Shown here piece after piece: positions 1 through 64,000 of a DNA stretch of 64,000 nt (within the stretch, counting starts at the first letter, position 1; every line of letters begins with the position of its first letter). The stretch is from NCBI GenBank assembly GCA_017164015.1, contig CP071065.1, positions 1,181,409-1,245,408 on the forward strand, in the 5' to 3' direction. The notes beneath the pieces are model-generated. The model was given only the letters and a program-made list of their open reading frames with translations. It did no database searches and had not been told where the DNA came from. Position numbers and translations under genes: made by a program. The DNA is from Nostoc sp. UHCC 0702. Lineage in GTDB: Bacteria; Cyanobacteriota; Cyanobacteriia; Cyanobacteriales; Nostocaceae.

Positions 1-1395
1 TTTAATTAGCCCAGGAATCGCCGCTTCTGATTTGATTTCTCCCAGGGCAGATGCCGCACGATAACGCACATCTGAGTCTTGATCTTCTAGTAATTTAATT
101 AGCCCAGGAATCGCCGCTTCTGATTTGATTTCTCCCAGGGCAGATGCCGCACGATAACGCACATCTGAGTCTTGATCTTCTAGTAATTTAATTAGCCCAG
201 GAATCGCCGCTTCTGATTTGATTTCTCCCAGGGCAGATGCCGCACGATAACGCACATCTGAGTCTTGATCTTCTAGTAATTTAATTAGCCCAGGAATCGC
301 CGCTTCTGATTTGATTTCTCCCAGGGCAAATGCCGCACTATCACGCACATCTGAGTCTTGATCTTCTAGTAATTTAATTAGCCCAGGAATCGCCGCTTCT
401 GATTTGATTTCTCCCAGGGCAAATGCCGCACTATCACGCACATCTGAGTCTTGATCTTCTAGTAATTTAATTAGCCCAGGAATCGCCGCTTCTGATTTGA
501 TTTCTCCCAGGGCAGATGCCGCACTATCACGCACAGAGTAGTATTGATCTTCTAGTAATTTAATTAGCCCAGGAATCGCCGCTTCTGATTTGATTTCTCC
601 CAGGGCAGATGCCGCACTATCACGCACAGAGTAGTATTGATCTTCTAGTAATTTAATTAGCCCAGGAATCGCCGCTTCTGATTTGATTTCTCCCAGGGCA
701 GATGCCGCACGATAACGCACATCTGAGTCTTGATCTTCTAGTAATTTAATTAGCCCAGGAATCGCCGCTTCTGATTTGATTTCTCCCAGGGCAGATGCCG
801 CACTATCACGCACAGAGGAGTCTTGATCTTCTAGTAATTTAATTAGCCCAGGAATCGCCGCTTCTGATTTGATTTCTCCCAGGGCAGATGCCGCACTATC
901 ACGCACAGAGTAGTATTGATGTTCTAGTAATTTAATTAGCCCAGGAATCGCCGCTTCTGATTTGATTTCTCCCAGGGCAGATGCCGCACTATCACGCACA
1001 GAGTAGTATTGATCTTCTAGTAATTTAATTAGCCCAGGAATCGCCGCTTCTGATTTGATTTCTCCCAGGGCAGATGCCGCACGATAACGCACATCTGAGT
1101 ATTGATGTTCTAGTAATTTAATTAGCCCAGGAATCGCCGCTTCTGATTTGATTTCTCCCAGGGCAGATGCCGCACTATCACGCACAGAGTAGTATTGATG
1201 TTCTAGTAATTTAATTAGCCCAGGAATCGCCGCTTCTGATTTGATTTCTCCCAGGGCAGATGCCGCACGATAACGCACATCTGAGTCTTGATCTTCTAGT
1301 AATTTAATTAGCCCAGGAATCGCCGCTTCTGATTTGATTTCTCCCAGGGCAGATGCCGCACGATAACGCACAGAGTAGTATTGATGTTCTAGTAA
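1..1395 (-). repeat. 15 tandem 93-bp units encoding 31-aa HEAT repeats
   Basis: Units start at positions 1, 94, 187 and so on every 93 bp to 1303, all in frame. About 49 bp per unit (coding EIKSEAAIPGLIK and its flank) are identical in every copy. Differences sit in a few blocks: LLED or LLEH; QDSD, QYYS, QYSD or QDSS; VRYR or VRDS; AAS or AAF. These blocks occur in mixed combinations, as expected from recent amplification with recombination or gene conversion among units. The array probably continues beyond position 1. Confidence 0.97.
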
Positions 1396-2904
1396 TGGAT
1401 TGAGATGAGCAATTGCCTTGTCTGATTTTGTTAAGCCTAAAAGCAGGATTTTAAATAGTAAAGGAATTTCTAACTCAGCAACCAAATTAACTGTCTGCTG
1501 CTGCAATTCTAGCTTTAGCGCACCTGCTAACCTTGCGCCTAACTGCCAATCTACCTTTAAGGCTAAATTTACCACTTGCAACGCCTGTGGTTCATCATCC
1601 ACCAATCCCAGCATCAATTTCAGAGGTTCAGTCCATTTTAAATAATTTAAATACTCTCGCTGGAGACAGTCATCACTCAGGTTTGGTAACTGCGTCAGCA
1701 AACATTCGGCGGTGTAATATTCCTGAATTAGTTGGTGGCGAAATTCAATTTGGTTATTTGCACCAAGTTGAATTAAGTGATGGTTGAGTAAATCTTGCAG
1801 CCATTCTAAAGCTCTGTCGCGTGGTCGATCAAATTTCTCAGCTTGCAAAAACTGGGTTAAAACTTCCTCGGCTTCTGACTTGGGTATGGCGACATTCAAT
1901 TCTGTCAGCTTATCCCCTTTGGTCATGTAGAACGCCAAATGTTTTAATAACGAAAACCAGTTACGCCGGGACTCATCTGTAACTGCAACACCTTGGCGAA
2001 TTTGACGCTCATAGTGTTTGGTAAAGTTTTGAAACACCAAACCCAAGTTCAACGGGATATCTCCTGTTTTTGCAAACAATGAACACAGCATTAACAGCAG
2101 CAATGGCGTTTCGCCAAACTCCCGCAACCTGTCGCCCAAGTTCTGCAACATCTGCTCACCCTGTTCTGGCAAATAGGTGCGGACAAACTGCTGCATTTGT
2201 TCTGCTGTCAGGGGTTGCATTTCCAGCTTTTGAGTAATGCCCAAATCACCCCCCACGCCTAAATCCCGCGTGGTGAATATCATCGGCGTGGTTTTTTCGT
2301 AGTCTTGCCGGAATTTATACAAATCTCGCCGCGCTGCTTCTGAGGGTAATTCGTTGATTCCATCTACTAACAGCAAAAATTGACCGTCATACAGCAGTTT
2401 TTCTATGGTTGTAGTGTCTAACAGTAAGCGATGGCGTTTCAAGAAATCTCGAACCAAGTCCAGTATTGAGGTTTGGTAATAACGCAACTCTACCAGGATG
2501 GGGATTTGACCTAACCCCCCGGCCCCCTTCCCTACGAGGGAAGGGGGAGAATTAGCTCCCCTCTCCGCTTCGGGGAGGGGTTGGGGGAGGGGTTTCCCCG
2601 CTTCCTCTAATAACAACCGCACCAACGCTGTTGATTTCCCTGAACCTGGCCGCCCTACTAGCAAGACGTGTTCTTTAGCATACTTCCGCAACCCTGCCAG
2701 CACGTCTAAGCGTTCGATTTTCTCGTGGGCTTGGCTCCTTTGTTCTTTGGCAGATGGCACTGTCTCCACCGTAAAGTCTAACAGTAGCGGTGTGTGCTTC
2801 TGCTCAATTCGCTGCTGTCCTACTACATCCGTCAGCGTGTAAGCATTCCACCATTGAGCATAACGATTGCAGAGCGATTCGAGGTAGTCATTCCAGTTAA
2901 TCAT
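1..2904 (-). CDS. NACHT-family STAND NTPase with C-terminal HEAT repeat array (partial, runs off left edge)
   Basis: Reading the minus strand from ATG at 2904 gives 968 open codons to position 1, so the C-terminus and stop lie outside the window. The Walker A loop GRPGSGKST is at residues 84-92, Walker B FLLLVDGINEL near 175-185, and a winged-helix-like segment FRHQLIQEYYTAE follows; these are NACHT hallmarks. From residue 504 onward the protein is 15 copies of a 31-residue HEAT (PBS-lyase-like) repeat. NACHT STAND proteins act as ligand-triggered switches, and several bacterial ones defend against phage; that role here is inference. Residues ~103-131, between Walker A and the next strand IPILVEL, are encoded by a palindromic repeat inserted in frame. 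The effector or N-terminal domain is short (about 80 residues) and not recognised. The family call is firm; the biological role is unknown. Confidence 0.9.
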   Translation of the reverse strand, partial: MINWNDYLESLCNRYAQWWNAYTLTDVVGQQRIEQKHTPLLLDFTVETVPSAKEQRSQAHEKIERLDVLAGLRKYAKEHVLLVGRPGSGKSTALVRLLLEEAGKPLPQPLPEAERGANSPPSLVGKGAGGLGQIPILVELRYYQTSILDLVRDFLKRHRLLLDTTTIEKLLYDGQFLLLVDGINELPSEAARRDLYKFRQDYEKTTPMIFTTRDLGVGGDLGITQKLEMQPLTAEQMQQFVRTYLPEQGEQMLQNLGDRLREFGETPLLLLMLCSLFAKTGDIPLNLGLVFQNFTKHYERQIRQGVAVTDESRRNWFSLLKHLAFYMTKGDKLTELNVAIPKSEAEEVLTQFLQAEKFDRPRDRALEWLQDLLNHHLIQLGANNQIEFRHQLIQEYYTAECLLTQLPNLSDDCLQREYLNYLKWTEPLKLMLGLVDDEPQALQVVNLALKVDWQLGARLAGALKLELQQQTVNLVAELEIPLLFKILLLGLTKSDKAIAHLNPLLEHQYYSVRYRAASALGEIKSEAAIPGLIKLLEDQDSDVRYRAASALGEIKSEAAIPGLIKLLEHQYYSVRDSAASALGEIKSEAAIPGLIKLLEHQYSDVRYRAASALGEIKSEAAIPGLIKLLEDQYYSVRDSAASALGEIKSEAAIPGLIKLLEHQYYSVRDSAASALGEIKSEAAIPGLIKLLEDQDSSVRDSAASALGEIKSEAAIPGLIKLLEDQDSDVRYRAASALGEIKSEAAIPGLIKLLEDQYYSVRDSAASALGEIKSEAAIPGLIKLLEDQYYSVRDSAASALGEIKSEAAIPGLIKLLEDQDSDVRDSAAFALGEIKSEAAIPGLIKLLEDQDSDVRDSAAFALGEIKSEAAIPGLIKLLEDQDSDVRYRAASALGEIKSEAAIPGLIKLLEDQDSDVRYRAASALGEIKSEAAIPGLIKLLEDQDSDVRYRAASALGEIKSEAAIPGLIK
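2511..2595. repeat. Palindromic GC-rich module inserted in frame in the NACHT gene
   Basis: The segment consists of two inverted arms (a CCCCTCTCC...GGAGAGGGG type hairpin and a CCCCCTTCCC...GGGAAGGGGG hairpin). On the minus strand it keeps the reading frame and encodes a Pro/Gly-rich stretch (PLPQPLPEAERG, then GKGAGGLGQ). Similar arms occur between genes at 3318-3360, 19848-19903 and 53276-53320, so this is a dispersed genomic repeat rather than native NACHT sequence. Confidence 0.8.
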
Positions 2905-3057
2905 GCTGTGTGCAATTGTGAAATGCTGATGTTGGGGATAGGGCAAAGGTTACAGAGAAAGGTTAAATGTTGCTCACCTAACCTCTAGGAACTGTATTTT
3001 ATCGACATGGTTTAATTTACTGCTTTAAATTGTAACTTTATTATTTGGGTTGAAATT

Positions 3058-3267
3058 CTCGTGAGCGAGTATCAAATACTCGTGGGCGAGTCTTTTTATC
3101 TCGTGGGCGAGTCTTTTAGTCTCGTGAGCGAGTATCAAATACTCGTGGGCGAGTCTTTTTATCTCGTGAGCGAGTCTTTAATACTCGTGGGCGAGTCTTT
3201 TTATCTCGTGAGCGAGTATCAAATACTCGTGGGCGAGTCTTTTTATCTCGTGGGCGAGTATCATATT
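3058..3267. repeat. Ten tandem 21-bp units, each with a CTCG-TGRG-CGAG hairpin
   Basis: Each 21-bp unit begins CTCGTGAGCGAG or CTCGTGGGCGAG, a short inverted repeat, followed by a 9-bp AT-rich linker (TATCAAATA or TCTTTTTAT). An isolated eleventh unit lies near 3459-3479. The array starts 153 bp upstream of the NACHT start codon, so it lies in its promoter or leader. Because 21 bp is seven codons it creates a repetitive open frame on the plus strand, which I do not regard as a gene. The 2905-3057 stretch before it shows no clear feature. Confidence 0.9.
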
Positions 3268-3299
3268 ATGTTCGCTTGATTACTTATTAAAACCGAAGA

Positions 3300-3415
3300 A
3301 CCCCACCCCACCAAAGCTACGCTTTGTTCCCCCTCCCCGTTCACGGGGAGGGGTTAGGGAGCCAGTGCGTTGGGCGGCTCTGCCGACTTGAAGCATCTGG
3401 CGTGGTGGGGTGCAA
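3300..3415. repeat. Palindromic dispersed repeat with CCCCACC/GGTGGGG ends
   Basis: The segment begins CCCCACCCCACCA and ends TGGTGGGGTG, with a CCCCTCCCCG...CGGGGAGGGG hairpin inside. It is a nested non-coding palindromic repeat of the kind scattered through Nostoc-type genomes. Just after it, at 3434-3452, lies a single end (CCGAACTTGATATC) of the MITE family found complete at 9505 and 14141. Confidence 0.6.
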
Positions 3416-3572
3416 TGACTGTGGTAATCATAACTAATTAACCGAACTTGATATCAAATACTCGTGGGCGAGTCTTTTACTTTTATAGGAGTTCTCACTT
3501 TGATGCAATACAATCGGAACCTCACCCCGCATTTGCTAACGCAAACGCTCCCCTCTCCTTAGTAAGGAGAGG

Positions 3573-3717
3573 GGTTAGGGCAGAGGGGTGAGGGGTTAGG
3601 GGTGAGGGGTTAGGGGTGAGGGGTGAGGGGTTAGGGGTGAGGGGTTAGGGGTGAGGGGTTAGGGGTGAGGGGTTAGGGGTGAGGGGTTAGGGGTGAGGGG
3701 TTAGGGGTTAGGGGTGA
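3573..3717. repeat. G-rich tandem array of alternating GGGGTTA and GGGGTGA heptamers
   Basis: About twenty heptamers with a run of four G on the plus strand, ending roughly 70 bp before the start of the three-TM protein gene. The spacing of the G runs would permit G-quadruplex formation on the plus strand; that is inference only. Confidence 0.9.
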
Positions 3718-3786
3718 GGTTAAAAAATGTACTTTACACAAACATAAATTATGCTAATTTCATCTCAGTGAACTCTGCATTTCCTA

Positions 3787-4296
3787 ATGTCTAACCCATT
3801 ACCAACTGAACCTCAGCCTCAGCCCCAACTGCTGAGTAATTTTGAATTAGACTTGCTCAAACAAGAATACTTTTTTCTGCAAAACACTATCGAAGATTAC
3901 AATAAGCAAATTTGGGTAATCAAGGCCCTGGGAATTACTGGAACTGGAGGTGTTTTAGCATTGATGTTACAACAAAAAGCTAACGCCAGTGCGATCGCTA
4001 TCATCGGTTGCACTATCCCGATATTTTTCTGGGTTCTCGAAAGCCAATGGAAACACTTTCAGCGCGGTTTTTACCCCCGTGTTAGCGAAATTGAATATAT
4101 TCTCACTAAGACAAATAATTTCAAAACCCCCGGAATCTACAGCAGTTGGACGCTTACCCACAAGCGCACTACCAACCCCAAACGTAAAGGCTACCTCTGG
4201 GATGGACTCTTAAATCGCAGTGTCTTTATCAGCTATGTTTTAGAAATTGTATTTCTTTTACTCATCGCTGCGATCGCGCCTAAAATTTGGAAATAA
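3787..4296 (+). CDS. Hypothetical three-TM protein, resembling small predicted pore-forming effectors
   Basis: The 169-residue protein has a Pro/Gln-rich start (1-15), a short amphipathic helix (about 16-40), two closely spaced hydrophobic segments (about 43-61 and 67-84), a basic cytoplasmic-looking stretch and a third hydrophobic segment (about 146-164). I do not recognise the family with confidence. The architecture of a helix, a TM hairpin and a soluble linker recalls SLATT-type and similar membrane proteins that accompany NTPase conflict systems. The gene is divergent from the NACHT gene across an 880-bp repeat-filled gap, so they could share regulation, but they are not an operon. The start at 3787 is the first in-frame ATG; there is no strong ribosome-binding site. 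Confidence 0.65.
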   Translation: MSNPLPTEPQPQPQLLSNFELDLLKQEYFFLQNTIEDYNKQIWVIKALGITGTGGVLALMLQQKANASAIAIIGCTIPIFFWVLESQWKHFQRGFYPRVSEIEYILTKTNNFKTPGIYSSWTLTHKRTTNPKRKGYLWDGLLNRSVFISYVLEIVFLLLIAAIAPKIWK

Positions 4297-4416
4297 TCAG
4301 TAATGCAAACCACCCAGCTTTGTATTTGCGAATGATTCTTCTTGGTCTTGAAGTGAACCAAGGCTTATGCAAAACTTGAGATCCTTCGCTTCTAGCCCAC
4401 TTTGAGGAATTGAGAC

Positions 4417-5937
4417 ATGGCGCGTCTAGCACTGCTGAGTGTATCTAATAAAACTGGTTTAATTGACTTAGCCCGTACTTTAGTTGAAGAATTTGACTTT
4501 GATTTAATCAGCAGTGGGGGAACAGCCCAAGCCCTCAAAGATGCGGGTTTACCTGTGACGAAAGTTGCAGATTACACAGGTTCACCAGAAATTTTAGGTG
4601 GACGAGTCAAAACGCTACATCCCCGCATTCATGGCGGAATTTTGGCAAGGCGGGATGTCCCACAAGATATTACAGATTTAGAAAATAACCAAATTCGCCC
4701 CATTGATTTGGTGGTAGTAAATCTTTATCCTTTTGAGGAAACTATTGCTAAACCAGGGGTGACATTAGCGGAAGCTGTTGAGCAAATTGATATCGGCGGC
4801 CCTGCTATGCTAAGGGCTGCATCGAAAAACTACGCACATTTAACGGTGTTATGCGACCCGGCACAGTATGATGAATATTTGCAAGAATTGCGGCAACATA
4901 ACGGTGAAGCGTCTTTAGAGTTTCGCCAGAAAGCTGCTTTAAAAGGATTTTTGCATACTTCCAGTTATGACCAAGCGATCGCATCCTACCTTGCAGGCAC
5001 ACAACAATACAATCTTTCTGGGCAACAATTGCAATCTCTGCGCTACGGCGAAAACCCCCATCAACCCGCCGCCTGGTATCAAACTGGCGCTACCCCCACA
5101 GGATGGGCAGCTGCAACCAAACTCCAAGGCAAAGAACTCAGTTACAATAACTTAGTTGATTTAGAAGCCGCACGCCGAATTATTTCTGAGTTCACTGATA
5201 CCCCCGCAGCCACAATTATCAAACATACAAATCCCTGCGGTACAGCACTAGGCAACACTATTGTCGAAGCTTACCAAAAAGCCTTCAACGCAGATTCGAC
5301 TTCTGCCTTTGGTGGTATTGTTGCCCTCAACCGTCCGATAGATGTTGCTACCGCCAGCGAGTTAACCAAAACATTTTTAGAATGTGTGGTTGCACCAAGT
5401 TGTGATGCAGCAGCACAAGAAATTCTTGCCAAAAAAACCAACGTGCGGGTTTTGACTTTATCAGATTTGAGCAGTGGCCCCAAGGAAATAGTCAAAGCGA
5501 TCGCAGGCGGTTTCCTCGTCCAAGCTACTGATGATATGATCGCTGATACTAGTCAATGGCAAGTCGCCACCGAACGACAACCCACCCCAGAAGAGTTAGC
5601 AGAATTGCTGTTTGCCTGGAAAGTTTGCAAACATGTGAAATCAAATGCGATCATTGTGACAAGCGATCGCACTACTCTAGGTGTAGGCGCGGGACAAATG
5701 AATCGTGTCGGTTCAGTTAAAATCGCTTTAGAACAAGCTGGGGAAAAAGCCAAAGGTGCAATTCTAGCCAGCGATGGATTTTTCCCCTTTGATGATTCAG
5801 TCAAAACAGCAGCAGCAGCAGGAATTACTGCCATCGTTCAACCAGGAGGCAGTTTACGGGATAAAGAAGTCATCAAAGTTGCGAATGAACTGGGTTTAGT
5901 GATGCTCTTAACTGGTATACGTCACTTTTTACACTAA
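4417..5937 (+). CDS. purH: Bifunctional AICAR formyltransferase / IMP cyclohydrolase
   Basis: The 506-residue protein carries out the last two steps of purine synthesis, formylating AICAR from 10-formyl-THF and closing the ring to IMP. The N-terminal MGS-like cyclohydrolase domain begins ALLSVSNKTGL and includes SSGGTAQAL and GGRVKTLHP. The transformylase domain includes LRYGENPHQ, IKHTNPCG and the Lys-His pair in CKHVKSNAI. Length and motifs are typical and complete. GAGGAA lies 7 bp before the ATG. The gene stands alone; a purine operon is not visible around it. Confidence 0.98.
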   Translation: MARLALLSVSNKTGLIDLARTLVEEFDFDLISSGGTAQALKDAGLPVTKVADYTGSPEILGGRVKTLHPRIHGGILARRDVPQDITDLENNQIRPIDLVVVNLYPFEETIAKPGVTLAEAVEQIDIGGPAMLRAASKNYAHLTVLCDPAQYDEYLQELRQHNGEASLEFRQKAALKGFLHTSSYDQAIASYLAGTQQYNLSGQQLQSLRYGENPHQPAAWYQTGATPTGWAAATKLQGKELSYNNLVDLEAARRIISEFTDTPAATIIKHTNPCGTALGNTIVEAYQKAFNADSTSAFGGIVALNRPIDVATASELTKTFLECVVAPSCDAAAQEILAKKTNVRVLTLSDLSSGPKEIVKAIAGGFLVQATDDMIADTSQWQVATERQPTPEELAELLFAWKVCKHVKSNAIIVTSDRTTLGVGAGQMNRVGSVKIALEQAGEKAKGAILASDGFFPFDDSVKTAAAAGITAIVQPGGSLRDKEVIKVANELGLVMLLTGIRHFLH

Positions 5938-5956
5938 ATTGATGGCTGATAACTGT

Positions 5957-6087
5957 CCCTGATACCATTTCACTTAATTACTGATACAAATTCTTTCACC
6001 CCTGCCCCCCTGCCCCCCTGCCCCCCTGCCCCCCTGCTCCCCTGCTCCCCTGCTTGTATCAAACTTATAGTAAAAGGGTATGAGATG
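5957..6087. repeat. Small inverted-repeat element with an internal TGCCCCCC array
   Basis: The left part, GATACCATTTCACTT then ACTGATACAAA, is mirrored on the right by the complement of GTACCATCTCATAC and TTTGATACAAG. The middle is a run of TGCCCCCC or TGCTCCCC octamers at about 6002-6053. A related one-sided copy (GATACGATTTCAC...ACTGATACAAATTC plus TGCTCCCC repeats) lies at 31469-31541 just before phoD. Confidence 0.55.
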
Positions 6088-6117
6088 GTACAGTTCGTAA
6101 AGTGTCACTCCTAATAC

Positions 6118-6145
6118 TTGCTGTAGAAAACAATGGTGTTATTCT
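6118..6145 (+). promoter_or_regulatory. Promoter of the first Yfr2-like RNA
   Basis: TTGCTG at 6118-6123 and TATTCT at 6140-6145 are separated by 16 bp and lie just upstream of the conserved RNA start. The second copy has TTGCTA (6271-6276), 17 bp, TATCTT (6294-6299). The third has TATTCT (6447-6452) but a poor -35. Conservation of the -10 in all three copies supports independent promoters. Confidence 0.55.
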
Positions 6146-6148
6146 TCA

Positions 6149-6222
6149 GTTGTGTGTGAGGAGCAAGTTGAAAATAAAAAGCGTCTGGGGTGGAAACACG
6201 GCAACACTCCCAGGCGCTTTTT
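6149..6222 (+). ncRNA. Yfr2-like small RNA, tandem copy 1
   Basis: The predicted RNA starts around GTTGTGTGTGAGGAGC. It ends in a long hairpin (AAAAAGCGTCTGGGGTG pairing with CACTCCCAGGCGCTTTTT) whose loop reads GGAAACACGGCAACA, close to the doubled GGAAACA loop motif known for the Yfr2 family of cyanobacterial sRNAs. The T run makes the hairpin an intrinsic terminator. The 5' GUGUGAGGAG is complementary to the CUCCUCACAC core of the conserved sRNA Yfr1; near-complementarity of Yfr1 and Yfr2 motifs has been described. The family call rests on these motifs alone. Confidence 0.65.
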
Positions 6223-6302
6223 AATTTGTGTCCTGAAATTCTGTAATTTACAAAAATTTATCTAAAATACTTGCTATTTTCTGAGATTGGTGATATCTTT
6301 CA

Positions 6303-6377
6303 GTTGTGTGTGAGGAGCAAGTTATAAAGTAAAAAGCGTCTGGGGTGGAAACACGGCAACACTCCCAGGCGCTTTTT
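6303..6377 (+). ncRNA. Yfr2-like small RNA, tandem copy 2
   Basis: This copy lies 154 bp after copy 1, with an identical 5' segment GTTGTGTGTGAGGAGC and an identical terminator hairpin with GGAAACACGG loop. The linker between them differs slightly (TATAAAGT). The sequence between copies is not conserved apart from the promoter boxes, so the conservation follows the RNA and its -10/-35 region. Confidence 0.65.
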
Positions 6378-6455
6378 AATTTAGTGTAAAAATTATCCAC
6401 TTAGTAAAGTGTCACATAATATACTCAGTCTTCTATGAAATAAGGATATTCTTCA

Positions 6456-6530
6456 ATTGTGTGTGAGGAGTAGGGTTAAAAGTAAAAAGCGTCTGAGGTG
6501 GAAACAAGGCAACACTCTCAGGCGCTTTTT
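6456..6530 (+). ncRNA. Yfr2-like small RNA, tandem copy 3 (diverged)
   Basis: The third copy has the 5' segment ATTGTGTGTGAGGAGTAGG, giving an exact 11-nt complement to the Yfr1 core ACUCCUCACAC. Its hairpin has compensating changes (CTGAGGTG with CACTCTCAG), which preserve the stem and support an RNA-level function. The loop is GGAAACAAGGCAACA. Confidence 0.65.
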
Positions 6531-6541
6531 AATTGGCTTAT

Positions 6542-6630
6542 CAGTCAACAGTCAATAGTCAATAGTCAACAGTCAATAGTCAATAGTCAATAGTCAATAG
6601 TCAACAGTCAATAGTCAATAGTCAACAGTC
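6542..6630. repeat. Short tandem heptamers (AATAGTC/AACAGTC)
   Basis: About twelve heptamers alternating AGTCAAT and AGTCAAC lie between the third small RNA and the TATAGC-ended element. They are non-coding. Confidence 0.9.
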
Positions 6631-6648
6631 ATAAATTCTACTTTTGGG

Positions 6649-7033
6649 TATAGCAAAAGCCTTAGTAGTTAGGACATCAACAGATGATAAAACCTAGACA
6701 CGAAAAGACTTTTCACCTAGTCCCCAGTCCCCAGTCCCCAGTCCCCAGTCCCCAGCCCCCAGTCCCCAGTCCCCAGTCCCCAGTCCCCAGTCCCCAGTCC
6801 CCAGTCCCCAGTCCCCAGTCCCCAGTCCCCAGTCCCCAGTCCCCAGTCCCCAGTCCCCAGCCCCCAGTCCCCAGTCCCCAGTCCCCAGTCCCCAGTCCCC
6901 AGTCCCCAGTCCCCAGTCCCCAGTCCCCAGTCCCCAGTCCCCAGTCCCCAGTCCCCAGTCCCCAGTCCCCAGTCCCCAGTCCCCAGTCCCCAGTCCCCAG
7001 TCCCCAGTCCCCAGTCCCCAGTCCCCTGCTATA
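6649..7033 (+). mobile_element. TATAGC-ended non-autonomous element carrying more than 40 CCCCAGT heptamers
   Basis: The element begins TATAGCAAAAGCC, continues with TTAGGACATCAACAGATG and AAAGACTTTTCACC, then an array of about 44 CCCCAGT heptamers (6719-7026), and ends CCCCTGCTATA. A second copy in reverse orientation at 56644-56748 shares all non-repeat parts but has only about four heptamers. The termini are a short inverted repeat (TATAGC/GCTATA). Both strands of the array are open in every frame, which is an artefact of the repeat. The element ends three bases before the DUF3891 stop codon. Confidence 0.75.
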
Positions 7034-7036
7034 TAT

Positions 7037-7768
7037 CTAACTTTTGGCAAAAGTCCACTCCAATTCCTTAATCGGAGCTTTTTGAAGTGCTTCGGTTAGT
7101 TCGTCATTGTTCTCAAATTTTAGCTGTTCTAGATCACAGGCTTCGACGTTGACAGTGAAGCGATCGTTTTCAAACGGCCAAGGTTGGACAGTAACCAAAC
7201 CATCGGCATATTGCTTGATATCATAACGTTGCTCGTCTGGGCCCTTACTAATTTCTAAAAACCGCTCATCGGCTGGAAGTTCCTGCATACAGAGGATGAG
7301 TGAAAGGCGATCGCACCATTGCATAAATGCATAAGCTGCATCCACCTCTTCCTTTTCAATACCCAGTTCTTCACGCCAACGTTGCTGGTTTTGTAGTTGT
7401 TCATCGAGAAATTCGTCTACTTCTTTTGATTTACCCCGTTTTCCTTCATTCAAACGGCTTATATGCATTGAAATTAATAGAGTTACCCACCGTCCCCGGT
7501 AACGAGCATTTTTTACCAAATCTACCAATGGCTTAATGGAGCCACCTGATGGGGATAAGGTAAAATCCATTGGCGCTCCCTTTTCAGTAAGATGATTCCC
7601 CTCCCATTCTTTCTCTAAATCATCATGATGGGAAATTGCCGCGATCGTCTCATATATACGTGCTGGTGCGTTTTTTCGTCGCCATTGTCCTGCAAGTTGA
7701 GCAGCTAGCAAAGCATGGGCGCGGTGATAAATGATTTCCCAACCATTTTGTGTTGCGTTGACAATCAC
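7037..7768 (-). CDS. DUF3891 family protein
   Basis: The 243-residue protein has the conserved opening of this uncharacterised family: HRAHALLAAQLAGQW near residues 15-29 followed by SHHDD near 46-50, a His/Asp arrangement suggestive of an HD-like metal-binding helical domain (inference). The rest is soluble, with no signal peptide or TM. GTG at 7768 is the likely start: GAGGAG lies 8 bases upstream. The TATAGC element ends directly next to the stop codon. No pathway can be assigned; the neighbouring genes (Mn-catalase, GlsB) suggest only a loose stress context. Confidence 0.75.
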   Translation of the reverse strand: MIVNATQNGWEIIYHRAHALLAAQLAGQWRRKNAPARIYETIAAISHHDDLEKEWEGNHLTEKGAPMDFTLSPSGGSIKPLVDLVKNARYRGRWVTLLISMHISRLNEGKRGKSKEVDEFLDEQLQNQQRWREELGIEKEEVDAAYAFMQWCDRLSLILCMQELPADERFLEISKGPDEQRYDIKQYADGLVTVQPWPFENDRFTVNVEACDLEQLKFENNDELTEALQKAPIKELEWTFAKS

Positions 7769-8041
7769 AAATTAATCTCCTCTATCTAATCATCTCCGCT
7801 TGATTACTTATTTAACTTAAGAGACATCCTCTTAGAGATAGAAAATGGGGAATTGGAAATTTTTTCCCATTCCCCATGTGCAATTCCCCATTCCAAACAA
7901 CTTTATACTTCTTGCACAGGAGTTTTTCTTAGCCAACATATACTTTCTTACATCAAGTAAATTGACTAATTAAAATTCTCTAGATGTGCCAAAAACATTC
8001 ATGCTCAAGGCAATATATCTACAGTGTCATGAAATTCTATT

Positions 8042-8734
8042 TCATGAAGAATGACTTTCAAGTGGGTCGGCAATATATTTGAAAGTTGGCTCAGAATTCC
8101 AAGGGCCACGCTCATCTTTATTACCATTTGTAGATAGATTGTAATAAAGAGCAACAGTTTCATCAGGCTGAATATTGCCAAAGAAGGGATCTGTCAATTT
8201 ACCCAAAGAATCTAGAGCCTTCATAAACATCTGGGTATGAGAAATTTCTCTCGTTAATAGATGAACCAAAGTCTCTTGAGTTCCTTGATCTGTTGCCAAC
8301 TTAATCAATTCTTCGTAAGTTTGACGAGCGCCGGCTTCAGCTGCAATATTAGCTCTCAAATCGCGCACTACATCTCCACCTTCATTCAAATAACTCGCAG
8401 TCCAAGCGTTACCTTGACTATCTAGAAAGTGGGGCCCTATACCTCGTACAGCGAATAAAGTACTTTTATAAGCCTCTGTTTGATCTGTATTCTTGGTGTG
8501 AGCTTCAATGAGTTTACCAACCACCTCTAAATGGCTAAATTCCTCGATTGCAATGTCTTGAAGCATATCTCGGATTCCAGCATTTTCGACATGAAATGAT
8601 TGTACCCAATATTGCAGAGCTGCTGATAGTTCTCCAGTTGCTCCGCCAAACTGCTCAAGCAATAACTGAGCAAACCGAGGGTTGGCGTCACCAACGTTTA
8701 CAACATGAATTGGCTCTTTTTTGTGGAAAAACAT
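8042..8734 (-). CDS. Manganese catalase
   Basis: The 230-residue protein belongs to the non-heme dimanganese catalases, which dismutate hydrogen peroxide in the cytoplasm. The expected metal ligands are visible in order: Glu in TGELSAALQY, Glu and His in IEEFSHLE, Glu in AAEAGARQTYEEL and His in REISHTQMF, the four-helix-bundle pattern of the family. The length matches the short cyanobacterial forms. The 307-bp upstream gap to position 8735 has no strong Shine-Dalgarno and no clear operator. It is monocistronic, with the GlsB-like gene 235 bp upstream on the same strand. Confidence 0.9.
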   Translation of the reverse strand: MFFHKKEPIHVVNVGDANPRFAQLLLEQFGGATGELSAALQYWVQSFHVENAGIRDMLQDIAIEEFSHLEVVGKLIEAHTKNTDQTEAYKSTLFAVRGIGPHFLDSQGNAWTASYLNEGGDVVRDLRANIAAEAGARQTYEELIKLATDQGTQETLVHLLTREISHTQMFMKALDSLGKLTDPFFGNIQPDETVALYYNLSTNGNKDERGPWNSEPTFKYIADPLESHSS

Positions 8735-8969
8735 AAAGTATTACTTCAATGAACTTCAACGTTAAATAGTGGACAAGAGGATAGATTATTTTGTCTTTCC
8801 TGATTATTTTGTCCAGTGTCGTCACAGAAATTTAATATCCTGTTAATAGCTGCTTTATGCCAAATTAAAAAATTGACATCAACAGGAATAATGTGATTAT
8901 TTCAGGCTTGTAAAAGTAGATGCATTCCCTATGTAAGGTTTGTTTTTAACATCTATAACACCCAATTTA

Positions 8970-9242
8970 CTAAGCGTTGCTGCTTCTTCTCAAGAGTCCC
9001 CAGAGATAGATAGCAATAATTGCACCAATGACTGCAATAAATAGGCCAGGAAGAGTTAGACTAGCAGCAGTTAATTGCAAACTTCCTGATTGCAATAGTG
9101 AATACAAGCTACCACCGATGAAAGCACCGACAATACCTAAAATCATTGTCGAAAGGATTCCACCACCTTGATAACCGGGATAAATAGCTTTAGCGATCGC
9201 GCCAGCTAACAATCCTAATATTACCCAAGCAATGATACTCAT
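8970..9242 (-). CDS. GlsB/YeaQ/YmgE family stress-response membrane protein
   Basis: From the ATG at 9242 the protein has 90 residues and three hydrophobic segments. It shows the glycine-rich pattern of the transglycosylase-associated family (WVILGLLAGAIAKAI, then GGGILSTMILGIVGAFIGG). The inner-membrane location is clear; the biochemical function of the family is unsettled. GAGGAA stands 3 bases before ATG 9242. An upstream in-frame ATG at 9272 would add ten polar residues and fits the family less well. Confidence 0.85.
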   Translation of the reverse strand: MSIIAWVILGLLAGAIAKAIYPGYQGGGILSTMILGIVGAFIGGSLYSLLQSGSLQLTAASLTLPGLFIAVIGAIIAIYLWGLLRRSSNA

Positions 9243-10001
9243 AACTTCCTCGTAAATCTCATCTGTATCCACCTTAGCAACCTGAATTCACAATCATTTC
9301 CACCAGATGAGAGAAATACGAAAGTCAAAAGATAGATAAAATATTCTATTCATAAATTATCTATTTTTAATTTTTTGCTTAGCTACAATTTTGTCTAACA
9401 CAAAACAATGATAATTATTAATATTTTCTCAACTGAAAAATTGAAATACATCTAAGTGGGCTTTACCCACCCTACATTATTGTTCACAATTATGAAGATT
9501 ATTCATATCATGTCCGTTTAAACACTTATGATATCTGTGGAGGTCGGTAATTGGGAATTGGTAATAGGTAATTGGTAATTGGTAATTGGTTTTGAGTATT
9601 ACCTATTACCCATTACCCATTACCTATTACCAAGCAAACCGACTATATCGTAAGTAATTAGCCGAACTTGATATCAAATGCTATTTAAGTTTTTTTCAGT
9701 TTAATTATCTATTTTCAGAAAAAATGTGTAAATTCTACTGAAAATATATTCTGAAATATATTTATTTATAATACTAAAAAGAAAAAAATCATTCTATTCA
9801 GGAACACCCACACCCTTGTTTTCTACCCCATTTAATATTTGCTTAGAGGCTATTGAGCAAGTAAGTAGAGAGGCATAATTAAGAGAATAACGTCGCTGGT
9901 GGGATTGGGGACTAAGTATTGGTACTGGACGTTTTTAGAGGATTTGGGCGGGGTTTGAATAAGAGTCCCTAATCCCCAGTCCCTAATCCACAGTCACCAG
10001 T
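9243..10001. other. Gene-free AT-rich region with MITE copy
   Basis: This 760-bp gap holds the MITE-like element 9505-9674, a short inverted repeat GTGGGCTTTACCCAC at 9456-9470, and GGGGACT/CCCCAGT heptamer remnants near 9905 and 9970. I see no RNA gene or ORF. Confidence 0.6.
9505..9674 (+). mobile_element. MITE-like element with imperfect 30-bp terminal inverted repeats, copy A
   Basis: The left end starts ATATCATGTCCGTTTAAAC and includes CTTATGATAT. The complement of the right end starts ATATCAAGTTCGGCTAATTA and includes CTTACGATAT; 23 of 30 positions match. The centre is a GGTAATTG / TACCCATT tandem repeat that is itself inverted. Copy B lies inverted at 14141-14306. Single ends or relatives occur at 3434-3452 and 19941-20051. 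There is no ORF. Confidence 0.8.
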
Positions 10002-11384
10002 TCAAATAGCACGTGAGAATTGTTTGTCTTGTTTTTGATAATGTGTATCAAATACAACAGCAATATTTCTCACCAGTAGCCTGCCGATGTCTATAATCTG
10101 GATATGGTTTTTTGATATAGTCAGAAGTCCATCAGCTTCTAGGGGCTTTAATGCTGCTAATTCGTGGGAGAAATAGTCATCAAAATTGATGTGAAATTTC
10201 TCTTCAATATCTTTTTTATACAACTGAAAGTGAGACATGATCGACATAATTACATCTCTTCTAATGATGTCGTCTGTCGTCAATTTGATGCCTTTATTTA
10301 TTGGTAATATATCCTTAGCAACTGCTTGATAATAATCCTTTAACTGCTTGTGGTTTTGAAAATAACCATCCTTTAACATACTGATGGATGTAGCACCAAA
10401 GCCAAACAATTCCGTTTCAGCGTGGGTAGTATAGCCTTGAAAGTTGCGCTGGAGGGTGCGATCGCGTTGGGCGATCGCTAGTTCATCATCAGATTTGGCA
10501 AAATGATCCATGCCAATAAATACATACTGGCTACTTGTCAGTTCCTCAATGGTCATTTTGAGAATTTCTAACTTTTCCTGTGGTTTAGGCAATGCTTCTT
10601 GAGGAATATTTTTTTGTGCCGGCTTCAACCAAGGTATATAAGCAAAGTTAAAGACAACAATTCGGTCAGGGTCTAATGCAACAGTCTTTTTGACTGTTTC
10701 CCGAAATGTCTGGAGAGTTTGATAAGGCAGACCATAAATTAAATCTACATTCACACTTTCAAATTTAGCTGCTTTAATCCAGCCCATAACATCAAACAGC
10801 ATTTCCTCTGGCTGAATGCGATTCACAGCAACTTGCACTTGTGGATTAAAATCTTGGATGCCAAAACTAATCCGGTTAAATCCAATGTCTCTCAAGAAGA
10901 AAATGTAGTTTTTATCAACATAACGGGGATTAATTTCAATAGAAATTTCTGCTTGTGGATCAATGCTGAAATATTGAGTAATATTTTTCCACAATAATTC
11001 AACTTGATGGCGTTCCAAGTAGTTCGGTGTCCCGCCACCCCAGTGGATCTGAAGCACCTTTCTATCTGGATCAATTAAGGCTGACGTGTTCTTGATTTCT
11101 CGAACCAAATTCTCCACATAAGGTTCAGCAATTTTTTTGTTGTTAGAAATTACTGTATTACAGCCACAGAAGTAGCAAGCAGTTTGACAAAACGGTATGT
11201 GGAAATATAAAGATAGCGGAGTTTTTCTTTGGTTTGAAGAAGCGATCGCAGTTTGAAAATCAGTTGCAGTAAATCCTTCACTTAACTCTGTAGCGGGTGG
11301 ATAACTGGTGTATCTAGGCGCAGCAGTATCGTACTTTTTGATCATATCCAGATCAAATTTGACACCAGGTGATAGAAAAACCAT
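10002..11384 (-). CDS. hemN: Oxygen-independent coproporphyrinogen III oxidase (radical SAM)
   Basis: The 460-residue enzyme converts coproporphyrinogen III to protoporphyrinogen IX without oxygen. The radical-SAM cluster motif is C66xxxC70xxC73 in FHIPFCQTACYFCGCN, with the extra cysteine at 75 typical of HemN. HWGGGTPNYL and an EINPRYVD segment follow, and a HemN C-terminal domain is present. ATG 11384 is preferred because GGAGG lies 5 bases upstream; the longer open frame upstream is only a heptamer repeat. The gene is downstream of heme oxygenase on the same strand (145-bp gap, mostly repeat), probably one transcript. Together with acsF it resembles the low-oxygen tetrapyrrole gene set of Synechocystis. 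Confidence 0.97.
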   Translation of the reverse strand: MVFLSPGVKFDLDMIKKYDTAAPRYTSYPPATELSEGFTATDFQTAIASSNQRKTPLSLYFHIPFCQTACYFCGCNTVISNNKKIAEPYVENLVREIKNTSALIDPDRKVLQIHWGGGTPNYLERHQVELLWKNITQYFSIDPQAEISIEINPRYVDKNYIFFLRDIGFNRISFGIQDFNPQVQVAVNRIQPEEMLFDVMGWIKAAKFESVNVDLIYGLPYQTLQTFRETVKKTVALDPDRIVVFNFAYIPWLKPAQKNIPQEALPKPQEKLEILKMTIEELTSSQYVFIGMDHFAKSDDELAIAQRDRTLQRNFQGYTTHAETELFGFGATSISMLKDGYFQNHKQLKDYYQAVAKDILPINKGIKLTTDDIIRRDVIMSIMSHFQLYKKDIEEKFHINFDDYFSHELAALKPLEADGLLTISKNHIQIIDIGRLLVRNIAVVFDTHYQKQDKQFSRAI

Positions 11385-11397
11385 CAAAACCTCCGAG

Positions 11398-11460
11398 GGA
11401 CTGGGGACTGGGGACTGGGGACTGGGGATTAGGGACTGGGGACGGGGACTGGGGATAGGA
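11398..11460. repeat. GGGGACT heptamers between heme oxygenase and hemN
   Basis: About eight copies of GGGGACT, some degenerate, sit directly upstream of the hemN Shine-Dalgarno (11385-11395). They extend an artificial open frame into hemN. Confidence 0.9.
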
Positions 11461-11529
11461 AAGAATTTAATTGACAAAAGAGCGCTTTTCTTCCTAGTAC
11501 CCAATACCCCATACCCAGTCCCCAATTCC

Positions 11530-12240
11530 TTAATTAGCTACTTCCGTGCTGCCGGGGTTATCAGAACGCGTTAGGCTATTAAACAATACTTGACCAAAGG
11601 CTTTGATTAAATTTCCTTCTAGTTCTTGAGCCATTTGCATATTAAACTCGAAGGCATTATTAGCTTCTGCAACAATCCGTTCTACCATTACATCATCGAT
11701 GGGCAGTGTGTTCAGAGCCTGACGATACTTTTCCTTAAATGCTTTTTTGTCAGGAATTTGCTCAAAATTATAAAAAGATGTGCCTTCGTAACCAGATAAC
11801 TTCAAGCTTGATTGAGCAATTTTTTGTAACATTTGACCACCGGAGAGGTCGCCCATGTAGCGAGTATAGGTATGACCTATCAACAGAATAGGTTCGTTAG
11901 CAGACAGTTGCTGAATACGAGTAATGTAGGTCTGGGCAGCTTTTGAAGGAGTAATTTGCTCTTTCCACTCATTACCGTAGTAAAACAGCATATCTTTCTC
12001 TAGACAGGCTTGGCGATTCAATTCTGGGAAATAAACAGCACCAAGCATCGGATGGTTTTGGTGACTCGCTATTGCTGCTTCTAGTTCGCTGTAGATGTAA
12101 TACAAGTTGCCTAAAAATTTGGCGAAACATTCCTTATCCACAAGCCCTTTGAGAAAACATTTCATGAATCCCACATTTTCCGCCGCTGTGTGAGCTTGTC
12201 GTGTACCAGAGCGCAGTTTGACGGCTAGATTGCTACTCAT
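11530..12240 (-). CDS. ho2: Heme oxygenase (biliverdin-forming), HO2-like
   Basis: From ATG 12240 the protein has 236 residues, standard for cyanobacterial heme oxygenase, which opens heme to biliverdin IX-alpha for bilin synthesis. The proximal-histidine region is near the N-terminus (RSGTRQAHTAAE). GHTYTRYMGDLSGGQ is the distal-helix motif with the flexible glycines. The upstream ATG at 12279 would prepend repeat-derived residues and lacks a site, while GGAAG precedes 12240. Linkage with hemN and acsF points to the micro-oxic isoform (HO2); that specific assignment is inference from context. Confidence 0.95.
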   Translation of the reverse strand: MSSNLAVKLRSGTRQAHTAAENVGFMKCFLKGLVDKECFAKFLGNLYYIYSELEAAIASHQNHPMLGAVYFPELNRQACLEKDMLFYYGNEWKEQITPSKAAQTYITRIQQLSANEPILLIGHTYTRYMGDLSGGQMLQKIAQSSLKLSGYEGTSFYNFEQIPDKKAFKEKYRQALNTLPIDDVMVERIVAEANNAFEFNMQMAQELEGNLIKAFGQVLFNSLTRSDNPGSTEVAN

Positions 12241-12822
12241 TTTTGCTTCCTTGATTATTGGGAATTGGGCATTGGGCATTGGGCATTAGGAATTGGGCAT
12301 TGGGACAACTCTTTCCTAGTCTCAATTGCCCCTACCCTGAAGTTCCACAGTCCCCAGTCCCCTAGTCAATGCCAGAGTTAGAAGATTGTTATTCTATGTT
12401 TAGAGAGGATCTGCATCACTCTATCCAGCACGTATCACTGCCGATACAGATCCCAGCTATTTTTATTTTTCTCTCACAAAATTATTTAACTATCAATAGC
12501 CCTATAACTATAGAGCCATTAAGATTTCTTTATATTTACAGTCAGTTGTCAGTTGTCAGTGGTTAGTGGTTAGTTGTCAGTTGTCAGTGGTTAGTTGTCA
12601 GTTGTCAGTGGTTAGTTGTCAGGAATTATTTCTCCCCATCCCCCCATTTCCCCCGCTCCCCTGCTCCCCCGCTCCCCTGCTCCCCCGCTCCCCTGCTCCC
12701 CATCCCCCCCGCTCCCTCCAGGTATTTGTCTCAAATGGCTTTTCAATAATTTAACTGATGTGTACAAACAGCAATTCATGCTTATATAACTGTTAAAGCA
12801 TAAAATAATCTAAAGGAGTTTC
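12241..12822. repeat. Divergent intergenic region between heme oxygenase and acsF, filled with short repeats
   Basis: It holds GGGCATT repeats (12265-12300), GTTGTCAGT repeats (12540-12620) and GCTCCCCT/CCCCCGCT repeats (12640-12715). Two open frames here (12369-12566 and 12566-12754) are repeat-derived and not credible genes. AAGGAG before acsF is at 12812-12817. No operator was recognised. Confidence 0.7.
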
Positions 12823-13899
12823 ATGATCAAGTCTCTCGAAACCCCAGAGCCGCAGTTGCTGAAGCCAGGTGTTAAAGCACCTGTTCAGGAAACCTTGTTA
12901 ACACCCCGGTTTTACACCACTGACTTTGAGGCTGTGGCGAATTTAGATATTTCGGCAAATGAAACTGAGTTACGAGCAGTTATTGAAGAATTACGTGCTG
13001 ACTATAACCGCCATCACTTTGTGCGCGATGAGGGGTTTAAGCAGAACTGGGATCATATTACTGGAGAAAAACGCCGCGCTTTTATTGATTTTTTAGAACG
13101 TTCTTGTACTTCAGAATTTTCTGGGTTTCTTTTGTTCAAAGAGCTATCTCGCCGACTCAAAGACCGAAATCCCCTCTTGGCAGACGCCTTTGATTTTTTG
13201 GCGCGGGATGAAGCACGCCATGCGGGATTTCTCAATAAGTCAATGGCAGATTTGAATCTCTCGTTAGACTTAAGCTATTTAACTAAACATCGCACATATA
13301 CTTTTTTCCCGCCAGAGTGGGTTATTTACACAGTATATCTATCAGAGAAAATTGGTTACTGGCGCTATATCTTAGTGCATCGGCACATGGAGGCAAACCC
13401 AGAATACCAGTTTTATCCGCTCTTCCGCAAATTTGAGAGTTGGTGTCAGGACGAAAATCGACACGGGGATTTCTTTAAGGCGCTGCTGCGATCGCAGCCT
13501 CAGTTATGGAACAATTGGACAGCAAGGTTGTGGGTACGTTTCTTCTTGCTGACTGTGTTTGTCACCCACACAATAACAGTATTTGAACGGGCAACATTCT
13601 ACGAATCTATTGGTATACATCCCCGCCAATACAATAACAAAGTGATTCAAGAGACAAATAACACTTCTGCACGGGCATTTCCCCTAATCTTGAATACTAA
13701 TCACCCGGCATTTTTCTGGCGGCTAGAACAGTGTTGTGAAAATAGTCTCAAGCTAACCGCAATTAACCAAAGTAACCGTCCCAAGATTGTCAAATTCTTC
13801 CAGAAAATCCTACCAATTACTGCTATCATCTGGAATATGTTGCGGCTTTACCTAATCAAACCCATTGATGCCGAATCAACACGGGAAACAGTTCGTTAA
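12823..13899 (+). CDS. acsF: Mg-protoporphyrin IX monomethyl ester oxidative cyclase (AcsF/ChlA)
   Basis: The 358-residue diiron enzyme forms the isocyclic E ring of protochlorophyllide. Ferritin-like diiron ligands appear as ExxH motifs in ARDEARHAGF and DENRHGDFF, with additional glutamates in the first helix pair. Length and sequence are full. AAGGAGTTTC precedes the ATG. It diverges from ho2-hemN across 582 bp. In Synechocystis the low-oxygen cyclase chlAII is co-operonic with ho2 and hemN under the activator ChlR, so this is likely the micro-oxic isoform; paralog assignment cannot be proved here. Confidence 0.96.
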   Translation: MIKSLETPEPQLLKPGVKAPVQETLLTPRFYTTDFEAVANLDISANETELRAVIEELRADYNRHHFVRDEGFKQNWDHITGEKRRAFIDFLERSCTSEFSGFLLFKELSRRLKDRNPLLADAFDFLARDEARHAGFLNKSMADLNLSLDLSYLTKHRTYTFFPPEWVIYTVYLSEKIGYWRYILVHRHMEANPEYQFYPLFRKFESWCQDENRHGDFFKALLRSQPQLWNNWTARLWVRFFLLTVFVTHTITVFERATFYESIGIHPRQYNNKVIQETNNTSARAFPLILNTNHPAFFWRLEQCCENSLKLTAINQSNRPKIVKFFQKILPITAIIWNMLRLYLIKPIDAESTRETVR

Positions 13900-14519
13900 T
13901 TTGTATCGCGGTATAAACAGTTGACTGCAAAGCAGGTTTTCTGACTCAATTCCACTCTCGACAATCGCTTCAAGACACAATTGCATCGCTCTGCGTAAAT
14001 TACAATTTTATATTAATACTGTTGAAGTTAATAGTATTCATTTTGAAACTATAGTATCTCGTATCGGAAAAAGTATAATTTGAAGTGATTATACAAAATG
14101 AATTAACCATAGAAATTTAGCCCTTTCAAAATGACTCGTAATATCAAGTTCGGCTAATTACTTACGATCTAGTCGGTTTGCTTGGTAATAGGTAATGGGT
14201 AATACTCAAAACCAATTACCAATTACCAATACTTCGGCTTCGCTCAGTACAAGTTCCCAATTACCGACCTCCACAGATATCATAAGTGTTTAAACGGACA
14301 TGATATAAAATCTCTTTTTTCTCTCTGCGCCCTTCGTCCCTCTGCGGTTTAAAAGTAATTTATTTAACCACAAAGCCACATAAAACACAGAATTAACAGA
14401 TGAAAGAGGAATTTCACCAAGATTTTTAACCACATTGAAAGGGCTACTATAGCAGTTCGATATTTTGTAATTCTGGGGTGACTTTTAATTAAATACGATC
14501 GCCCCAGAATTCACTAAAA
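13900..14519. other. Gene-free region after acsF containing MITE copy B
   Basis: Besides the element at 14141-14306 it has a direct repeat of the CCCTTTCAA type (14120 and, inverted, 14435). At 14315-14400 is a degenerate stretch resembling the widespread CTGCGCCCTTCGTCCCTCTG repeat. No gene seen. Confidence 0.6.
14141..14306 (-). mobile_element. MITE-like element, inverted copy B
   Basis: Its reverse complement aligns end to end with copy A at 9505-9674. Both termini and the segments GTGGAGGTCGGTAATTGGGA, TTTTGAGTATTACC and CAAGCAAACCGACTA are conserved. The internal GGTAATTG repeat is replaced partly by a GAGCGAAGCCGAAGT segment. The two copies enclose exactly hemN, ho2 and acsF. Confidence 0.8.
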
Positions 14520-15230
14520 TTATGAAGCCACTAGAACTTGTTCTACTGTTTTACCTGCGTCTTGATTAATTGTGTACTGGTTAATATTTAACTCAGTACG
14601 CAATTTATCTATGGGAGTTTCCCATAAAGTATTCCACTGAATGCCAAACAGGGGTTTTGCTTGTTTTCCTAGCATCCATCCCTGAGCTAATGCATTCATG
14701 TATTGTTCACAGTGTTCAATATCTTCAATAGCAGTTTTCAACAAATTTTTGGCAAGCAGTGCCAAAAATAGAGGTGATGGACAAATTTGTGCTACACAAA
14801 ATGCTTCTAGCTGAATTTCTCCGGCTACGGTAATGTCAGAATTAGTAACAACGTGCCAAATGTCATGGGTTTCTAGAAGATGAACACTTGTAAATGACTT
14901 TTCATCAATAACTTCTGGAGTTGGAGGTGGAGTTAAACCGCAATGGAACATATGATCTGCATAGGCATAACCCAAAGTGTTTTTGGGTAACTGGTGTAAT
15001 TGCTGCAAATCGACTTTTCCCAAACGGGGACATTGCTGCAAAGCTTTTTGACCTTGTTGAGAGCGAGAGATGAATTCTATAACTTTTCGTAAGCTAGAAG
15101 GCTTGTTGAGTACATTTGAGAGTCGTCCAATTGCGGCAAAATCACCATAAGGAGCTTGGACGAGTTGCATAAAGTGGTATCCAATTACTAACGAATCCCA
15201 CTTTCGTTTTAAATTATTTACCAAACCCAT
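14520..15230 (-). CDS. Coq4-like protein
   Basis: The protein (236 residues from ATG 15230, with AAAGGA about 8 bases upstream; the ATG at 15239 is too close to that site) shows the Coq4 signature. THDIWHVVTN supplies HDxxH, followed by AGEIQLEAF with the conserved Glu, and upstream LGYAYADHM. Coq4 in eukaryotes and proteobacteria organises or acts in ubiquinone synthesis. Cyanobacteria make plastoquinone instead, so the substrate here is unknown. Two relatives occur in this window at 27937-28539 (broken) and 46105-46653. It is adjacent to the tetrapyrrole module but outside the MITE pair. Confidence 0.8.
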   Translation of the reverse strand: MGLVNNLKRKWDSLVIGYHFMQLVQAPYGDFAAIGRLSNVLNKPSSLRKVIEFISRSQQGQKALQQCPRLGKVDLQQLHQLPKNTLGYAYADHMFHCGLTPPPTPEVIDEKSFTSVHLLETHDIWHVVTNSDITVAGEIQLEAFCVAQICPSPLFLALLAKNLLKTAIEDIEHCEQYMNALAQGWMLGKQAKPLFGIQWNTLWETPIDKLRTELNINQYTINQDAGKTVEQVLVAS

Positions 15231-15647
15231 ATTTTTCATCCTTTAAAAGCTTTGGTACTGGCTATATCGGACTAAATCCATAGACTAAGCTGTTCCACAT
15301 AACAATTGTATATCTAATTGTGTTAATTGCTTGATGAATTTTTGATGAAGCGATCGCTTCTAAATATTGTTGAAGGTGTGTCTAATTAAAAGTGGCGATC
15401 GCTAATACTAAACTTAACCAGTAAGTGCGTAGAGGCTCAGCAGCTTGTCGCAGATATGATTTCTGAATTTTTACCTTTTGGCTAACTAGGTAATATCTGC
15501 GATAAAATTTCATATGAATTGTATATTTTTTATATTAAAATTTTAAAGCTATAACTGGTAGCTGTACAAAAACTGCTTTGCGAGCTGCTAGCTGAGCATT
15601 TATAAGCAAAGAGCGCAAAACTAAGCAGACCTTGTGCCTAAAAGATA
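15231..15647. other. Gene-free stretch, nothing clear
   Basis: There are two HIP1-like sites and an inverted pair GCTAGCTGAGC region near 15585-15597. No ORF, RNA or recognised promoter. Confidence 0.5.
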
Positions 15648-16385
15648 ATGATGACTGAAGTACTCCAAATTGGCAATCGGACAATCAAGGCTAGTGAACT
15701 GATTCCTTTACTAGCCAGTTACCAAATGCTGCCGCAATTACTGCGGGAATTAATTATCGACGAGGCGATCGCACCAATAGAGTGTACACCGCAAGAAGTA
15801 GCCCAGGCTCAAAAGCAGTTCTACGCTGAAAAACATTTAACACAAGAAGCTGAGATTCAAGCATGGATGGCGCATCATGGGTTAACTGCAAGTCAGTTAG
15901 AATTTATGACTATGCGGAAGGTGAAACTGGAAAAATTCAAACAAGCTACTTGGGGTAACAAACTCGAATCCTATTTTTTTCAGTCTAAAGGAAAACTGGA
16001 CAAAGTAATTTATTCCCTGTTGCGAACCCAAGATGTAGGCATTGCCCAAGAACTCTACTTCCGCATTCAGGCAAAAGAACAAACCTTCGCAGAAGTGGCA
16101 AAGGAATATTCACTCGGCCCAGAAGCCCAAACTGGTGGGTTAGTTGGCCCGGTTGAACTGAATTCACTCCATCCAGCAATGGTGCAACTGCTTTCTAGCA
16201 GTCAACCAAATCAAGTCTTACCTCCGACTCGCATCGCTGAGTGGTTTGTAATTCTGCGGTTGGAGAAATTTATTCCAGCCCAACTAGACGAACCCATGAA
16301 AGCACGTCTTTTGAATGAACTCTTTGAAACCTGGCTACAAGAACAGAGAAAGCAAATAACATCTTTGCCAACAGTTGGGGAGTAG
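15648..16385 (+). CDS. Parvulin-type peptidyl-prolyl isomerase
   Basis: The 245-residue protein has a SurA/PrsA-like N-terminal helical region and a rotamase (PpiC) domain at about 130-215 (AQELYFRIQAKEQTFAEVAKEYSLGPEA, GGLVGPVELNSLHPAM, then IAEWFVILRLEKF). No signal peptide is apparent, so it is probably cytoplasmic. In Nostoc such parvulins often accompany peptide exporters. An ABC exporter does follow at 17509-19302, but on the opposite strand, so linkage is suggestive only. Two adjacent ATGs (15648, 15651) are equally possible starts. The stop lies directly against a decayed GGDEF fragment. Confidence 0.88.
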   Translation: MMTEVLQIGNRTIKASELIPLLASYQMLPQLLRELIIDEAIAPIECTPQEVAQAQKQFYAEKHLTQEAEIQAWMAHHGLTASQLEFMTMRKVKLEKFKQATWGNKLESYFFQSKGKLDKVIYSLLRTQDVGIAQELYFRIQAKEQTFAEVAKEYSLGPEAQTGGLVGPVELNSLHPAMVQLLSSSQPNQVLPPTRIAEWFVILRLEKFIPAQLDEPMKARLLNELFETWLQEQRKQITSLPTVGE

Positions 16386-16486
16386 GGATTGGGGAACTCA
16401 CGGACACCACAACCAAAGGAAATGGAGAGAAAATATCTATCGACTATAACCAACCAGAAGACCTGCTTCGAGATGCTGATACAGCT

Positions 16487-17341
16487 ATGTACCGAGCTAA
16501 GGCATTAGGCAGAGCGCGCTATGAGTTATTCAACTCAGATATGTATGCGTCAGCCATAGCCAGATTGCACTTAGAAAATGATTTACGCCGTGCAATTGAA
16601 CGTCGAGAATTTCGAGTTTATTATCAGCCAATTGTTTCGCTCACTAGTGGCTCTATTGTTGGTTTTGAGGCTCTGCTGCGCTGGCAACATCCAGAACGTG
16701 GTTTGCTCAATCCGGGAGATTTTATCTCTTTAGCAGAAGAAACTGGATTAATTATTGAGATTGGCTACTGGACACTGTATGAAGCGTGTCACCAGATGCA
16801 AGCTTGGCAACTCAATGAGCGTCCCAGCGTGCTAGAAAAAATGCATGTTAATCTCTCTATTAAGCAGTTTTCTCAGCCGAATTTAATTAAGCAAATTGAG
16901 CAGATTTTACACTCAAGTGGTATTGACCACAGGATTCTAATTCTAGAGATTACTGAAAGCGTAATTATGGAAAACGGCGATCAAACAACCGCTACTCTTT
17001 CACAAATTCAAGACTTAGGCGTTAAAATATCAATTGATGACTTTGGTACAGGTCACTCTTCATTAGCCCGGCTTTCTAGCTTTCCGATTAGTGTGTTGAA
17101 GATTGACAAATCCTTCATCAGTCAGATGGATTCTAATAGCAGAAATTTAGAAATTATTGAAATCATTGTCACCCTAGCACACAAACTAGGTATACAGGTG
17201 ACTGCCGAAGGAGTAGAGACAAAAGAACAAGTAGCTTTTATTAGAAAATTAAACTGTGAATATGCTCAAGGATATTTTTTCTCGCCTCCATTGGATAGCT
17301 CAGATGCGTCAGCATTAATTATGGCAAATGTTCAATGGTAA
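16487..17341 (+). CDS. EAL-domain c-di-GMP phosphodiesterase, 5'-truncated GGDEF-EAL gene
   Basis: The EAL domain is complete: FEALLRWQHP, HVNLSIKQF, ILEITES, DDFGTGHSS, LKIDKSFI, AEGVETKEQ and YAQGYFFSPPL carry the metal and catalytic residues. Upstream, the same frame encodes only the last part of a GGDEF domain (QPEDLLRDADTAMYRAKALG) back to about 16400, with no start codon and no GGDEF motif. The DNA then runs into the end of the PPIase gene. The ATG at 16487 sits in the GGDEF tail and has no convincing ribosome-binding site, so expression is uncertain. I read it as the surviving 3' part of a GGDEF-EAL protein after a deletion. Confidence 0.8.
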   Translation: MYRAKALGRARYELFNSDMYASAIARLHLENDLRRAIERREFRVYYQPIVSLTSGSIVGFEALLRWQHPERGLLNPGDFISLAEETGLIIEIGYWTLYEACHQMQAWQLNERPSVLEKMHVNLSIKQFSQPNLIKQIEQILHSSGIDHRILILEITESVIMENGDQTTATLSQIQDLGVKISIDDFGTGHSSLARLSSFPISVLKIDKSFISQMDSNSRNLEIIEIIVTLAHKLGIQVTAEGVETKEQVAFIRKLNCEYAQGYFFSPPLDSSDASALIMANVQW

Positions 17342-17508
17342 GGTTGTTGTCGTTTTTTCTTCTTAGTAAGCTGTTCCACATTTAACTTGCATATATTGGG
17401 CGGGCGAGACGCCCACCCCACAACAAATGTACAATTTCAGATTATGCAAACTAGATGTGGTTTAGCTTAATAACCGATTGTGCCAGTCGAGGGTGTGGAA
17501 GGTGGGTT

Positions 17509-19302
17509 TTAGCTAAATTGCTGAGTATAAAACCTTGCGTAACGACGCTCAAGGGCTAATAATTCTTCATGTGTTCCCGATTCGACAATTTGTCCTTGTT
17601 CTAAAACTAAAATGCGATCGCATCGCCGCACTGTACTCAGACGATGGGCAATTATAAATACTGTGCGGTTTTGCATCAGTCTTTCTAGTGCTTCCTGTAC
17701 TAGCGCTTCTGACTCGGAATCTAGTGCAGATGTGGCTTCATCAAGAATCAAAATGCGGGGGTTAAGCAAAACAGCACGGGCGATCGCAATTCTTTGTCGT
17801 TGTCCACCCGATAAATTTACTCCGCGTTCGCCTACCCAAGTATTATAACCTTCTGGTAGCTGGGTAATAAATTGATGAGCATTAGCAATTTTGGCTGCTG
17901 CTGCAACTGCTTCTATATCAAAATTATCTTGTCCAAAAGCGATATTTTGGGCAATAGTTCCAGAAAACATGATAGTTTCTTGGGGCACAATACCAATTTG
18001 TCGCCGCAAACTCTCAAGGGTGACATCCCGAATATCAACGCCGTCTATTAATATTTGACCAGATGCTGCGTCATAAAAGCGAGGCAAGAGATTTACAAAT
18101 GTGGTTTTACCAGCGCCAGAAGCACCCACAAGAGCGATCGCTTCACCTGGCAATGCCAATAAACTGATATCTTTTAAAACAGGTTCACCAGGTTTGTAGG
18201 CAAAGGACACATGATGATATTCCACTTTACCCAAGACTTGGGGGAGAGTAATGGCATTTGACTTTTCTACTACCGTCGGTTGAATAGCTATCAGTTCAAA
18301 AACGCGGTCAACTGATGCTTCCCCCTGCTTAAATTCGTTGTAGTTATTAGTAGTGTGCCCAATGGGGTCAATTAACAATCCAGCAGCAGCAAGATAGCTG
18401 AAAAACTCTGCCACTGTTAAGTTACCATCAGCAATTTGCCATGCTCCCACCAATAATAAAGATAAAGCACTCAACGCTTCTAAAAATCCCACTATAGGAA
18501 TTTGAATTGCTTTTAGCCTTTCTGCGGAATATTTTGCTTGAAAACTGCGTTCTGCTTCATAGCTAAATCGAGCAATTTCATAAACTTCGGCAGCAAAAGC
18601 TTGTACAAGACGGATACCGCTGAAAACTTCTGTGAGAATTGCCGATAAATCAGACACGCGATTTTGGCTTTTGAGAGAATACTTGCGTAACCGTTCACCG
18701 AACCAGCCAATTAAAATACCCATCAGTGGTGCAACAATCACCGTAGCTAGTGTGAGTTGCCAATTTAAGTAAATCATGTAGATGGGAATTGCCACCAACT
18801 GCAAAACGCAGGGAATAAAATCGTGAAACAGTTTATTTACCACTTCCCCAACTCGGTCAACATCTTCGGTGAGGCGGTAAGATAAATCACCTGCTTTTGC
18901 TGTTTCAAAATAGCTCAAATCGAGCTTTTGGAGGTGGGTATATACCTGCTTACGCAGATGAAAAGCAACTCTTAAAGCAGCTTTCGCCATGTAGATATCT
19001 TGCACAGATTGAAAAAAACCTCGGACAAGAAACACCAAGGCTAAAATTCCAGCCAGTTGAGCGATCGCTACTACATTACCTTGTCCGAAAGGAGTTGCTA
19101 ATTTACCCGCGAAATTAATTAAGATTAATGTCGCCAGTACATATCCCAAAATGCCAACACATCCCTTTGTAATGTTTTGCCACTGGGGCCGGATATACGG
19201 TAGCAGTTGCCAGTAGTTAGAACGGGTTTTCAAGCTGTCAAGTCCACAAAAATATTTTCCTTTGTTTGACGCTATCAGCTTTTGCGTAGTTTCTGACAGC
19301 AT
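17509..19302 (-). CDS. ABC exporter, fused permease and ATPase (MsbA/HepA-like)
   Basis: The 597-residue half-transporter has a six-helix type IV (exporter) membrane domain to about 330. A nucleotide-binding domain follows, with Walker A GASGAGKTT, signature LSGGQRQRIAIAR, Walker B ILILDEATSALD and the switch histidine IIAHRLSTV. It acts as a homodimer or heterodimer exporting lipid, polysaccharide or peptide cargo. Its overall look resembles HepA, the heterocyst envelope exporter of Nostocales, but I cannot separate HepA from related exporters by eye. The gene is monocistronic, tail-to-tail with the EAL gene. Confidence 0.93.
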   Translation of the reverse strand: MLSETTQKLIASNKGKYFCGLDSLKTRSNYWQLLPYIRPQWQNITKGCVGILGYVLATLILINFAGKLATPFGQGNVVAIAQLAGILALVFLVRGFFQSVQDIYMAKAALRVAFHLRKQVYTHLQKLDLSYFETAKAGDLSYRLTEDVDRVGEVVNKLFHDFIPCVLQLVAIPIYMIYLNWQLTLATVIVAPLMGILIGWFGERLRKYSLKSQNRVSDLSAILTEVFSGIRLVQAFAAEVYEIARFSYEAERSFQAKYSAERLKAIQIPIVGFLEALSALSLLLVGAWQIADGNLTVAEFFSYLAAAGLLIDPIGHTTNNYNEFKQGEASVDRVFELIAIQPTVVEKSNAITLPQVLGKVEYHHVSFAYKPGEPVLKDISLLALPGEAIALVGASGAGKTTFVNLLPRFYDAASGQILIDGVDIRDVTLESLRRQIGIVPQETIMFSGTIAQNIAFGQDNFDIEAVAAAAKIANAHQFITQLPEGYNTWVGERGVNLSGGQRQRIAIARAVLLNPRILILDEATSALDSESEALVQEALERLMQNRTVFIIAHRLSTVRRCDRILVLEQGQIVESGTHEELLALERRYARFYTQQFS

Positions 19303-19504
19303 TTTTCAGCCGACAGCAGTTCTTCAGGTTTGCTGAGTGAACGTACTGAAGAACCTATCCACTGCCCTGTCCCACTACACGCTTAGCTCAACTTGACCCA
19401 AAATGGAAAATAATAAAACTTTTTGAAATCAAAATTTATATAAAAAAGTCAATTATCCCAATAAATAATTTATAGATTTATGTGCCAAAATGTGTTGAAG
19501 TATA

Positions 19505-19795
19505 AATACTTTTGTAAGCCGTAAAAATACGGTTAAGAAGTCCGCCTGCGCGGACTAACCGAAAATTGAGCTTTTTGAACCCACGTTCGCCCTTGGCGTT
19601 CCCGTTCGCGTAAGCGTCTCCGAAGGAGAAGGGTAGGTGGGTTTTGTATGTGTAGCCAAGCCACTGCGGTCTGGGGTTTCCCCCAACGGGAGAGGGAGTT
19701 TGCCATCGACGCAAAGCGCCAAGACGGCAACTCCCTCACCAAGTGGAGCAAGTGGCGCGCGACTTCCAGTCGCCAAGGCAAGTAATAAATTAGAC
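19505..19795. repeat. Nested dispersed repeat with cyanobacterial palindromic cores
   Basis: It contains GTCCGCGCAGGCGGAC-type palindromes, GTAAGCGTCTCCGAAGGAGA, GTGTAGCCAAGC and AAGTGGCGCGCGACTTCCAG. A related composite lies at 34390-34570 (GTGTAGCCAAGC, CAAGTGGCGTGCGACTAGAAG). Three overlapping minus-strand frames here are repeat artefacts. The preceding 19303-19504 stretch holds nothing recognisable. Confidence 0.7.
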
Positions 19796-19940
19796 TTAAG
19801 AGACATCCTCTAAGCAACTGAGGTATCACGATTACCTCACCCCAATAAAGCTGTGCTTTATCTCCCCTCTCCTTGGTAAGGAGAGGGGTTGGGGGTGAGG
19901 TTATTAGATATATTTGGCGCTTACTGGGAAATACTATATT

Positions 19941-20051
19941 ACTTATGATATGTCCGCAGCGATCGCAACGAAGTGGAGCGAAGCAATCCCAAAGTCCTTG
20001 CGGTTGCTTCGCTTCACTCGCAATTGACTTCTAATCAACCGGACATGATAT
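19941..20051. mobile_element. Short MITE relative whose right end forms the 3' end of the methyltransferase gene
   Basis: The ends are ATATGTCCGCAG (left) and the complement of ATATCATGTCCGGTTG (right), related to the elements at 9505 and 14141. The interior is a hairpin built from GCGATCGCAACGAAGTGGAG and GCGGTTGCTTCGCTTCACTC. The right 17 bp are read as codons at the end of the adjacent gene. Confidence 0.6.
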
Positions 20052-21108
20052 TACTAGCAAGTTTACAAATTACCATGATATGTGATGAGTATTTGTTAGT
20101 ACTATAGTGAACGAGTTGTAGTCCTGCTTGTTCTATTTCTTGCAAAAGTTCCGCTATTTCAAACTTATGATGTCTCCAGATAGTAATCTCTTCACCTTCC
20201 GAGATTTGAATACTCTTATTTATTTTCATAGAGTTGAACTTGAAAGTATAACTCTGACGAAGTTTGATATTAGCAATTATACTATCTGTTTCTAAATCAT
20301 ATTTTCTGACTAGTTCACAATCTTCAGTTTTAATACCAATCTGATTTTTAATCCATTCATAAACTTGTTCTGCATGGTACTTACAGCCACCTCTAGCTAT
20401 ACCATCCCATTGAGAGTTAGAACCAATTTCATTAGTGAAAACTAGAAAATCATTCTTTTTCATGCTGTTTTTCAAGTTGTTGAAAACTTTGGTTCTACTT
20501 TTATGATTCCCAATTGTGACACCTAAGTGTAAAATTAAATTAGCAGTATCAATAGTTTCAATATCAGCTTGATTTTTTAATAAAACCTGGAAAATACAAT
20601 TATTTTCTATATCAATTGTGTAACTATTATATTCGATTAAGGGAAACCATTTCTGAAAGTTGTTTTGGGATAGCTTCAGTAATTCCTCGCTAATATCTAA
20701 CGCAATATATTGATTAACTCTCCCCATTTTAATAAGTTTTTTGATAAATTCTTTCACTGGATAAGAATTTCCTGAACCTACATCTATAATATTTAATTTT
20801 TTACCACCTTGAAGATTGCCATTAATATATGCAAAATTCTGCTTTAACAGGTCAATTTCTACACTTGATGGACGATACCATTTAGGAATAATATTTTTTA
20901 AATAAAAATTATCCCAAATTGTTCCACCTCTACCTTTGTAAGAATACTTTAGAGGTATTTCTCGGTAAACTTCTAATGCTTGAATTATTCCTAAAACTTC
21001 TTCTTCAGAAAAAATAGAGTAAAACTCACGACTTGGCTCTGCTATGCGTCCTCCTAAATTTGAGATTTCTGAGGGAAGTTGTGAATTACTATTAAAATTT
21101 TTAGTCAT
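20035..21108 (-). CDS. Histidine-specific (EgtD-type) SAM-dependent methyltransferase-like protein
   Basis: The 357-residue protein has a Rossmann methyltransferase core (IIDVGSGNSYPVKEF near 106-120, IALDISEELL), the LGVTIGNHKSR segment that in EgtD-like enzymes reads xGSTIGN, and the C-terminal HHKFEIAELLQEIEQAGL motif. EgtD trimethylates histidine in ergothioneine synthesis, but the substrate here is not certain and no egtB-like neighbour is present. The gene is conspicuously A+T-rich compared with its neighbours, suggesting acquisition. Its last codons (Ile-Met-Ser-Gly-stop) fall inside a repeat terminus, so the original C-terminus has been replaced. Confidence 0.65.
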   Translation of the reverse strand: MTKNFNSNSQLPSEISNLGGRIAEPSREFYSIFSEEEVLGIIQALEVYREIPLKYSYKGRGGTIWDNFYLKNIIPKWYRPSSVEIDLLKQNFAYINGNLQGGKKLNIIDVGSGNSYPVKEFIKKLIKMGRVNQYIALDISEELLKLSQNNFQKWFPLIEYNSYTIDIENNCIFQVLLKNQADIETIDTANLILHLGVTIGNHKSRTKVFNNLKNSMKKNDFLVFTNEIGSNSQWDGIARGGCKYHAEQVYEWIKNQIGIKTEDCELVRKYDLETDSIIANIKLRQSYTFKFNSMKINKSIQISEGEEITIWRHHKFEIAELLQEIEQAGLQLVHYSTNKYSSHIMVICKLASNIMSG

Positions 21109-21653
21109 TATTATTGTGTTTTGGTTTTCTTTGGTATTCTATAGCAATCCGAATTGAATCGTGATAAAATACGTAGATTTAACATCAGAACTATAAGCCA
21201 AATTTTACTCAGCCCTGCCGACAGTCGCGCCCCACATGTGCGGCTGTCGCCAAAGCGCGATAGTAGAGACGTTCCGGCTGAACGTCTCTACTTGGCTATA
21301 CAGACATAACCCGCCTGCCTTGGGTTATTTTATTAAATCCATCTACGTGGACGAGAGTTTGTGTAGTAGCGAATTCTATTCGCCCAATTATTTCTTCAGG
21401 CTCGTTGAAAAGCGCTAAATGGTAATACTAATGTCATCAAATTGCAATACTTTTGTCAAATTGGTGTGTGATAGTTAATTCGGGCTAAACAATATGCTCT
21501 GCAACAAGGTGGGTCTTTCCTACCTTTTACTTATTTCACAAAATCTATCATCATATAGCTTGATGAATAGAAAATGTGTCCATTGTAAAATTATGCGGCT
21601 AATGTAGTAAAAACCCCGATTAATCAAGGGGTTTTTTCTTTTGGAAATTTTAT
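21109..21653. other. Gene-free region with a palindromic repeat and the proB terminator
   Basis: It contains the perfect 12-bp inverted repeat AGTAGAGACGTT / AACGTCTCTACT at 21262-21292 inside a larger palindromic patch (21215-21330), and the terminator at 21609-21637. The 60-codon frame at 21236 lies in this repeat and is not credible. Confidence 0.6.
21609..21637 (-). terminator. Intrinsic terminator downstream of proB
   Basis: AAAAACCCC and GGGGTTTTTT pair around a 10-base loop. Read on the minus strand it follows the proB stop by 16 bases. The A/T tracts on both sides make it bidirectional. Confidence 0.8.
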
Positions 21654-22763
21654 TTAAGTGAGAACTAAATTATCTCGGTGAACCACTGTTTCTGCACCTA
21701 TATAGCCCAAAATCGTGGGAATTTCTCTAGAATGACAACCACGAATCTTTTGTAGTTCATCGCTGCTATAATTCACAAGTCCTCTGGCAATTTCGTTACC
21801 GCTAGTGTCGCACAATTGCACTGCTTCTTGAGTATCAAACTCTCCTTCTACAGCTTTAATTCCCGCTGCTAACAATGATTTTCCTGCCTGGGCGATCGCT
21901 GCGATCGCACCTGCATCTAAATATAATTTCCCAGCAGGCAATAGTCCGTAAGCTATCCAACGTTTACGGGCAGAAGTTGGTTCTGGTTGTGGCTGAAAGT
22001 GAGTCCCCAGCGGTTCGCCTTGTAAAATTTTTTTGATATTGCCAGGAAATCGCCCTTCGGTAATCACGGTACGCACTCCCGCTGCGATCGCAATTCTAGC
22101 TGCGGAAATTTTTGTCACCATACCGCCAGTACCCCATTGGGAACCCTGAGTACCTGTTTGTATGCCTAATTCTGCTAATTCTTTCATGTTACTCACCAAA
22201 GCGATGGGCCGGGCGTCGGGTACAGAACGCGGATCGGCTGAGTAAAGCCTATCTACATCGGTGAGCAAAAATAGCCAATCTGCTTGTACTAAACTGGCAA
22301 CCAATGCTGAGAGGGTGTCATTATCACCAAATTTTAGTTCATCCACTGCTACCGTATCATTCTCATTCACCACGGGAATCACTCCCAGTCCCAGCAGTTC
22401 CCCAAAGGTGTTGTAGACGTTGAGATAACGGCTGCGCTGTACTAAATCGCTGCGAGTCAGCAAAACCTGGGCAATTGGCTGTTGTAAAGTCGTAAATAAA
22501 TCGTCATATACGCGCATTAATCGGCCTTGTCCTACTGCTGCTACTGCCTGTTTCAAAGCGATCGCTTTCGGACGTTCGGTTAAGCCTAACCGCGCACAAC
22601 CTACTCCCACAGCACCAGAGGATACTAAAATCACCCGATGATCTTGCTGCCTCAAATAACAAAGTGTTTCCACCAAGGTGGCAATAGTTGAAAGTGCCAG
22701 TTGTCCAGTTCCTGGTTGAGTGAGGCTAGAAGTGCCGATTTTGACAACAATTGTTTTGGTCAT
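21654..22763 (-). CDS. proB: Glutamate 5-kinase
   Basis: The 369-residue enzyme phosphorylates glutamate in the first step of proline synthesis. The amino-acid kinase domain shows [10 protein letters not shown] at the N-terminus, [18 protein letters not shown] and [11 protein letters not shown]-terminal PUA domain occupies roughly 280-365 ([29 protein letters not shown]). A tandem GGTCAGTGGTCATT repeat lies immediately upstream of the start (22764-22803), so native promoter sequence is displaced or further away. proA is not adjacent. Confidence 0.97.
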
Positions 22764-22838
22764 TGGTCAGTGGTCATTGGTCAGTGGTCAGTGGTCAGTG
22801 GTCAACCAGCAACTAACAACTGACAACTGACAACGGAC

Positions 22839-22890
22839 TAAAAAAATTGTAAAGCGCCAGGGCTTCTATAAGTGAAGACTGACGCTTTAC
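22839..22890 (-). terminator. Intrinsic terminator downstream of yqeG
   Basis: On the minus strand GTAAAGCGTCAG pairs with CTGGCGCTTTAC (one G-T style mismatch) and is followed by AATTTTTTT. It lies 135 bases after the yqeG stop and before the proB start. Confidence 0.7.
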
Positions 22891-23024
22891 GGGTTTATAT
22901 TTATTTAGTATCGGTTAGGGTCTTTATTGGCTGATTCCATGTTATTAATCCTTATATTCCCAGATTTTTCGTTGTTCGTAAGTTTTCTTAATAATTTTTT
23001 TAGATTTAGTTTCCTGACGATTTG

Positions 23025-23570
23025 TCAATTTTTGTGAATTTTATTGCGTTCGGGAGTAATTGAGGCTCCCAAGAATTCAGAAATCCAAACTTCAAAATTG
23101 CGTATGGGATGAGAGCGCAGAGCTACATCAGGATGGACGATTGGTTCGACTAAAATGGTAAACATACCTAAGCGATTACCTGCTAGGACATCGGTAAACA
23201 AGCGATCGCCTACCATCGCCACTTGCTGTACTGGCAAATTCATGCCCTTGAGTGCTGCTCTAATTTTGCGTCGTGAAGGCTTGGCAGCGCCTAAGTAATA
23301 TGGCAGGTTAAGAGAGCGGGCAATGCCACCAATGCGTGCTTCACTCAGGTTATTGCTCACCAAACACAGCGCTGCACAACGACGGATTTCCTTTACCCAC
23401 TGTTGTAATTCTGACGAAGCTATCCCTATTCTCATAGGTACTAAAGTTTCATCTACATCCAATACCAGCCCCTTCAGCCCGTATTGTTGAATAATGTGTG
23501 GTGTTAGGTTCAACACGGAACCTTCTAAAATCAAGTCAGGCTGTAAGAACTTGTTCCAGGTCATAGTCAA
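23025..23570 (-). CDS. yqeG: YqeG-family HAD IIIA phosphatase
   Basis: The 181-residue protein has HAD motif I LVLDVDETLVP near residues 36-46, motif II Ser/Asn in LVSNNLSE, and the motif III/IV region MVGDRLFTDVLAGNRLG. This is the compact YqeG type found across cyanobacteria and Firmicutes, and in plastids. The physiological substrate is unsettled (phosphatidylglycerophosphate phosphatase activity is known for some relatives). It is monocistronic. The 317-bp gap upstream (23571-23887) holds a GGGGGCAG repeat at 23616-23655 and an AT-rich tract. Confidence 0.9.
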   Translation of the reverse strand: MTMTWNKFLQPDLILEGSVLNLTPHIIQQYGLKGLVLDVDETLVPMRIGIASSELQQWVKEIRRCAALCLVSNNLSEARIGGIARSLNLPYYLGAAKPSRRKIRAALKGMNLPVQQVAMVGDRLFTDVLAGNRLGMFTILVEPIVHPDVALRSHPIRNFEVWISEFLGASITPERNKIHKN

Positions 23571-23887
23571 AAATCAACCGTAAAAAACTCAATCAGTAGG
23601 TAAGGCAATCCTGAATAGGATCAGGGGGGCAGGGGGGCAGGGGGGCAGGGGAGTGAAGGGGCAAAAATCTTACTACGTCCAACTACAATTTAGTGTCAGC
23701 AACCCTGAGTGCAGCACAGCAATAGCCATCTAGTTAAAAACGGCTAAAAGCTGACTGTAGAAGCTTTCCTTTTGCTTGTTTACACTAGTGGCTGAGCATC
23801 TGTTTTACAGATGCCCAAAGCTTATTCAAATATAATTAAAAATTCTCAATTAAAAAAAATTTTAATTTTTAATTTTGAATCTTTAAA

Positions 23888-24457
23888 TTATTCCACATTA
23901 AAAAGGTGTTCTTCTAAAAGTGGTTGTACTTCGCGAAACTCCTCTGGAGACAATAATACAGGTTGACCTGTTTTTGAAATGCGTGCAAAAAACAGCAGTG
24001 GATCTAGAGGAGTATAAATGGCATACTCTTGCTCTTCAAAATAGAAGCTAGCAAGTAGCTGTAGTTGCTCTGGCTCTAAATCTGCCTCTTCGTCTTCGAT
24101 TTCTAAGGTGAAAAGTTCTGATTCTTCAGCAGGGGGTAATTCACCCGCCACCGTCAAAGCATAGGCAGTGTGCTTTAATGTCAGATTTTGCTCGGCTAAG
24201 ACAGCTTCAGCAGTGCTAAAAAGTTCTTCAATGACGGCATCATCGTCTACTAGAATCGCCTCTTCTTCCTCATCTTCACCTTGCCAAGCAAAAATTTCGA
24301 TAGGTGAGTCCACAGGAAGCAATAAAACGTATTCTTGTTCATCAACTGAGAGCGAATGCTCAATATAACATTCGAGAGTTCGCCCTGTTTCATCGCTCAA
24401 GGTGATAGTACCTTCTTGAGCGCGATCATTTTCTTCAGGAAATGGGGAGGAAGACAT
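23888..24457 (-). CDS. DUF3727 (DUF1292-like) acidic protein
   Basis: From ATG 24457 the protein has 189 residues and is strongly acidic. It contains two related beta-rich halves (ITLSDETGRTLECYIEH... and LLASFYFEEQEYAIYTPLD), the DUF1292-like and DUF3727 regions. The upstream ATG at 24508 would add 17 residues without a good site. In many cyanobacteria this gene follows ruvX/yqgF, as here (140-bp gap), and YqgF-DUF1292 linkage is also seen in Firmicutes. The function is unknown; co-conservation suggests an accessory role in nucleic-acid processing, which is inference. Confidence 0.8.
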   Translation of the reverse strand: MSSSPFPEENDRAQEGTITLSDETGRTLECYIEHSLSVDEQEYVLLLPVDSPIEIFAWQGEDEEEEAILVDDDAVIEELFSTAEAVLAEQNLTLKHTAYALTVAGELPPAEESELFTLEIEDEEADLEPEQLQLLASFYFEEQEYAIYTPLDPLLFFARISKTGQPVLLSPEEFREVQPLLEEHLFNVE

Positions 24458-24597
24458 AACGGAATTATCAAACTTTACAAGTACCAGCAGATGTGAAAAT
24501 CGCTTCACTGTTTAATGACAAATGATGCCAAGCAAATAGTTTCAGGCAAAAAGACAACTACTGGGTAATAGCTTTCAGAATATCACGTCTAAAGGTA

Positions 24598-25095
24598 TCA
24601 ATACTCTACGGCTACCACGTTGCTCTTGAAACTGGCTCGTCTTGTATCGAGCCATTGTTGCAATATTAAAGATGCTGCCTTACGGTCAATCAAACCTTTA
24701 TTGCGTGATGGTGAGCGGTTTTCAGCTATTAGCAGTTGTTCTGCTTGAAATGATGTTAACCGTTCATCTACATATTCCAGGGGTAATTTCAGAGCCTTAG
24801 CAAGTCTAGTGGCAAATTTCTGCACTTGACGCGCTTGAAAACCTAAAGAACCATCCATTGAATAAGGCAAACCGATTACCAAAACTTGCACTTCACGCTC
24901 ATTAACTATTTGTCGTATTTGCTCAACATCTTTGTCAAAAGTTGTGCGATCGACTGTGGTGATACCTGTGGCAATCAAACCAGTGCGATCGCATCCCGCC
25001 ACACCAACACGCTTGCTACCGACATCTAACCCCAACGCGGAAATAAACGGTTTTGGTTGCTCTTGGGGTGTCACATTAATTCTCCTGCTTGACAT
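24598..25095 (-). CDS. ruvX: RuvX/YqgF family putative Holliday junction resolvase
   Basis: The RNase H-like fold is indicated by LGLDVGSKRVGVAGCD near the start, VLVIGLPYSMDGS, YVDERLTSFQA and the closing DRKAASLILQQWL. These give the catalytic Asp, Glu and Asp of the family. YqgF proteins act on structured nucleic acids, with roles in pre-16S rRNA 5' processing and junction resolution. Start ATG 25095 overlaps the end of the upstream GNAT gene by 20 bp, typical of translational coupling. The longer frame to 25146 would overlap much more and is less likely. Confidence 0.93.
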   Translation of the reverse strand: MSSRRINVTPQEQPKPFISALGLDVGSKRVGVAGCDRTGLIATGITTVDRTTFDKDVEQIRQIVNEREVQVLVIGLPYSMDGSLGFQARQVQKFATRLAKALKLPLEYVDERLTSFQAEQLLIAENRSPSRNKGLIDRKAASLILQQWLDTRRASFKSNVVAVEY

Positions 25096-26314
25096 CTGGT
25101 GACTCAGACTGGCAAGATATCTCATTGTTTGCGTTGTTACATGCAAAGTTCACAGATTCTGATTTAGTTGGCACAGGTCTATCTGAAGATGGTAGTTGCC
25201 TTTGTTGTCCCCATGACATCCCACCTGGTATGGGTTTACGTGCGGGTTGTAGACCTTGTAGCACCTCTGTCCACTGAATTCCTTCTAAAGAGACAAATTT
25301 AGACTCCCGCAGCTTGTGCCAAACTGAGCGAGACATAATCAACGTATGTTCTATACGCTTTGCCCCAATTCGTTCTAAATATTCTTCTCGTTCTGCCTGG
25401 TAGTCTGACGAAGCCAATTGTAACCCTTGCTGGGGAAAATCTTGAGCAATGCGAGCCAGTTGAGAAAGCAACTCTGGATACAGCCAGGTATAAGCAGGGT
25501 GAACCGTCAATGTTGCCACATGAGGAGATTCACCTTTACGGTCAAGTTGTATCTGAAAGTAGCCGATAGCTGCTTTGCGTTGGGGTTCAAAAACATACCC
25601 ACTCACCACTTCTATTTTCGTTACCCATTGTTTGACGGCATCAGATAAAGCACCGAACAAACTGGTTTTAAAGTCGCGGATATTGCGATCGAACACCTGA
25701 CGCACCAAAGGCGGCATTGATGCTGTATCTAATTGATAAAGCAACTGAGCATCGGCATTACTGACTGGTAGGAGATTGGGCAAATCTGGCTCTGCTTGTG
25801 CCAATTCCCTCAACAATTGCGGGTCAATTTCCCAGTAGGTCATTTCTGCCAGACGCTGAAATCCATTTTGGCGATAAAGTGCCAGTGCGTCTTTATCATT
25901 AACATTGACTTCTAATAACCAGGTACGAGCTTCTAAAATCGACTCAAAGCAATGGCGTAAAAGTTGTGAGCCAATTCCTTGCTTATCGGCAGCACGATCT
26001 AGCATTACCTGGTCAACTCGCCAAGTGCTACGTGTACGGTTAAACGGCGACACTTGAATCATTCCTAGAAGCATACGCCCTTGCTCTGCTACATAGGCAC
26101 AGAACTGATACTGTAATGGGTTGGGGAACCAACTCAAACATTTGAGCAACCCATACCAGCGGCGCAGCCCTTGCATCTGGCGTGTGTCGAAGCTAGCCCC
26201 TTGAGATGTGGGGTCATTTGATGACTCTTGAGTTAGTCGCTCAATTCCATCCAAATCCCGGTATTGGATTGGACGGATGACAACGCTGAGATTTCGAGGA
26301 AGTATTGAAGTCAT
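25076..26314 (-). CDS. GNAT-family N-acetyltransferase with C-terminal extension
   Basis: The protein (412 residues from ATG 26314) has a GNAT domain in the first half. VDQVMLDRAADKQGIGSQLLRHCFE supplies the acetyl-CoA pyrophosphate loop (Q-x-x-G-x-G/A-like), and VNDKDALALYRQNGFQRL the conserved second motif. The second half (about 200-330) looks like a degenerate second GNAT domain (ATLTVHPAYTWLYPELLSQL). The substrate is unknown. It overlaps ruvX by 20 bp and heads a GNAT-ruvX-DUF3727 transcription unit. Confidence 0.85.
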   Translation of the reverse strand: MTSILPRNLSVVIRPIQYRDLDGIERLTQESSNDPTSQGASFDTRQMQGLRRWYGLLKCLSWFPNPLQYQFCAYVAEQGRMLLGMIQVSPFNRTRSTWRVDQVMLDRAADKQGIGSQLLRHCFESILEARTWLLEVNVNDKDALALYRQNGFQRLAEMTYWEIDPQLLRELAQAEPDLPNLLPVSNADAQLLYQLDTASMPPLVRQVFDRNIRDFKTSLFGALSDAVKQWVTKIEVVSGYVFEPQRKAAIGYFQIQLDRKGESPHVATLTVHPAYTWLYPELLSQLARIAQDFPQQGLQLASSDYQAEREEYLERIGAKRIEHTLIMSRSVWHKLRESKFVSLEGIQWTEVLQGLQPARKPIPGGMSWGQQRQLPSSDRPVPTKSESVNFACNNANNEISCQSESPDVKQEN

Positions 26315-26535
26315 TTTGATTCGAGCTGCCATTTAGCCCTAACTAACTGCTCTTGGGAGGAACTGCTGCAATCATCTTAACGGCTTTCCGCTCCTTGCTA
26401 TTGTTCCTAAAGGGTGATTTTCGTAACTAGCTACTTAAAAAGCCAGAAAAAGCAGATTTGATGAGTACACCATTGGTGTTAACACAACAAGATCTGCTTT
26501 CATTTTATTTGAATTTTAGTTAAAATTTATATATT

Positions 26536-26742
26536 TTACAGCCCTTGCCGAGAAATTTGTTTTTCAAAGTTGGCTTGGGTCTGATGAAGCAACTGTTGGC
26601 GACTATCTTCAAGTGTCTGCTTCAGGGGTGGAACTAGATTGCGAGCTTGCAAAGTCATGTGAAGCTGCAAATGGGCAACATACTCGCTGAAATCTTCATT
26701 TGCTACAACTGCACCCGTTAAGAAATTTGATTCCATTGCCAC
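26536..26742 (-). CDS. Small conserved-looking hypothetical protein
   Basis: The 68-residue soluble protein is rich in Gln and Leu and likely helical (VAHLQLHMTLQARNL, TLEDSRQQLLHQTQANFEKQ). GTG at 26742 has GGAG 6 bases upstream and is preferred over the internal ATG two codons later. No family is recognised. It is monocistronic, with a heptamer array 100 bp upstream. Confidence 0.6.
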   Translation of the reverse strand: MAMESNFLTGAVVANEDFSEYVAHLQLHMTLQARNLVPPLKQTLEDSRQQLLHQTQANFEKQISRQGL

Positions 26743-26845
26743 TGTGTTCTCCTTTCGTATTGCTATTTCTTCACACCATCAAAAATTATCATGTTGTTTG
26801 GCCAGGCTTCTTAATTCGCAATGAAGTGTAACGGTTTGCAATAAG

Positions 26846-27067
26846 TTGGGGACTGGGGACTGGGGACTGGGGACTGGGGACTGGGGACTGGGGACTGGGG
26901 ACTGGGGACTGGGGACTGGGGACTGGGGACTGGGGACTGGGGACTGGGAACTGGGGACTGGGGACTGGGGACTGGGGACTGGGGACTGGGGACTGGGGAC
27001 TGGGGACTGGGGACTGGGGACTGGGGACTGGGGACTGGGGACTGGGGACTGGGGACTGGGGACTGGG
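26846..27067. repeat. About 31 tandem GGGGACT heptamers
   Basis: One variant unit (GGGAACT) occurs near 26945. It is open in both directions because of the 7-bp period; the two long frames here are artefacts. Flanks contain CCCCATCT-type repeats (27066-27120). Confidence 0.95.
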
Positions 27068-27372
27068 CATTATCCCCCTCATCTCCCTATCTCCCCATCC
27101 CCTCATCCCCCCCCATCCCCAACAGCGCTACAAGTCGGCAACGATCATTGACAATCCAATACTCTAAGAGGCTAACTTCATCTGTACGTCCAAAAAAAAT
27201 CGAGACATCAACAACTTCACTCCAGTCGGTAGAGAGTCAGGAGTTAGGAGTGAGGAGTTAGAAACATTCTCCCCTGCACCTCTGCTCCCCTGCTCATCAA
27301 TCTCCTTACTCCCAGCCCTTCTAAGGTGGGTCAAAATCCTGAAAAATTTACCTACAATAAAGGAAACTTCTA

Positions 27373-27798
27373 ATGTCTGATTTTGGTTTTACTCACGTTG
27401 CACTGGAAATCAGCGATATCGACAAAAGTATTTCGTTTTACGAAAAGTATGCCGCGATGGAAGTAGTACATCGTCGCACAGATCCCACAACTCAAGTAGA
27501 TGTCGCTTGGATTAGTGATTTAACTCGACCATTCGTCATTGTGCTGATTCAAGTGCCTAAAGTACAAGGCAAACTCTTACCTGCATCCCATCTCGGTGTC
27601 GCCTGTAAAACCCGTGAGGAAGTTGATCATCTTTGTGATGAGGCGCTGTCAGAGGGTGTGCTGCTAGAAGGGCCAAATGACTGGGGTCATCCTGTCGGTT
27701 ACTGGGCTTTTATCCAAGATCCTGATGGTCATACCCTGGAAATTTCCTATGGTCAGGAAATTAGTTTTACCGTGACCCAAGCCAGCCAGCAAGGTTAA
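27373..27798 (+). CDS. VOC-family (glyoxalase/bleomycin resistance-like) protein
   Basis: The 141-residue protein has the paired beta-alpha-beta-beta-beta modules of vicinal oxygen chelate proteins. FTHVALEISDIDKSISFYEKY opens module one; SHLGVACKTREEVDHLCDEA opens module two; and PDGHTLEISYG closes it with the metal-ligand Glu. Metal ligands His (first strand), His (second module) and Glu are plausible. The substrate is unknown. AAGGAAACTTCT precedes the ATG. It is followed by the broken Coq4-like gene on the same strand. Confidence 0.85.
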   Translation: MSDFGFTHVALEISDIDKSISFYEKYAAMEVVHRRTDPTTQVDVAWISDLTRPFVIVLIQVPKVQGKLLPASHLGVACKTREEVDHLCDEALSEGVLLEGPNDWGHPVGYWAFIQDPDGHTLEISYGQEISFTVTQASQQG

Positions 27799-27936
27799 CT
27801 TAAGTTAGGTACTTTCACAAAATAAATTATTTTGGTTGAAGTTGATGATTGATGACTGATGACTGTGAACAGTGGAATATTTTTTTACTTGTAAGTCCCT
27901 TAGCGGTTTGTCGCTAACTCTAGAAGAGGTCTATTT

Positions 27937-28539
27937 ATGCTACTCAAACTGAAAAAACTCTACACAGCAATTCAGACATATAAAAACTCAGAAAACATTG
28001 GAGATTTTGCTATTCTCAAAGCTGACGCATTGGGTGCAAAGGTAGATCCGCTAGTAGCGGCAAAACTGCAACAGGTAGTGGGATATTACCCCAAAATTGA
28101 TTTAGAACAATTAAGCCATTATCCTCAAGACACATTTGGACGGTAATATGCTCATCACATGCAAACAAACCACCTGCAATCGCTTAACATCAGTCCGAAA
28201 TTAGAGGATGTTGCTAAACGTAATGTGTTTGCTCTGCGGTACATTGTCACCCATGACATTTTTCATGTTTTACTCGGCTTTGATACTAGCTACGCTGGAG
28301 AAATCGGTGTCCTTGCCTTTGCTGCTGAGCAAAATTACAGCAAATCACTAAAAATTAGTCTTTGGTTTGCTAAGGTACTTTATCCTATCCTAGCTCCTAG
28401 ACAAATTCAAGAGATTTCCGCCAACCTACAAAAAGGTCAAAAACTAGGTAAAAAAGCTGATTTTTTATTAGGCTACCGCTTTGAAGAACACTGGCAAGAA
28501 CCTATTAATGCAGTGAGAAAATGTTTAAAAATACTATAA
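27937..28539 (+). pseudogene. Coq4-like gene interrupted by an in-frame TAA
   Basis: The reading frame runs from ATG 27937 to TAA at 28144-28146 (69 codons) and continues in the same frame to the natural stop at 28537-28539. The second part contains THDIFHVLLGF (HDxxH) and AGEIGVLAFAAEQ, the Coq4 signature. The stop sits between DTFGR and YAHHM, exactly where the intact paralog at 14520-15230 reads NTLGYAYADHM, so a single codon is hit and no bases are lost. The downstream part could restart at ATG 28159, yielding 126 residues with the signature motif. I call it a nonsense pseudogene, with low-level readthrough or restart possible. Confidence 0.8.
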
Positions 28540-28632
28540 TTTGCTATGTACTTAGAAAAATCTTCAAGCCTTGTTCACCTGAAATAATCAGGAGATTTAC
28601 TAGTAATTGACATCTCGGATCTGAGGATAACT

Positions 28633-30015
28633 ATGATTACCCACCAAAAGAATTCTTTAAATAACGTCAATTTTCAACTTCCAAATGGTTCGCAAACAAT
28701 ACCACTATTTCAAACATTGCGGGCAATTTTCCAGCCCATTGAGTTACTAGAAAGCTCTCATGAACGCTACGGGGACATTTTTATGTCCAATTTTAGTGTC
28801 TTACCTCCTCAACTGATTATTAGTAGTCCCCAAGCCATTCAGGAAATTTTCACGGCTGATTCCAAGCTGTTTGATTCTGGTTCGGGAAACTCACTTCTTC
28901 AACCTTTGGTAGGGGCAAATTCAGTGATATTGCTAGATGGCGATCGCCACTCGCAACAGCGTAAACTTTTGATGCCAACTTTTCATGGTGAACGGATGCG
29001 GGCTTACGGTCAGGCCATTTGTGAAATTACACAGCAGGCGATTAGTCAGTGGACTATTGGGCAAGAATTTATCGCCCGTCCCCAAATGCAAAATATTTCT
29101 TTACAAGTGATTTTAAAAACTGTTTTTGGTTTAAAACAAGGAGAACGTTACCAACAAATCAAGCAAGTTTTAATTGCTATGTTGGATACTTTTAATTCTC
29201 CTTGGAAATCTAGCCTACTCTTTTTCAAATTCCTCCAAAAAGATTTAGGTGCTTGGAGTCCTTGGGGAAATTATATCCGGCAAAGACAGCGACTTGATGA
29301 ACTAGTTTACCAAGAAATTCACGAGCGTCGCACTCAAGGGGAATTGGCAGGTGATGATATCCTCAGCTTGTTAATGTCATCTCGTGATGAAAAAGGTGAA
29401 CCTATGACTGATGTTGAGTTGCGCGATGAGTTAATGACTATGCTATTTGCTGGGCATGAAACTACAGCGATCGCTCTTGCTTGGGCTTTATATTGGATTC
29501 ACTATATTCCAGAAGTCCGCGAAAAACTTCTGCAAGAACTTAACTCTATTGATGTCAAGAATGCTAATCCCACAACAATTGCTCAACTGCCTTATTTGAA
29601 TGCTGTCTGTTCTGAAACTTTGCGAATTTATCCAATTGCTTTCTTTAGTTTGCCGCGAATTTTGCGAGATGATATGCAATTGTTCGGCTACTATTTACCA
29701 AAAGGGATGTATTTATCTGTTTGCATTTATTTGACTCACCATCGCCCCGATATCTACCCTGAACCTAAGCAGTTTAGACCAGAACGCTTTTTAGAACGTC
29801 AATTTTCTCCTTATGAATTTTTACCTTTCGGGGGTGGTAATCGCCGCTGTATTGGTATGGCGTTTGCTATGTTTGAAATGAAGTTAGTTCTGGCGACTAT
29901 TTTATCGCGTTACTCACTACAACTTTTGGAGTCTCGTCCGCTTTTACCTGTTCGTCGTGGTTTGGTATTTACACCAGCCGGTGGTGTGCATTTGATGGTG
30001 AAAGAGAAATATTAG
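28633..30015 (+). CDS. Cytochrome P450, CYP110-like
   Basis: The 460-residue soluble P450 has the I-helix AGHETT, the K-helix ETLR, and the heme loop FGGGNRRCIG with the thiolate Cys406. The N-terminal proline region (LPNGSQTIPLFQTLRAIFQP) and overall length fit cyanobacterial CYP110-type enzymes, several of which oxidise fatty acids or terpenes. The true substrate is unknown. GAGGATAACT precedes the ATG. It follows the broken Coq4-like gene by 93 bp. Confidence 0.93.
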   Translation: MITHQKNSLNNVNFQLPNGSQTIPLFQTLRAIFQPIELLESSHERYGDIFMSNFSVLPPQLIISSPQAIQEIFTADSKLFDSGSGNSLLQPLVGANSVILLDGDRHSQQRKLLMPTFHGERMRAYGQAICEITQQAISQWTIGQEFIARPQMQNISLQVILKTVFGLKQGERYQQIKQVLIAMLDTFNSPWKSSLLFFKFLQKDLGAWSPWGNYIRQRQRLDELVYQEIHERRTQGELAGDDILSLLMSSRDEKGEPMTDVELRDELMTMLFAGHETTAIALAWALYWIHYIPEVREKLLQELNSIDVKNANPTTIAQLPYLNAVCSETLRIYPIAFFSLPRILRDDMQLFGYYLPKGMYLSVCIYLTHHRPDIYPEPKQFRPERFLERQFSPYEFLPFGGGNRRCIGMAFAMFEMKLVLATILSRYSLQLLESRPLLPVRRGLVFTPAGGVHLMVKEKY

Positions 30016-30074
30016 TTATCGTAAATTGGATTTGAGTAAGGTACACTGTCAAGGCAATTTATCAATTGCCTTGA

Positions 30075-30503
30075 CTACAAATTTTGATTTTTTAAAATTG
30101 CTTTGATAGTAGCGATCGCATCCGCTACACTTTCTACAATATACACATTTTCTGGCGACATGCTTTGAAAGAAACTTTTGCTTTCTACATCGTCAGTCAA
30201 CAAAATTACTTGCTTTTTTGCTTTCAAAGCCAAGGCAATTTCTGAAGCTGTTCCTGCACCCATACCACAAGCAATCACCACATCACTGGAGAGAATATTA
30301 ATATTATTGCGAGCATTCCCCATGTCTGTGAAAATTGCAATATCTACTGCTTCAGAAATACCAGTTTGATCACTGTTGGGAAGAATGCCAATAGTTAAAC
30401 CCTTGCCCGATTTTGCACCCTTACCAAGTTCATAGGCATTCTGCAAATCGTTTTTTGTAGCCTTTTCTCCAGGCCCCATCACCCCAACAACAGTTTTCCT
30501 CAT
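30075..30503 (-). CDS. TIGR00725/SLOG-like protein with an apparent internal deletion
   Basis: The 142-residue protein starts VVGVMGPGEKATKNDLQNAY. It has the Rossmann-like core of the LOG/SLOG superfamily (GILPNSDQTGISEAVDIAI, DMGNARNNINILSSDVVI, GMGAGTASEIALALKA), which binds nucleotide-like ligands. From memory of the family, AYELGK should continue with a segment ending in a GGR-type glycine motif before GAK. Here ELGK joins GAKSGKG directly, a loss of about 25 residues with frame kept. The protein may be non-functional. The family call is moderate; the deletion is inferred without an alignment. Confidence 0.7.
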   Translation of the reverse strand: MRKTVVGVMGPGEKATKNDLQNAYELGKGAKSGKGLTIGILPNSDQTGISEAVDIAIFTDMGNARNNINILSSDVVIACGMGAGTASEIALALKAKKQVILLTDDVESKSFFQSMSPENVYIVESVADAIATIKAILKNQNL

Positions 30504-30603
30504 GAAGCTAATACTATTTTGGATTTTGGATTTTGGATTTTGGGTTTTGGATTGCCTTCTGCGTCTAGGTTTTGTGAAGCGAACTGTTCACAGTCATCAG
30601 TTT

Positions 30604-31182
30604 TTACCACTTCTCAGCCCAATAAACAATTTCTGAGGCTGCACTATCAATAGCTACGCCGTAGCTATCACCGTGATTCCACTTAAAACCAGGGCTGCCT
30701 CTGTCTTGTGCATTCAATACTAATATTTCGTAGGTGGGTGGAAAAGATTCCGTAGTAGAGTCACTGGTGTAAAAGAAAGTTGTCGGTACACCATTAGGTA
30801 GGTTTGCGTGGTCGTTTGTGTCACCACCTATATATTTATGTTTGGCAAGTTTTCTGTATTGTGTAAGTAATTTTTGTATCTTTTCTGGTGATTGTTTCAG
30901 CCTCAATTGCAAATAACTACCTCCTTGTAAAAAGCCCTGAGAATAAGTAATACGGGCGCTTTTAGCATCAGCAGGAATCTCATTAGGAAAATATTTTACT
31001 TCGTCATTATTAGACCAGAGTTGATTACGAATTTCCCCGTAACGAGATGTATCAGTTATTATCTCTGGCTCATTGGTACTACTAAAAGCTTTTCTGAGAA
31101 AAAAACTTCCCCCAACAATACCAACACTGCTAAGGGAAAGTAAAACTATCATGGCGATTTTGACAAGAGGCGATCGCTTCAT
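30604..31182 (-). CDS. Hypothetical exported or membrane-anchored protein
   Basis: The 192-residue protein has a basic start and one hydrophobic segment (about 8-31, VKIAMIVLLSLSSVGIVGG), a signal anchor or signal peptide. A soluble periplasmic-looking domain follows (ARITYSQGFLQGGSYLQLRL, KYIGGDTNDHANLPNG, YEILVLNAQDRGSPGFKW). I do not recognise the family. It lies upstream of the SLOG-like gene on the same strand with a TTTTGGATT repeat between them (30512-30555), so co-transcription is uncertain. Confidence 0.7.
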   Translation of the reverse strand: MKRSPLVKIAMIVLLSLSSVGIVGGSFFLRKAFSSTNEPEIITDTSRYGEIRNQLWSNNDEVKYFPNEIPADAKSARITYSQGFLQGGSYLQLRLKQSPEKIQKLLTQYRKLAKHKYIGGDTNDHANLPNGVPTTFFYTSDSTTESFPPTYEILVLNAQDRGSPGFKWNHGDSYGVAIDSAASEIVYWAEKW

Positions 31183-31359
31183 CGAGTTGAGTACGTCTAA
31201 ATTACATAGTCATATACCCAACTACTAATCTAAATTCGTAGTATTGCGGAGCTACTTCAAGAAATTTTCATAAAAACTTTGTAAAGCTAGGGAAAATACG
31301 GGACAATTGTAAAATTAGTGTGAATTGAAGAAATAAATTATCCCCCTTGAAGTTGTTGA

Positions 31360-31544
31360 TTGATGGCTGATGACTTGTACTGAGCGACTTGTGCCGAGCG
31401 CAGTCGAGGTAAGCCGAAGTACTGATGACTTGTACTGAGCGAAGCCGAAGTACTGATGACTGATACGATTTCACGAAATCACTGATACAAATTCTTTCAC
31501 CCCTGCTCCCCTGCTCCCCCGCTCCCCCGCTCCCCTACCTATTT
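31360..31544. repeat. Short repeats downstream of phoD
   Basis: GAGCGAAGCCGAAGTACTGA-type units (31376-31455) are followed by a one-sided copy of the GATAC(C/G)ATTTCAC element (31469-31541) with TGCTCCCC octamers. These abut the phoD stop codon. Confidence 0.8.
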
Positions 31545-33140
31545 TCAAGCTGGGAGTATCCCCGGACTACCGTCTTGAACGATAAACGAAGCACGGTTAC
31601 TAATTGTGCCATTGGGGGTTGTAACAACAGACAGTACTAAATAATCTGTCTTCCAAGTTGTGGAAGTTAAAGAACAACGGACATATCCCCGTTGATTGTT
31701 GTAGAACTTAATGTGAGGGTTTTCTGGTAAGTAAGCTGAGACTGTGGAGTTAGTATCTGCACCATTACCGCCGGAAGTGATTGAAGTACAAACGAATTCA
31801 CTACCAACGATCGCAGATTCTGGGTTATCGAAGTCTGCTTTGAGATCTATTGCCCAGTTATTATGAACATCACCTGTTAAAGCTACTGGATTAGATGGTT
31901 TGCGCTGTTCTAAGAAACGCATCAAGCGATCGCGGGAAGCTAAATAACCATCCCATTTATCCATGCTATAAGTGCCGACTGGCCCTAGTGTTGTATCTCT
32001 TTGAGCAATGATTACCTGTTGTGCTAAAACATTCCATTTAGCAGTTGATTTATCTAGCCCATCATACAACCACTCTTCTTGTGCTTTGCCGGTAATTGTT
32101 GCTTGTGGATCAAAATTTTCTGGGCAACGCTCTTTGGTACCATCACCACAGGGTTGATCAGTCCGGTATTGGCGGGTATCTAAGACATGGAATGTAGCCA
32201 GATTACCAAAGTTTAACCTACGATAAAGCTGCATATCGGGGCCTACTGGTCGGGAGAAAGGACGCAGAGGCATATGTTCGTAGTAAGCCTGATAAGCAAT
32301 TGCTCGCCGTTGTAGGAAAATTGCTCTATCTTGGTCTGGCTCACTATCAACTTCTGAAATATCGTTGGCGTAGTTGTTTTCTACTTCGTGGTCATCCCAG
32401 GTAACAATCCAGGGAAAAGCTGCATGAGCTGCTTGGAGATTGATATCAGTTTTGTAAAGGGCATGACGATTGCGGTAAGCCTCCAATGTGGTAATTTCGG
32501 AGCTGTTGTGCCGTCTAGGGTTATTGACATTGGTGGTAATACCGCCTTCATATATATAGTCACCAACATGAACTACCAAGTCGAGGTCATCAAGAGCCAT
32601 GTATTTGTAAGCAGTATAGAATCCTTGCTCATAGTGTTGGCAGGATGCTAAAGCAAACTTCAAACTGTTGGAGTAGCTACCGGGTGTAGGTGCGGTACGA
32701 GTGCGACCAACTGGACTAGCTTCATTACCCACATTAAACCGATACCAGTACCAACTATCAGGCACAAGTCCCTCTACTACGACTCGGACTGAGTGAGCTA
32801 GTTCTGGTGTTGCTAATACTGTGCCTCTAGAGACAATTCGCTTCATACTGGCATCAGTTGCTACTTCGTAGCGAATTGGCACATTTACAGGTGGCATTCC
32901 CCCACCCTCTAAAGGTTCAGGTGCCAAACGAGTCCAGATAACTACACTGGTGTCATCGGGATCGCCTGATGCCACACCTAGCTTAAAAGGATAATCGGAA
33001 AATCTGCCTGTGGCGATCGCTCTGGATACAGGAAATTGATTGGCGATCGCTAAACCAGTAAATGCTCCTGCCCCGATAATTAAGTTACGTCGTTTGATGC
33101 GAGTTTGTAGTAACTGCCCAAAATTGCGGTAATCTGCCAT
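31545..33140 (-). CDS. phoD: PhoD-family alkaline phosphatase / phosphodiesterase
   Basis: The 531-residue protein starts with a Tat-type signal (RIKRRNLIIGAGAFTGLAIA, residues 15-34), then the PhoD N-terminal domain (FKLGVASGDPDDTSVVIWTR). The metallophosphatase core carries ASCQHYEQG, VHVGDYIYEGG, WDDHEVENNY and GDVHNNWA, which hold the Fe/Ca ligands. It is an exported enzyme releasing phosphate from mono- and diesters. It would be expected to respond to phosphate starvation; I looked for Pho boxes in 33141-33300 and saw none that is convincing. Confidence 0.96.
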   Translation of the reverse strand: MADYRNFGQLLQTRIKRRNLIIGAGAFTGLAIANQFPVSRAIATGRFSDYPFKLGVASGDPDDTSVVIWTRLAPEPLEGGGMPPVNVPIRYEVATDASMKRIVSRGTVLATPELAHSVRVVVEGLVPDSWYWYRFNVGNEASPVGRTRTAPTPGSYSNSLKFALASCQHYEQGFYTAYKYMALDDLDLVVHVGDYIYEGGITTNVNNPRRHNSSEITTLEAYRNRHALYKTDINLQAAHAAFPWIVTWDDHEVENNYANDISEVDSEPDQDRAIFLQRRAIAYQAYYEHMPLRPFSRPVGPDMQLYRRLNFGNLATFHVLDTRQYRTDQPCGDGTKERCPENFDPQATITGKAQEEWLYDGLDKSTAKWNVLAQQVIIAQRDTTLGPVGTYSMDKWDGYLASRDRLMRFLEQRKPSNPVALTGDVHNNWAIDLKADFDNPESAIVGSEFVCTSITSGGNGADTNSTVSAYLPENPHIKFYNNQRGYVRCSLTSTTWKTDYLVLSVVTTPNGTISNRASFIVQDGSPGILPA

Positions 33141-33597
33141 ACTATACTTTCACTCCTAACTAACAGGTAAGTTAAAGCACAGCAACAACTAACACGAAAA
33201 ATACAGGGTATTGGTAAGCTAATTGCATAACTCATTACCTTATCAAAATCAGGTTTTAATTCCTGTTTTTACCTAGTATCAATGTGTTAGGTGTTATCTT
33301 GCTAAATGTCAACTTAGACGTGAAAGATTAATTTTCTATCAAGAAAGCGTTAATATAAACTTAATTTTTATTTTTGATTTATTCACAAAATCATCTAAAA
33401 TTGATAAATATAAATAAATTAAGAATGAAGAATCATATTTTCATCCTTCATTCTTGTTAATTTCCTAATTATTTTTAGCAATTACCATTTGTAGATTTGA
33501 GATTTTTACTGGAATACAAAATGCCAAATCTAAAATTTTCTCGGTCAATCAACTGTAAATTATATACGTGACAGTTGATAATTGCCCTAAAAAAAGG
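33141..33597. other. AT-rich gap between phoD and the PEP-CTERM gene
   Basis: The only structure is a perfect 10-bp stem AAGAATGAAG / CTTCATTCTT at 33421-33455, which may terminate the PEP-CTERM transcript. The rest shows no gene. Confidence 0.5.
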
Positions 33598-34149
33598 TTA
33601 GACTTTAAGCTTTTTTATTAATTTTGTCTTTTGATTCACCATTAAGCCAAAGCTACAAGCAAGGATAGTGCTAATTAGAGTTGTCGGTTCAGGTACTTTG
33701 GTATATCTAACTCTCCCAGATACAAAAGAAACATCAGAAGAGATTGCAGAGAAAATAGTAAAATCCTCACCAGCAATTTCGTAACGTAAGGAACTGGCGG
33801 GATTAGCTTTATCATCGAACAGGTAGTTTAATGCTAAAGATGTTTTGCCTGTGGAAAAATCAGTTAAATAGACAATAGGAAAATCTGGATAGTCAAGATC
33901 ATCTTGTTCAGTATAAATATTAGAGTCATCATCAAATTTGAAAGAAAGTGAGTTAACTGTTGCTCCTTGGTTATATTCATTATTGAAATTTAAATCATCA
34001 AAACTAAAAAAGCCATTACCCCTCTTTAAGGGACTTTCAACAGTGAAAGTGTAATTAATAATTGCCGCAGAAGCAGATTTTACATTTACAGTAGCAAAAC
34101 CCACAGCAAAACCAGCAGCAACTAACACTAACTGTGGAACTAATTTCAT
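33598..34149 (-). CDS. PEP-CTERM sorting-domain protein
   Basis: From ATG 34149 (GAGGAC about 8 bases upstream; ATG 34188 lacks a site) the protein has 183 residues. A signal peptide (LVLVAAGFAVGFA...SASAA) is followed by a beta-rich passenger with FSFDDLNFNN. It ends in VPEPTTLISTILACSFGLM then basic residues, the tripartite PEP-CTERM sorting signal recognised by exosortase. It is probably exported and processed at the cell surface. No exosortase gene is in the window. Confidence 0.9.
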   Translation of the reverse strand: MKLVPQLVLVAAGFAVGFATVNVKSASAAIINYTFTVESPLKRGNGFFSFDDLNFNNEYNQGATVNSLSFKFDDDSNIYTEQDDLDYPDFPIVYLTDFSTGKTSLALNYLFDDKANPASSLRYEIAGEDFTIFSAISSDVSFVSGRVRYTKVPEPTTLISTILACSFGLMVNQKTKLIKKLKV

Positions 34150-34205
34150 TTCAGTTGTCCTCAGGTTAAACTTCTGTAAATTATACAATTTGGTTGGCTG
34201 ATGAC

Positions 34206-34240
34206 TGATAAATGATGACTGTCATCTGTCATCATTTATC
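34206..34240. repeat. Hairpin upstream of the PEP-CTERM gene
   Basis: GATAAATGATGAC and GTCATCATTTATC form a perfect 13-bp stem around an 8-base loop, in the leader of the PEP-CTERM gene. The TGATGACTGAT-type repeat family around it suggests a dispersed repeat rather than a regulatory element. Confidence 0.7.
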
Positions 34241-34389
34241 AATCTTTTTAGATGTGCTTGATCTGATTTTTTCCTTTAAAAAAAGGAAATATACTTCCAA
34301 TTACTTGGAACTATGCCATTCTGGATACATAAGTTTAAGCAGACTTTAATCGAAGGTAAAAATTAAATTGAATTTAAGTTTGTTTATAA

Positions 34390-34570
34390 CAGGTTTTTGA
34401 ACCCCCGTAGGCGGGTTTTGACTGTGTAGCCAAGCTAGGCAGTCTGCTCAAGTCGGGAAACCATGCGCGGCAGTCGCTCATGGGGGAAACCCCCAAGACC
34501 GCGCTGCCTCACCACGCGGCTGGCTCCGCCTTGTAGCAAGTGGCGTGCGACTAGAAGTCACCATTGATTT
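34390..34570. repeat. Composite dispersed repeat related to 19505-19795
   Basis: It shares GTGTAGCCAAGC, a GGGGGAAACCCCC palindrome and CAAGTGGCGTGCGACTAGAAG with the copy near 19.6 kb. It is non-coding and sits downstream of the prenyltransferase gene. Confidence 0.65.
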
Positions 34571-34618
34571 CATCAATCAGCAACACTCAAATTATTTGTA
34601 TCTTTGATTTTTAATGCC

Positions 34619-35500
34619 TTACAAAGAACCTGCAATCATGCCAGCAAGTAAGATAAAACCAATCCAGACATTTTGCCGGAACATCTCAGCATAAGCAGGG
34701 TTAGGTAAGTCTTTTTTATTTAATTGCAAATACTGCCAACCCCAGCCGATAGTAGCAATTGCCAGGCTAATCCAGAAAGCAAGCTCAAGGTGGATCAAAA
34801 CACCTAACCAAGCCAATAATAAAATTGTGCCAGCAAAGAAAATTCCAATTGCTAAAGAGGCGTAATTACCAAAAAATAAAGCACTAGAATTAACTCCAAT
34901 GCGCCGGTCATCTTCGCGATCGCTCAAAGCATATACAGTATCAAATCCCAATGTCCACAGTACAGTCGCACCCCAAAGTATCCAAGTCGGTTGAGAAAGG
35001 GTTTTTGTCACCGCACTCCAGCTAATCAACACAGCAAAACCCCAAGCAATTGACAGAACTAGCTGGGGTACTGGAAACACCCGCTTTGCACCCGGATAAA
35101 GCAAAATGACAGGCACGGCTGCTACAGATAACCAAAAGCTGAGTGCGTTAAGATAAAAAGCAAGAACTGCCGCACATGATAGTGCTACTATACCAACCCC
35201 AATACCAACTTTTATAGAAAGGGCGCGGGAAGCGAGGGGCCGATCGCGTGTTCTTTCAACTTGTGGATCAATATCTCTATCCCACAAATCATTGATCACA
35301 CACCCAGCTGCACTGGTAGCAAGAGTACCCAAGACAATCACACCAACCAAAGGTAAAGGCGGTTTTCCATTGGCTGCTAAAAACACAGCCCAAAGCGCAG
35401 GAATCATTAAGATTAAACGCCCTTCTGGTTTATGCCACCGCAGAAGTCGAATAATCACAAGCCACACAGGTTCCTGGTTGCGTTCTGGCGTACTCAACAT
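34619..35500 (-). CDS. 4-hydroxybenzoate polyprenyltransferase (UbiA family, plastoquinone synthesis)
   Basis: The 293-residue membrane enzyme (ATG 35500; ATG 35512 is also possible) has eight to nine hydrophobic helices. Both Asp-rich motifs that bind Mg and prenyl diphosphate are present: NDLWDRDID, and the second loop DREDDRRIG. In cyanobacteria this orthologue attaches solanesyl diphosphate to 4-hydroxybenzoate in plastoquinone synthesis. It is the only quinone gene besides menG here, and neither is adjacent to a Coq4-like gene. Confidence 0.93.
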   Translation of the reverse strand: MLSTPERNQEPVWLVIIRLLRWHKPEGRLILMIPALWAVFLAANGKPPLPLVGVIVLGTLATSAAGCVINDLWDRDIDPQVERTRDRPLASRALSIKVGIGVGIVALSCAAVLAFYLNALSFWLSVAAVPVILLYPGAKRVFPVPQLVLSIAWGFAVLISWSAVTKTLSQPTWILWGATVLWTLGFDTVYALSDREDDRRIGVNSSALFFGNYASLAIGIFFAGTILLLAWLGVLIHLELAFWISLAIATIGWGWQYLQLNKKDLPNPAYAEMFRQNVWIGFILLAGMIAGSL

Positions 35501-35842
35501 ATAAAGAAACAAATAACTTTAAATAGATGATTTAACACAACTTTACATCTATAGAATAACTTTATTTGATATTTGTAAAAACATAACCTGAAGTGGCAAC
35601 TTTAAATAAGTTTAAACAGTCACTAAAGTTATAAGCAGCAGGGTGAATATACTTACTTTAGCTAGCCTCCTTCTCAGGGCAACCAAGAGAGTAAGTGTGT
35701 TGCAATAAATATCAGTGCCAACTACTCCCACACACCATCTTTGACTAAAGAAGTCTGAAGTGTAAAGGATAAAGGCTAAACCCTTGACTTCATACTTCAT
35801 ACTTTCAGCCTGACCATCCTTCCTTAACAGAGAGAAAACTAG
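35501..35842. other. Divergent gap between the prenyltransferase gene and ppx
   Basis: A 340-bp stretch with AT-rich promoters probably facing both ways, but no box is clear enough to assign. The minus frame 35612-35800 has no ribosome-binding site or family resemblance. Confidence 0.4.
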
Positions 35843-37495
35843 ATGCTGAATTTAGTTACAGCTGACTGGGAGAGTCTTAGCACTCAACCAGTTAAGCAAC
35901 ACCGGATTATTTCTGCCATTGACTTGGGCACAAATTCTCTGCACATGGTAGTGGTAAAGATTGACCCGACATTACCATCTTTTAGCATTATCGCCAGAGA
36001 AAAAGAAACTGTGAGGCTGGGCGATCGCGATATCGCTACTGGGGAACTGAAACCAGAGATAATTGCAAAAGCGATCGCTACTCTCAGGCGCTTCCAAGAA
36101 GTTGCCAAAACTTTCAACGCTGAAACAATAATTGCCGTGGCAACTAGTGCTGTGCGGGAAGCCCCCAATGGTAAAGATTTTTTGCACCAAATCGAAACGG
36201 AGTTGAATTTAAGCGTTGACTTAATTTCTGGTCAAGAAGAAGCGCGACGAATTTACTTAGGTGTGCTGTCGGGGATGGAATTTAACAACCAGCCCCACAT
36301 GATTGTTGATATTGGCGGCGGTTCCACAGAAATCATTTTGGGAGATAGTCACGAACCGCGCACTCTCACCAGTACCAAAGTTGGTGCAGTGCGACTCACC
36401 AGCGAGTTAATCAAGACCGACCCCATCAGTAATAGCGAGTATCAGTACTTGCAAGCTTATGCACGCGGGATGTTGGAACGTTCTGTAGAAGAAGTGCTAG
36501 CAAATATCCAGTTTGGTGAATCTCCACGGTTGATTGGCACTTCTGGCACCATTGAAACCCTAGCCCTGATTCAGGCACGGGATAATTCTGCTTCAGTGCC
36601 TTCCACTCTGAATGGCTACGAGTTGAGTTTCAAAGACGTGCGGGAGTGGGTAAATCGCTTGCGGAAATTGTCTAATTCAGAAAGGGCTGCTATACCTGGG
36701 ATGCCAGAAAAGCGGGCTGAAGTGATACTGGCTGGTGCAGTAATTTTACAGGAAGCCATGATGCTGTTGGGTGTGGAGTCAGTAACAGCTTGTGGGCGTT
36801 CCCTCAGAGAAGGCGTGATTGTAGACTGGATGCTAGCCCACGGTTTAATTGAAGACAAACTGCGCTACCAAGGTTCAGTACGCCAGCGGAGTGTTCTCAA
36901 ACACGCTGATAAGTACCAAATTAAATTAGAACATAGCGATCGCGTGGCAGCATTTGCCTTAAATTTATTTGACCAAACTCAAGGCTTACTACACCATTGG
37001 GGAGTCAACGAACGGCAGTTGTTGTGGGTTGCTGCAATATTACACAATTGTGGTCACTATGTTAGCCATTCCTCTCACCACAAACACTCTTACTACTTAA
37101 TTCGCAATGGTGAATTACTTGGCTACAACGAAACGGAAATAGAAATCATTGCCAATTTAGCGCGATATCATCGCAAATCACCGCCGAAGAAAAAGCATGA
37201 AAATTATCGCAATTTGCTCAGTAAAAAGCACCGCCAAATAGTTAGCCAATTGAGTAGTATTTTGAGGTTGGCAGTTGCCTTAGATAGACGACAAATTGGA
37301 GCGATCGCTAAAGTAGAGTGTGAGTATTATCCCCAGTTTCAGCAGGTTAATTTGCTAATTTGTCCATCTCATCCTGATGATGACTGCGCCTTAGAAATGT
37401 GGAGTTTAGATTATAAAAAAGGAGTGTTTGAAGCAGAATTTAATGTGAAATTAGTGGCAAATTTAGAAGTTTCTAAGTTGCCAGTACAACATTGA
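35843..37495 (+). CDS. ppx: Exopolyphosphatase, Ppx/GppA family
   Basis: The 550-residue protein has an N-terminal ASKHA fold (AIDLGTNSLHMVV, VATSAVREAPNG, SGQEEARRIYLG, VDIGGGSTEI, GTSGTIETLA). A C-terminal HD-like domain follows (AAILHNCGHYVSHSSHHKHS, ARYHRKSPPKKKH). It hydrolyses inorganic polyphosphate or pppGpp. The closeness of phoD and a PstS-like gene in this window is a weak phosphate theme, not an operon. AGAGAGAAAACTAG precedes the ATG. The stop codon overlaps a perfect palindrome. Confidence 0.95.
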   Translation: MLNLVTADWESLSTQPVKQHRIISAIDLGTNSLHMVVVKIDPTLPSFSIIAREKETVRLGDRDIATGELKPEIIAKAIATLRRFQEVAKTFNAETIIAVATSAVREAPNGKDFLHQIETELNLSVDLISGQEEARRIYLGVLSGMEFNNQPHMIVDIGGGSTEIILGDSHEPRTLTSTKVGAVRLTSELIKTDPISNSEYQYLQAYARGMLERSVEEVLANIQFGESPRLIGTSGTIETLALIQARDNSASVPSTLNGYELSFKDVREWVNRLRKLSNSERAAIPGMPEKRAEVILAGAVILQEAMMLLGVESVTACGRSLREGVIVDWMLAHGLIEDKLRYQGSVRQRSVLKHADKYQIKLEHSDRVAAFALNLFDQTQGLLHHWGVNERQLLWVAAILHNCGHYVSHSSHHKHSYYLIRNGELLGYNETEIEIIANLARYHRKSPPKKKHENYRNLLSKKHRQIVSQLSSILRLAVALDRRQIGAIAKVECEYYPQFQQVNLLICPSHPDDDCALEMWSLDYKKGVFEAEFNVKLVANLEVSKLPVQH

Positions 37496-37536
37496 CAGTA
37501 GGGGCGTACATCTGTACGCCCCTACTGTCGTTTTGA
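37494..37536 (+). terminator. Perfect 17-bp palindrome overlapping the ppx stop codon
   Basis: GACAGTAGGGGCGTACA and TGTACGCCCCTACTGTC pair with a 2-base spacer and are followed by GTTTTG. It may act as a terminator, though this GTAGGGGCGTACA unit is also a widespread cyanobacterial repeat. At 37557-37576 a lone end CAATCCGGTTCAGTTAAG of the MITE family seen at 45964 follows. Confidence 0.6.
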
Positions 37537-37706
37537 TTTCATTTATGCTTGAAAATTCAATCCGGTTCAGTTAAGCAGAAAAGTAGAAAATCAGTTTTAG
37601 TTTTTCGCCTTAACTTATTATGCTCCGCGCAGTATCTCAGGCAATCACCTCTTTGACCATCGTTTCAAGTTGCTCCAAAGTATCCGGTGTTTTTTTACTC
37701 TCTTGA

Positions 37707-38399
37707 TTAACCACTATTTTCATCAAACTCTGAACTCTGATTACAATTTAAATATTCTTCATATAATTCAAAAAAATTCTGTAGAGCCTCGTACTCATCT
37801 ATAGAAAAGAAAAGAATTATTTTAGACCATGCTTGGCCTGTCTTAATCCCATATTTTTCTTGAACCCATGATTGAAAACCTTGAAATTTACTTTCCGGTT
37901 CAGTTGGGGGTATGCCAACTTCTCTTCGAGCCAGACTATATCCTCGCAAAAGCATATCTAGTCTAGTAATTGAACTAGTTCCTAAATACATTCCTGGCCT
38001 TTTCTTTATAGCACTTAGAATCTCGTTGTAAATATCAAACTGAGGAAACCCCAAATCCTGACGAAGCCTTAAAACGTCTTCACTTTTTTCAAGTTTTGAA
38101 TCATCTTTCTGTTTTCTAAACTTTTCAAAGAGTTCAAAAAAGGTATAAAAGGCATTTCTTTCACTACCACAAATAAACAGAATTATCCCAGCCCAAGATT
38201 GAGTCAGATTAGTTTTTGCTCTTTCTTGCATCCACTCGTTAAATCCTTCTATTGGGTAGCCTTCTGGAGTTAATCCTAAGTCACTTAGTTGACTTAAATA
38301 CCCACCTACAAAGAAATCAAGACAAGTAATTGATGGCTTATCTATGTATATGACTGGGTTATCTTTAATTTTTTGGAGAAGTCTAGAGAGATTATTCAT
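37707..38399 (-). CDS. Tandemly duplicated immunity-like protein
   Basis: The 230-residue soluble protein is two homologous halves of about 95 residues. Half one runs ILSAI-like LLQKIKDNPVIYIDKPSITC to FYTFFELFEKF. Half two runs AIKKRPGMYLGTSSITRLD to ALQNFFELYEEY, both with a central QSWAG or QAWSK motif. The KKRPGMYLG...SI..L pattern is familiar from proteins annotated as immunity proteins next to polymorphic toxins, but I cannot name a Pfam family with certainty. It begins 10 bp after the stop of a small secreted ORF, consistent with a toxin/immunity arrangement whose toxin part has been lost. No signal peptide. The start ATG 38399 has no clear ribosome-binding site, fitting translational coupling. 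Confidence 0.65.
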   Translation of the reverse strand: MNNLSRLLQKIKDNPVIYIDKPSITCLDFFVGGYLSQLSDLGLTPEGYPIEGFNEWMQERAKTNLTQSWAGIILFICGSERNAFYTFFELFEKFRKQKDDSKLEKSEDVLRLRQDLGFPQFDIYNEILSAIKKRPGMYLGTSSITRLDMLLRGYSLARREVGIPPTEPESKFQGFQSWVQEKYGIKTGQAWSKIILFFSIDEYEALQNFFELYEEYLNCNQSSEFDENSG

Positions 38400-38408
38400 A
38401 TTGATTAT

Positions 38409-38672
38409 CTACAATTTAGTAGCTCCCGTAGCTGTAGTAGTGGTAATTGCTGTCGTTCCGGCAGCCTCGGCAGTAGGAGCAGCAATAGCAGGAGATAATT
38501 CAGAGCCTACAGCCGCAGCACATTCAGGTTGAGCAGCACAAGCATCTAGAGACGATACAAATGCATAAGCAGGTTTAGGTAAAATCCCTTTAAATATTAA
38601 AAGTAAAAGAAAAGTCCAAATTCCAACTAATTTAACGTGAGTTCGATGAGTATTGTTTTGACCCCTCTCCAA
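38409..38672 (-). CDS. Small secreted ORF, probably a truncated toxin leader; start lies in a MITE
   Basis: The 87-residue frame has a hydrophobic segment LVGIWTFLLLLIFKGI followed by an AYA-like cleavage site, a mature part with SSLDACAAQPECAAAVGSEL, and an Ala/Thr-rich tail. The first 13 residues (MERGQNNTHRTHV) are encoded by the end of a MITE, so the native start has been replaced. A short secreted leader that stops just before an immunity-like gene suggests the remains of a secreted toxin precursor that lost its catalytic domain. This is inference; it could also be a genuine short secreted peptide. Confidence 0.5.
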   Translation of the reverse strand: MERGQNNTHRTHVKLVGIWTFLLLLIFKGILPKPAYAFVSSLDACAAQPECAAAVGSELSPAIAAPTAEAAGTTAITTTTATGATKL

Positions 38673-38782
38673 ACCTCTCCCCTACAAGGAGAGAGGCTTA
38701 AAAACCTCGTTATTACGTTGCTCCTCCCTTTCCGTTTCGGAGAGGGAGGCTGGGAGGGAGAGGTCTGTCGAACTCACGTTAA
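38632..38782. mobile_element. MITE with TTAACGTGAGTTCGA inverted ends, copy 1
   Basis: The left end TTAACGTGAGTTCGATGAG is mirrored by the complement of the right end, TTAACGTGAGTTCGACAG. Inside are GACCCCTCTCC and GGGAGGGAGAGGT arms and a GTTGCTCCTCCCTTTCCG segment. Copy 2 is at 53250-53425. This copy supplies the start codon of the small secreted ORF. Confidence 0.8.
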
Positions 38783-39206
38783 TTTAGAGACAGATTTATT
38801 TATCGCTACTCACATCTTGCACCAATAAAAATTGATGTAATTTTATTACTCAGTAAAAAAGCAAAACCCTTGATTTAGCGATAAAAGCCCATAAAAATGA
38901 GGTAGCTTTATCGCGCATCTTTTTACTTTATCTGAGGTTGTACGTAGAGGTGCAAGATATGAGGCTAATCGCACTAGTCTTAACTCCTCACAGCCTCAGA
39001 TGAAAATAGGCGCAGTTTACATCTAGCTTGTCTGACTAAAGTAGAGAGTGAGGACAGTAAAAATACGAAAATTTAGAAGTTGTTTTTAAAGATTGAACCA
39101 AGAGTGAAATACAATAAATTCTGATTTATAATACTTTTGCCCCAAAGTAAGAAACTTTAGAACAGTATTTCTTAAAACTTGAGATGAGACTAACAATTGC
39201 TGCGTG
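38783..39206. other. Gene-free stretch with a 170-bp inverted-repeat element
   Basis: GCTACTCACATCTTGCACC at 38805-38823 is mirrored by GGTGCAAGATATGAGG at 38949-38964, enclosing about 125 bp. It is probably another small element. The remainder is AT-rich with no gene. Confidence 0.5.
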
Positions 39207-40442
39207 TCACAAATTATTAAAAAGTAAAAACCCTGTTTGGAATAAGCCGACAATAAAACCTAAAATACCACCCAAAGAAACGATCGCCTGCAATTCATCT
39301 TTGACAATTCCCTCAATTGCAGCTTCTAAATCAGCCGGTGAAGTTGACTTTACACGGTTAACAATCACTTGGTCTATGGACAAAATCGGAATTACCTGCG
39401 CCACAATTTTTTCTAAATCTTTTTCTAAATAGCGTTCTAAAATCAAGGCTAACTCTTTACTGAGGACTTCTAAAGAAGAACTGACAACAGGTGAAGCATT
39501 TAGACGATTAAGCAGCAATGAAGCAATATTTTCCCAATTAAGAGAGTCCGTTAAACCTTCTAATAAATCGCCGCCACTGCTTTGGACATAATGACGTACA
39601 GTTTCCCTTGTAGTCTTTCGCAGTTGGCGTACTGTGCCAATTGGCAAGTTTTGCAGTGATAAATTTAGGAGGATTTTTTTGAGGCGATCGCGCAATTGTA
39701 AATCTTGAATCAATTCCTGCAAACGTTCATTAGTAGCTTCTTTCTCATCTAAGCAAAAAGTTCGCAGCCTAGTAAGAGTATTACGTAAACCGAACAGATT
39801 TGCTACTACCCAATATGTACCACTAGTCTTTTCTCGAAAGCTTTCATCAACAATTTGAATCGTGCGATCGGTCAAAAAATCAATAATTGCCTGCCGCAGT
39901 GCATCTGCAGGCAAAACTACCTGTAATAGCCAATCAGCTAAGCGTGTAGCTTGTTCTTCAGTTAACTGCAATTCCAACAATACTTGGTCAAAAATTTGAT
40001 TAATTTGCGCTTCTAAAAAATCTTCTCGTCGTGCCAAAACTTTTAGCAAACGTGGCAATGATTCCCCTAACAAATCACGCAAAATTCCCGCAACAACTTT
40101 GATACTTTTTTCGTTTTGATCTGGGTTGACTTGTTCTGTTGCCAGTTGCAATAACCAAAGAATTGCTCCTTGTACCCGTTCTGTCACCAACAAGCGCCGC
40201 GCCAGATTTTGCAATTCATCCGGCGTTAGCAGCGACCCCATGATTGTATCAGAAACTTTCTTAGCCAGACGTTCCTGGTTGCGAGGAATCAATCCAGGAG
40301 TGAATGGTAATCTTCGTCCACCGATATAAATTGCTCGGTAGGGACGAAATAACATTTTGATGGCTATATCGTTTGTGAAATAACCAATAGTTCCACCCAA
40401 TACTGGGGGAGAGACATAAAGCCAGAGATGAGACCAATCCAC
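39207..40442 (-). CDS. DUF445-family membrane protein
   Basis: The protein (411 residues) starts at GTG 40442 as [17 protein letters not shown], matching the usual beginning of this family; an upstream ATG frame is repeat-derived. Features are an N-terminal TM helix, the conserved [16 protein letters not shown] and [15 protein letters not shown], a long helical region (about 70-380), and a C-terminal TM helix [21 protein letters not shown]445/YheB-like proteins are envelope-associated and of unknown biochemical function. Repeat DNA of the GATTTTGGATTT type directly abuts the start. Confidence 0.88.
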
Positions 40443-40668
40443 AGGATTTCGGATTTTCGATTTGGGATTTTCGATTTTGGTGAGCAGCGCGGTGAGACAG
40501 TGCGGTCTTGGGGTCTCCCCAAGTGGAGCAACTGCCGAACCCATAAGGGTCTTGGGGGTCTCCTCCATGAGCGACTGCCGAACCCGAAGGGATTTTAGAC
40601 GAAATGTTGATTTGTGGATTCAAAGTCTGTGGTTATTGACCAGTAGACCCTAATCTAAAATCTAAAAT
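40443..40668. repeat. Repeat-filled leader between menG and DUF445
   Basis: TTTCGGATTTTCGATTT-type units (40445-40480), a GGTCTTGGGGTCTCC palindromic patch (40500-40570) and CTAAAATCTAAAATCT units (40652-40675) fill the region up to the menG stop codon. No gene. Confidence 0.75.
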
Positions 40669-41361
40669 CTAAAATTTACTGACTACCAGCACTCCCATCA
40701 TATCGTTCACGAGGGGATAGTGTGTGGCTGATGCGAAACCAACTTCACGGGCCAATTTGACTTGTTCTTTCCCTGTGGGGAAGCGGTCTAGACTGGGACT
40801 AATGTAAGCATATTCTTCCTTTAAACCCATACGTTCCGCTATTGGTACAACTATACTATCCAAGTACCACTGTTGAAAAGCGCGCATTTGCGGATTGCTT
40901 GGTCGATGAAAGTCTAAAATAGCTGCTTTAGCACCTGGCTTGAGGACGCGGTGTAATTCTTGAAGACTACGGGGAATGTCTGTAACATTTCTTAAACCGT
41001 AGCCCATTGTAGCGGCATCGAATTGGTTGTCCTCAAAGGGCAAATTTAGCACATCTGCTTCTATCCAGGAGATAGCAGGTTGGGGGTACTGCCTTTGGGA
41101 ACGTTCTTTAGCAGTTGCTAGCAGGTTTGGTGAGAAATCCACACCATACACAATACCTTTTGCTCCCACATGCCTTGCTAAACGCAAAGCTAAATCGCCA
41201 CTCCCACAACACAAATCCAGGCAAGTATCCCCTGGTTTAGTAGCACTCCATTTGATTGCCATTTCCTTCCATATATGGTGTTGACCCAGACTCAACCAAT
41301 TGTTTAACTGGTCATAAACTGGGGCTATACGGTCAAAAATGGCACGAATTTCTTGAGTCAT
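40669..41361 (-). CDS. menG: Demethylnaphthoquinone methyltransferase (MenG/UbiE family)
   Basis: The 230-residue class I methyltransferase opens IRAIFDRIAPVYDQLNNWLSLGQH. It has the SAM loop CLDLCCGSGDLALRLA, then VYGVDFSPNLLA, GYGLRNV and a closing LVVSKF, all typical of MenG/UbiE. In cyanobacteria it performs the last methylation of phylloquinone (photosystem I) and may serve other quinones. A GTCAATAGTCTATA repeat (41360-41425) lies immediately upstream, so only about 10 bp of leader are unique. Confidence 0.93.
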   Translation of the reverse strand: MTQEIRAIFDRIAPVYDQLNNWLSLGQHHIWKEMAIKWSATKPGDTCLDLCCGSGDLALRLARHVGAKGIVYGVDFSPNLLATAKERSQRQYPQPAISWIEADVLNLPFEDNQFDAATMGYGLRNVTDIPRSLQELHRVLKPGAKAAILDFHRPSNPQMRAFQQWYLDSIVVPIAERMGLKEEYAYISPSLDRFPTGKEQVKLAREVGFASATHYPLVNDMMGVLVVSKF

Positions 41362-41434
41362 TGGTCAATAGTCTATAGTCAAGGGTCTATAGTCAAGGGT
41401 CTATAGAACTGTACTATAGACTATGGACTCTTGA

Positions 41435-42391
41435 CTAAGTTTTTGCTTGACAACACCCGCTACTGGTAAGAGCGATCGCCACTAGTTGGGCTGATAAATG
41501 AATTAGGTTTAATTCATCTTCTCGCAAAGAACAGGGTTGTTGCCATTGGAGTGACAACACCCCCAAGATATCATTCCGGTAGGTAATTGGAATCACTAAA
41601 TGTGCTTGCACACCACTATCTTGATAGTGAGTCACACCAGCCAGTTTAGGTTCTTTGGCGACATTCAAAGCAACTTGCATTTGCCCAGTGGCAATTGCCT
41701 CACTGGCCAGTGGATCAAGATCTAGCCAATTTTTGACCACATCTCCTTGACTGTAAGACCCTTGAGTTGCAGCCAGTTTACCGCCCTCCATCAGCTGCAA
41801 AATACAGCTATCTGCTGCAAAACTCTCGCTAAAAACCGTTGCAATGGGTTCCAGAGTTGCCTCTAAGCTTTGAGATGCTTGTGTCACCTGCACTAAAACA
41901 GTCAGCAGGGCCATTTGGGCATTGGCACGTCGTAATTCTTCTGTACGTTGCTTAAGCAGGTCGTAAGTTTCAGCTGCCCTTTGCACCACTGCCTTCAGTT
42001 CACCTGGATCCCAAGGCTTGGTAATATATTTGTAGACTTGTCCGGCGTTAATCGCCTCCACTAGGTCTTCAATATCGGTAAACCCGGTGAGAATGATTCT
42101 TACCGTGTCTGGAAACTGAGGTACAGTCTTGCTAAGAAACTCAGTTCCTTTCATTTCTGGCATCCGTTGGTCGGAGATGATTACAGCCACTTCTCCTTCT
42201 GCTGCCAACACTTCCAGGGCATTAATTCCACTATCAGCTTTCAGTACATGAAAGTCGCGTCGAAAAGTGCGGTAAAGCAGATCCAGATTATCTGGCTCAT
42301 CATCTACTACCAATATTTTGAGCTTTTTACTTCGTTCTAGAGTCGCCACTTGACGACGACTTGCAGGAACTTCAACGACGGTATTCTCCAT
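41435..42391 (-). CDS. Response regulator with C-terminal GAF domain
   Basis: From ATG 42391 the protein has 318 residues (ATG 42418 or 42526 are alternatives; none has a strong site). The receiver domain includes ILVVDDEPDNLDLL and the phospho-acceptor Asp in VIISDQRMPEMKG, then ILTGFTD and YKYITKPWDP. A coiled-coil (AAETYDLLKQRTEELRRANAQ) links to a GAF domain with SFAADSCILQL and VIPITYRNDILGVLSLQW. There is no output enzyme, so it likely works by protein interaction. No cognate kinase is adjacent; the nearest is at 44072 on the same strand beyond raf1. Confidence 0.9.
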   Translation of the reverse strand: MENTVVEVPASRRQVATLERSKKLKILVVDDEPDNLDLLYRTFRRDFHVLKADSGINALEVLAAEGEVAVIISDQRMPEMKGTEFLSKTVPQFPDTVRIILTGFTDIEDLVEAINAGQVYKYITKPWDPGELKAVVQRAAETYDLLKQRTEELRRANAQMALLTVLVQVTQASQSLEATLEPIATVFSESFAADSCILQLMEGGKLAATQGSYSQGDVVKNWLDLDPLASEAIATGQMQVALNVAKEPKLAGVTHYQDSGVQAHLVIPITYRNDILGVLSLQWQQPCSLREDELNLIHLSAQLVAIALTSSGCCQAKT

Positions 42392-42918
42392 AAGACAATT
42401 CTTGTTAAGATTATTCATTTTGTTATATTCCACACCAAGCTCAGTTGAGAATATCTCCTGAAAATTGCGTAAATTTACAGATATATCTCTAGGCAGCAAA
42501 AACTTTTCTTGATATAGATACCTCAAGAATGATTTTGCTACTCTAATTTCTGGGCTATAGTCAGTTTGCTAGAAATAAATCTCAATAGTTAAGTTGGGGT
42601 CAGCAACTCAAAATCCCAAACCCTGTGATTGTCAGCTTTAGACTCTAAATTCTTCACTTTGAATTTTATCTATTTCACTCCCAGCTACTGAGCGTGTATT
42701 ATTCATAACTCATAATTTTGTTTAACGGTAGAGTCTAGAGATAATCTGCTGTAAAAGATTACAATAAACTGGGGATTGGGGAACTCGGGGCCCCCGCGAC
42801 CGCAGGGAGTGGGGATTAGGGGTACTGGGTACTGGGTACTGAGTACTGGGAAAAAATTCTTCTAATTCCCAATTCCCGATTCAATCACTGTTTCAAGTTG
42901 CAGCTTCTACTCCAGATT
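42392..42918. other. Divergent gap before raf1 with GGGTACT repeats
   Basis: It contains a GGGGATT/GGGTACTG repeat patch (42770-42850) and the palindrome CCCCCGCGACCGCAGGG (42791-42807). No ORF or RNA gene was recognised. Confidence 0.5.
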
Positions 42919-44004
42919 ATGACTGATTTACCACCCAACGCTGAAAATCGCGAAAGTATTGCTAACGAAGCAGCACAAGAGTTGCTGCAAAAACTCAGGC
43001 AAAAGCAAGGCAACTGGGTGGAATGGGGAGTAGCGATCGCTTCTCTGCAAAAAGCCGGTTACAATCCCCAAGAAATTTTTGAAGCCACGGGATTTGAACC
43101 AATTCAACAAAATCAGGTGATTGTTGGCTCTCAAGTTTACAATTCTTTAGAAAAGGGAGGGGCATCAGCAGCAACGCGATCGCACTACGCTACACGCGGC
43201 AGTGATATTTTATATGAACTGCGCCTGCTGACTATTGAAGAACGCGCCAGTGCTGCGGAACTGACTTACCAGCAGAAACTCGATGCTCTTGAGGCGCGGG
43301 AAGTGGCAAAAGCAGTTAGGGAGTTCTCTTATTTTCGTACCTTGCCAGAAGGATTTTCTGCTCATCCTGGGGATGCTGTTGCTTACCAAGTTTGGAAACT
43401 AGCACGGCAATATACAGATTTGCAAGAGCGATCGCGCTTGATTGCCAAAGGGTTACGCTTTGCTCACACACTAACAGCTAGGAAACAAATCGAACAGCTA
43501 CTAGTAGATTTTACTGTTGTTCCCAAGCGTCAGGCTCCCCTTTTACCTTTTTATCGACTAGAGTCAGAAGAGGAATTGCCTCGGATTCTGCCTGTGGTGG
43601 GTGAGTTGCCATTAACACCACAAGACTTGCAAAGTGTACCGTTGATAGAAGAAATTCAACCATTTCGCCTAGTAAAGTTTGTGGGAGAGCAAGCTTGGAT
43701 ACCATTACCAGGTTGGCAAGTATTGTTGAGTGCAGAAGATCCAGTTGTGATTTTAGCAAATAGCGATCGCTTCCCCAACCAGTCACAAAATCCACTAACA
43801 CAAGTGCTAGTAGTTGTAGATCGGGCACAAAGGCAATGGGATGTCTCCAGCTACTTTGTCGTTGATAACAACGGAGAATTAGATTTTCAGTGGTTTGAAA
43901 CTGAACCAGAACTTTCCCTGCTGGGACGAATCATCATCATTGTGCGTCCTAAGAAAATCCTCGATGAAGAAGTAACTAAGGATTCCTGGCAGATTGATGA
44001 ATAA
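42919..44004 (+). CDS. raf1: RuBisCO accumulation factor 1
   Basis: The 361-residue protein (ATG 42919, MTDLPPNAEN; the track-length start at 42898 adds seven hydrophobic residues) is the cyanobacterial Raf1 assembly chaperone, which stabilises RbcL dimers before RbcS binds. The N-terminal alpha domain includes NWVEWGVAIASLQKAGYNPQ; the middle is helical (EVAKAVREFSYFRTLPEGFS); the C-terminal beta domain includes WQVLLSAEDPVVILANSD and ends with an acidic tail. Length and layout are normal. Confidence 0.95.
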   Translation: MTDLPPNAENRESIANEAAQELLQKLRQKQGNWVEWGVAIASLQKAGYNPQEIFEATGFEPIQQNQVIVGSQVYNSLEKGGASAATRSHYATRGSDILYELRLLTIEERASAAELTYQQKLDALEAREVAKAVREFSYFRTLPEGFSAHPGDAVAYQVWKLARQYTDLQERSRLIAKGLRFAHTLTARKQIEQLLVDFTVVPKRQAPLLPFYRLESEEELPRILPVVGELPLTPQDLQSVPLIEEIQPFRLVKFVGEQAWIPLPGWQVLLSAEDPVVILANSDRFPNQSQNPLTQVLVVVDRAQRQWDVSSYFVVDNNGELDFQWFETEPELSLLGRIIIIVRPKKILDEEVTKDSWQIDE

Positions 44005-44071
44005 ACATGAAGCAATAGCCTCTAAATTGCACAATCACCTATTAGACTTGTTAACAATCAACAGTCATCAA

Positions 44072-45673
44072 TCATCTCTGTTTAATAGGAATCTCAATCA
44101 CAAACTCTGTACCTTTTCCTGGTGCAGAGATACAATTGATTTTTCCCTTGTGTATATCTACGATAATCTGATAACTAATAGATAAACCCAAGCCAGTACC
44201 CTTACCTACAGGTTTAGTAGTAAAAAATGGGTCAAACAATCTAGTCTGAACTTTTTTACTTATTCCCGGGCCATTATCTTTAATACTAATAATTATGCGC
44301 TCTTGATCTTTAATTTGGGTGTAGATAATAATAGAATTGGGGGGTTTTTCGATCTTTTTTTCCAAACACTCTATTTCCTGTTGGCGTAAAGCATCGATAG
44401 CGTTATTTAGGATATTCATAAATACCTGATTTAATCCTCCTGCATAACATTCTACAAGAGGCAAATTACCATAGTCTTTAATAATTGAAATTTCCTCCTG
44501 TTCATACTTACCTTTGAGACGATGCTGCAAAATTGATAGTGTACTATTAATTCCTTCATGAATATTAACAGGTTTTATTTCTGCCTCATCAAGACGCGAG
44601 AAGTTCCGCAAAGCTAGCACAATCTCGCGGATACGTTCAGCCCCAACTGTTATTGAGCATAAGATTTTTGGTAGATCATCAATAATAAAATCTAATTCAA
44701 TTTCATCACTCAGACTAGTTATTTCCGAGTTGTAATTAGAATCTTGTTGTTTATATAGATTAATTAAACTTAGTAATTGCTGAGTATATCCTCTCACGTG
44801 GACTAGATTACCATAAATGAAATTAACTGGATTATTAATTTCATGAGCAACACCAGCCACTAGCTGACCTAATGAGGACATTTTTTCAGTTTGAATAAGT
44901 TGTACTTGAGTGTGTTGCAATTTTTTTAATGTCTTTTTTAACTGAAGATTTTTCTGTTTTAACTTTGCTGTTCTCTCTGCAACTTGTATTTCCAACTGAG
45001 AATTCGTTTCTTTTAAAGCAGCTTGAGCAATTTGTTTAGCTTTGAAGTATTCCTGCAATAAATGTAATACTAAAAACCATGCTGTAACGAGTATTGCTAA
45101 AGCTATAATAGATTCTAAAATTGTCCAAATTATTTGTTGACGATATTCAGCAACTTTTTGCTGCAAATGAAATGAAATCTTACGGTTCCTCTTAGCAACA
45201 CCATCAGCATAAATACGTTTTTGAGTTTCGTATTCGTGGCTGTATAATAATAGTTGCGCTGTCTTTTTTTGATTTTTCTTCACTAAATCAAAAGATTGAT
45301 ATTCCATTGTCACTAAACGCTTGTTAGCAGCATCAATTTTTTTGGCATCTTCATTTTCATATGCTTGAGGAGCTAGTTTAATAGATTCTTTAATAGCTAA
45401 ATTGAGTTGCGGTTCAAATTGGCGATAACGTTGTTCCCAAATCAGATTACCTGTAGCAGCATTCATACGGGCTGACATAGTTAATATTTCATCAAAATAG
45501 GTAATTTTATCGCTAAGCTTTTGTACTTGAAATTCATGTGTAGTAATTCTATTAAAATTAGAATATGCTTGATAGTTCAGCAGAATTTGAGTAATAAACA
45601 ATAATAATGTCAGTAGTATATTTGCAGTTACTAGTTGATAAGGAAAAAACCTAAATTTATAAATAAAGTGCAT
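44072..45673 (-). CDS. Membrane sensor histidine kinase
   Basis: From ATG 45673 the protein has 533 residues; the frame up to 45721 begins with TTG and is unlikely. TM helices lie near 10-30 and 165-190, bracketing a helical extracytoplasmic domain of about 135 residues. A coiled-coil (QIAQAALKETNSQLEIQVAERTAKLKQ in parts) leads to the dimerisation helix with the phospho-His in GVAHEINNPVNF. The HATPase domain includes NILNNAIDAL, IKDNGPGI and GKGTGLGLSIS. The ligand is unknown. It converges with raf1. Confidence 0.92.
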   Translation of the reverse strand: MHFIYKFRFFPYQLVTANILLTLLLFITQILLNYQAYSNFNRITTHEFQVQKLSDKITYFDEILTMSARMNAATGNLIWEQRYRQFEPQLNLAIKESIKLAPQAYENEDAKKIDAANKRLVTMEYQSFDLVKKNQKKTAQLLLYSHEYETQKRIYADGVAKRNRKISFHLQQKVAEYRQQIIWTILESIIALAILVTAWFLVLHLLQEYFKAKQIAQAALKETNSQLEIQVAERTAKLKQKNLQLKKTLKKLQHTQVQLIQTEKMSSLGQLVAGVAHEINNPVNFIYGNLVHVRGYTQQLLSLINLYKQQDSNYNSEITSLSDEIELDFIIDDLPKILCSITVGAERIREIVLALRNFSRLDEAEIKPVNIHEGINSTLSILQHRLKGKYEQEEISIIKDYGNLPLVECYAGGLNQVFMNILNNAIDALRQQEIECLEKKIEKPPNSIIIYTQIKDQERIIISIKDNGPGISKKVQTRLFDPFFTTKPVGKGTGLGLSISYQIIVDIHKGKINCISAPGKGTEFVIEIPIKQR

Positions 45674-45963
45674 TTTTAATAGTATTTTATATACAGTAGT
45701 TTTTGTTGGTAGAAAGTACAAAATCTACAGGTTTTGAGCCAGGAGGTAGGAGGTAGAAAGCAAAGTTTTCATCTATGATTTTGAGTCTTGTGTTTTGTAC
45801 CTCATTTACTTGCAAACTGCTGTATTAAATTTAGTTTTACCAATTCTGTATAAGATTGTGCTTGATTTACATAGGGACAATTCATGAATTACCCCTCTAG
45901 ATTGTTGTCTTGTGTAATTCAAGGACTCTTCATACAGAACTGGGATTACAATTCACTAAAGAC

Positions 45964-46150
45964 CAATACGGTTCAGTTAGAGTCAAAATTTGTAAATTGC
46001 GTAGGTTGGGGCAGCCCTGCAAAGAGCGCGGTTAAGCGACAGACGCGCGCAAGTGGCGTTTGAGGAATGAAACCCAACATTTTCACAACTTTGTTGGGTA
46101 ACGCTTACGCTCTACCCAACCTACAATTATCCTTAACTGAATCGTATTGA
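45964..46150. mobile_element. MITE with CAATACGGTTCAGTTA ends and a perfect 9-bp target duplication
   Basis: The left end CAATACGGTTCAGTTAGAG is mirrored by the complement of the right end, TCAATACGATTCAGTTAAGG. The 9-mer ACTAAAGAC stands on both sides (45955-45963 and 46151-46159). Inside is a nested GTAGGTTGGG...CCCAACCTAC palindrome. The right end is translated as the C-terminus of the adjacent Coq4-like gene. A longer relative is at 47046-47425 and a lone end at 37557. Confidence 0.9.
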
Positions 46151-46653
46151 ACTAAAGACTGTCGTAGTAGTTTTATTTCATTAATATCAATTCCCAATAA
46201 TTCACGAATAGTTTTTATAGGTTGATCGTGATAATTGTCAAAATTAACCTCATTTATTTGTTTAGTTTTAATTTTTCTACCATAGCTAAATCCTAAGTCA
46301 AAATTGAGGCACTCTAATCTTGAAAAGTTAAAAGGATATGGATATATAAATTTTGCAAAAAATTTATATATTAATAAATGTAGTTTATTAGTCTTTAAGT
46401 CATTACCCATTGTAAATCCAAGTACAAAAGCTTCTTCTTGAGGAGAAGTATCTTGATCTAAAAGGATGTGAATATAATCATGAGGAGTCAAACTAATTTT
46501 TCCAGGTAAAGCCAAGGGACTATTAGGATTCTCTAATAACCAAACTACAAAAGAAACTTGTGGCTCAAGTAAACCACATGATAATGCATGGGCTTCTTTT
46601 AAATTCATATGGGCTACATCGAGTTGAGAATTTGTAACTAATTCAAAAGCCAT
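46105..46653 (-). CDS. Divergent Coq4-like protein with MITE-derived C-terminus
   Basis: From ATG 46653 (GAGAGG 6 bases upstream; ATG 46674 lacks a site) the protein has 182 residues. TPHDYIHILLDQD gives HDxxH and QEEAFVLGFTMGND the downstream Glu, a weak but recognisable Coq4-like signature. The N-terminal part (MNLKEAHALSCGLLEP) is unlike the other two paralogs. The last 14 residues (QYDSVKDNCRLGRA) come from the inserted MITE. Removing the element and one target copy restores a frame ending in NCNPSSV and a stop. The family call is moderate and the function unknown. Confidence 0.65.
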   Translation of the reverse strand: MAFELVTNSQLDVAHMNLKEAHALSCGLLEPQVSFVVWLLENPNSPLALPGKISLTPHDYIHILLDQDTSPQEEAFVLGFTMGNDLKTNKLHLLIYKFFAKFIYPYPFNFSRLECLNFDLGFSYGRKIKTKQINEVNFDNYHDQPIKTIRELLGIDINEIKLLRQSLVQYDSVKDNCRLGRA

Positions 46654-47045
46654 TTGTATCCTCTCAAATATCATGTCAAGTAGATTTATCAGATTTTCTA
46701 AAACTAATAAGAAAATCTGAATTCAAATTATTTTTTTGTTATTCTCATCATTCAAATATACAAATATGCAGTTAGTTGCCGTTATTTGTATACAGAATAA
46801 CAACAGAAGCAATAGACTAATTTATTAATATTTGTTTTTTACTTATTTGTCTATATAGATGTAGAAAAATTGTTTTTATTTTTATAAAGATTATACTTAA
46901 AATTGTTTTTGATAAAGTCTCAGTATTTTTACGAATTAAAAATTTTGGAATTTATTAATAACTTTAAAAAAGCTCATTTTATATAAAAAATAATTTATAA
47001 TTAGCTGCAATTACTTCAGCATTTTCAGAAATTTTGTCTTTAATG
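46654..47045. other. Very AT-rich gene-free stretch
   Basis: About 390 bp with long A/T tracts upstream of the Coq4-like gene. No ORF, RNA or box is assignable. Confidence 0.4.
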
Positions 47046-47425
47046 TAATACGGTTCAGTTAAGGCTAAAACTCTTGTGAAAGTCAATTTTTTAATCAACT
47101 GCCAAAGACGCATAGATACGAAGTGGCTTCTCGCAGGGTAGGACTTAAAGAGAAGGAATAAATGTTTCAGGACTTATGCAACTGGCACACATATTTTCTG
47201 AAATGGCAGTCAAGAGGAGCCAGCGCGTTGCGGAGGTTCCCTCCGTTGTAGCAACTGGCGTTCAATAGTCAAGGGTCAAAAATCAAAGTTTTTTGGACTT
47301 TTGAAAGCCAGGTAGTTCAAGTCAGGAAACCCGCCAACACGACTGGCTCCTTTTGACCCTTGACAACCCAAACGAAAAAAATATGACAATGTGCGTAAGT
47401 CCTATGTTTAACTGAACTGTATTGA
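47046..47425. mobile_element. Larger member of the GGTTCAGTTA MITE family
   Basis: The ends TAATACGGTTCAGTTAAGG and, on the complement, TCAATACAGTTCAGTTAAAC match the element at 45964. Flanking 9-mers TCTTTAATG and TATTTAATG agree at 8 of 9 positions, in keeping with the 9-bp duplication there. A second element (47169-47403) is nested inside. No ORF. Confidence 0.75.
47169..47403. mobile_element. AGGACTTA-ended element nested in the larger MITE
   Basis: The left end AGGACTTATGCAACTGGCAC is mirrored by the complement of the right end, AGGACTTACGCACATTGTC, followed in both by an ATATTTT tract. Inside are GTCAAGGGTCAAAA repeats in inverted orientation. No transposase. Confidence 0.7.
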
Positions 47426-47442
47426 TATTTAATGAATCAGTA

Positions 47443-49224
47443 CTATCCAGCATTACTGCATCGGTAAAGCTGATAGGGAACACCTATGCGATAGTACTGT
47501 TTAGGATCTATGGTGCAACTAATTTGCCCAGCAAGGGCTACTTGTGGCGGATAGTCCCGTTTTCTCAATCCAGGAGCAACTATCCATAAATTCATCTGAG
47601 ATGTTCTTGGTGCAGGTATTTCAGAAAACTTTTTCCAGAAAGCAGATAAATCAGGAGATTTCTGTAAAATAACAAAATTATCCAAGTTAATAGCAGAATT
47701 TAAACCCGTATATTTATCAGTGGTATAGTTAATTTTTAATTTTTGATTTTGCGAAAAGTTGCTATGAAGGTTTCCCTCTGTAGCAAACTTTTCAAAACGA
47801 ATTTTGAATTCCTCTACAAGGGGCTGACTTCTAAGTTGTTCTAATGCCAAGGCAAAACTCAATCCCAATGCTACATCCTGATAACTGCTATATGCTACCA
47901 CCAGCGTCAGCGGTACAGAAGGTTCTAAATTCATGTTTTGGGCAACTTGCTCAGGTTGGAAAGGTTTTTGAAAGACTAGGTTAGAAGCTACAAAAATAGA
48001 ACTAATAAAGCCAATAAGTATAAATTTGAATGATGACTGATGACTTTTGCTAATACTGGCTGCTAAAAGGGCACAAAAGCTGGGATAGTAAACAAAGCTG
48101 TAGCGGGGAACTACGGTAATATCTTTACCTAATAAATAGACTATGGCAAAAAATTGTAGTAATACAAAAATAGTAAAACTTAAAAGCGTTAATGTTGCTA
48201 AATTAGTTGTATGTTGTAACCATAAAAACTTTAAACCTTTGAATATTTGATATCCTGCCCAAATAGCAAAAATCAACATTAAAAAACCACAGATAGCTGT
48301 TATTAACCAAGGCTGATTTTCTACGGGTAGAGCAATCACCATTAAAACCCAGCTAAGAAGAGTTTGATAGATGGGTGCGATGTGATTGGGAGAGGGTAAC
48401 CAATTGGTTTCAGACCGTTGAAAATGACTGAATATAATTAGTAACCAGGGAATAAAACTAATTACAACACCACTGGTAGAAATAATTAAAGCAAGCCAGA
48501 TTTGACGTTTGTTAAGTATTTTTGTCTTACCCCAGTACATCAATATAAGTAGTGTGGCGATTTCAGCAATGAAAGCTAGAGTAAAAAAGTAATGAACATA
48601 TAAACCTATACTGTTAGTAATTGCCCATAAAACCCAAACCCAAAATCTAAGTCGCGATCGCTCAAAAATATCCCGCTGAATTTGCATTAGTCCCAATAAC
48701 GCTAAAGTTATAAGTAGCATAGGCATGGTATAATGCCGTGCTTCTTGGGAAAGGTAAACAGCAAAGGGGGAAACGGCCATGAAAAATGCTGCAATGATTC
48801 CAGAACCTCTAGAAAAAGCAATACGATTGACACCATAAATTGCCGCGATCGCAGCTACACCAAACAAAGCTGGTAGCGATCGCAATTTCGTCACCCACTC
48901 CGCCCCTAAAGGAGTCATTAGCCCCAACCAACTATACATTCCGCAAAAAAATAGCGGCGGATGTGTAGACTGAGTAGCAATGTTTTCGGCAATTTGATTG
49001 CAACTAACTCCCGATTTAAATGTAAAAATTTCTTGTATACGCTCAAGAGAAAACACCAAATTCAAAGGCAAATCATGATAACTTTTACCCAAACTGAAAA
49101 TGGCAGTAATCACCTCATCCATCCAGAGGGGTTTTAAGTCTAAATGCCAAAAGCGCAAAACAGCACCAAGTGCCATCGCTCCAGCTAAACTTAGATAATG
49201 TAGAGTAAGTCTTTGATTTGTCAT
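47443..49224 (-). CDS. GT39/ArnT-like membrane glycosyltransferase
   Basis: The 593-residue protein has about ten to twelve TM helices and the catalytic Asp-Glu in LRFWHLDLKPLWMDEVIT (residues ~24-41) of polyprenyl-phosphate-dependent GT-C glycosyltransferases. THPPLFFCGMYSWL and LSQEARHYTMP are further typical loops. A C-terminal soluble domain follows. It likely transfers a sugar from a lipid carrier on the periplasmic face; donor and acceptor are unknown. The gene is monocistronic and divergent from the helicase gene. Confidence 0.85.
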   Translation of the reverse strand: MTNQRLTLHYLSLAGAMALGAVLRFWHLDLKPLWMDEVITAIFSLGKSYHDLPLNLVFSLERIQEIFTFKSGVSCNQIAENIATQSTHPPLFFCGMYSWLGLMTPLGAEWVTKLRSLPALFGVAAIAAIYGVNRIAFSRGSGIIAAFFMAVSPFAVYLSQEARHYTMPMLLITLALLGLMQIQRDIFERSRLRFWVWVLWAITNSIGLYVHYFFTLAFIAEIATLLILMYWGKTKILNKRQIWLALIISTSGVVISFIPWLLIIFSHFQRSETNWLPSPNHIAPIYQTLLSWVLMVIALPVENQPWLITAICGFLMLIFAIWAGYQIFKGLKFLWLQHTTNLATLTLLSFTIFVLLQFFAIVYLLGKDITVVPRYSFVYYPSFCALLAASISKSHQSSFKFILIGFISSIFVASNLVFQKPFQPEQVAQNMNLEPSVPLTLVVAYSSYQDVALGLSFALALEQLRSQPLVEEFKIRFEKFATEGNLHSNFSQNQKLKINYTTDKYTGLNSAINLDNFVILQKSPDLSAFWKKFSEIPAPRTSQMNLWIVAPGLRKRDYPPQVALAGQISCTIDPKQYYRIGVPYQLYRCSNAG

Positions 49225-49280
49225 TATTTATCTATTAAAACAGTCATCAGTTATCAGTGAGCAATGATAACTGATGACTG

Positions 49281-51848
49281 ATGACTGATAACCGGTTTAT
49301 TTCAGACGCTAATTTTACCGCTACTGTGCCTCAAGAATCTCTCCAATCAAAATTATCTCAGCCATTGCCTGTTCCTTCTCTGCGGGAGAAGATTATCAAC
49401 ATTCGCAATGGTTTACGTCCCGGACAACAGCAAATGGCGGATTGGCAATCTGGGCCACTAGCTGTTTCTGCTGTTCCTGGGGCTGGTAAATCTACGGGTA
49501 TGGCGGCGGCGGCGGCGATCGCGATCGCCCGTCAATATGATTCCCCTGAGTCTCGCCCGTCTTCTCGTCGTCAAATTGTAGTTGTTACTTTTACTCGCTC
49601 TGCTGCTGCTAATATTAAAGCCAAGATCCGTAAGTTCTTACGCGAGGATTTATCTCTACCTCAAACTGGCTTTGCTGTGTATACGTTGCACGGTTTGGCA
49701 TTGAACATTGCTAGTCGCCATCCTAATTTGTCAGGTTTGCAATTAGAAAATGTCACATTAATTACACCAAGTCAAAGCCACCGCTTCATCCGCACAGCCG
49801 TAGAACAATGGATTGCTAACAATCCCGGACGGTATTTACGATTGCTAGAAGGTTATCAATTTGACGGTGAAGAAACAGAAAGATTGCGTCGTCAATCGGT
49901 ACTGCGGACAGAAGTATTGCCAGAATTGGCAACTACAGTCATTCATGAAGCAAAAAGTTCTGGAATACTACCAGAAAAACTGCGGGAATGGAGTAAACAA
50001 TCCACAGACGAATATGCAATTTTGAGCGTAGCAGCGGGATTGTACGAGCAATATCAAAATTTAATGCGATCGCGTGACTTCATCGACTACGACGATATGA
50101 TTTTAGCCGCCCTGCGCGTTCTCGAAAACGACAGCGCCCGTCGCATCGAGCAAAACCAAGTTTTCGCCGTCTTTGAAGACGAAGCCCAAGATTCTAGCCC
50201 TTTGCAGACGCGGTTGCTAGAAATTCTGGCGAGTGATTGGGGAGATGGGGAGCAGGGGAGTAGGGGAGCAGGGGAGCAGGGGAGCAGGGGAGCAGGGGAG
50301 CAGGGGAGATGGGGAGCAGGGGGAGATGAGGAAGTAAGTGTACAATTTTACTCGCCCTCATCCCCCTCATCCCCCTCATCCCCCTCATCCCCAATCAATT
50401 TAGTGCGAGTCGGCGACCCTAACCAAGCGATTAACTCAACTTTTACCCCAGCCGATCCGATTTATTTTCGGCAATTTTGTGAAGAGTGCGATCGCGTCCA
50501 ACGATTGGCGACAATGGATCAAGCCGGTCGTAGTACTAAAGTTATTATCGATGCTGCGAATTTTGCCCTCAAATGGATCAATAGTCAGTGGTCAGGGGTC
50601 AGTCGTCAGTCGTCAGCAAATAACAACCGACAACCGACAACCGACAACCGACAAATACCATTTCGCTTGCAGACTATCCGCCCTGTTGATACTGGCGACC
50701 CCCAAAAAGATGCTAATCCAGCGTCAGTAGGAAGGGGAGTAGAACTGTACACCCCCCATGATATTCGTCACACAGTAGAATTGCTATCCCAAAGGGTAAT
50801 CAAATTATTTGCCGAAGACCCAACGAATACCCGTGTAGCGGTTTTAGTGCGGGAAAATCGCCAAGGTAGATGGCTGACGGAGGCTCTCACACCTCTGTGT
50901 AAGGAGCATAATATTATACTTTATGACGTGGGAGAACGCGATCGCCGCTCTCATGTGCCGCAGGAAATCTTAGCATTATTGCAATTTTGCGATCGTCCCC
51001 ACTCCCCTGATTATCTCAAAGCTGCTTTAGAAGCTGTGGTGCAGCGCCAGTTGATTCCCACCCAAGACCTCAACACCCTCGCTAGTTTACCAGAAGATTT
51101 TTTGTATCCTGGCCCCTTAGCAGCACCTCAACCAGAGCCAGTACAAAAAGCCTCACACTTGTGTCGCAGTTTACTACGCGCTCGGTTAGAACTACCTTTG
51201 TACCAGTTAATTTCCTTTCTCGCCTTAGCGTTAAACTACGATCAAGCAGAATTGGCAACCGCTGACAAACTTGCAGAAAGAGTCAACCAGCAAATAGCTG
51301 GTAACAGTTCCTTGGGGGCGATGCTGTCAGTTTTAAGTGAAATCGTTAATTCCGAACGGTTTGAACCTGTAGAAACAGAAGATTTAGAAGCTCGTTACAC
51401 CCGTGCTGGTCAACTAACCATTATTACCATGCACAAAGCCAAAGGTTTGGATTGGGACTATGTGTTTATACCCTTTCTGCATGAAAACTTGATACCTGGA
51501 AAATTTTGGGTTCCTCCCCAAAGCCAATTTTTAGGTGACTTTACCTTATCAGAAGTGGCGCGCGCCCAGATTCGCGCTGCTCTTCACAAAGAATCTGAAA
51601 TACCAGATATTACCCAGGCTTGGGAGGTGGCAAAAAACCTGAAAACTGCTGAGGAGTATCGTTTACTTTATGTTGCGATGACAAGGGCAAAGCGCTTGTT
51701 ATGGATGTCTGCGGCACAAAAAGCGCCCTTTACTTGGAGTAAACCAGATAATTTACAAGAACAAGCGCCTTGTCCTGTATTTCCAGCATTAAAGCGGCAA
51801 TTTCCTGAATGTGTTTTTAGTAGTGCTGAGTTAGAAGTTAGGAGTTAG
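49281..51848 (+). CDS. UvrD/Rep-like ATP-dependent helicase with two in-frame repeat insertions
   Basis: The 855-residue SF1A helicase has Walker A VPGAGKST, motif Ia (VVTFTRSAAANIKAKI), motif II FEDEAQDSS, motif III VRVGDPNQAI, motif V ITMHKAKGLDWDYV and motif VI RLLYVAMTRAKRLLW. It probably unwinds DNA in repair. Residues about 319-371, between motifs II and III, are a low-complexity stretch (GEQGSRGAG units, then SSPSSP units) encoded by GGGGAGCA and CATCCCCCT repeats. A second insert at about 435-458 (SGVSRQSSANNNRQPTTDN) comes from a GTCAGTC/CAACCGA repeat. Both keep the frame, and all motifs survive. Confidence 0.92.
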   Translation: MTDNRFISDANFTATVPQESLQSKLSQPLPVPSLREKIINIRNGLRPGQQQMADWQSGPLAVSAVPGAGKSTGMAAAAAIAIARQYDSPESRPSSRRQIVVVTFTRSAAANIKAKIRKFLREDLSLPQTGFAVYTLHGLALNIASRHPNLSGLQLENVTLITPSQSHRFIRTAVEQWIANNPGRYLRLLEGYQFDGEETERLRRQSVLRTEVLPELATTVIHEAKSSGILPEKLREWSKQSTDEYAILSVAAGLYEQYQNLMRSRDFIDYDDMILAALRVLENDSARRIEQNQVFAVFEDEAQDSSPLQTRLLEILASDWGDGEQGSRGAGEQGSRGAGEQGRWGAGGDEEVSVQFYSPSSPSSPSSPSSPINLVRVGDPNQAINSTFTPADPIYFRQFCEECDRVQRLATMDQAGRSTKVIIDAANFALKWINSQWSGVSRQSSANNNRQPTTDNRQIPFRLQTIRPVDTGDPQKDANPASVGRGVELYTPHDIRHTVELLSQRVIKLFAEDPTNTRVAVLVRENRQGRWLTEALTPLCKEHNIILYDVGERDRRSHVPQEILALLQFCDRPHSPDYLKAALEAVVQRQLIPTQDLNTLASLPEDFLYPGPLAAPQPEPVQKASHLCRSLLRARLELPLYQLISFLALALNYDQAELATADKLAERVNQQIAGNSSLGAMLSVLSEIVNSERFEPVETEDLEARYTRAGQLTIITMHKAKGLDWDYVFIPFLHENLIPGKFWVPPQSQFLGDFTLSEVARAQIRAALHKESEIPDITQAWEVAKNLKTAEEYRLLYVAMTRAKRLLWMSAAQKAPFTWSKPDNLQEQAPCPVFPALKRQFPECVFSSAELEVRS

Positions 51849-52012
51849 GAGTTAGGAGTTAGGAGTTAGGAGTTAGGAGTTTGGAGTTTGGAGTTTGGAG
51901 TTAGAATAACTCCCCCCATCTCCCCATCCCCATCCCCATCCCCAGTCCCCAGTCCCCAGTCCCCAGTCCCCAGTCCCCAGTCCCCAGTCCCCAGTCCCCA
52001 GTCCCCAGTCCC
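51849..52012. repeat. Short tandem repeats between helicase and dprA
   Basis: TTAGGAG heptamers (51836-51900, beginning at the helicase stop codon), CCCCATC units, then about 13 CCCCAGT heptamers (51938-52012) reaching the dprA stop codon. Confidence 0.95.
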
Positions 52013-52013
52013 T

Positions 52014-53129
52014 TTAAATCTTCTGATATCGCATTCCTGGCAGTTGTGAGACTAAACCCATGAGTTCCAACTGTAATAAAGCACTGGAAACTGAGCCAGT
52101 ATTCATGCCCGTTTGTTGGACAATAAAATCGAAGGGTAAAGCATCAGTGGCGATCGCATTTATTACCTGTTGCAATTCGGGTGATAAAGTTGGCAATGTT
52201 AACTGTTCTGGTATTGGCGCTGCAACTGCATCCAACTGTGGTACTGCACCCAACATTGTTAATAGTTCGTCTAGTTCCTTGAGAATCAAAGAAGCGCCTT
52301 GATTAAGTAACTTTAAACAGCCTTGAGATGGGTGATCGTCTAGTCTGCCAGGTAGTGCATAGACATCTCTACCAAAATCATTAGCATAGGTAGCTGTAAT
52401 TAAGGCACCAGATTTTAAAGGCGCTTCCATTACTAAGATGGCGCGGCTTAACCCAGCAATTATTCTATTACGGCGGGGAAAGTGAGTGCGTTCGGGTGGG
52501 GTTTTGCCTGGATATTCACTTACGACTAACCCTGCACTTAAAATCTGCTTGTATAAATCCCGATTTTTGTGTGGGTAAATTACATCTACACCCGTACCTA
52601 AAACTGCGATCGTTCGTCCTCCAGCTTTCATCGCAGCTATGTGGCTTTCTGTGTCAATTCCCTCTGCCATCCCAGAAACAACTGTAAAGCCATTTTTAGC
52701 CAAAGCCGTGCTAATTTGGCGAGTCCAACGAATACCATAATCGGAAGGTTGGCGCGTTCCCACAATACCAACCATCGGTTTTTGTCCAAGATTTTCTTGT
52801 AGTTCTACTTCACCGCGATAGTACAAAATTGGCGGTGGACTGGGAGTTTCCAACAGCAAACGGGGATAATCTGTATCTGCTGGTGTCCAGAAATAGGGGT
52901 TTTCCTGCTGGTGCTTGGTGAGTAGTTGTTCTGGATGCAGATGCGATCGCTGTTTTACCACCTTTTCTAGTGTCTGAAAACCAAAACCCTCTACTTCTCC
53001 TAACTGAGACTTGGTAGCTTGCCAAGCTGTTGCTAGCGTGCCAAAATGCTGCTGCAATCGTCGCAGCAATACTGGCCCAATCCCAGAAATTTGCGACCAC
53101 GCGAGCCAATATGCACGTTCTTCTACCAC
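52014..53129 (-). CDS. dprA: DNA-processing protein DprA
   Basis: The 371-residue protein loads RecA on incoming single-stranded DNA during natural transformation. The N-terminal SAM/HhH-like region (WSQISGIGPVLLRRL) precedes the Rossmann-fold core with VGIVGTRQPSDYG, VVSGMAEGIDTESH, VLGTGVDVIYP, SEYPGKTPPERTHFPRRNRII and GALITATYANDFGRDVYALPG. A C-terminal winged-helix domain (PFDFIVQQTGMNTGSVSSALLQLELMG in parts) is present. Complete and canonical. Confidence 0.97.
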   Translation of the reverse strand: MVEERAYWLAWSQISGIGPVLLRRLQQHFGTLATAWQATKSQLGEVEGFGFQTLEKVVKQRSHLHPEQLLTKHQQENPYFWTPADTDYPRLLLETPSPPPILYYRGEVELQENLGQKPMVGIVGTRQPSDYGIRWTRQISTALAKNGFTVVSGMAEGIDTESHIAAMKAGGRTIAVLGTGVDVIYPHKNRDLYKQILSAGLVVSEYPGKTPPERTHFPRRNRIIAGLSRAILVMEAPLKSGALITATYANDFGRDVYALPGRLDDHPSQGCLKLLNQGASLILKELDELLTMLGAVPQLDAVAAPIPEQLTLPTLSPELQQVINAIATDALPFDFIVQQTGMNTGSVSSALLQLELMGLVSQLPGMRYQKI

Positions 53130-53249
53130 TTTTACACCCTCACCCCTACTGCTTTGAGTATTCCCAAATTAGCTTGCTCTGTTGACGTGCATGGGGCATA
53201 AGCCAGAGGTGTAACAAAATTGCTTGATATGCGATCGCACGTTAATCAG

Positions 53250-53425
53250 ATGTGAGTTCGACAAGTACTGTTTAGACCTCTCCCCCAACCCCTCTCCGAC
53301 GCGGAGAGGGGAGCCAAAACCCTCATTTTTCGTTGCTCCTTCCTCTCCTTACGGAGACGCTTCGCGAACGCCTTTTAGGAGAGGGAGGTTGGGAGGGAGA
53401 GGTTCGTCGAATTCACGTTAATCAG
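53250..53425. mobile_element. MITE with TTAACGTGA(A/G)TTCGAC ends, copy 2
   Basis: The ends GTGAGTTCGACAAG and the complement TTAACGTGAATTCGACG match copy 1 at 38632. An identical 11-mer ACGTTAATCAG flanks it (53239-53249 and 53415-53425), partly TIR and partly target duplication. A GGAGACGCTTCGCGAACGCC module has been inserted in its right arm (about 53354-53373). Confidence 0.75.
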
Positions 53426-53853
53426 GTTTGCAGTCATAAAAAGCACTTTGATATTTAAGTACCTCAAATCTATCAATCATTTTTTGATGTCCTTTCCGGT
53501 ATTTATTGTTAGTATAATTTGTTAACTTTTTACCACCTTTCAGTATAAATAACTAAAAAACATGATATTAAAGTTGTTTTTATTATTAAAACCTGTTGTG
53601 ACTACTGCTACCAGCGCTCTTAAAGTAGTTTATTGTGCTGTAGTTAACCCTTAAGTGCTAAAATTTCATAAAAGATAGTATATGAAAAATATCGAAAACT
53701 AATTAAGTCGGCGATCGCACAGGCACGTAAATGCTAAAACCAAGTTGTAGAAAAACTTCTTCTTCCTGAAAAACCAGCAATCCAAGCTTTTGGTGAATCA
53801 TATCTTTAACCAAACTCTCACTGGTTAGCAATTTAGTAGGTAGGATACGCCAC
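53426..53853. other. AT-rich upstream region of the kinase gene
   Basis: No gene or RNA was recognised; one HIP1-like site lies near 53712. AGGTAGGATACGCCAC before the kinase ATG gives a plausible ribosome-binding site. Confidence 0.4.
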
Positions 53854-55065
53854 ATGCGTCAGTACCCTCTCATCAGAAAAACACTTCAGAATCGTTACCA
53901 GACTATCACACCCTTGGTGAGTGGAGGATCTGATGGCAGTACCTACTTGTTAACAGGGGAAACACGCAATAACCAACAGTATCCTCTTCTGATCAAAAAA
54001 ATACTTCGGAATCGCTTTAAGATTGTCAAACTCCTGGCAAGAGGAGGATCTGGGGATACCTACTTAGCTATTGACTTAGATTTACCTGGCCAACCTCATT
54101 GTGTCGTCAAACATTTTCATCCCAAATATTCCAATCCTGATGTTGTGCCGATTGCCAAAAACCTATTTGCACGGGAAGCAGAAGGTTTGTATCAGTTAGG
54201 TAATAGCCACGACCAAATTCCTAGATTGTTTGCTCACTTTGATGAAGATGGGGATTTCTATTTAGTTCAAGAATTCATCGATGGACATAACTTAACTAAA
54301 GAAATCTCACCAGGTAAAATTCTGAGCGAAAATGCAGTCTTCAACCTCTTGAAAGACATCCTAGAAGTGTTGGTCTTCGTCCATCAACACAAAATCATTC
54401 ATCGGGATATCAAGCCCCAAAATTTGATGCGACGACGCTCTGATAAGAAGATTGTGTTAATTGACTTTGGGAGTATTAAGAAAATCAGTGCTTTGGGAGG
54501 CAACCTTACTGTTGCTGTTGGCACTCCTGGCTATATGCCAAGCGAACAAGCAAAGGGAAAACCAAAACTTAGTAGTGATATCTATGCAGTAGGAATTATT
54601 GGCATTCAAGCTTTGACAGGTATACCGCCTGAACAATTACAGGAAGATTTTGAGACTGGGGAAGTTATCTGGCGTGACAAGGCGCAGGTAAGCGATAGGC
54701 TAGCAGATATTTTGGACAAAATGGTTAGGGAACGCCATAACCATCGTTACCAGTCCGCAGAAGAAGCTTTGCAAGCACTTGTTCCTACTATGGCGTTGTC
54801 CCAAGCATCGGAATCTACTGCTAGTGAGGAATACACCAGTGAGAATTATTCACAAGTGTATAGAAAGTTTCTTTTGTTCTTGGGGGTCGGCCTCGGCACT
54901 TTCAGTAGTATATTACTAATAATTTTGCTCTATACATTCTTGCAGAGTAGTATATTACTACCAAACCAACCTAATCCATTAGAAAAGTTGAGAAAAAAAT
55001 TTTTTGACCCACCGTCTACTCATATACATAATCCAGAAGTTCAGCGAAGACTATACAAAAATTAA
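53854..55065 (+). CDS. Membrane-anchored Ser/Thr protein kinase with duplicated N-terminal glycine-loop segment
   Basis: The 403-residue Hanks-type kinase carries the VAIK-like Lys in HCVVKHFHP (K86), HRDIKPQN (183-190) and DFG (204-206), so it should be active. Residues 43-75 are the functional lobe start (ILRNRFKIVKLLARGGSGDT). Residues 4-36 (TLQNRYQTITPLVSGGSDGST) are a second, degenerate copy of that same segment. One TM helix (about 340-363) and a 40-residue outer tail follow the kinase. The next gene, a PstS-like binding protein, may be its sensor partner. Confidence 0.93.
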   Translation: MRQYPLIRKTLQNRYQTITPLVSGGSDGSTYLLTGETRNNQQYPLLIKKILRNRFKIVKLLARGGSGDTYLAIDLDLPGQPHCVVKHFHPKYSNPDVVPIAKNLFAREAEGLYQLGNSHDQIPRLFAHFDEDGDFYLVQEFIDGHNLTKEISPGKILSENAVFNLLKDILEVLVFVHQHKIIHRDIKPQNLMRRRSDKKIVLIDFGSIKKISALGGNLTVAVGTPGYMPSEQAKGKPKLSSDIYAVGIIGIQALTGIPPEQLQEDFETGEVIWRDKAQVSDRLADILDKMVRERHNHRYQSAEEALQALVPTMALSQASESTASEEYTSENYSQVYRKFLLFLGVGLGTFSSILLIILLYTFLQSSILLPNQPNPLEKLRKKFFDPPSTHIHNPEVQRRLYKN

Positions 55066-55362
55066 TTGCATGATTGCAGGCGTTATCAATGGTAAATTCA
55101 ACTTCATCAGATGAACAAGAGTTAATAATTTATCAGGCAATAAAAATAATGATTAAAAATGCAATTTTAGTATTAATATTTTAGATAAATAGGTAGGTGT
55201 AAATAAATGAAATATTTTAGTCATAAAAGTTTGTATTAAGCGGCTTAACCCTTCAGCTTAAGCCCTGAATAAAAACTAATAGTGTACATGGTAGATATTT
55301 AATTACACCCAGCTACTCATAGCTGAAATAGTCAATAAAATACACAATTTTCCTCGAATAAG

Positions 55363-56442
55363 ATGGACAATACAAACCAAAAAAAAGCCTTAATAAAAAC
55401 AGATGTTGCAGTATTTGTGAGAGGTTTGCTTATTGGCAAGGCGTTAACACTTGTAGTTATTGGCGGACTGCTCTGGTGGTTACTCAAGCCTAGTGAAGTG
55501 TCCCGCCAGAGCAGTAACTCTAGCTCTGATGAAAGTTTCAAGGCTATCTCTTTTGGTACATCAACCTTTGAGTCACTTCCTAATGTCCCAATCGACTCAT
55601 TCAACTATGGCGGGAGTGCAGCTTGGGCACCTATTCGGCAATTAGTAGATTCTCAAATCCTCAGCGCTCGTCCTGAACTACAATTGCGCTATTTAAACCC
55701 CGTTAACGGTAGCCCAAGTTCTAGCTCAGGTATACGTATGTTGCTTGACGGACAATTTGATTTTGCTCAATCTTCCCGTCCCCTCACAGATGAAGAAAAA
55801 GCCATTGCTAGACAGCGAGGCTTGACACTTGAGCAACGTCAGGTAGGCATTGATGCCATAGCGGTGATAGTCAACCCATCACTGAACATACCAGGTTTAA
55901 CTATTAAACAGTTGCAGCAGATTTATTTAGGGGAGATTAATAACTGGAAACAGGTGGGTGGGCCAAACCTAGCCATTACTCCTTTCTCTCAACGACTAGA
56001 GAAGGCAGACACAGTAATTTTTTCTACAAAAAGTGATTTTGACAAGCAAGCGCTTAACTCTCAGATCAAGTATGTATACTCTAGCACAGAGGCTGTGCGG
56101 CAAGTTAGCAAAAACGCTGGTGCTATATATTACGATTCTGCGCGTGCAGTGATATCTCAATGTAGTGTGAAACCTTTACCACTGGGCCGCACTTCTAGTG
56201 AGCTAATTCCACCCTACCGCGAACCCTTGGTGTCACCTGATCAATGCCCGCGTCAGCGCAACCGGGTAAATACTGAAGCTATCAAAAATGACAGCTATCC
56301 TATTACCACTAGTTTGTTTGTGATTATTAAGCAAAACAAAGACCGGGAACAGAAGGTTGGCGAAGCCTATAGCAATCTTTTACTTACCGACCAAGGTCAA
56401 AATGCACTTGAACAAGCTGGGTTCACAGGGGTTCGCAAGTGA
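55363..56442 (+). CDS. Membrane-anchored PstS-like substrate-binding protein
   Basis: The 359-residue protein has one N-terminal TM helix (about 26-43, LTLVVIGGLLWWLL) and a PBP-II domain of the phosphate-binding type. FNYGGSAAWAPIRQLV, DFAQSSRPLTDEEKAIARQRG, VGIDAIAVIVNPSL, LTIKQLQQIYLGEINNWKQVGG and the closing LLTDQGQNALEQAGF are characteristic. The uncleaved anchor and the lack of pstCAB neighbours argue for a sensing rather than transport role. In cyanobacteria such domains are often fused or adjacent to Ser/Thr kinases, as here (298 bp after the kinase, same strand). Confidence 0.88.
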   Translation: MDNTNQKKALIKTDVAVFVRGLLIGKALTLVVIGGLLWWLLKPSEVSRQSSNSSSDESFKAISFGTSTFESLPNVPIDSFNYGGSAAWAPIRQLVDSQILSARPELQLRYLNPVNGSPSSSSGIRMLLDGQFDFAQSSRPLTDEEKAIARQRGLTLEQRQVGIDAIAVIVNPSLNIPGLTIKQLQQIYLGEINNWKQVGGPNLAITPFSQRLEKADTVIFSTKSDFDKQALNSQIKYVYSSTEAVRQVSKNAGAIYYDSARAVISQCSVKPLPLGRTSSELIPPYREPLVSPDQCPRQRNRVNTEAIKNDSYPITTSLFVIIKQNKDREQKVGEAYSNLLLTDQGQNALEQAGFTGVRK

Positions 56443-57305
56443 GGGGTAGTGTAAAAATCAGGTTTTTAAGCCTAGTTCTGCCATAGGCGGTTGTCCCCAC
56501 GCGATCGCGCAGTGGTTGACGCCACTCCCAAAGGCTATGGGGAAACCACGGGGGTGGCTTTTCTTTGTAGGGGAGAGGTTTAGCAGAGGGGGAAAACAGT
56601 ATTTATCCAACTCACCTTTACCTAGTTGCGATCGCTGCGGACATATAGCAGGGGACTGGGGACTGGGGACTGGGGACTGGGTGAAAAGTCTTTTTGTGTA
56701 TAGGTTTTATCATCTGTTGATGTCCTAACCACCTTGGCTATTGCTATATATCACAAGTAATTTAGCAGACATGCTATAAAAGTAAACTGCTCTATTTACA
56801 GCTATTTTCAGGTAACTGAAGATAGCTTTGATGGTTAGTTGTCAGTGCAAGTAAACGCGATCGCACTGACTATTAATGGTATAAGTGCATAGTGACGACT
56901 GATTCTTCTTGGGACTACACTAGGGATTTGTTGAGTTAACTTTATTTTTGCCTACCTAATTAATGTATGAAATGCCTAACCGCTTTGGGACTTATCATTA
57001 GACATCGCTTGAAATATTGTGATTTTCATAAAAAATCATAGGCATTGAGCCTCATAAATGATATTTGCACTTTTTTGAACTTTCAGCCATAATACATGCA
57101 GTTTTTAGCAATTAGCCTCAAATCAGTTCATTGAAAATAAATCGTCCATCAAAACTTTTTTGTTTTGAGGTGGAACTATTTTGTGGTCTAATTGTCTTGA
57201 CCTAAGTAATTAGCATATATTTTCATGCTGGTTTCTTCCGGATAATCTGGAAAAACGGGGAAAATTTGTGCTAGTAAATCCTACTGTCGCTCATCAATCA
57301 CACGA
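56443..57305. other. Long intergenic region with two repeat elements
   Basis: 56455-56560 holds a palindromic repeat (CATAGGCGGTTGTCCCC, then GGGGAAACCACGGG). 56644-56748 is the TATAGC element. 56749-57305 is AT-rich, with no gene or recognised signal apart from a CGCGATCGC at 56858. Confidence 0.55.
56644..56748 (-). mobile_element. TATAGC-ended element, short copy with about four heptamers
   Basis: On the minus strand it reads TATAGCAATAGCC, TTAGGACATCAACAGATG, AAAGACTTTTCACC, a few CCCCAGT units and CCCCTGCTATA, matching 6649-7033 except for heptamer number. Confidence 0.75.
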
Positions 57306-58589
57306 ATGAGATTACGCTCTTTTTTTCTTAGCGTTATGAGTATTGTGCTGCTGTCTTCCACAGCAAAAGCAGCTAACTTAGAATCTTGGTACTTTGACAC
57401 TGCACAAAACCAACTCAACATCACCACAGAATCCGCAGTTCAACCAAGAGTATTTTTAATTAATAACCCCACGCGACTGGTTATTGACCTTCCTAAAACC
57501 CAAATCAATGGAAATACAGCTCGTCAAAGCTTTGGGTCAAAAATTCGAGAAATTCGCATTGGCAAAGTTGACTCTGATACAACTAGATTAGTGGTTGAAT
57601 TAGCACCTGGCTACACCGTTTCTCCCGAAAAATTACTCATTAAAGGAGATTCTTCCTCTCATTGGATAGTCAACATTGGAGCAATTGAGCGCAGCAACAA
57701 CAATATTTCATCTGCTATTGAAGAAAAGATTCCTGTTCCCATCGGTGATATTTCTACCTTTGCTGGCGTTGTTCCTTTAGGCAAGGAAATCTCGCAGCTA
57801 AATTCTCAAGTTAAAGTCTTGATGGCTCGCTACAAATCTATAGAACCAGGAATGTTTTTCTTGGATTTAGACACAGGTAACTATCTGGACTTCAACGGGG
57901 AAAAGGCATTTCCAGCGGCTAGCACAATTAAGTTTCCAGTTCTGGTAGCGCTGTTTCAAGAAGTGGATGCAGGTAGAATCAAGCTGAACGAAACTTTGGT
58001 GATGCGGCGTGACTTAATGACTGGAGGTTCTGGAGTCATGCAGTATAAACGGTCTGGAACTCGCTTTAGTCTTTTGGAAACTGCTACCAAAATGATTACC
58101 ATCAGCGACAACACCGCCACCAACATGATTATTGACCGTTTAGGTGGTAAAGCTAAATTGAATCAGCGTTTCCGTAATTGGGGACTGCAAAATACTGTGA
58201 TTCGCAATTTGCTAGGTGACTTCAAGGGTACTAATACAACCAGTGCTAAAGACTTGGTAAGACTGTCAGCGCTAATTGCTAATCAGAACAATCAGGTATT
58301 GAGTAATTCTAGTCGTACCCAAGTTTTGAATATCATGCGTCGTGTCCACAACAGAAGCTTACTACCTTCTGGACTTGGTAAAGGAGCGGTAATTGCTCAC
58401 AAAACTGGAACGCTGGGAGTTATCCTCGGTGACGCCGGTATTATTGAGATGCCGTCTGGTAAACGTTACTTGGCAGGCATTATGGTGAGAAGACCTTTTA
58501 ACGACTTGAGAGGTAAGGCTTTTATCACTCAAGTTTCCCGACTGGTGTATGGCTACTTAGATCAACCAACAGTAGCTCAGCAGCCTTGA
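57306..58589 (+). CDS. AMIN-domain serine hydrolase, class A beta-lactamase fold
   Basis: The 427-residue exported protein has a signal peptide (to about 22, ending AKA), and an AMIN domain at about 23-115 (SWYFDTAQNQLNITTE, NNPTRLVIDLP) that binds peptidoglycan or polysaccharide. A beta-lactamase-like hydrolase follows from about 165. Catalytic motifs are S206-T-I-K209, S267-D-N269 and K366-T-G368. The omega-loop region reads RNLLGDFKGTN, without the general-base Glu that class A beta-lactamases need for deacylation. It is therefore more likely a penicillin-binding or peptidoglycan-acting enzyme than a resistance enzyme (inference). Confidence 0.9.
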   Translation: MRLRSFFLSVMSIVLLSSTAKAANLESWYFDTAQNQLNITTESAVQPRVFLINNPTRLVIDLPKTQINGNTARQSFGSKIREIRIGKVDSDTTRLVVELAPGYTVSPEKLLIKGDSSSHWIVNIGAIERSNNNISSAIEEKIPVPIGDISTFAGVVPLGKEISQLNSQVKVLMARYKSIEPGMFFLDLDTGNYLDFNGEKAFPAASTIKFPVLVALFQEVDAGRIKLNETLVMRRDLMTGGSGVMQYKRSGTRFSLLETATKMITISDNTATNMIIDRLGGKAKLNQRFRNWGLQNTVIRNLLGDFKGTNTTSAKDLVRLSALIANQNNQVLSNSSRTQVLNIMRRVHNRSLLPSGLGKGAVIAHKTGTLGVILGDAGIIEMPSGKRYLAGIMVRRPFNDLRGKAFITQVSRLVYGYLDQPTVAQQP

Positions 58590-58597
58590 TAATTAAG

Positions 58598-58820
58598 AGT
58601 TGGGAGTTGGGAGTTGGGAGTTAGGAGTTAGGAGTTAGGAGTTAGGAGTTGAGAGTTAGGAGTTGACAGTTAGGAGTTAGGAGTTAGGAGTTAGGAGTTG
58701 ACAGTTAGGAGTTAGGAACTTATTATTTCCCCATCTCCCCATCCCCCCATCTCCCCATCTCCCCATCTCCTCATCCCTCCATCTCCCCATCTCCCCATCC
58801 CTCATCTCCCCATCTCCCCG
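58598..58820. repeat. TTAGGAG and CCCCATCT tandem repeats
   Basis: About sixteen TTAGGAG/TTGGGAG heptamers (58600-58718) are followed by CCCCATCT octamers (58730-58818). This is the spacer between the hydrolase and pentapeptide genes. Confidence 0.9.
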
Positions 58821-58949
58821 GCATATTTAATCACTTCAATTTATCAAATTGAGTAAATATAATATTTGATATTATCAATCAGCTTATTTAAAGTAAAAAC
58901 ATAAAGTAGTTTAGTGGCGGTTTCCAAGAAGTAAAGCCGCGGGAGTCTC

Positions 58950-59489
58950 ATGAATAAATCAATTTCTAAAAAATTAACTAACTGGCTCGTAACTACAGTA
59001 TGTATGGTACTTGTGGTAGCATTTTCTCTAATTAACCAGCCTAGTGCTAGCGCTCAAGTAGAAACACCACCCGTAACCACAGAGTATACACCTGCTCCGA
59101 TCACACCTGCTCCTATCACGCCTGCTCCCATCACATCTGTAGCAGCAAACGTTAGACATTTACTACAAACCAACGAATGTGTAGGGTGCAACCTCATGGG
59201 AGCAACCCTAAAAGATGCAAACCTCCCTGCTGCGAACTTAGAGAATGCGAACTTGCAAGGTGCTGACTTAGAAAGAGCAAACTTACAAGGAACTAACCTC
59301 GCTGGTGCAAACCTGCAAGGTGCGGATTTGGGTAAGGCGAACTTCATGGGCGCAAACCTGGAAAGAGCAAACCTATTTGATGCGGACTTAGAGAAGGCAA
59401 ATCTCACAAACGCCAATATACTAGGCGCTAACCTCCAAGGTGCTGATTTTGAAGATGCAATCAGCCCCCAAGGATTCACTATGCAGTAA
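58950..59489 (+). CDS. Secreted pentapeptide-repeat protein
   Basis: The 179-residue protein has a signal peptide (about 1-36, TVCMVLVVAFSLINQPSASAQ). A short TPAPI tandem linker (three units at about 48-62) and then a run of about twenty A(D/N)Lxx pentapeptides (NLQGADLERANLQGTNLAG and similar) follow, forming a right-handed quadrilateral beta-helix. A CVGC motif (ECVGCNLMGA) precedes the repeats, as in many cyanobacterial pentapeptide proteins that begin with a CxxC pair. It is exported to periplasm or thylakoid lumen; the function is unknown. GGGAGTCTC precedes the ATG. Confidence 0.93.
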   Translation: MNKSISKKLTNWLVTTVCMVLVVAFSLINQPSASAQVETPPVTTEYTPAPITPAPITPAPITSVAANVRHLLQTNECVGCNLMGATLKDANLPAANLENANLQGADLERANLQGTNLAGANLQGADLGKANFMGANLERANLFDADLEKANLTNANILGANLQGADFEDAISPQGFTMQ

Positions 59490-59513
59490 TGAAAAGTGCA
59501 TAGCTACGTCGTT

Positions 59514-59548
59514 AACCCCTGCTGTCTTTCGTGACAGTTGGGGTTTTT
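59514..59548 (+). terminator. Intrinsic terminator of the pentapeptide gene
   Basis: AACCCC-TGCTGTC pairs with GACAGTT-GGGGTT around TTTCGT and is followed by TTT; it lies 25 bases after the stop codon. Confidence 0.9.
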
Positions 59549-59690
59549 ATACTAATTCGTAATTCGTAATTAAAAAAGTCAGATTTCAGTAGATGTTTTC
59601 CGGAATTAGCAACCTGGGTGTGGTAGTCATTTCCAGAACACAACTTATATTGAACTTCTATAACTAGCCTTCGGGGAATATAGCCCCATC

Positions 59691-59721
59691 AAAAAACCCG
59701 GTCTTTGCGATCGGGTTTTTT
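59691..59721 (-). terminator. Bidirectional intrinsic terminator
   Basis: AAAAAACCCGGTC pairs with GATCGGGTTTTTT. Read on the minus strand it stands about 80 bases after the structured omega-RNA-like region and could end that transcript. Confidence 0.75.
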
Positions 59722-59799
59722 GGTAATGGTGCAGATGTTGGTGCAATGTAATGATTGTCAGGCTTTCCGTCTACTACTATCCCCGTTGGCTTTCTCTTT

Positions 59800-60226
59800 G
59801 ACTCTCACCGGACTAAAGTCACGGTGATTTAAACTGTTGTTCCGAATGAGGCTAAAGCCGTCATTCTCCACAGTTATCTTTCTAGGGATTAACCCTGTGG
59901 GACAGTCAAACGTCCCCTATCCGACTTGGCTAAACGCTCCGTGGTTTAGCTGTGCGTTTACCTTGACTTTTGATACTAACAACATGAGCGCGAGTCCACA
60001 TATTTCACTAGTTTAGAACGCTCCCAAGGAAAGCTATTATTTGCCAGTGGTATAGGCGACGATTAACACGGCTGACTTACTGTGCGGGAGTTTCACCCCT
60101 ACTAGGATTGTTCAACGCGCTGCGGTTATTCCTACTCAAGTTGTTTTCCCAATTTTACCATGCGCTGGTAGCTTAAAAGCTACCAAATAGTTTTCATCCC
60201 TGGACTAAAGTCACAGGGTTTTCAAC
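59800..60226 (-). ncRNA. Orphan structured RNA region resembling an IscB omega-RNA (HEARO), no nuclease ORF
   Basis: On the minus strand the region starts GTTGAAAACCCTGTGACTTT. Its first hairpin is CCCTG-GAC/GTC-CAGGG (60198-60218); the second is GGTAGCTT/AAGCTACC (60167-60184). A segment GGGGTGAAACTCCCGCACAG follows, and near the end AAAGATAACTGTGGAGAATG and a last hairpin TCACCG-GAC/GTC-CGGTGA (59805-59827). These elements recall the omega-RNA/HEARO that precedes IscB-type HNH nucleases in cyanobacteria. No ORF follows; a terminator does. It could instead be a decayed ORF-less IS200/IS605-type element, the two GAC-TTTA-GTC hairpins being its ends. The assignment is from memory of motif style. 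Confidence 0.45.
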
Positions 60227-60259
60227 ATATCTTTTATAAGTACAGATAAGAACGAGTTT

Positions 60260-61621
60260 CTACCCAAATTTTCGATGATTGGTGTAACGTTCCCAAACTT
60301 GGTGAAAGTGCCGGATGCGGGATTCTTGGTATCTACCCAATGTGATCCCAGACTTGGCAGATGCCTTTAAACCCTGTTGGATGCGGCTTAGGTTCGAGGT
60401 ATCTTGATCAAAGACTTCACCAAGCCCTCCTAGTTCAGGGGCATTAGTCCAACTCTCCTCTGCTGTGAGCCAGTGCGTTTTGGCTGCTGGTGGGCGCTTA
60501 AGAGGAGGACACGGCAGTAACAACAGCACATCCATAATGCAAGAATTAGGGTCGTTGCCATTGGGTCGAAACCTAAACTGAAGTGGTGCCCCGACTCCAG
60601 CCCAAGGCATGAAGTTAGGGAAAATGAAGTAAGAAATAGCATCCAGCATTTCCGTGTCAGATAGATTCGAGCAGTCAACGCCAAGCTGATTGGACATTCT
60701 AGCCCGTGCCGCTTCCGCAGCATACGCGCGTGCAGTCATACCTTGAGGCACTTTTACCTTAGTTAGATCAGCACCTTCAAAAGCTGCTAGCGCCTCAGCC
60801 AATGCTTGTTGATCAAGTTGAGTACCTAAATGCGGACTCTGAACTGCAAAAGGTGTAATCATACGGCTGTGGCGACCGTACACATCGTATTGCGAATTGG
60901 CATCACCAGTGAATTTCAGAATTTGTGGGTGAGTTGCCACCGAGTGATATGCTTCTATAAATGCTTCAAGTGTCACCTTCCAGTTAGCTGGCATCACCTT
61001 GGCTACATGTACCGCAGTAAAGCGGTTTTCGAGAGGGAAGTATTTAAAGTGTTCTGATATATTTTCCAGATAAGCTTCTAGTGGTTCGCAATTAGGATCA
61101 AAGTTGATAAATACAAAACCCTGCCACGTCGCTACCTTTACTTCAGGCAAACTAAAGGTATTTTCGTCTACATGCTCGAAATCCCATCCGCAGGGAATAT
61201 GGGCAAGTGTGCCATTCAGCTTCCATGTCCAACCGTGAAACGGACACCGGAACGCCAGAACGTTGCCATCATTAATGCACAACTGCGTTCCTCGGTGTAA
61301 ACAAGAGTTGTAAAAGGCTCGGATTTCCTTGGCGTTGCTACGGACAACGATTACTGATAAATCAGCAATATTATATACTGTATAGTCACCAATCTCAGGA
61401 ATATCCTCTTCACGACATGCCCATTGCCAGACCTTCTTCCATAGGTTTTCTACCTCAATGTTGTGATAATCCTGAGAAAAGAAAACTTCTCGTGAAACGT
61501 CCTCCGTTCCCAGGTTGGGCGCTGATTCCTCTAGCAGCACCGGAGGTACCGACCGGGTATCAGCTCGCAGCAGATCTTGGACTGTTGGGATTTGGTGTCT
61601 AAAAAAGTTAATCGTGGTCAT
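60260..61621 (-). CDS. Rieske-type aromatic ring-hydroxylating oxygenase, alpha subunit
   Basis: The 453-residue protein has a Rieske [2Fe-2S] domain with CLHRGTQLC (Cys-x-His) and CPFHGWTW (Cys-x-x-His) near residues 105-135. A catalytic domain carries the mononuclear-iron motif around EAFIEAYHSVATHP (Asp/Glu and two His). It is an oxygenase of unknown substrate; related proteins hydroxylate or demethylate aromatic or quaternary-amine compounds. No reductase or beta subunit is adjacent. AAGGATGCT precedes the ATG. Confidence 0.92.
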   Translation of the reverse strand: MTTINFFRHQIPTVQDLLRADTRSVPPVLLEESAPNLGTEDVSREVFFSQDYHNIEVENLWKKVWQWACREEDIPEIGDYTVYNIADLSVIVVRSNAKEIRAFYNSCLHRGTQLCINDGNVLAFRCPFHGWTWKLNGTLAHIPCGWDFEHVDENTFSLPEVKVATWQGFVFINFDPNCEPLEAYLENISEHFKYFPLENRFTAVHVAKVMPANWKVTLEAFIEAYHSVATHPQILKFTGDANSQYDVYGRHSRMITPFAVQSPHLGTQLDQQALAEALAAFEGADLTKVKVPQGMTARAYAAEAARARMSNQLGVDCSNLSDTEMLDAISYFIFPNFMPWAGVGAPLQFRFRPNGNDPNSCIMDVLLLLPCPPLKRPPAAKTHWLTAEESWTNAPELGGLGEVFDQDTSNLSRIQQGLKASAKSGITLGRYQESRIRHFHQVWERYTNHRKFG

Positions 61622-61696
61622 AGCATCCTTATGCTAGGTTTGCGACATTGCTGAAATTGTAATGTTTTAAGCAACAATCAAAGGCGAAACCAAACC

Positions 61697-62305
61697 TTAA
61701 TGTGATTGCGATCGCACCATCCAAGCCAAAATACCCAAGATTTGCTCTACTGGGGGAATCAAGTACTCAGTTAAATCAATAGTCACAGTATTATTCTCTA
61801 ACTTCAGGAACGTCCACAAGTTGCCACTGGTAACGCTACCGTAGATAGTAGCGATCGCTTTTTCATTTTTGCTATTAAACCTTTGAGCAGCAACCATTTC
61901 GGCGATACACTGCCCAAAACCACCTTTAAGATTTTCTTTTTTGGCTTCCACAATCACCACTGCTGGGGCTTCAATAAATAACTGTTCTGGCGAAAGGCTG
62001 ATCAGAAAGTCGCAAAATCCTGCTAGTCCAACTTTTGGTTCAACGTTAAATTCTTCTCCAGAAAAAAAACTGATTTCCCTGTTAAAAATTTTTCGGACTT
62101 CAAACAATATTGGGCTGATAATTAATTCTGATCTAGCTTTCTCAGAACCCATGGCAATTGCTAACTGGATACTTTCTGCTAGAAATTCAGCCAGCAGAGG
62201 ACTAGGTGATATTGATTCTATAGCAGGTAAAAATCGTCCGCCTTCTAGTAGGGTAAGGTTAAAGTCTTGTTTTACCTTTCTTAGAGAAAAATCTCTATAA
62301 GACAT
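61697..62305 (-). CDS. PD-(D/E)XK nuclease-like hypothetical protein
   Basis: The 202-residue protein contains GLAGFCDFLISLS followed 17 residues later by VVIVEAKKENLKGGFGQ. This Asp...Glu-x-Lys arrangement with a following Gln helix (QCIAEMVAAQRF) is typical of PD-(D/E)XK folds. An N-terminal helix pair includes a conserved-looking Glu (ARSELIISPILFEV). The fold is inferred from motif spacing. It starts 57 bp after the R3H ATPase stop, separated by a CCCCTCTCCT...AGGAGAGGGG hairpin, so the two may share a transcript. No methyltransferase is nearby, so classical restriction is unlikely. Confidence 0.7.
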   Translation of the reverse strand: MSYRDFSLRKVKQDFNLTLLEGGRFLPAIESISPSPLLAEFLAESIQLAIAMGSEKARSELIISPILFEVRKIFNREISFFSGEEFNVEPKVGLAGFCDFLISLSPEQLFIEAPAVVIVEAKKENLKGGFGQCIAEMVAAQRFNSKNEKAIATIYGSVTSGNLWTFLKLENNTVTIDLTEYLIPPVEQILGILAWMVRSQSH

Positions 62306-62361
62306 AGGCTGTCTGTGGTGAATTCCCCTCTCCTACTACAAGGAGAGGGGTTAAGTTGAGA

Positions 62362-64000
62362 TTATGCCGGGTAAATCCGTAAACGCCGATTTGGTTCTTC
62401 GCCAAAGCTGTGAGACTTCAGGCGATAGTGTTCTACCAACTCATGCTGCATTTTGCGTACTTGAGGAGAACGAGGTAATAACTCAACTGGCTGTCCTTTG
62501 GGAATAACAATTTGCTCTACAGCAAGTCTAGCTTCTTCCAGGGCATCAATTTCATCATCGCTGCCACTGTGCAAAAACAGTTGCAATTCTCGATCATCGG
62601 CAATTTCTGGATCGTCCATGTTCAGCAATCGCCGCAAACCACGGGTAATCTGGGGAATGGTGCTGGACTTAATCATGTGGATAGGCACATGACGGGCTTT
62701 AGCCATTTGTCTTAATTTGGCGTGGTTTTTGACGTGCGATCGCAATGCCAAAATTGCATCAGCACTATCGATGTCTTTTGTCAATACCACAGGCAAAGAC
62801 AACACATTGATTACCTGTTCGAGTTGGTGACGGCTAACGCCATAAGGGTAGATATGCAGTGGCAAATCTTCACCATTTGGCCCTGGCTGTCTGGTGGCAC
62901 TAAAATCAATGGTTTCTGAGTAGTTGAAAGATTCATCCAGCAAGCGGTCAAACTCACTGCGTCCTGTAATCCTTTCTACAGGCGGCAGTGCTACCATTTG
63001 TCCAGATGAGCGCCAGCCGTTGGCCTGTCGTGGCGATGGTGAAGATTCCTCTGCAACCGTTAGGTGTCCACCGCGACCATTGACTACCGACAACTGCCGT
63101 GTAACTGAGACTTTGCCCTGCTCATCAACGGTTCTCGTTTGGGGGCTAGGCTGACGCCCTCTCAGCAGATTATCTACTGTGTCAGCAACGCTTTCATGAA
63201 CTACCCAACGCTGCCGTTCTAACATTTCCACAGCAATCTCGAAAGTCGGAGGAGCTTTACGTTCCAAAACAGTTTTTTGACTGCCACGGCGTCTCGCTTC
63301 GTCATCTCCCAAGGTTACAGCCTGGATACCCCCAACTAAATCAGCAAGGGTGGGGTTTTTGATTAGGTTTTCAATCTGGTTTCCGTGGGCAGTACCTACT
63401 AGTTGCACACCCCGTTCGGCAATGGTACGAGCAGCTAAAGCTTCGAGTTCCGTGCCAATTTCATCAATGACGATGACTTCTGGCATATGGTTTTCTACTG
63501 CTTCAATCATCACCTGATGCTGAAGTTCGGGGTGAGCCACTTGCATCCGCCTAGCGCGACCAATGGCGGGGTGAGCAACATCACCATCTCCAGCAATTTC
63601 GTTGGAGGTATCGATAATTACCACACGTTTATTCAATTCATCTGCTAAAACACGGGCAATTTCCCTTAAGGCAGTGGTTTTACCCACACCTGGACGCCCT
63701 AGCATCAGAATCGATTTACCAGTTTCTACCAAATCGCGGATCATGCCGATTGTGCCGAAGACCGCCCGACCAACGCGACAAGTTAAGCCAATAATCTTGC
63801 CACTACGGTTGCGGATGGCACTGATCCGATGCAAAGTTTGCTCAATTCCTGCCCGATTATCTCCGCCAAAGGTTCCTACTCGCTGAATACAATCATCTAT
63901 CTGTGCTTGAGTGACGGGTGTTTCGCTCAGATACTCAGCTTGATTAGGAAATCGAGCTTCTGGGCGACGACCCAAATCCAAGACCACTTCAACTAAACTA
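62362..64000 (-). CDS. R3H-domain AAA ATPase, Ycf45/SpoIIIAA-like (partial, runs off right edge)
   Basis: The frame is open to position 64000. The GTG at 63987 is internal to SLVEVVLDLGRRPEARF, so the true start lies beyond the window and a few dozen residues are missing. The ATPase has Walker A LGRPGVGKTT, Walker B VIVIDEIGTE and the sensor-like GTAHGNQIENL. A long Ser/Pro-rich linker follows, then a C-terminal R3H single-stranded nucleic-acid-binding domain (HELVEHYRLKSHSFGEEPNRR). It is an orthologue type of plastid Ycf45. Its role is unknown but is expected on nucleic acid. Confidence 0.92.
   Translation of the reverse strand, partial: SLVEVVLDLGRRPEARFPNQAEYLSETPVTQAQIDDCIQRVGTFGGDNRAGIEQTLHRISAIRNRSGKIIGLTCRVGRAVFGTIGMIRDLVETGKSILMLGRPGVGKTTALREIARVLADELNKRVVIIDTSNEIAGDGDVAHPAIGRARRMQVAHPELQHQVMIEAVENHMPEVIVIDEIGTELEALAARTIAERGVQLVGTAHGNQIENLIKNPTLADLVGGIQAVTLGDDEARRRGSQKTVLERKAPPTFEIAVEMLERQRWVVHESVADTVDNLLRGRQPSPQTRTVDEQGKVSVTRQLSVVNGRGGHLTVAEESSPSPRQANGWRSSGQMVALPPVERITGRSEFDRLLDESFNYSETIDFSATRQPGPNGEDLPLHIYPYGVSRHQLEQVINVLSLPVVLTKDIDSADAILALRSHVKNHAKLRQMAKARHVPIHMIKSSTIPQITRGLRRLLNMDDPEIADDRELQLFLHSGSDDEIDALEEARLAVEQIVIPKGQPVELLPRSPQVRKMQHELVEHYRLKSHSFGEEPNRRLRIYPA

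Follow-up and report, generated by a model that had tools for sequence, protein, structure and literature searches.

How did a gene of Nostoc come to end inside a short repeated element, and what did its protein end with before? The gene lies in the window, by which we mean the whole 64,000-nucleotide stretch of DNA that was analysed, and its last codons fall within the repeat that we call element C (Table 1). According to the original prediction, a single MITE insertion had remodelled the protein, and excising the element together with one copy of its target duplication would restore the earlier C-terminus.

Table 1. Coordinates of the gene, the repeats around its 3' end and the two full-length insertion sequences (window positions unless a locus is named)
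Feature	Position	Strand	Basis or remark
Histidine kinase gene, downstream of gene	44072..45721	-	HATPase_c and HisKA; adjacent in relatives
Element A, third MITE-like dispersed repeat, TACAGTAGTTT..AAACTGCTGTA	45692..45824	.	repeat searches, excision
Element B, second MITE-like dispersed repeat	45838..45945	.	inverted ends 45840-45851/45932-45943, divergent copies, fold
Target duplication, copy 1 (CACTAAAGAC)	45954..45963	.	10-bp register 9/10
Element C, IS4-family MITE, 186 bp	45964..46149	.	paired ends, dispersed family, RNA fold
Terminal inverted repeat, outer end CAATACGG	45964..45979	+	also at both ends of L061 and L062
Other terminal inverted repeat	46134..46149	-	one mismatch
Gene, 189 codons, uncharacterised family, sub-threshold Coq4 match	46105..46674	-	ORF, orthologs
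Last 14 codons and stop of gene, within element C	46105..46149	-	ORF, excision frames
Target duplication, copy 2 (AACTAAAGAC)	46150..46159	.	flank comparison
Element D, second copy of IS4-MITE family, 379 bp	47046..47424	.	upstream of gene
Full-length IS4 copy	L061 216-1702		transposase frameshift
Full-length IS4 copy	L062 257-1742		in-frame stop after codon 301

Results

The present tail of the gene and its orthologs

As had been proposed, element C encodes the last 14 residues of the protein: the ORF ends QYDSVKDNCRLGRA-stop within it. Comparison with orthologs points to the ATG of codon 8 as a possible start. The frame had also been described as Coq4-like, a description that we did not retain. 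The gene scored 11.6 bits against Pfam PF05019 (Coq4), below the gathering cut-off of 22.9, and among four orthologs scanned (three as the matched part only) two fell below the cut-off and two gave no match. Because the match is sub-threshold and equally weak or missing in orthologs, we do not call the gene a Coq4. A structure prediction from three sequences was uninformative, with a mean pLDDT of 36.8. Elsewhere in the window, a 126-codon ORF at 28159-28539 is weakly similar to the gene (31%, E 6.6e-4); it adjoins an ORF at 28633-30015 that resembles a cytochrome P450 in its motifs.

Matches to the gene (E <= 0.001) were found in 55 of 217 Nostocaceae-family genomes. Strong matches (E below 1e-30) occurred in 31 genomes besides this one, 29 of which yielded loci; with two more from a scan of further genome contigs (59 and 61%), apparently repeats of two of the 29, these make up the 31 ortholog loci that we compared. 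Beyond residue ~172 the orthologs either end at once or carry tails that vary in length and sequence. The original prediction had named relatives sharing the present C-terminus without similarity to the element as the observation that would tell against it; we looked for them by eye, and a tail like QYDSVKDNCRLGRA or NCNPSSV was present in none of the 31 loci. A close strain with the empty site was not found, the second of two genomes of the genus being without a match to the gene and the nearest ortholog being 65% identical. Sequence comparison places the tail outside the conserved core, in a part that varies among orthologs. The change of C-terminus that had been claimed is real; with the tail beyond the conserved core and variable, any functional remodelling would be hypothetical.

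Element C and its target duplication

Element C is short (186 bp when measured flush with its inverted ends, not 187 bp as first given) and has no transposase-sized ORF. Its ends, CAATACGGTTCAGTTA / TAACTGAATCGTATTG, are complementary at 15 of 16 positions (94%), with CAATACGGTTCAGTTA exact at one end and one mismatch at the other. At least 34 matches to the element, many of them partial, were found in the 8.59-Mb genome (E <= 0.001; 40 of 68 candidates scored), and the closest copies among the matches listed had identities of 91% (over 183 nt) and 96% (over 157 nt). The paired ends, the repeat family and the flanks together bear out the view of element C as a MITE with a target duplication.

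The length of that duplication had to be revised. What had been taken for a perfect 9-bp duplication, the direct repeat ACTAAAGAC at 45955-45963 and 46151-46159, consists of the nine agreeing positions of a duplication that is 10 bp long and carries one mismatch. In the 10-bp register the flanks of element C agree at 9 of 10 positions, and in the 8-, 9-, 11- and 12-bp registers they agree at 3 at most; the chance of at least 9 matches in 10 for one flank pair is ~6e-5 under a simple model. From this genome we tabulated 24 copies whose two ends pair; remnants with a single end were left out, as were two short end pairs, at L061 (75 bp) and L087 (51 bp). The 10-bp flanks matched at 10/10 in nine of the 24 copies; 14 copies, these nine included, had at least 9 matches, and 17 had at least 8. 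The remaining seven, among them the full-length insertion sequence L061, had fewer than 8. A 9-bp register taken directly at the element ends was also tried on this table; we rejected it, since the best of the 24 copies matched at only 5/9. Judged from element C alone, an element of 187 bp with a 9-bp duplication is a possible reading; we prefer the 10-bp register because most copies of the family fit 10.

The parent insertion sequence and its spread

Two full-length insertion sequences of this genome, L062 (1486 bp) and L061 (1487 bp), have ends exactly those of the MITE family, and their frames match Nterm_IS4 and DDE_Tnp_1 (Pfam) and transpos_IS4_1 (NCBIfam). The YREK signature is a mark of the IS4 family. 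The original prediction had suggested a search for a transposase acting in trans on such ends, and the class does exist: it is the IS4 family, with the same ends. An intact close transposase was not found in this genome, L061 and L062 both being broken and five other matches being 24-30% identical, and for this reason the MITE family may now be stranded here.

The transposase was matched in 59 of the 217 Nostocaceae-family genomes, this one included (E <= 1e-60). Thirty loci were returned, one of them this genome's own, and among the 29 from relatives paired ends lay 1000-1800 bp apart in 25 and both ends were exact in 21. Open frames of 408-414 codons were present in the six relatives' insertion sequences that were measured. 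MITE-like DNA was found in at least 44 of the 217 genomes, again including this one (E <= 1e-20; best three candidates per genome), and in the 11 relatives' MITE loci that were examined the ends were paired in every case, with no more than 4 mismatches per end, and the flanks agreed at 8-10 of 10 positions. The target duplication of element C (9/10) is of the parent's length; the parent's own is perfect (10/10) at L062 and at 16 of the relatives' 29 loci, and absent at L061 (4/10). From these comparisons of sequence, we identify element C as a MITE derived from an insertion sequence of the IS4 family. Element D, of the same family, has one mismatch in each end and 10-bp flanks that match at 8/10.

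The idea that this family tends to terminate genes was considered and rejected. Twenty other tabulated copies, neither in the window nor full-length insertion sequences, were examined for ORFs with at least 150 nt outside the element, and none of the 20 ends an ORF of at least 70 codons; three such ORFs begin in the element and one spans it. The 11 copies in relatives gave one case, at L213, in which an ORF of 81 codons, itself of doubtful meaning, stops inside the element. Wolk et al. 2010 reportedly dealt with Anabaena insertion sequences and ORFs.

A probably older repeat beneath the excised end

When element C and one duplicate are removed, 182 codons remain that end SLVNCNPSSV-stop, whichever duplicate is kept; the mismatch between the duplicates only swaps one Val codon for another. 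The frame that excision had been said to restore is thus confirmed. Its end is not the ancestral terminus, because codons 179-182 and the stop (PSSV-stop) map to 45930-45944, inside repeat B and supplied by it. Copies of B in the genome are divergent: among the matches listed, the four aligning over almost their whole length are ~66-75% identical. From divergence alone, which is greater for B, B appears to have entered before C, and element C is probably the younger of the two. Removal of B as well as C leaves a frame of 179 codons ending SLVNCKN, a result that depends on the bounds chosen for B. Repeat A represents a third family, separate from C and B. A and B are less sharply bounded than C.

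These repeats lie between the gene and the kinase gene. The kinase is downstream on the same strand in 18 ortholog loci (L103-L120); in the stretch examined around the other 11 genome loci, seven had no kinase match and four had a kinase that was not downstream on the same strand. Relatives share the kinase start at 45673, the ATG of codon 17. With codon 171 and the kinase reference point as its limits, the spacer is 34-58 nt in 17 of the 18 relatives with an adjacent kinase, the value of 34 nt being that of L114, whose alignment ran past its stop. In the window it is 482 nt, and it falls to 286, 178 and 45 nt as C, B and A are removed in turn. On this comparison, three MITE-like elements, each from a different family, appear to have entered the spacer. 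An Rfam scan of 45500-47500 gave no match.

The exception among the 18 relatives is L109, with a spacer of 356 nt, which is apparently the same sequence as L139 of Nostoc sp. WHI. There a 307-bp element of another family lies at the gene end (L139 4549-4855, also in L109), and the protein takes its last 11 residues (TADFKLIKYTS) and its stop from that element. The start of this element resembles A (72% over 57 nt), and without the element the L109 spacer is 49 nt (356 - 307). No clear duplications were established for A, B or the L139 element.

Discussion

The reading that we favour, and consider very probably correct, is that the insertion of an IS4-family MITE supplied the tail of the gene in a near-neutral swap, and that the tail it displaced had itself come partly from repeat B. 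Element C, a non-autonomous derivative of an IS4-family insertion sequence, would have landed in the last codons of the gene. On the minus strand the reading frame crosses one duplicate and continues in the inverted repeat, from which come 14 residues and a TAA stop. The comparison with exonisation made in the original prediction is a poor one, since nothing is spliced and the frame simply reads into the element as far as a stop. Before the insertion, the last four residues and the stop would have lain in the end of repeat B, and the family's own end would have been a different one. The tail beyond the conserved core presumably tolerates such insertions, and the simplest view would be a near-neutral exchange; a similar event in another Nostoc points to tails past the core as sites where insertions are tolerated.

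Other explanations account for part of these observations. If a single insertion had replaced an ancestral SLVNCNPSSV terminus and remodelled the protein in a meaningful way, the excised frame should end as it does, but its PSSV-stop lies inside repeat B, the SLVNCNPSSV tail was seen by eye in 0 of 31 ortholog loci and the tails past residue ~172 differ in both length and sequence, so that we regard this account as improbable. Somewhat better placed, though still unlikely, is the idea that the insertions were kept for a role at the RNA level, with hairpins of C and B parting the gene from the kinase in processing, stability or termination. The folds of C and B are far above those of shuffled sequences (z -5.2 and -4.6), and the 34-58 nt that separate gene and kinase in 17 of 18 relatives are in keeping with it. 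Against it, a strong fold is expected of any element with inverted repeats, element A folds no better than shuffles (z -0.46) and no terminator-like site was seen in the three elements. The presence of the same end sequences on both sides of the gene also brought up a composite transposon, formed by C and D, that had carried the gene to this site. We rejected this candidate, which is almost certainly wrong: C and D have separate duplications (9/10 and 8/10), and gene and kinase stand in the same order as in relatives.

A broader proposal goes beyond the near-neutral swap. The 3' end of the gene could be a site of recurring tail turnover, where three unrelated MITE-like families have entered in the window's lineage, B and then C have supplied the tail, and another insertion has done so in the lineage of L109/L139. 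We put this forward tentatively, as a possibility with the balance somewhat against it. If it were true, the present tails of these orthologs would be captured element sequences that had succeeded one another, and selection may have kept some of them. The locus provides a well-documented bacterial protein end written by mobile DNA. It also shows that taking out the latest insertion may leave an end other than the ancestral one, as here, where the exposed end came partly from an apparently older insert.

Among known systems, IS4-derived MITEs share with element C the IS-identical ends, the 10-bp duplication, the short length without a transposase and the many copies, and we found no feature that distinguishes element C from them. 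In Coxiella burnetii, as given in excerpts of the study describing them, QMITE1 and QMITE2 lie at the 3' ends of functional genes and give the last residues and the stop (Table 2 there, with pntAA as an example), and tolerance at C-termini is discussed (PMC5896051). In the excerpted account QMITEs are like element C in being MITEs that supply last residues and a stop; unlike it, they belong to another family and host and hit several genes, whereas here none of the 20 other copies ends an ORF of at least 70 codons. Excerpts of a review treat in-frame fusions, Rickettsia elements and Anabaena MITEs (PMC10969869). As described there, the Rickettsia palindromic elements are, like element C, small and read in frame in proteins, but they carry a conserved peptide into many genes, whereas here the tail of one gene is concerned; Nezha and other cyanobacterial MITEs are likewise MITEs of Nostoc/Anabaena-type genomes (PMC10969869). 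MITE-supplied C-termini are, to judge from these excerpts, already published, and the case described here is a clean added example. What it adds is a stacked history of insertions and a parallel event in another Nostoc.
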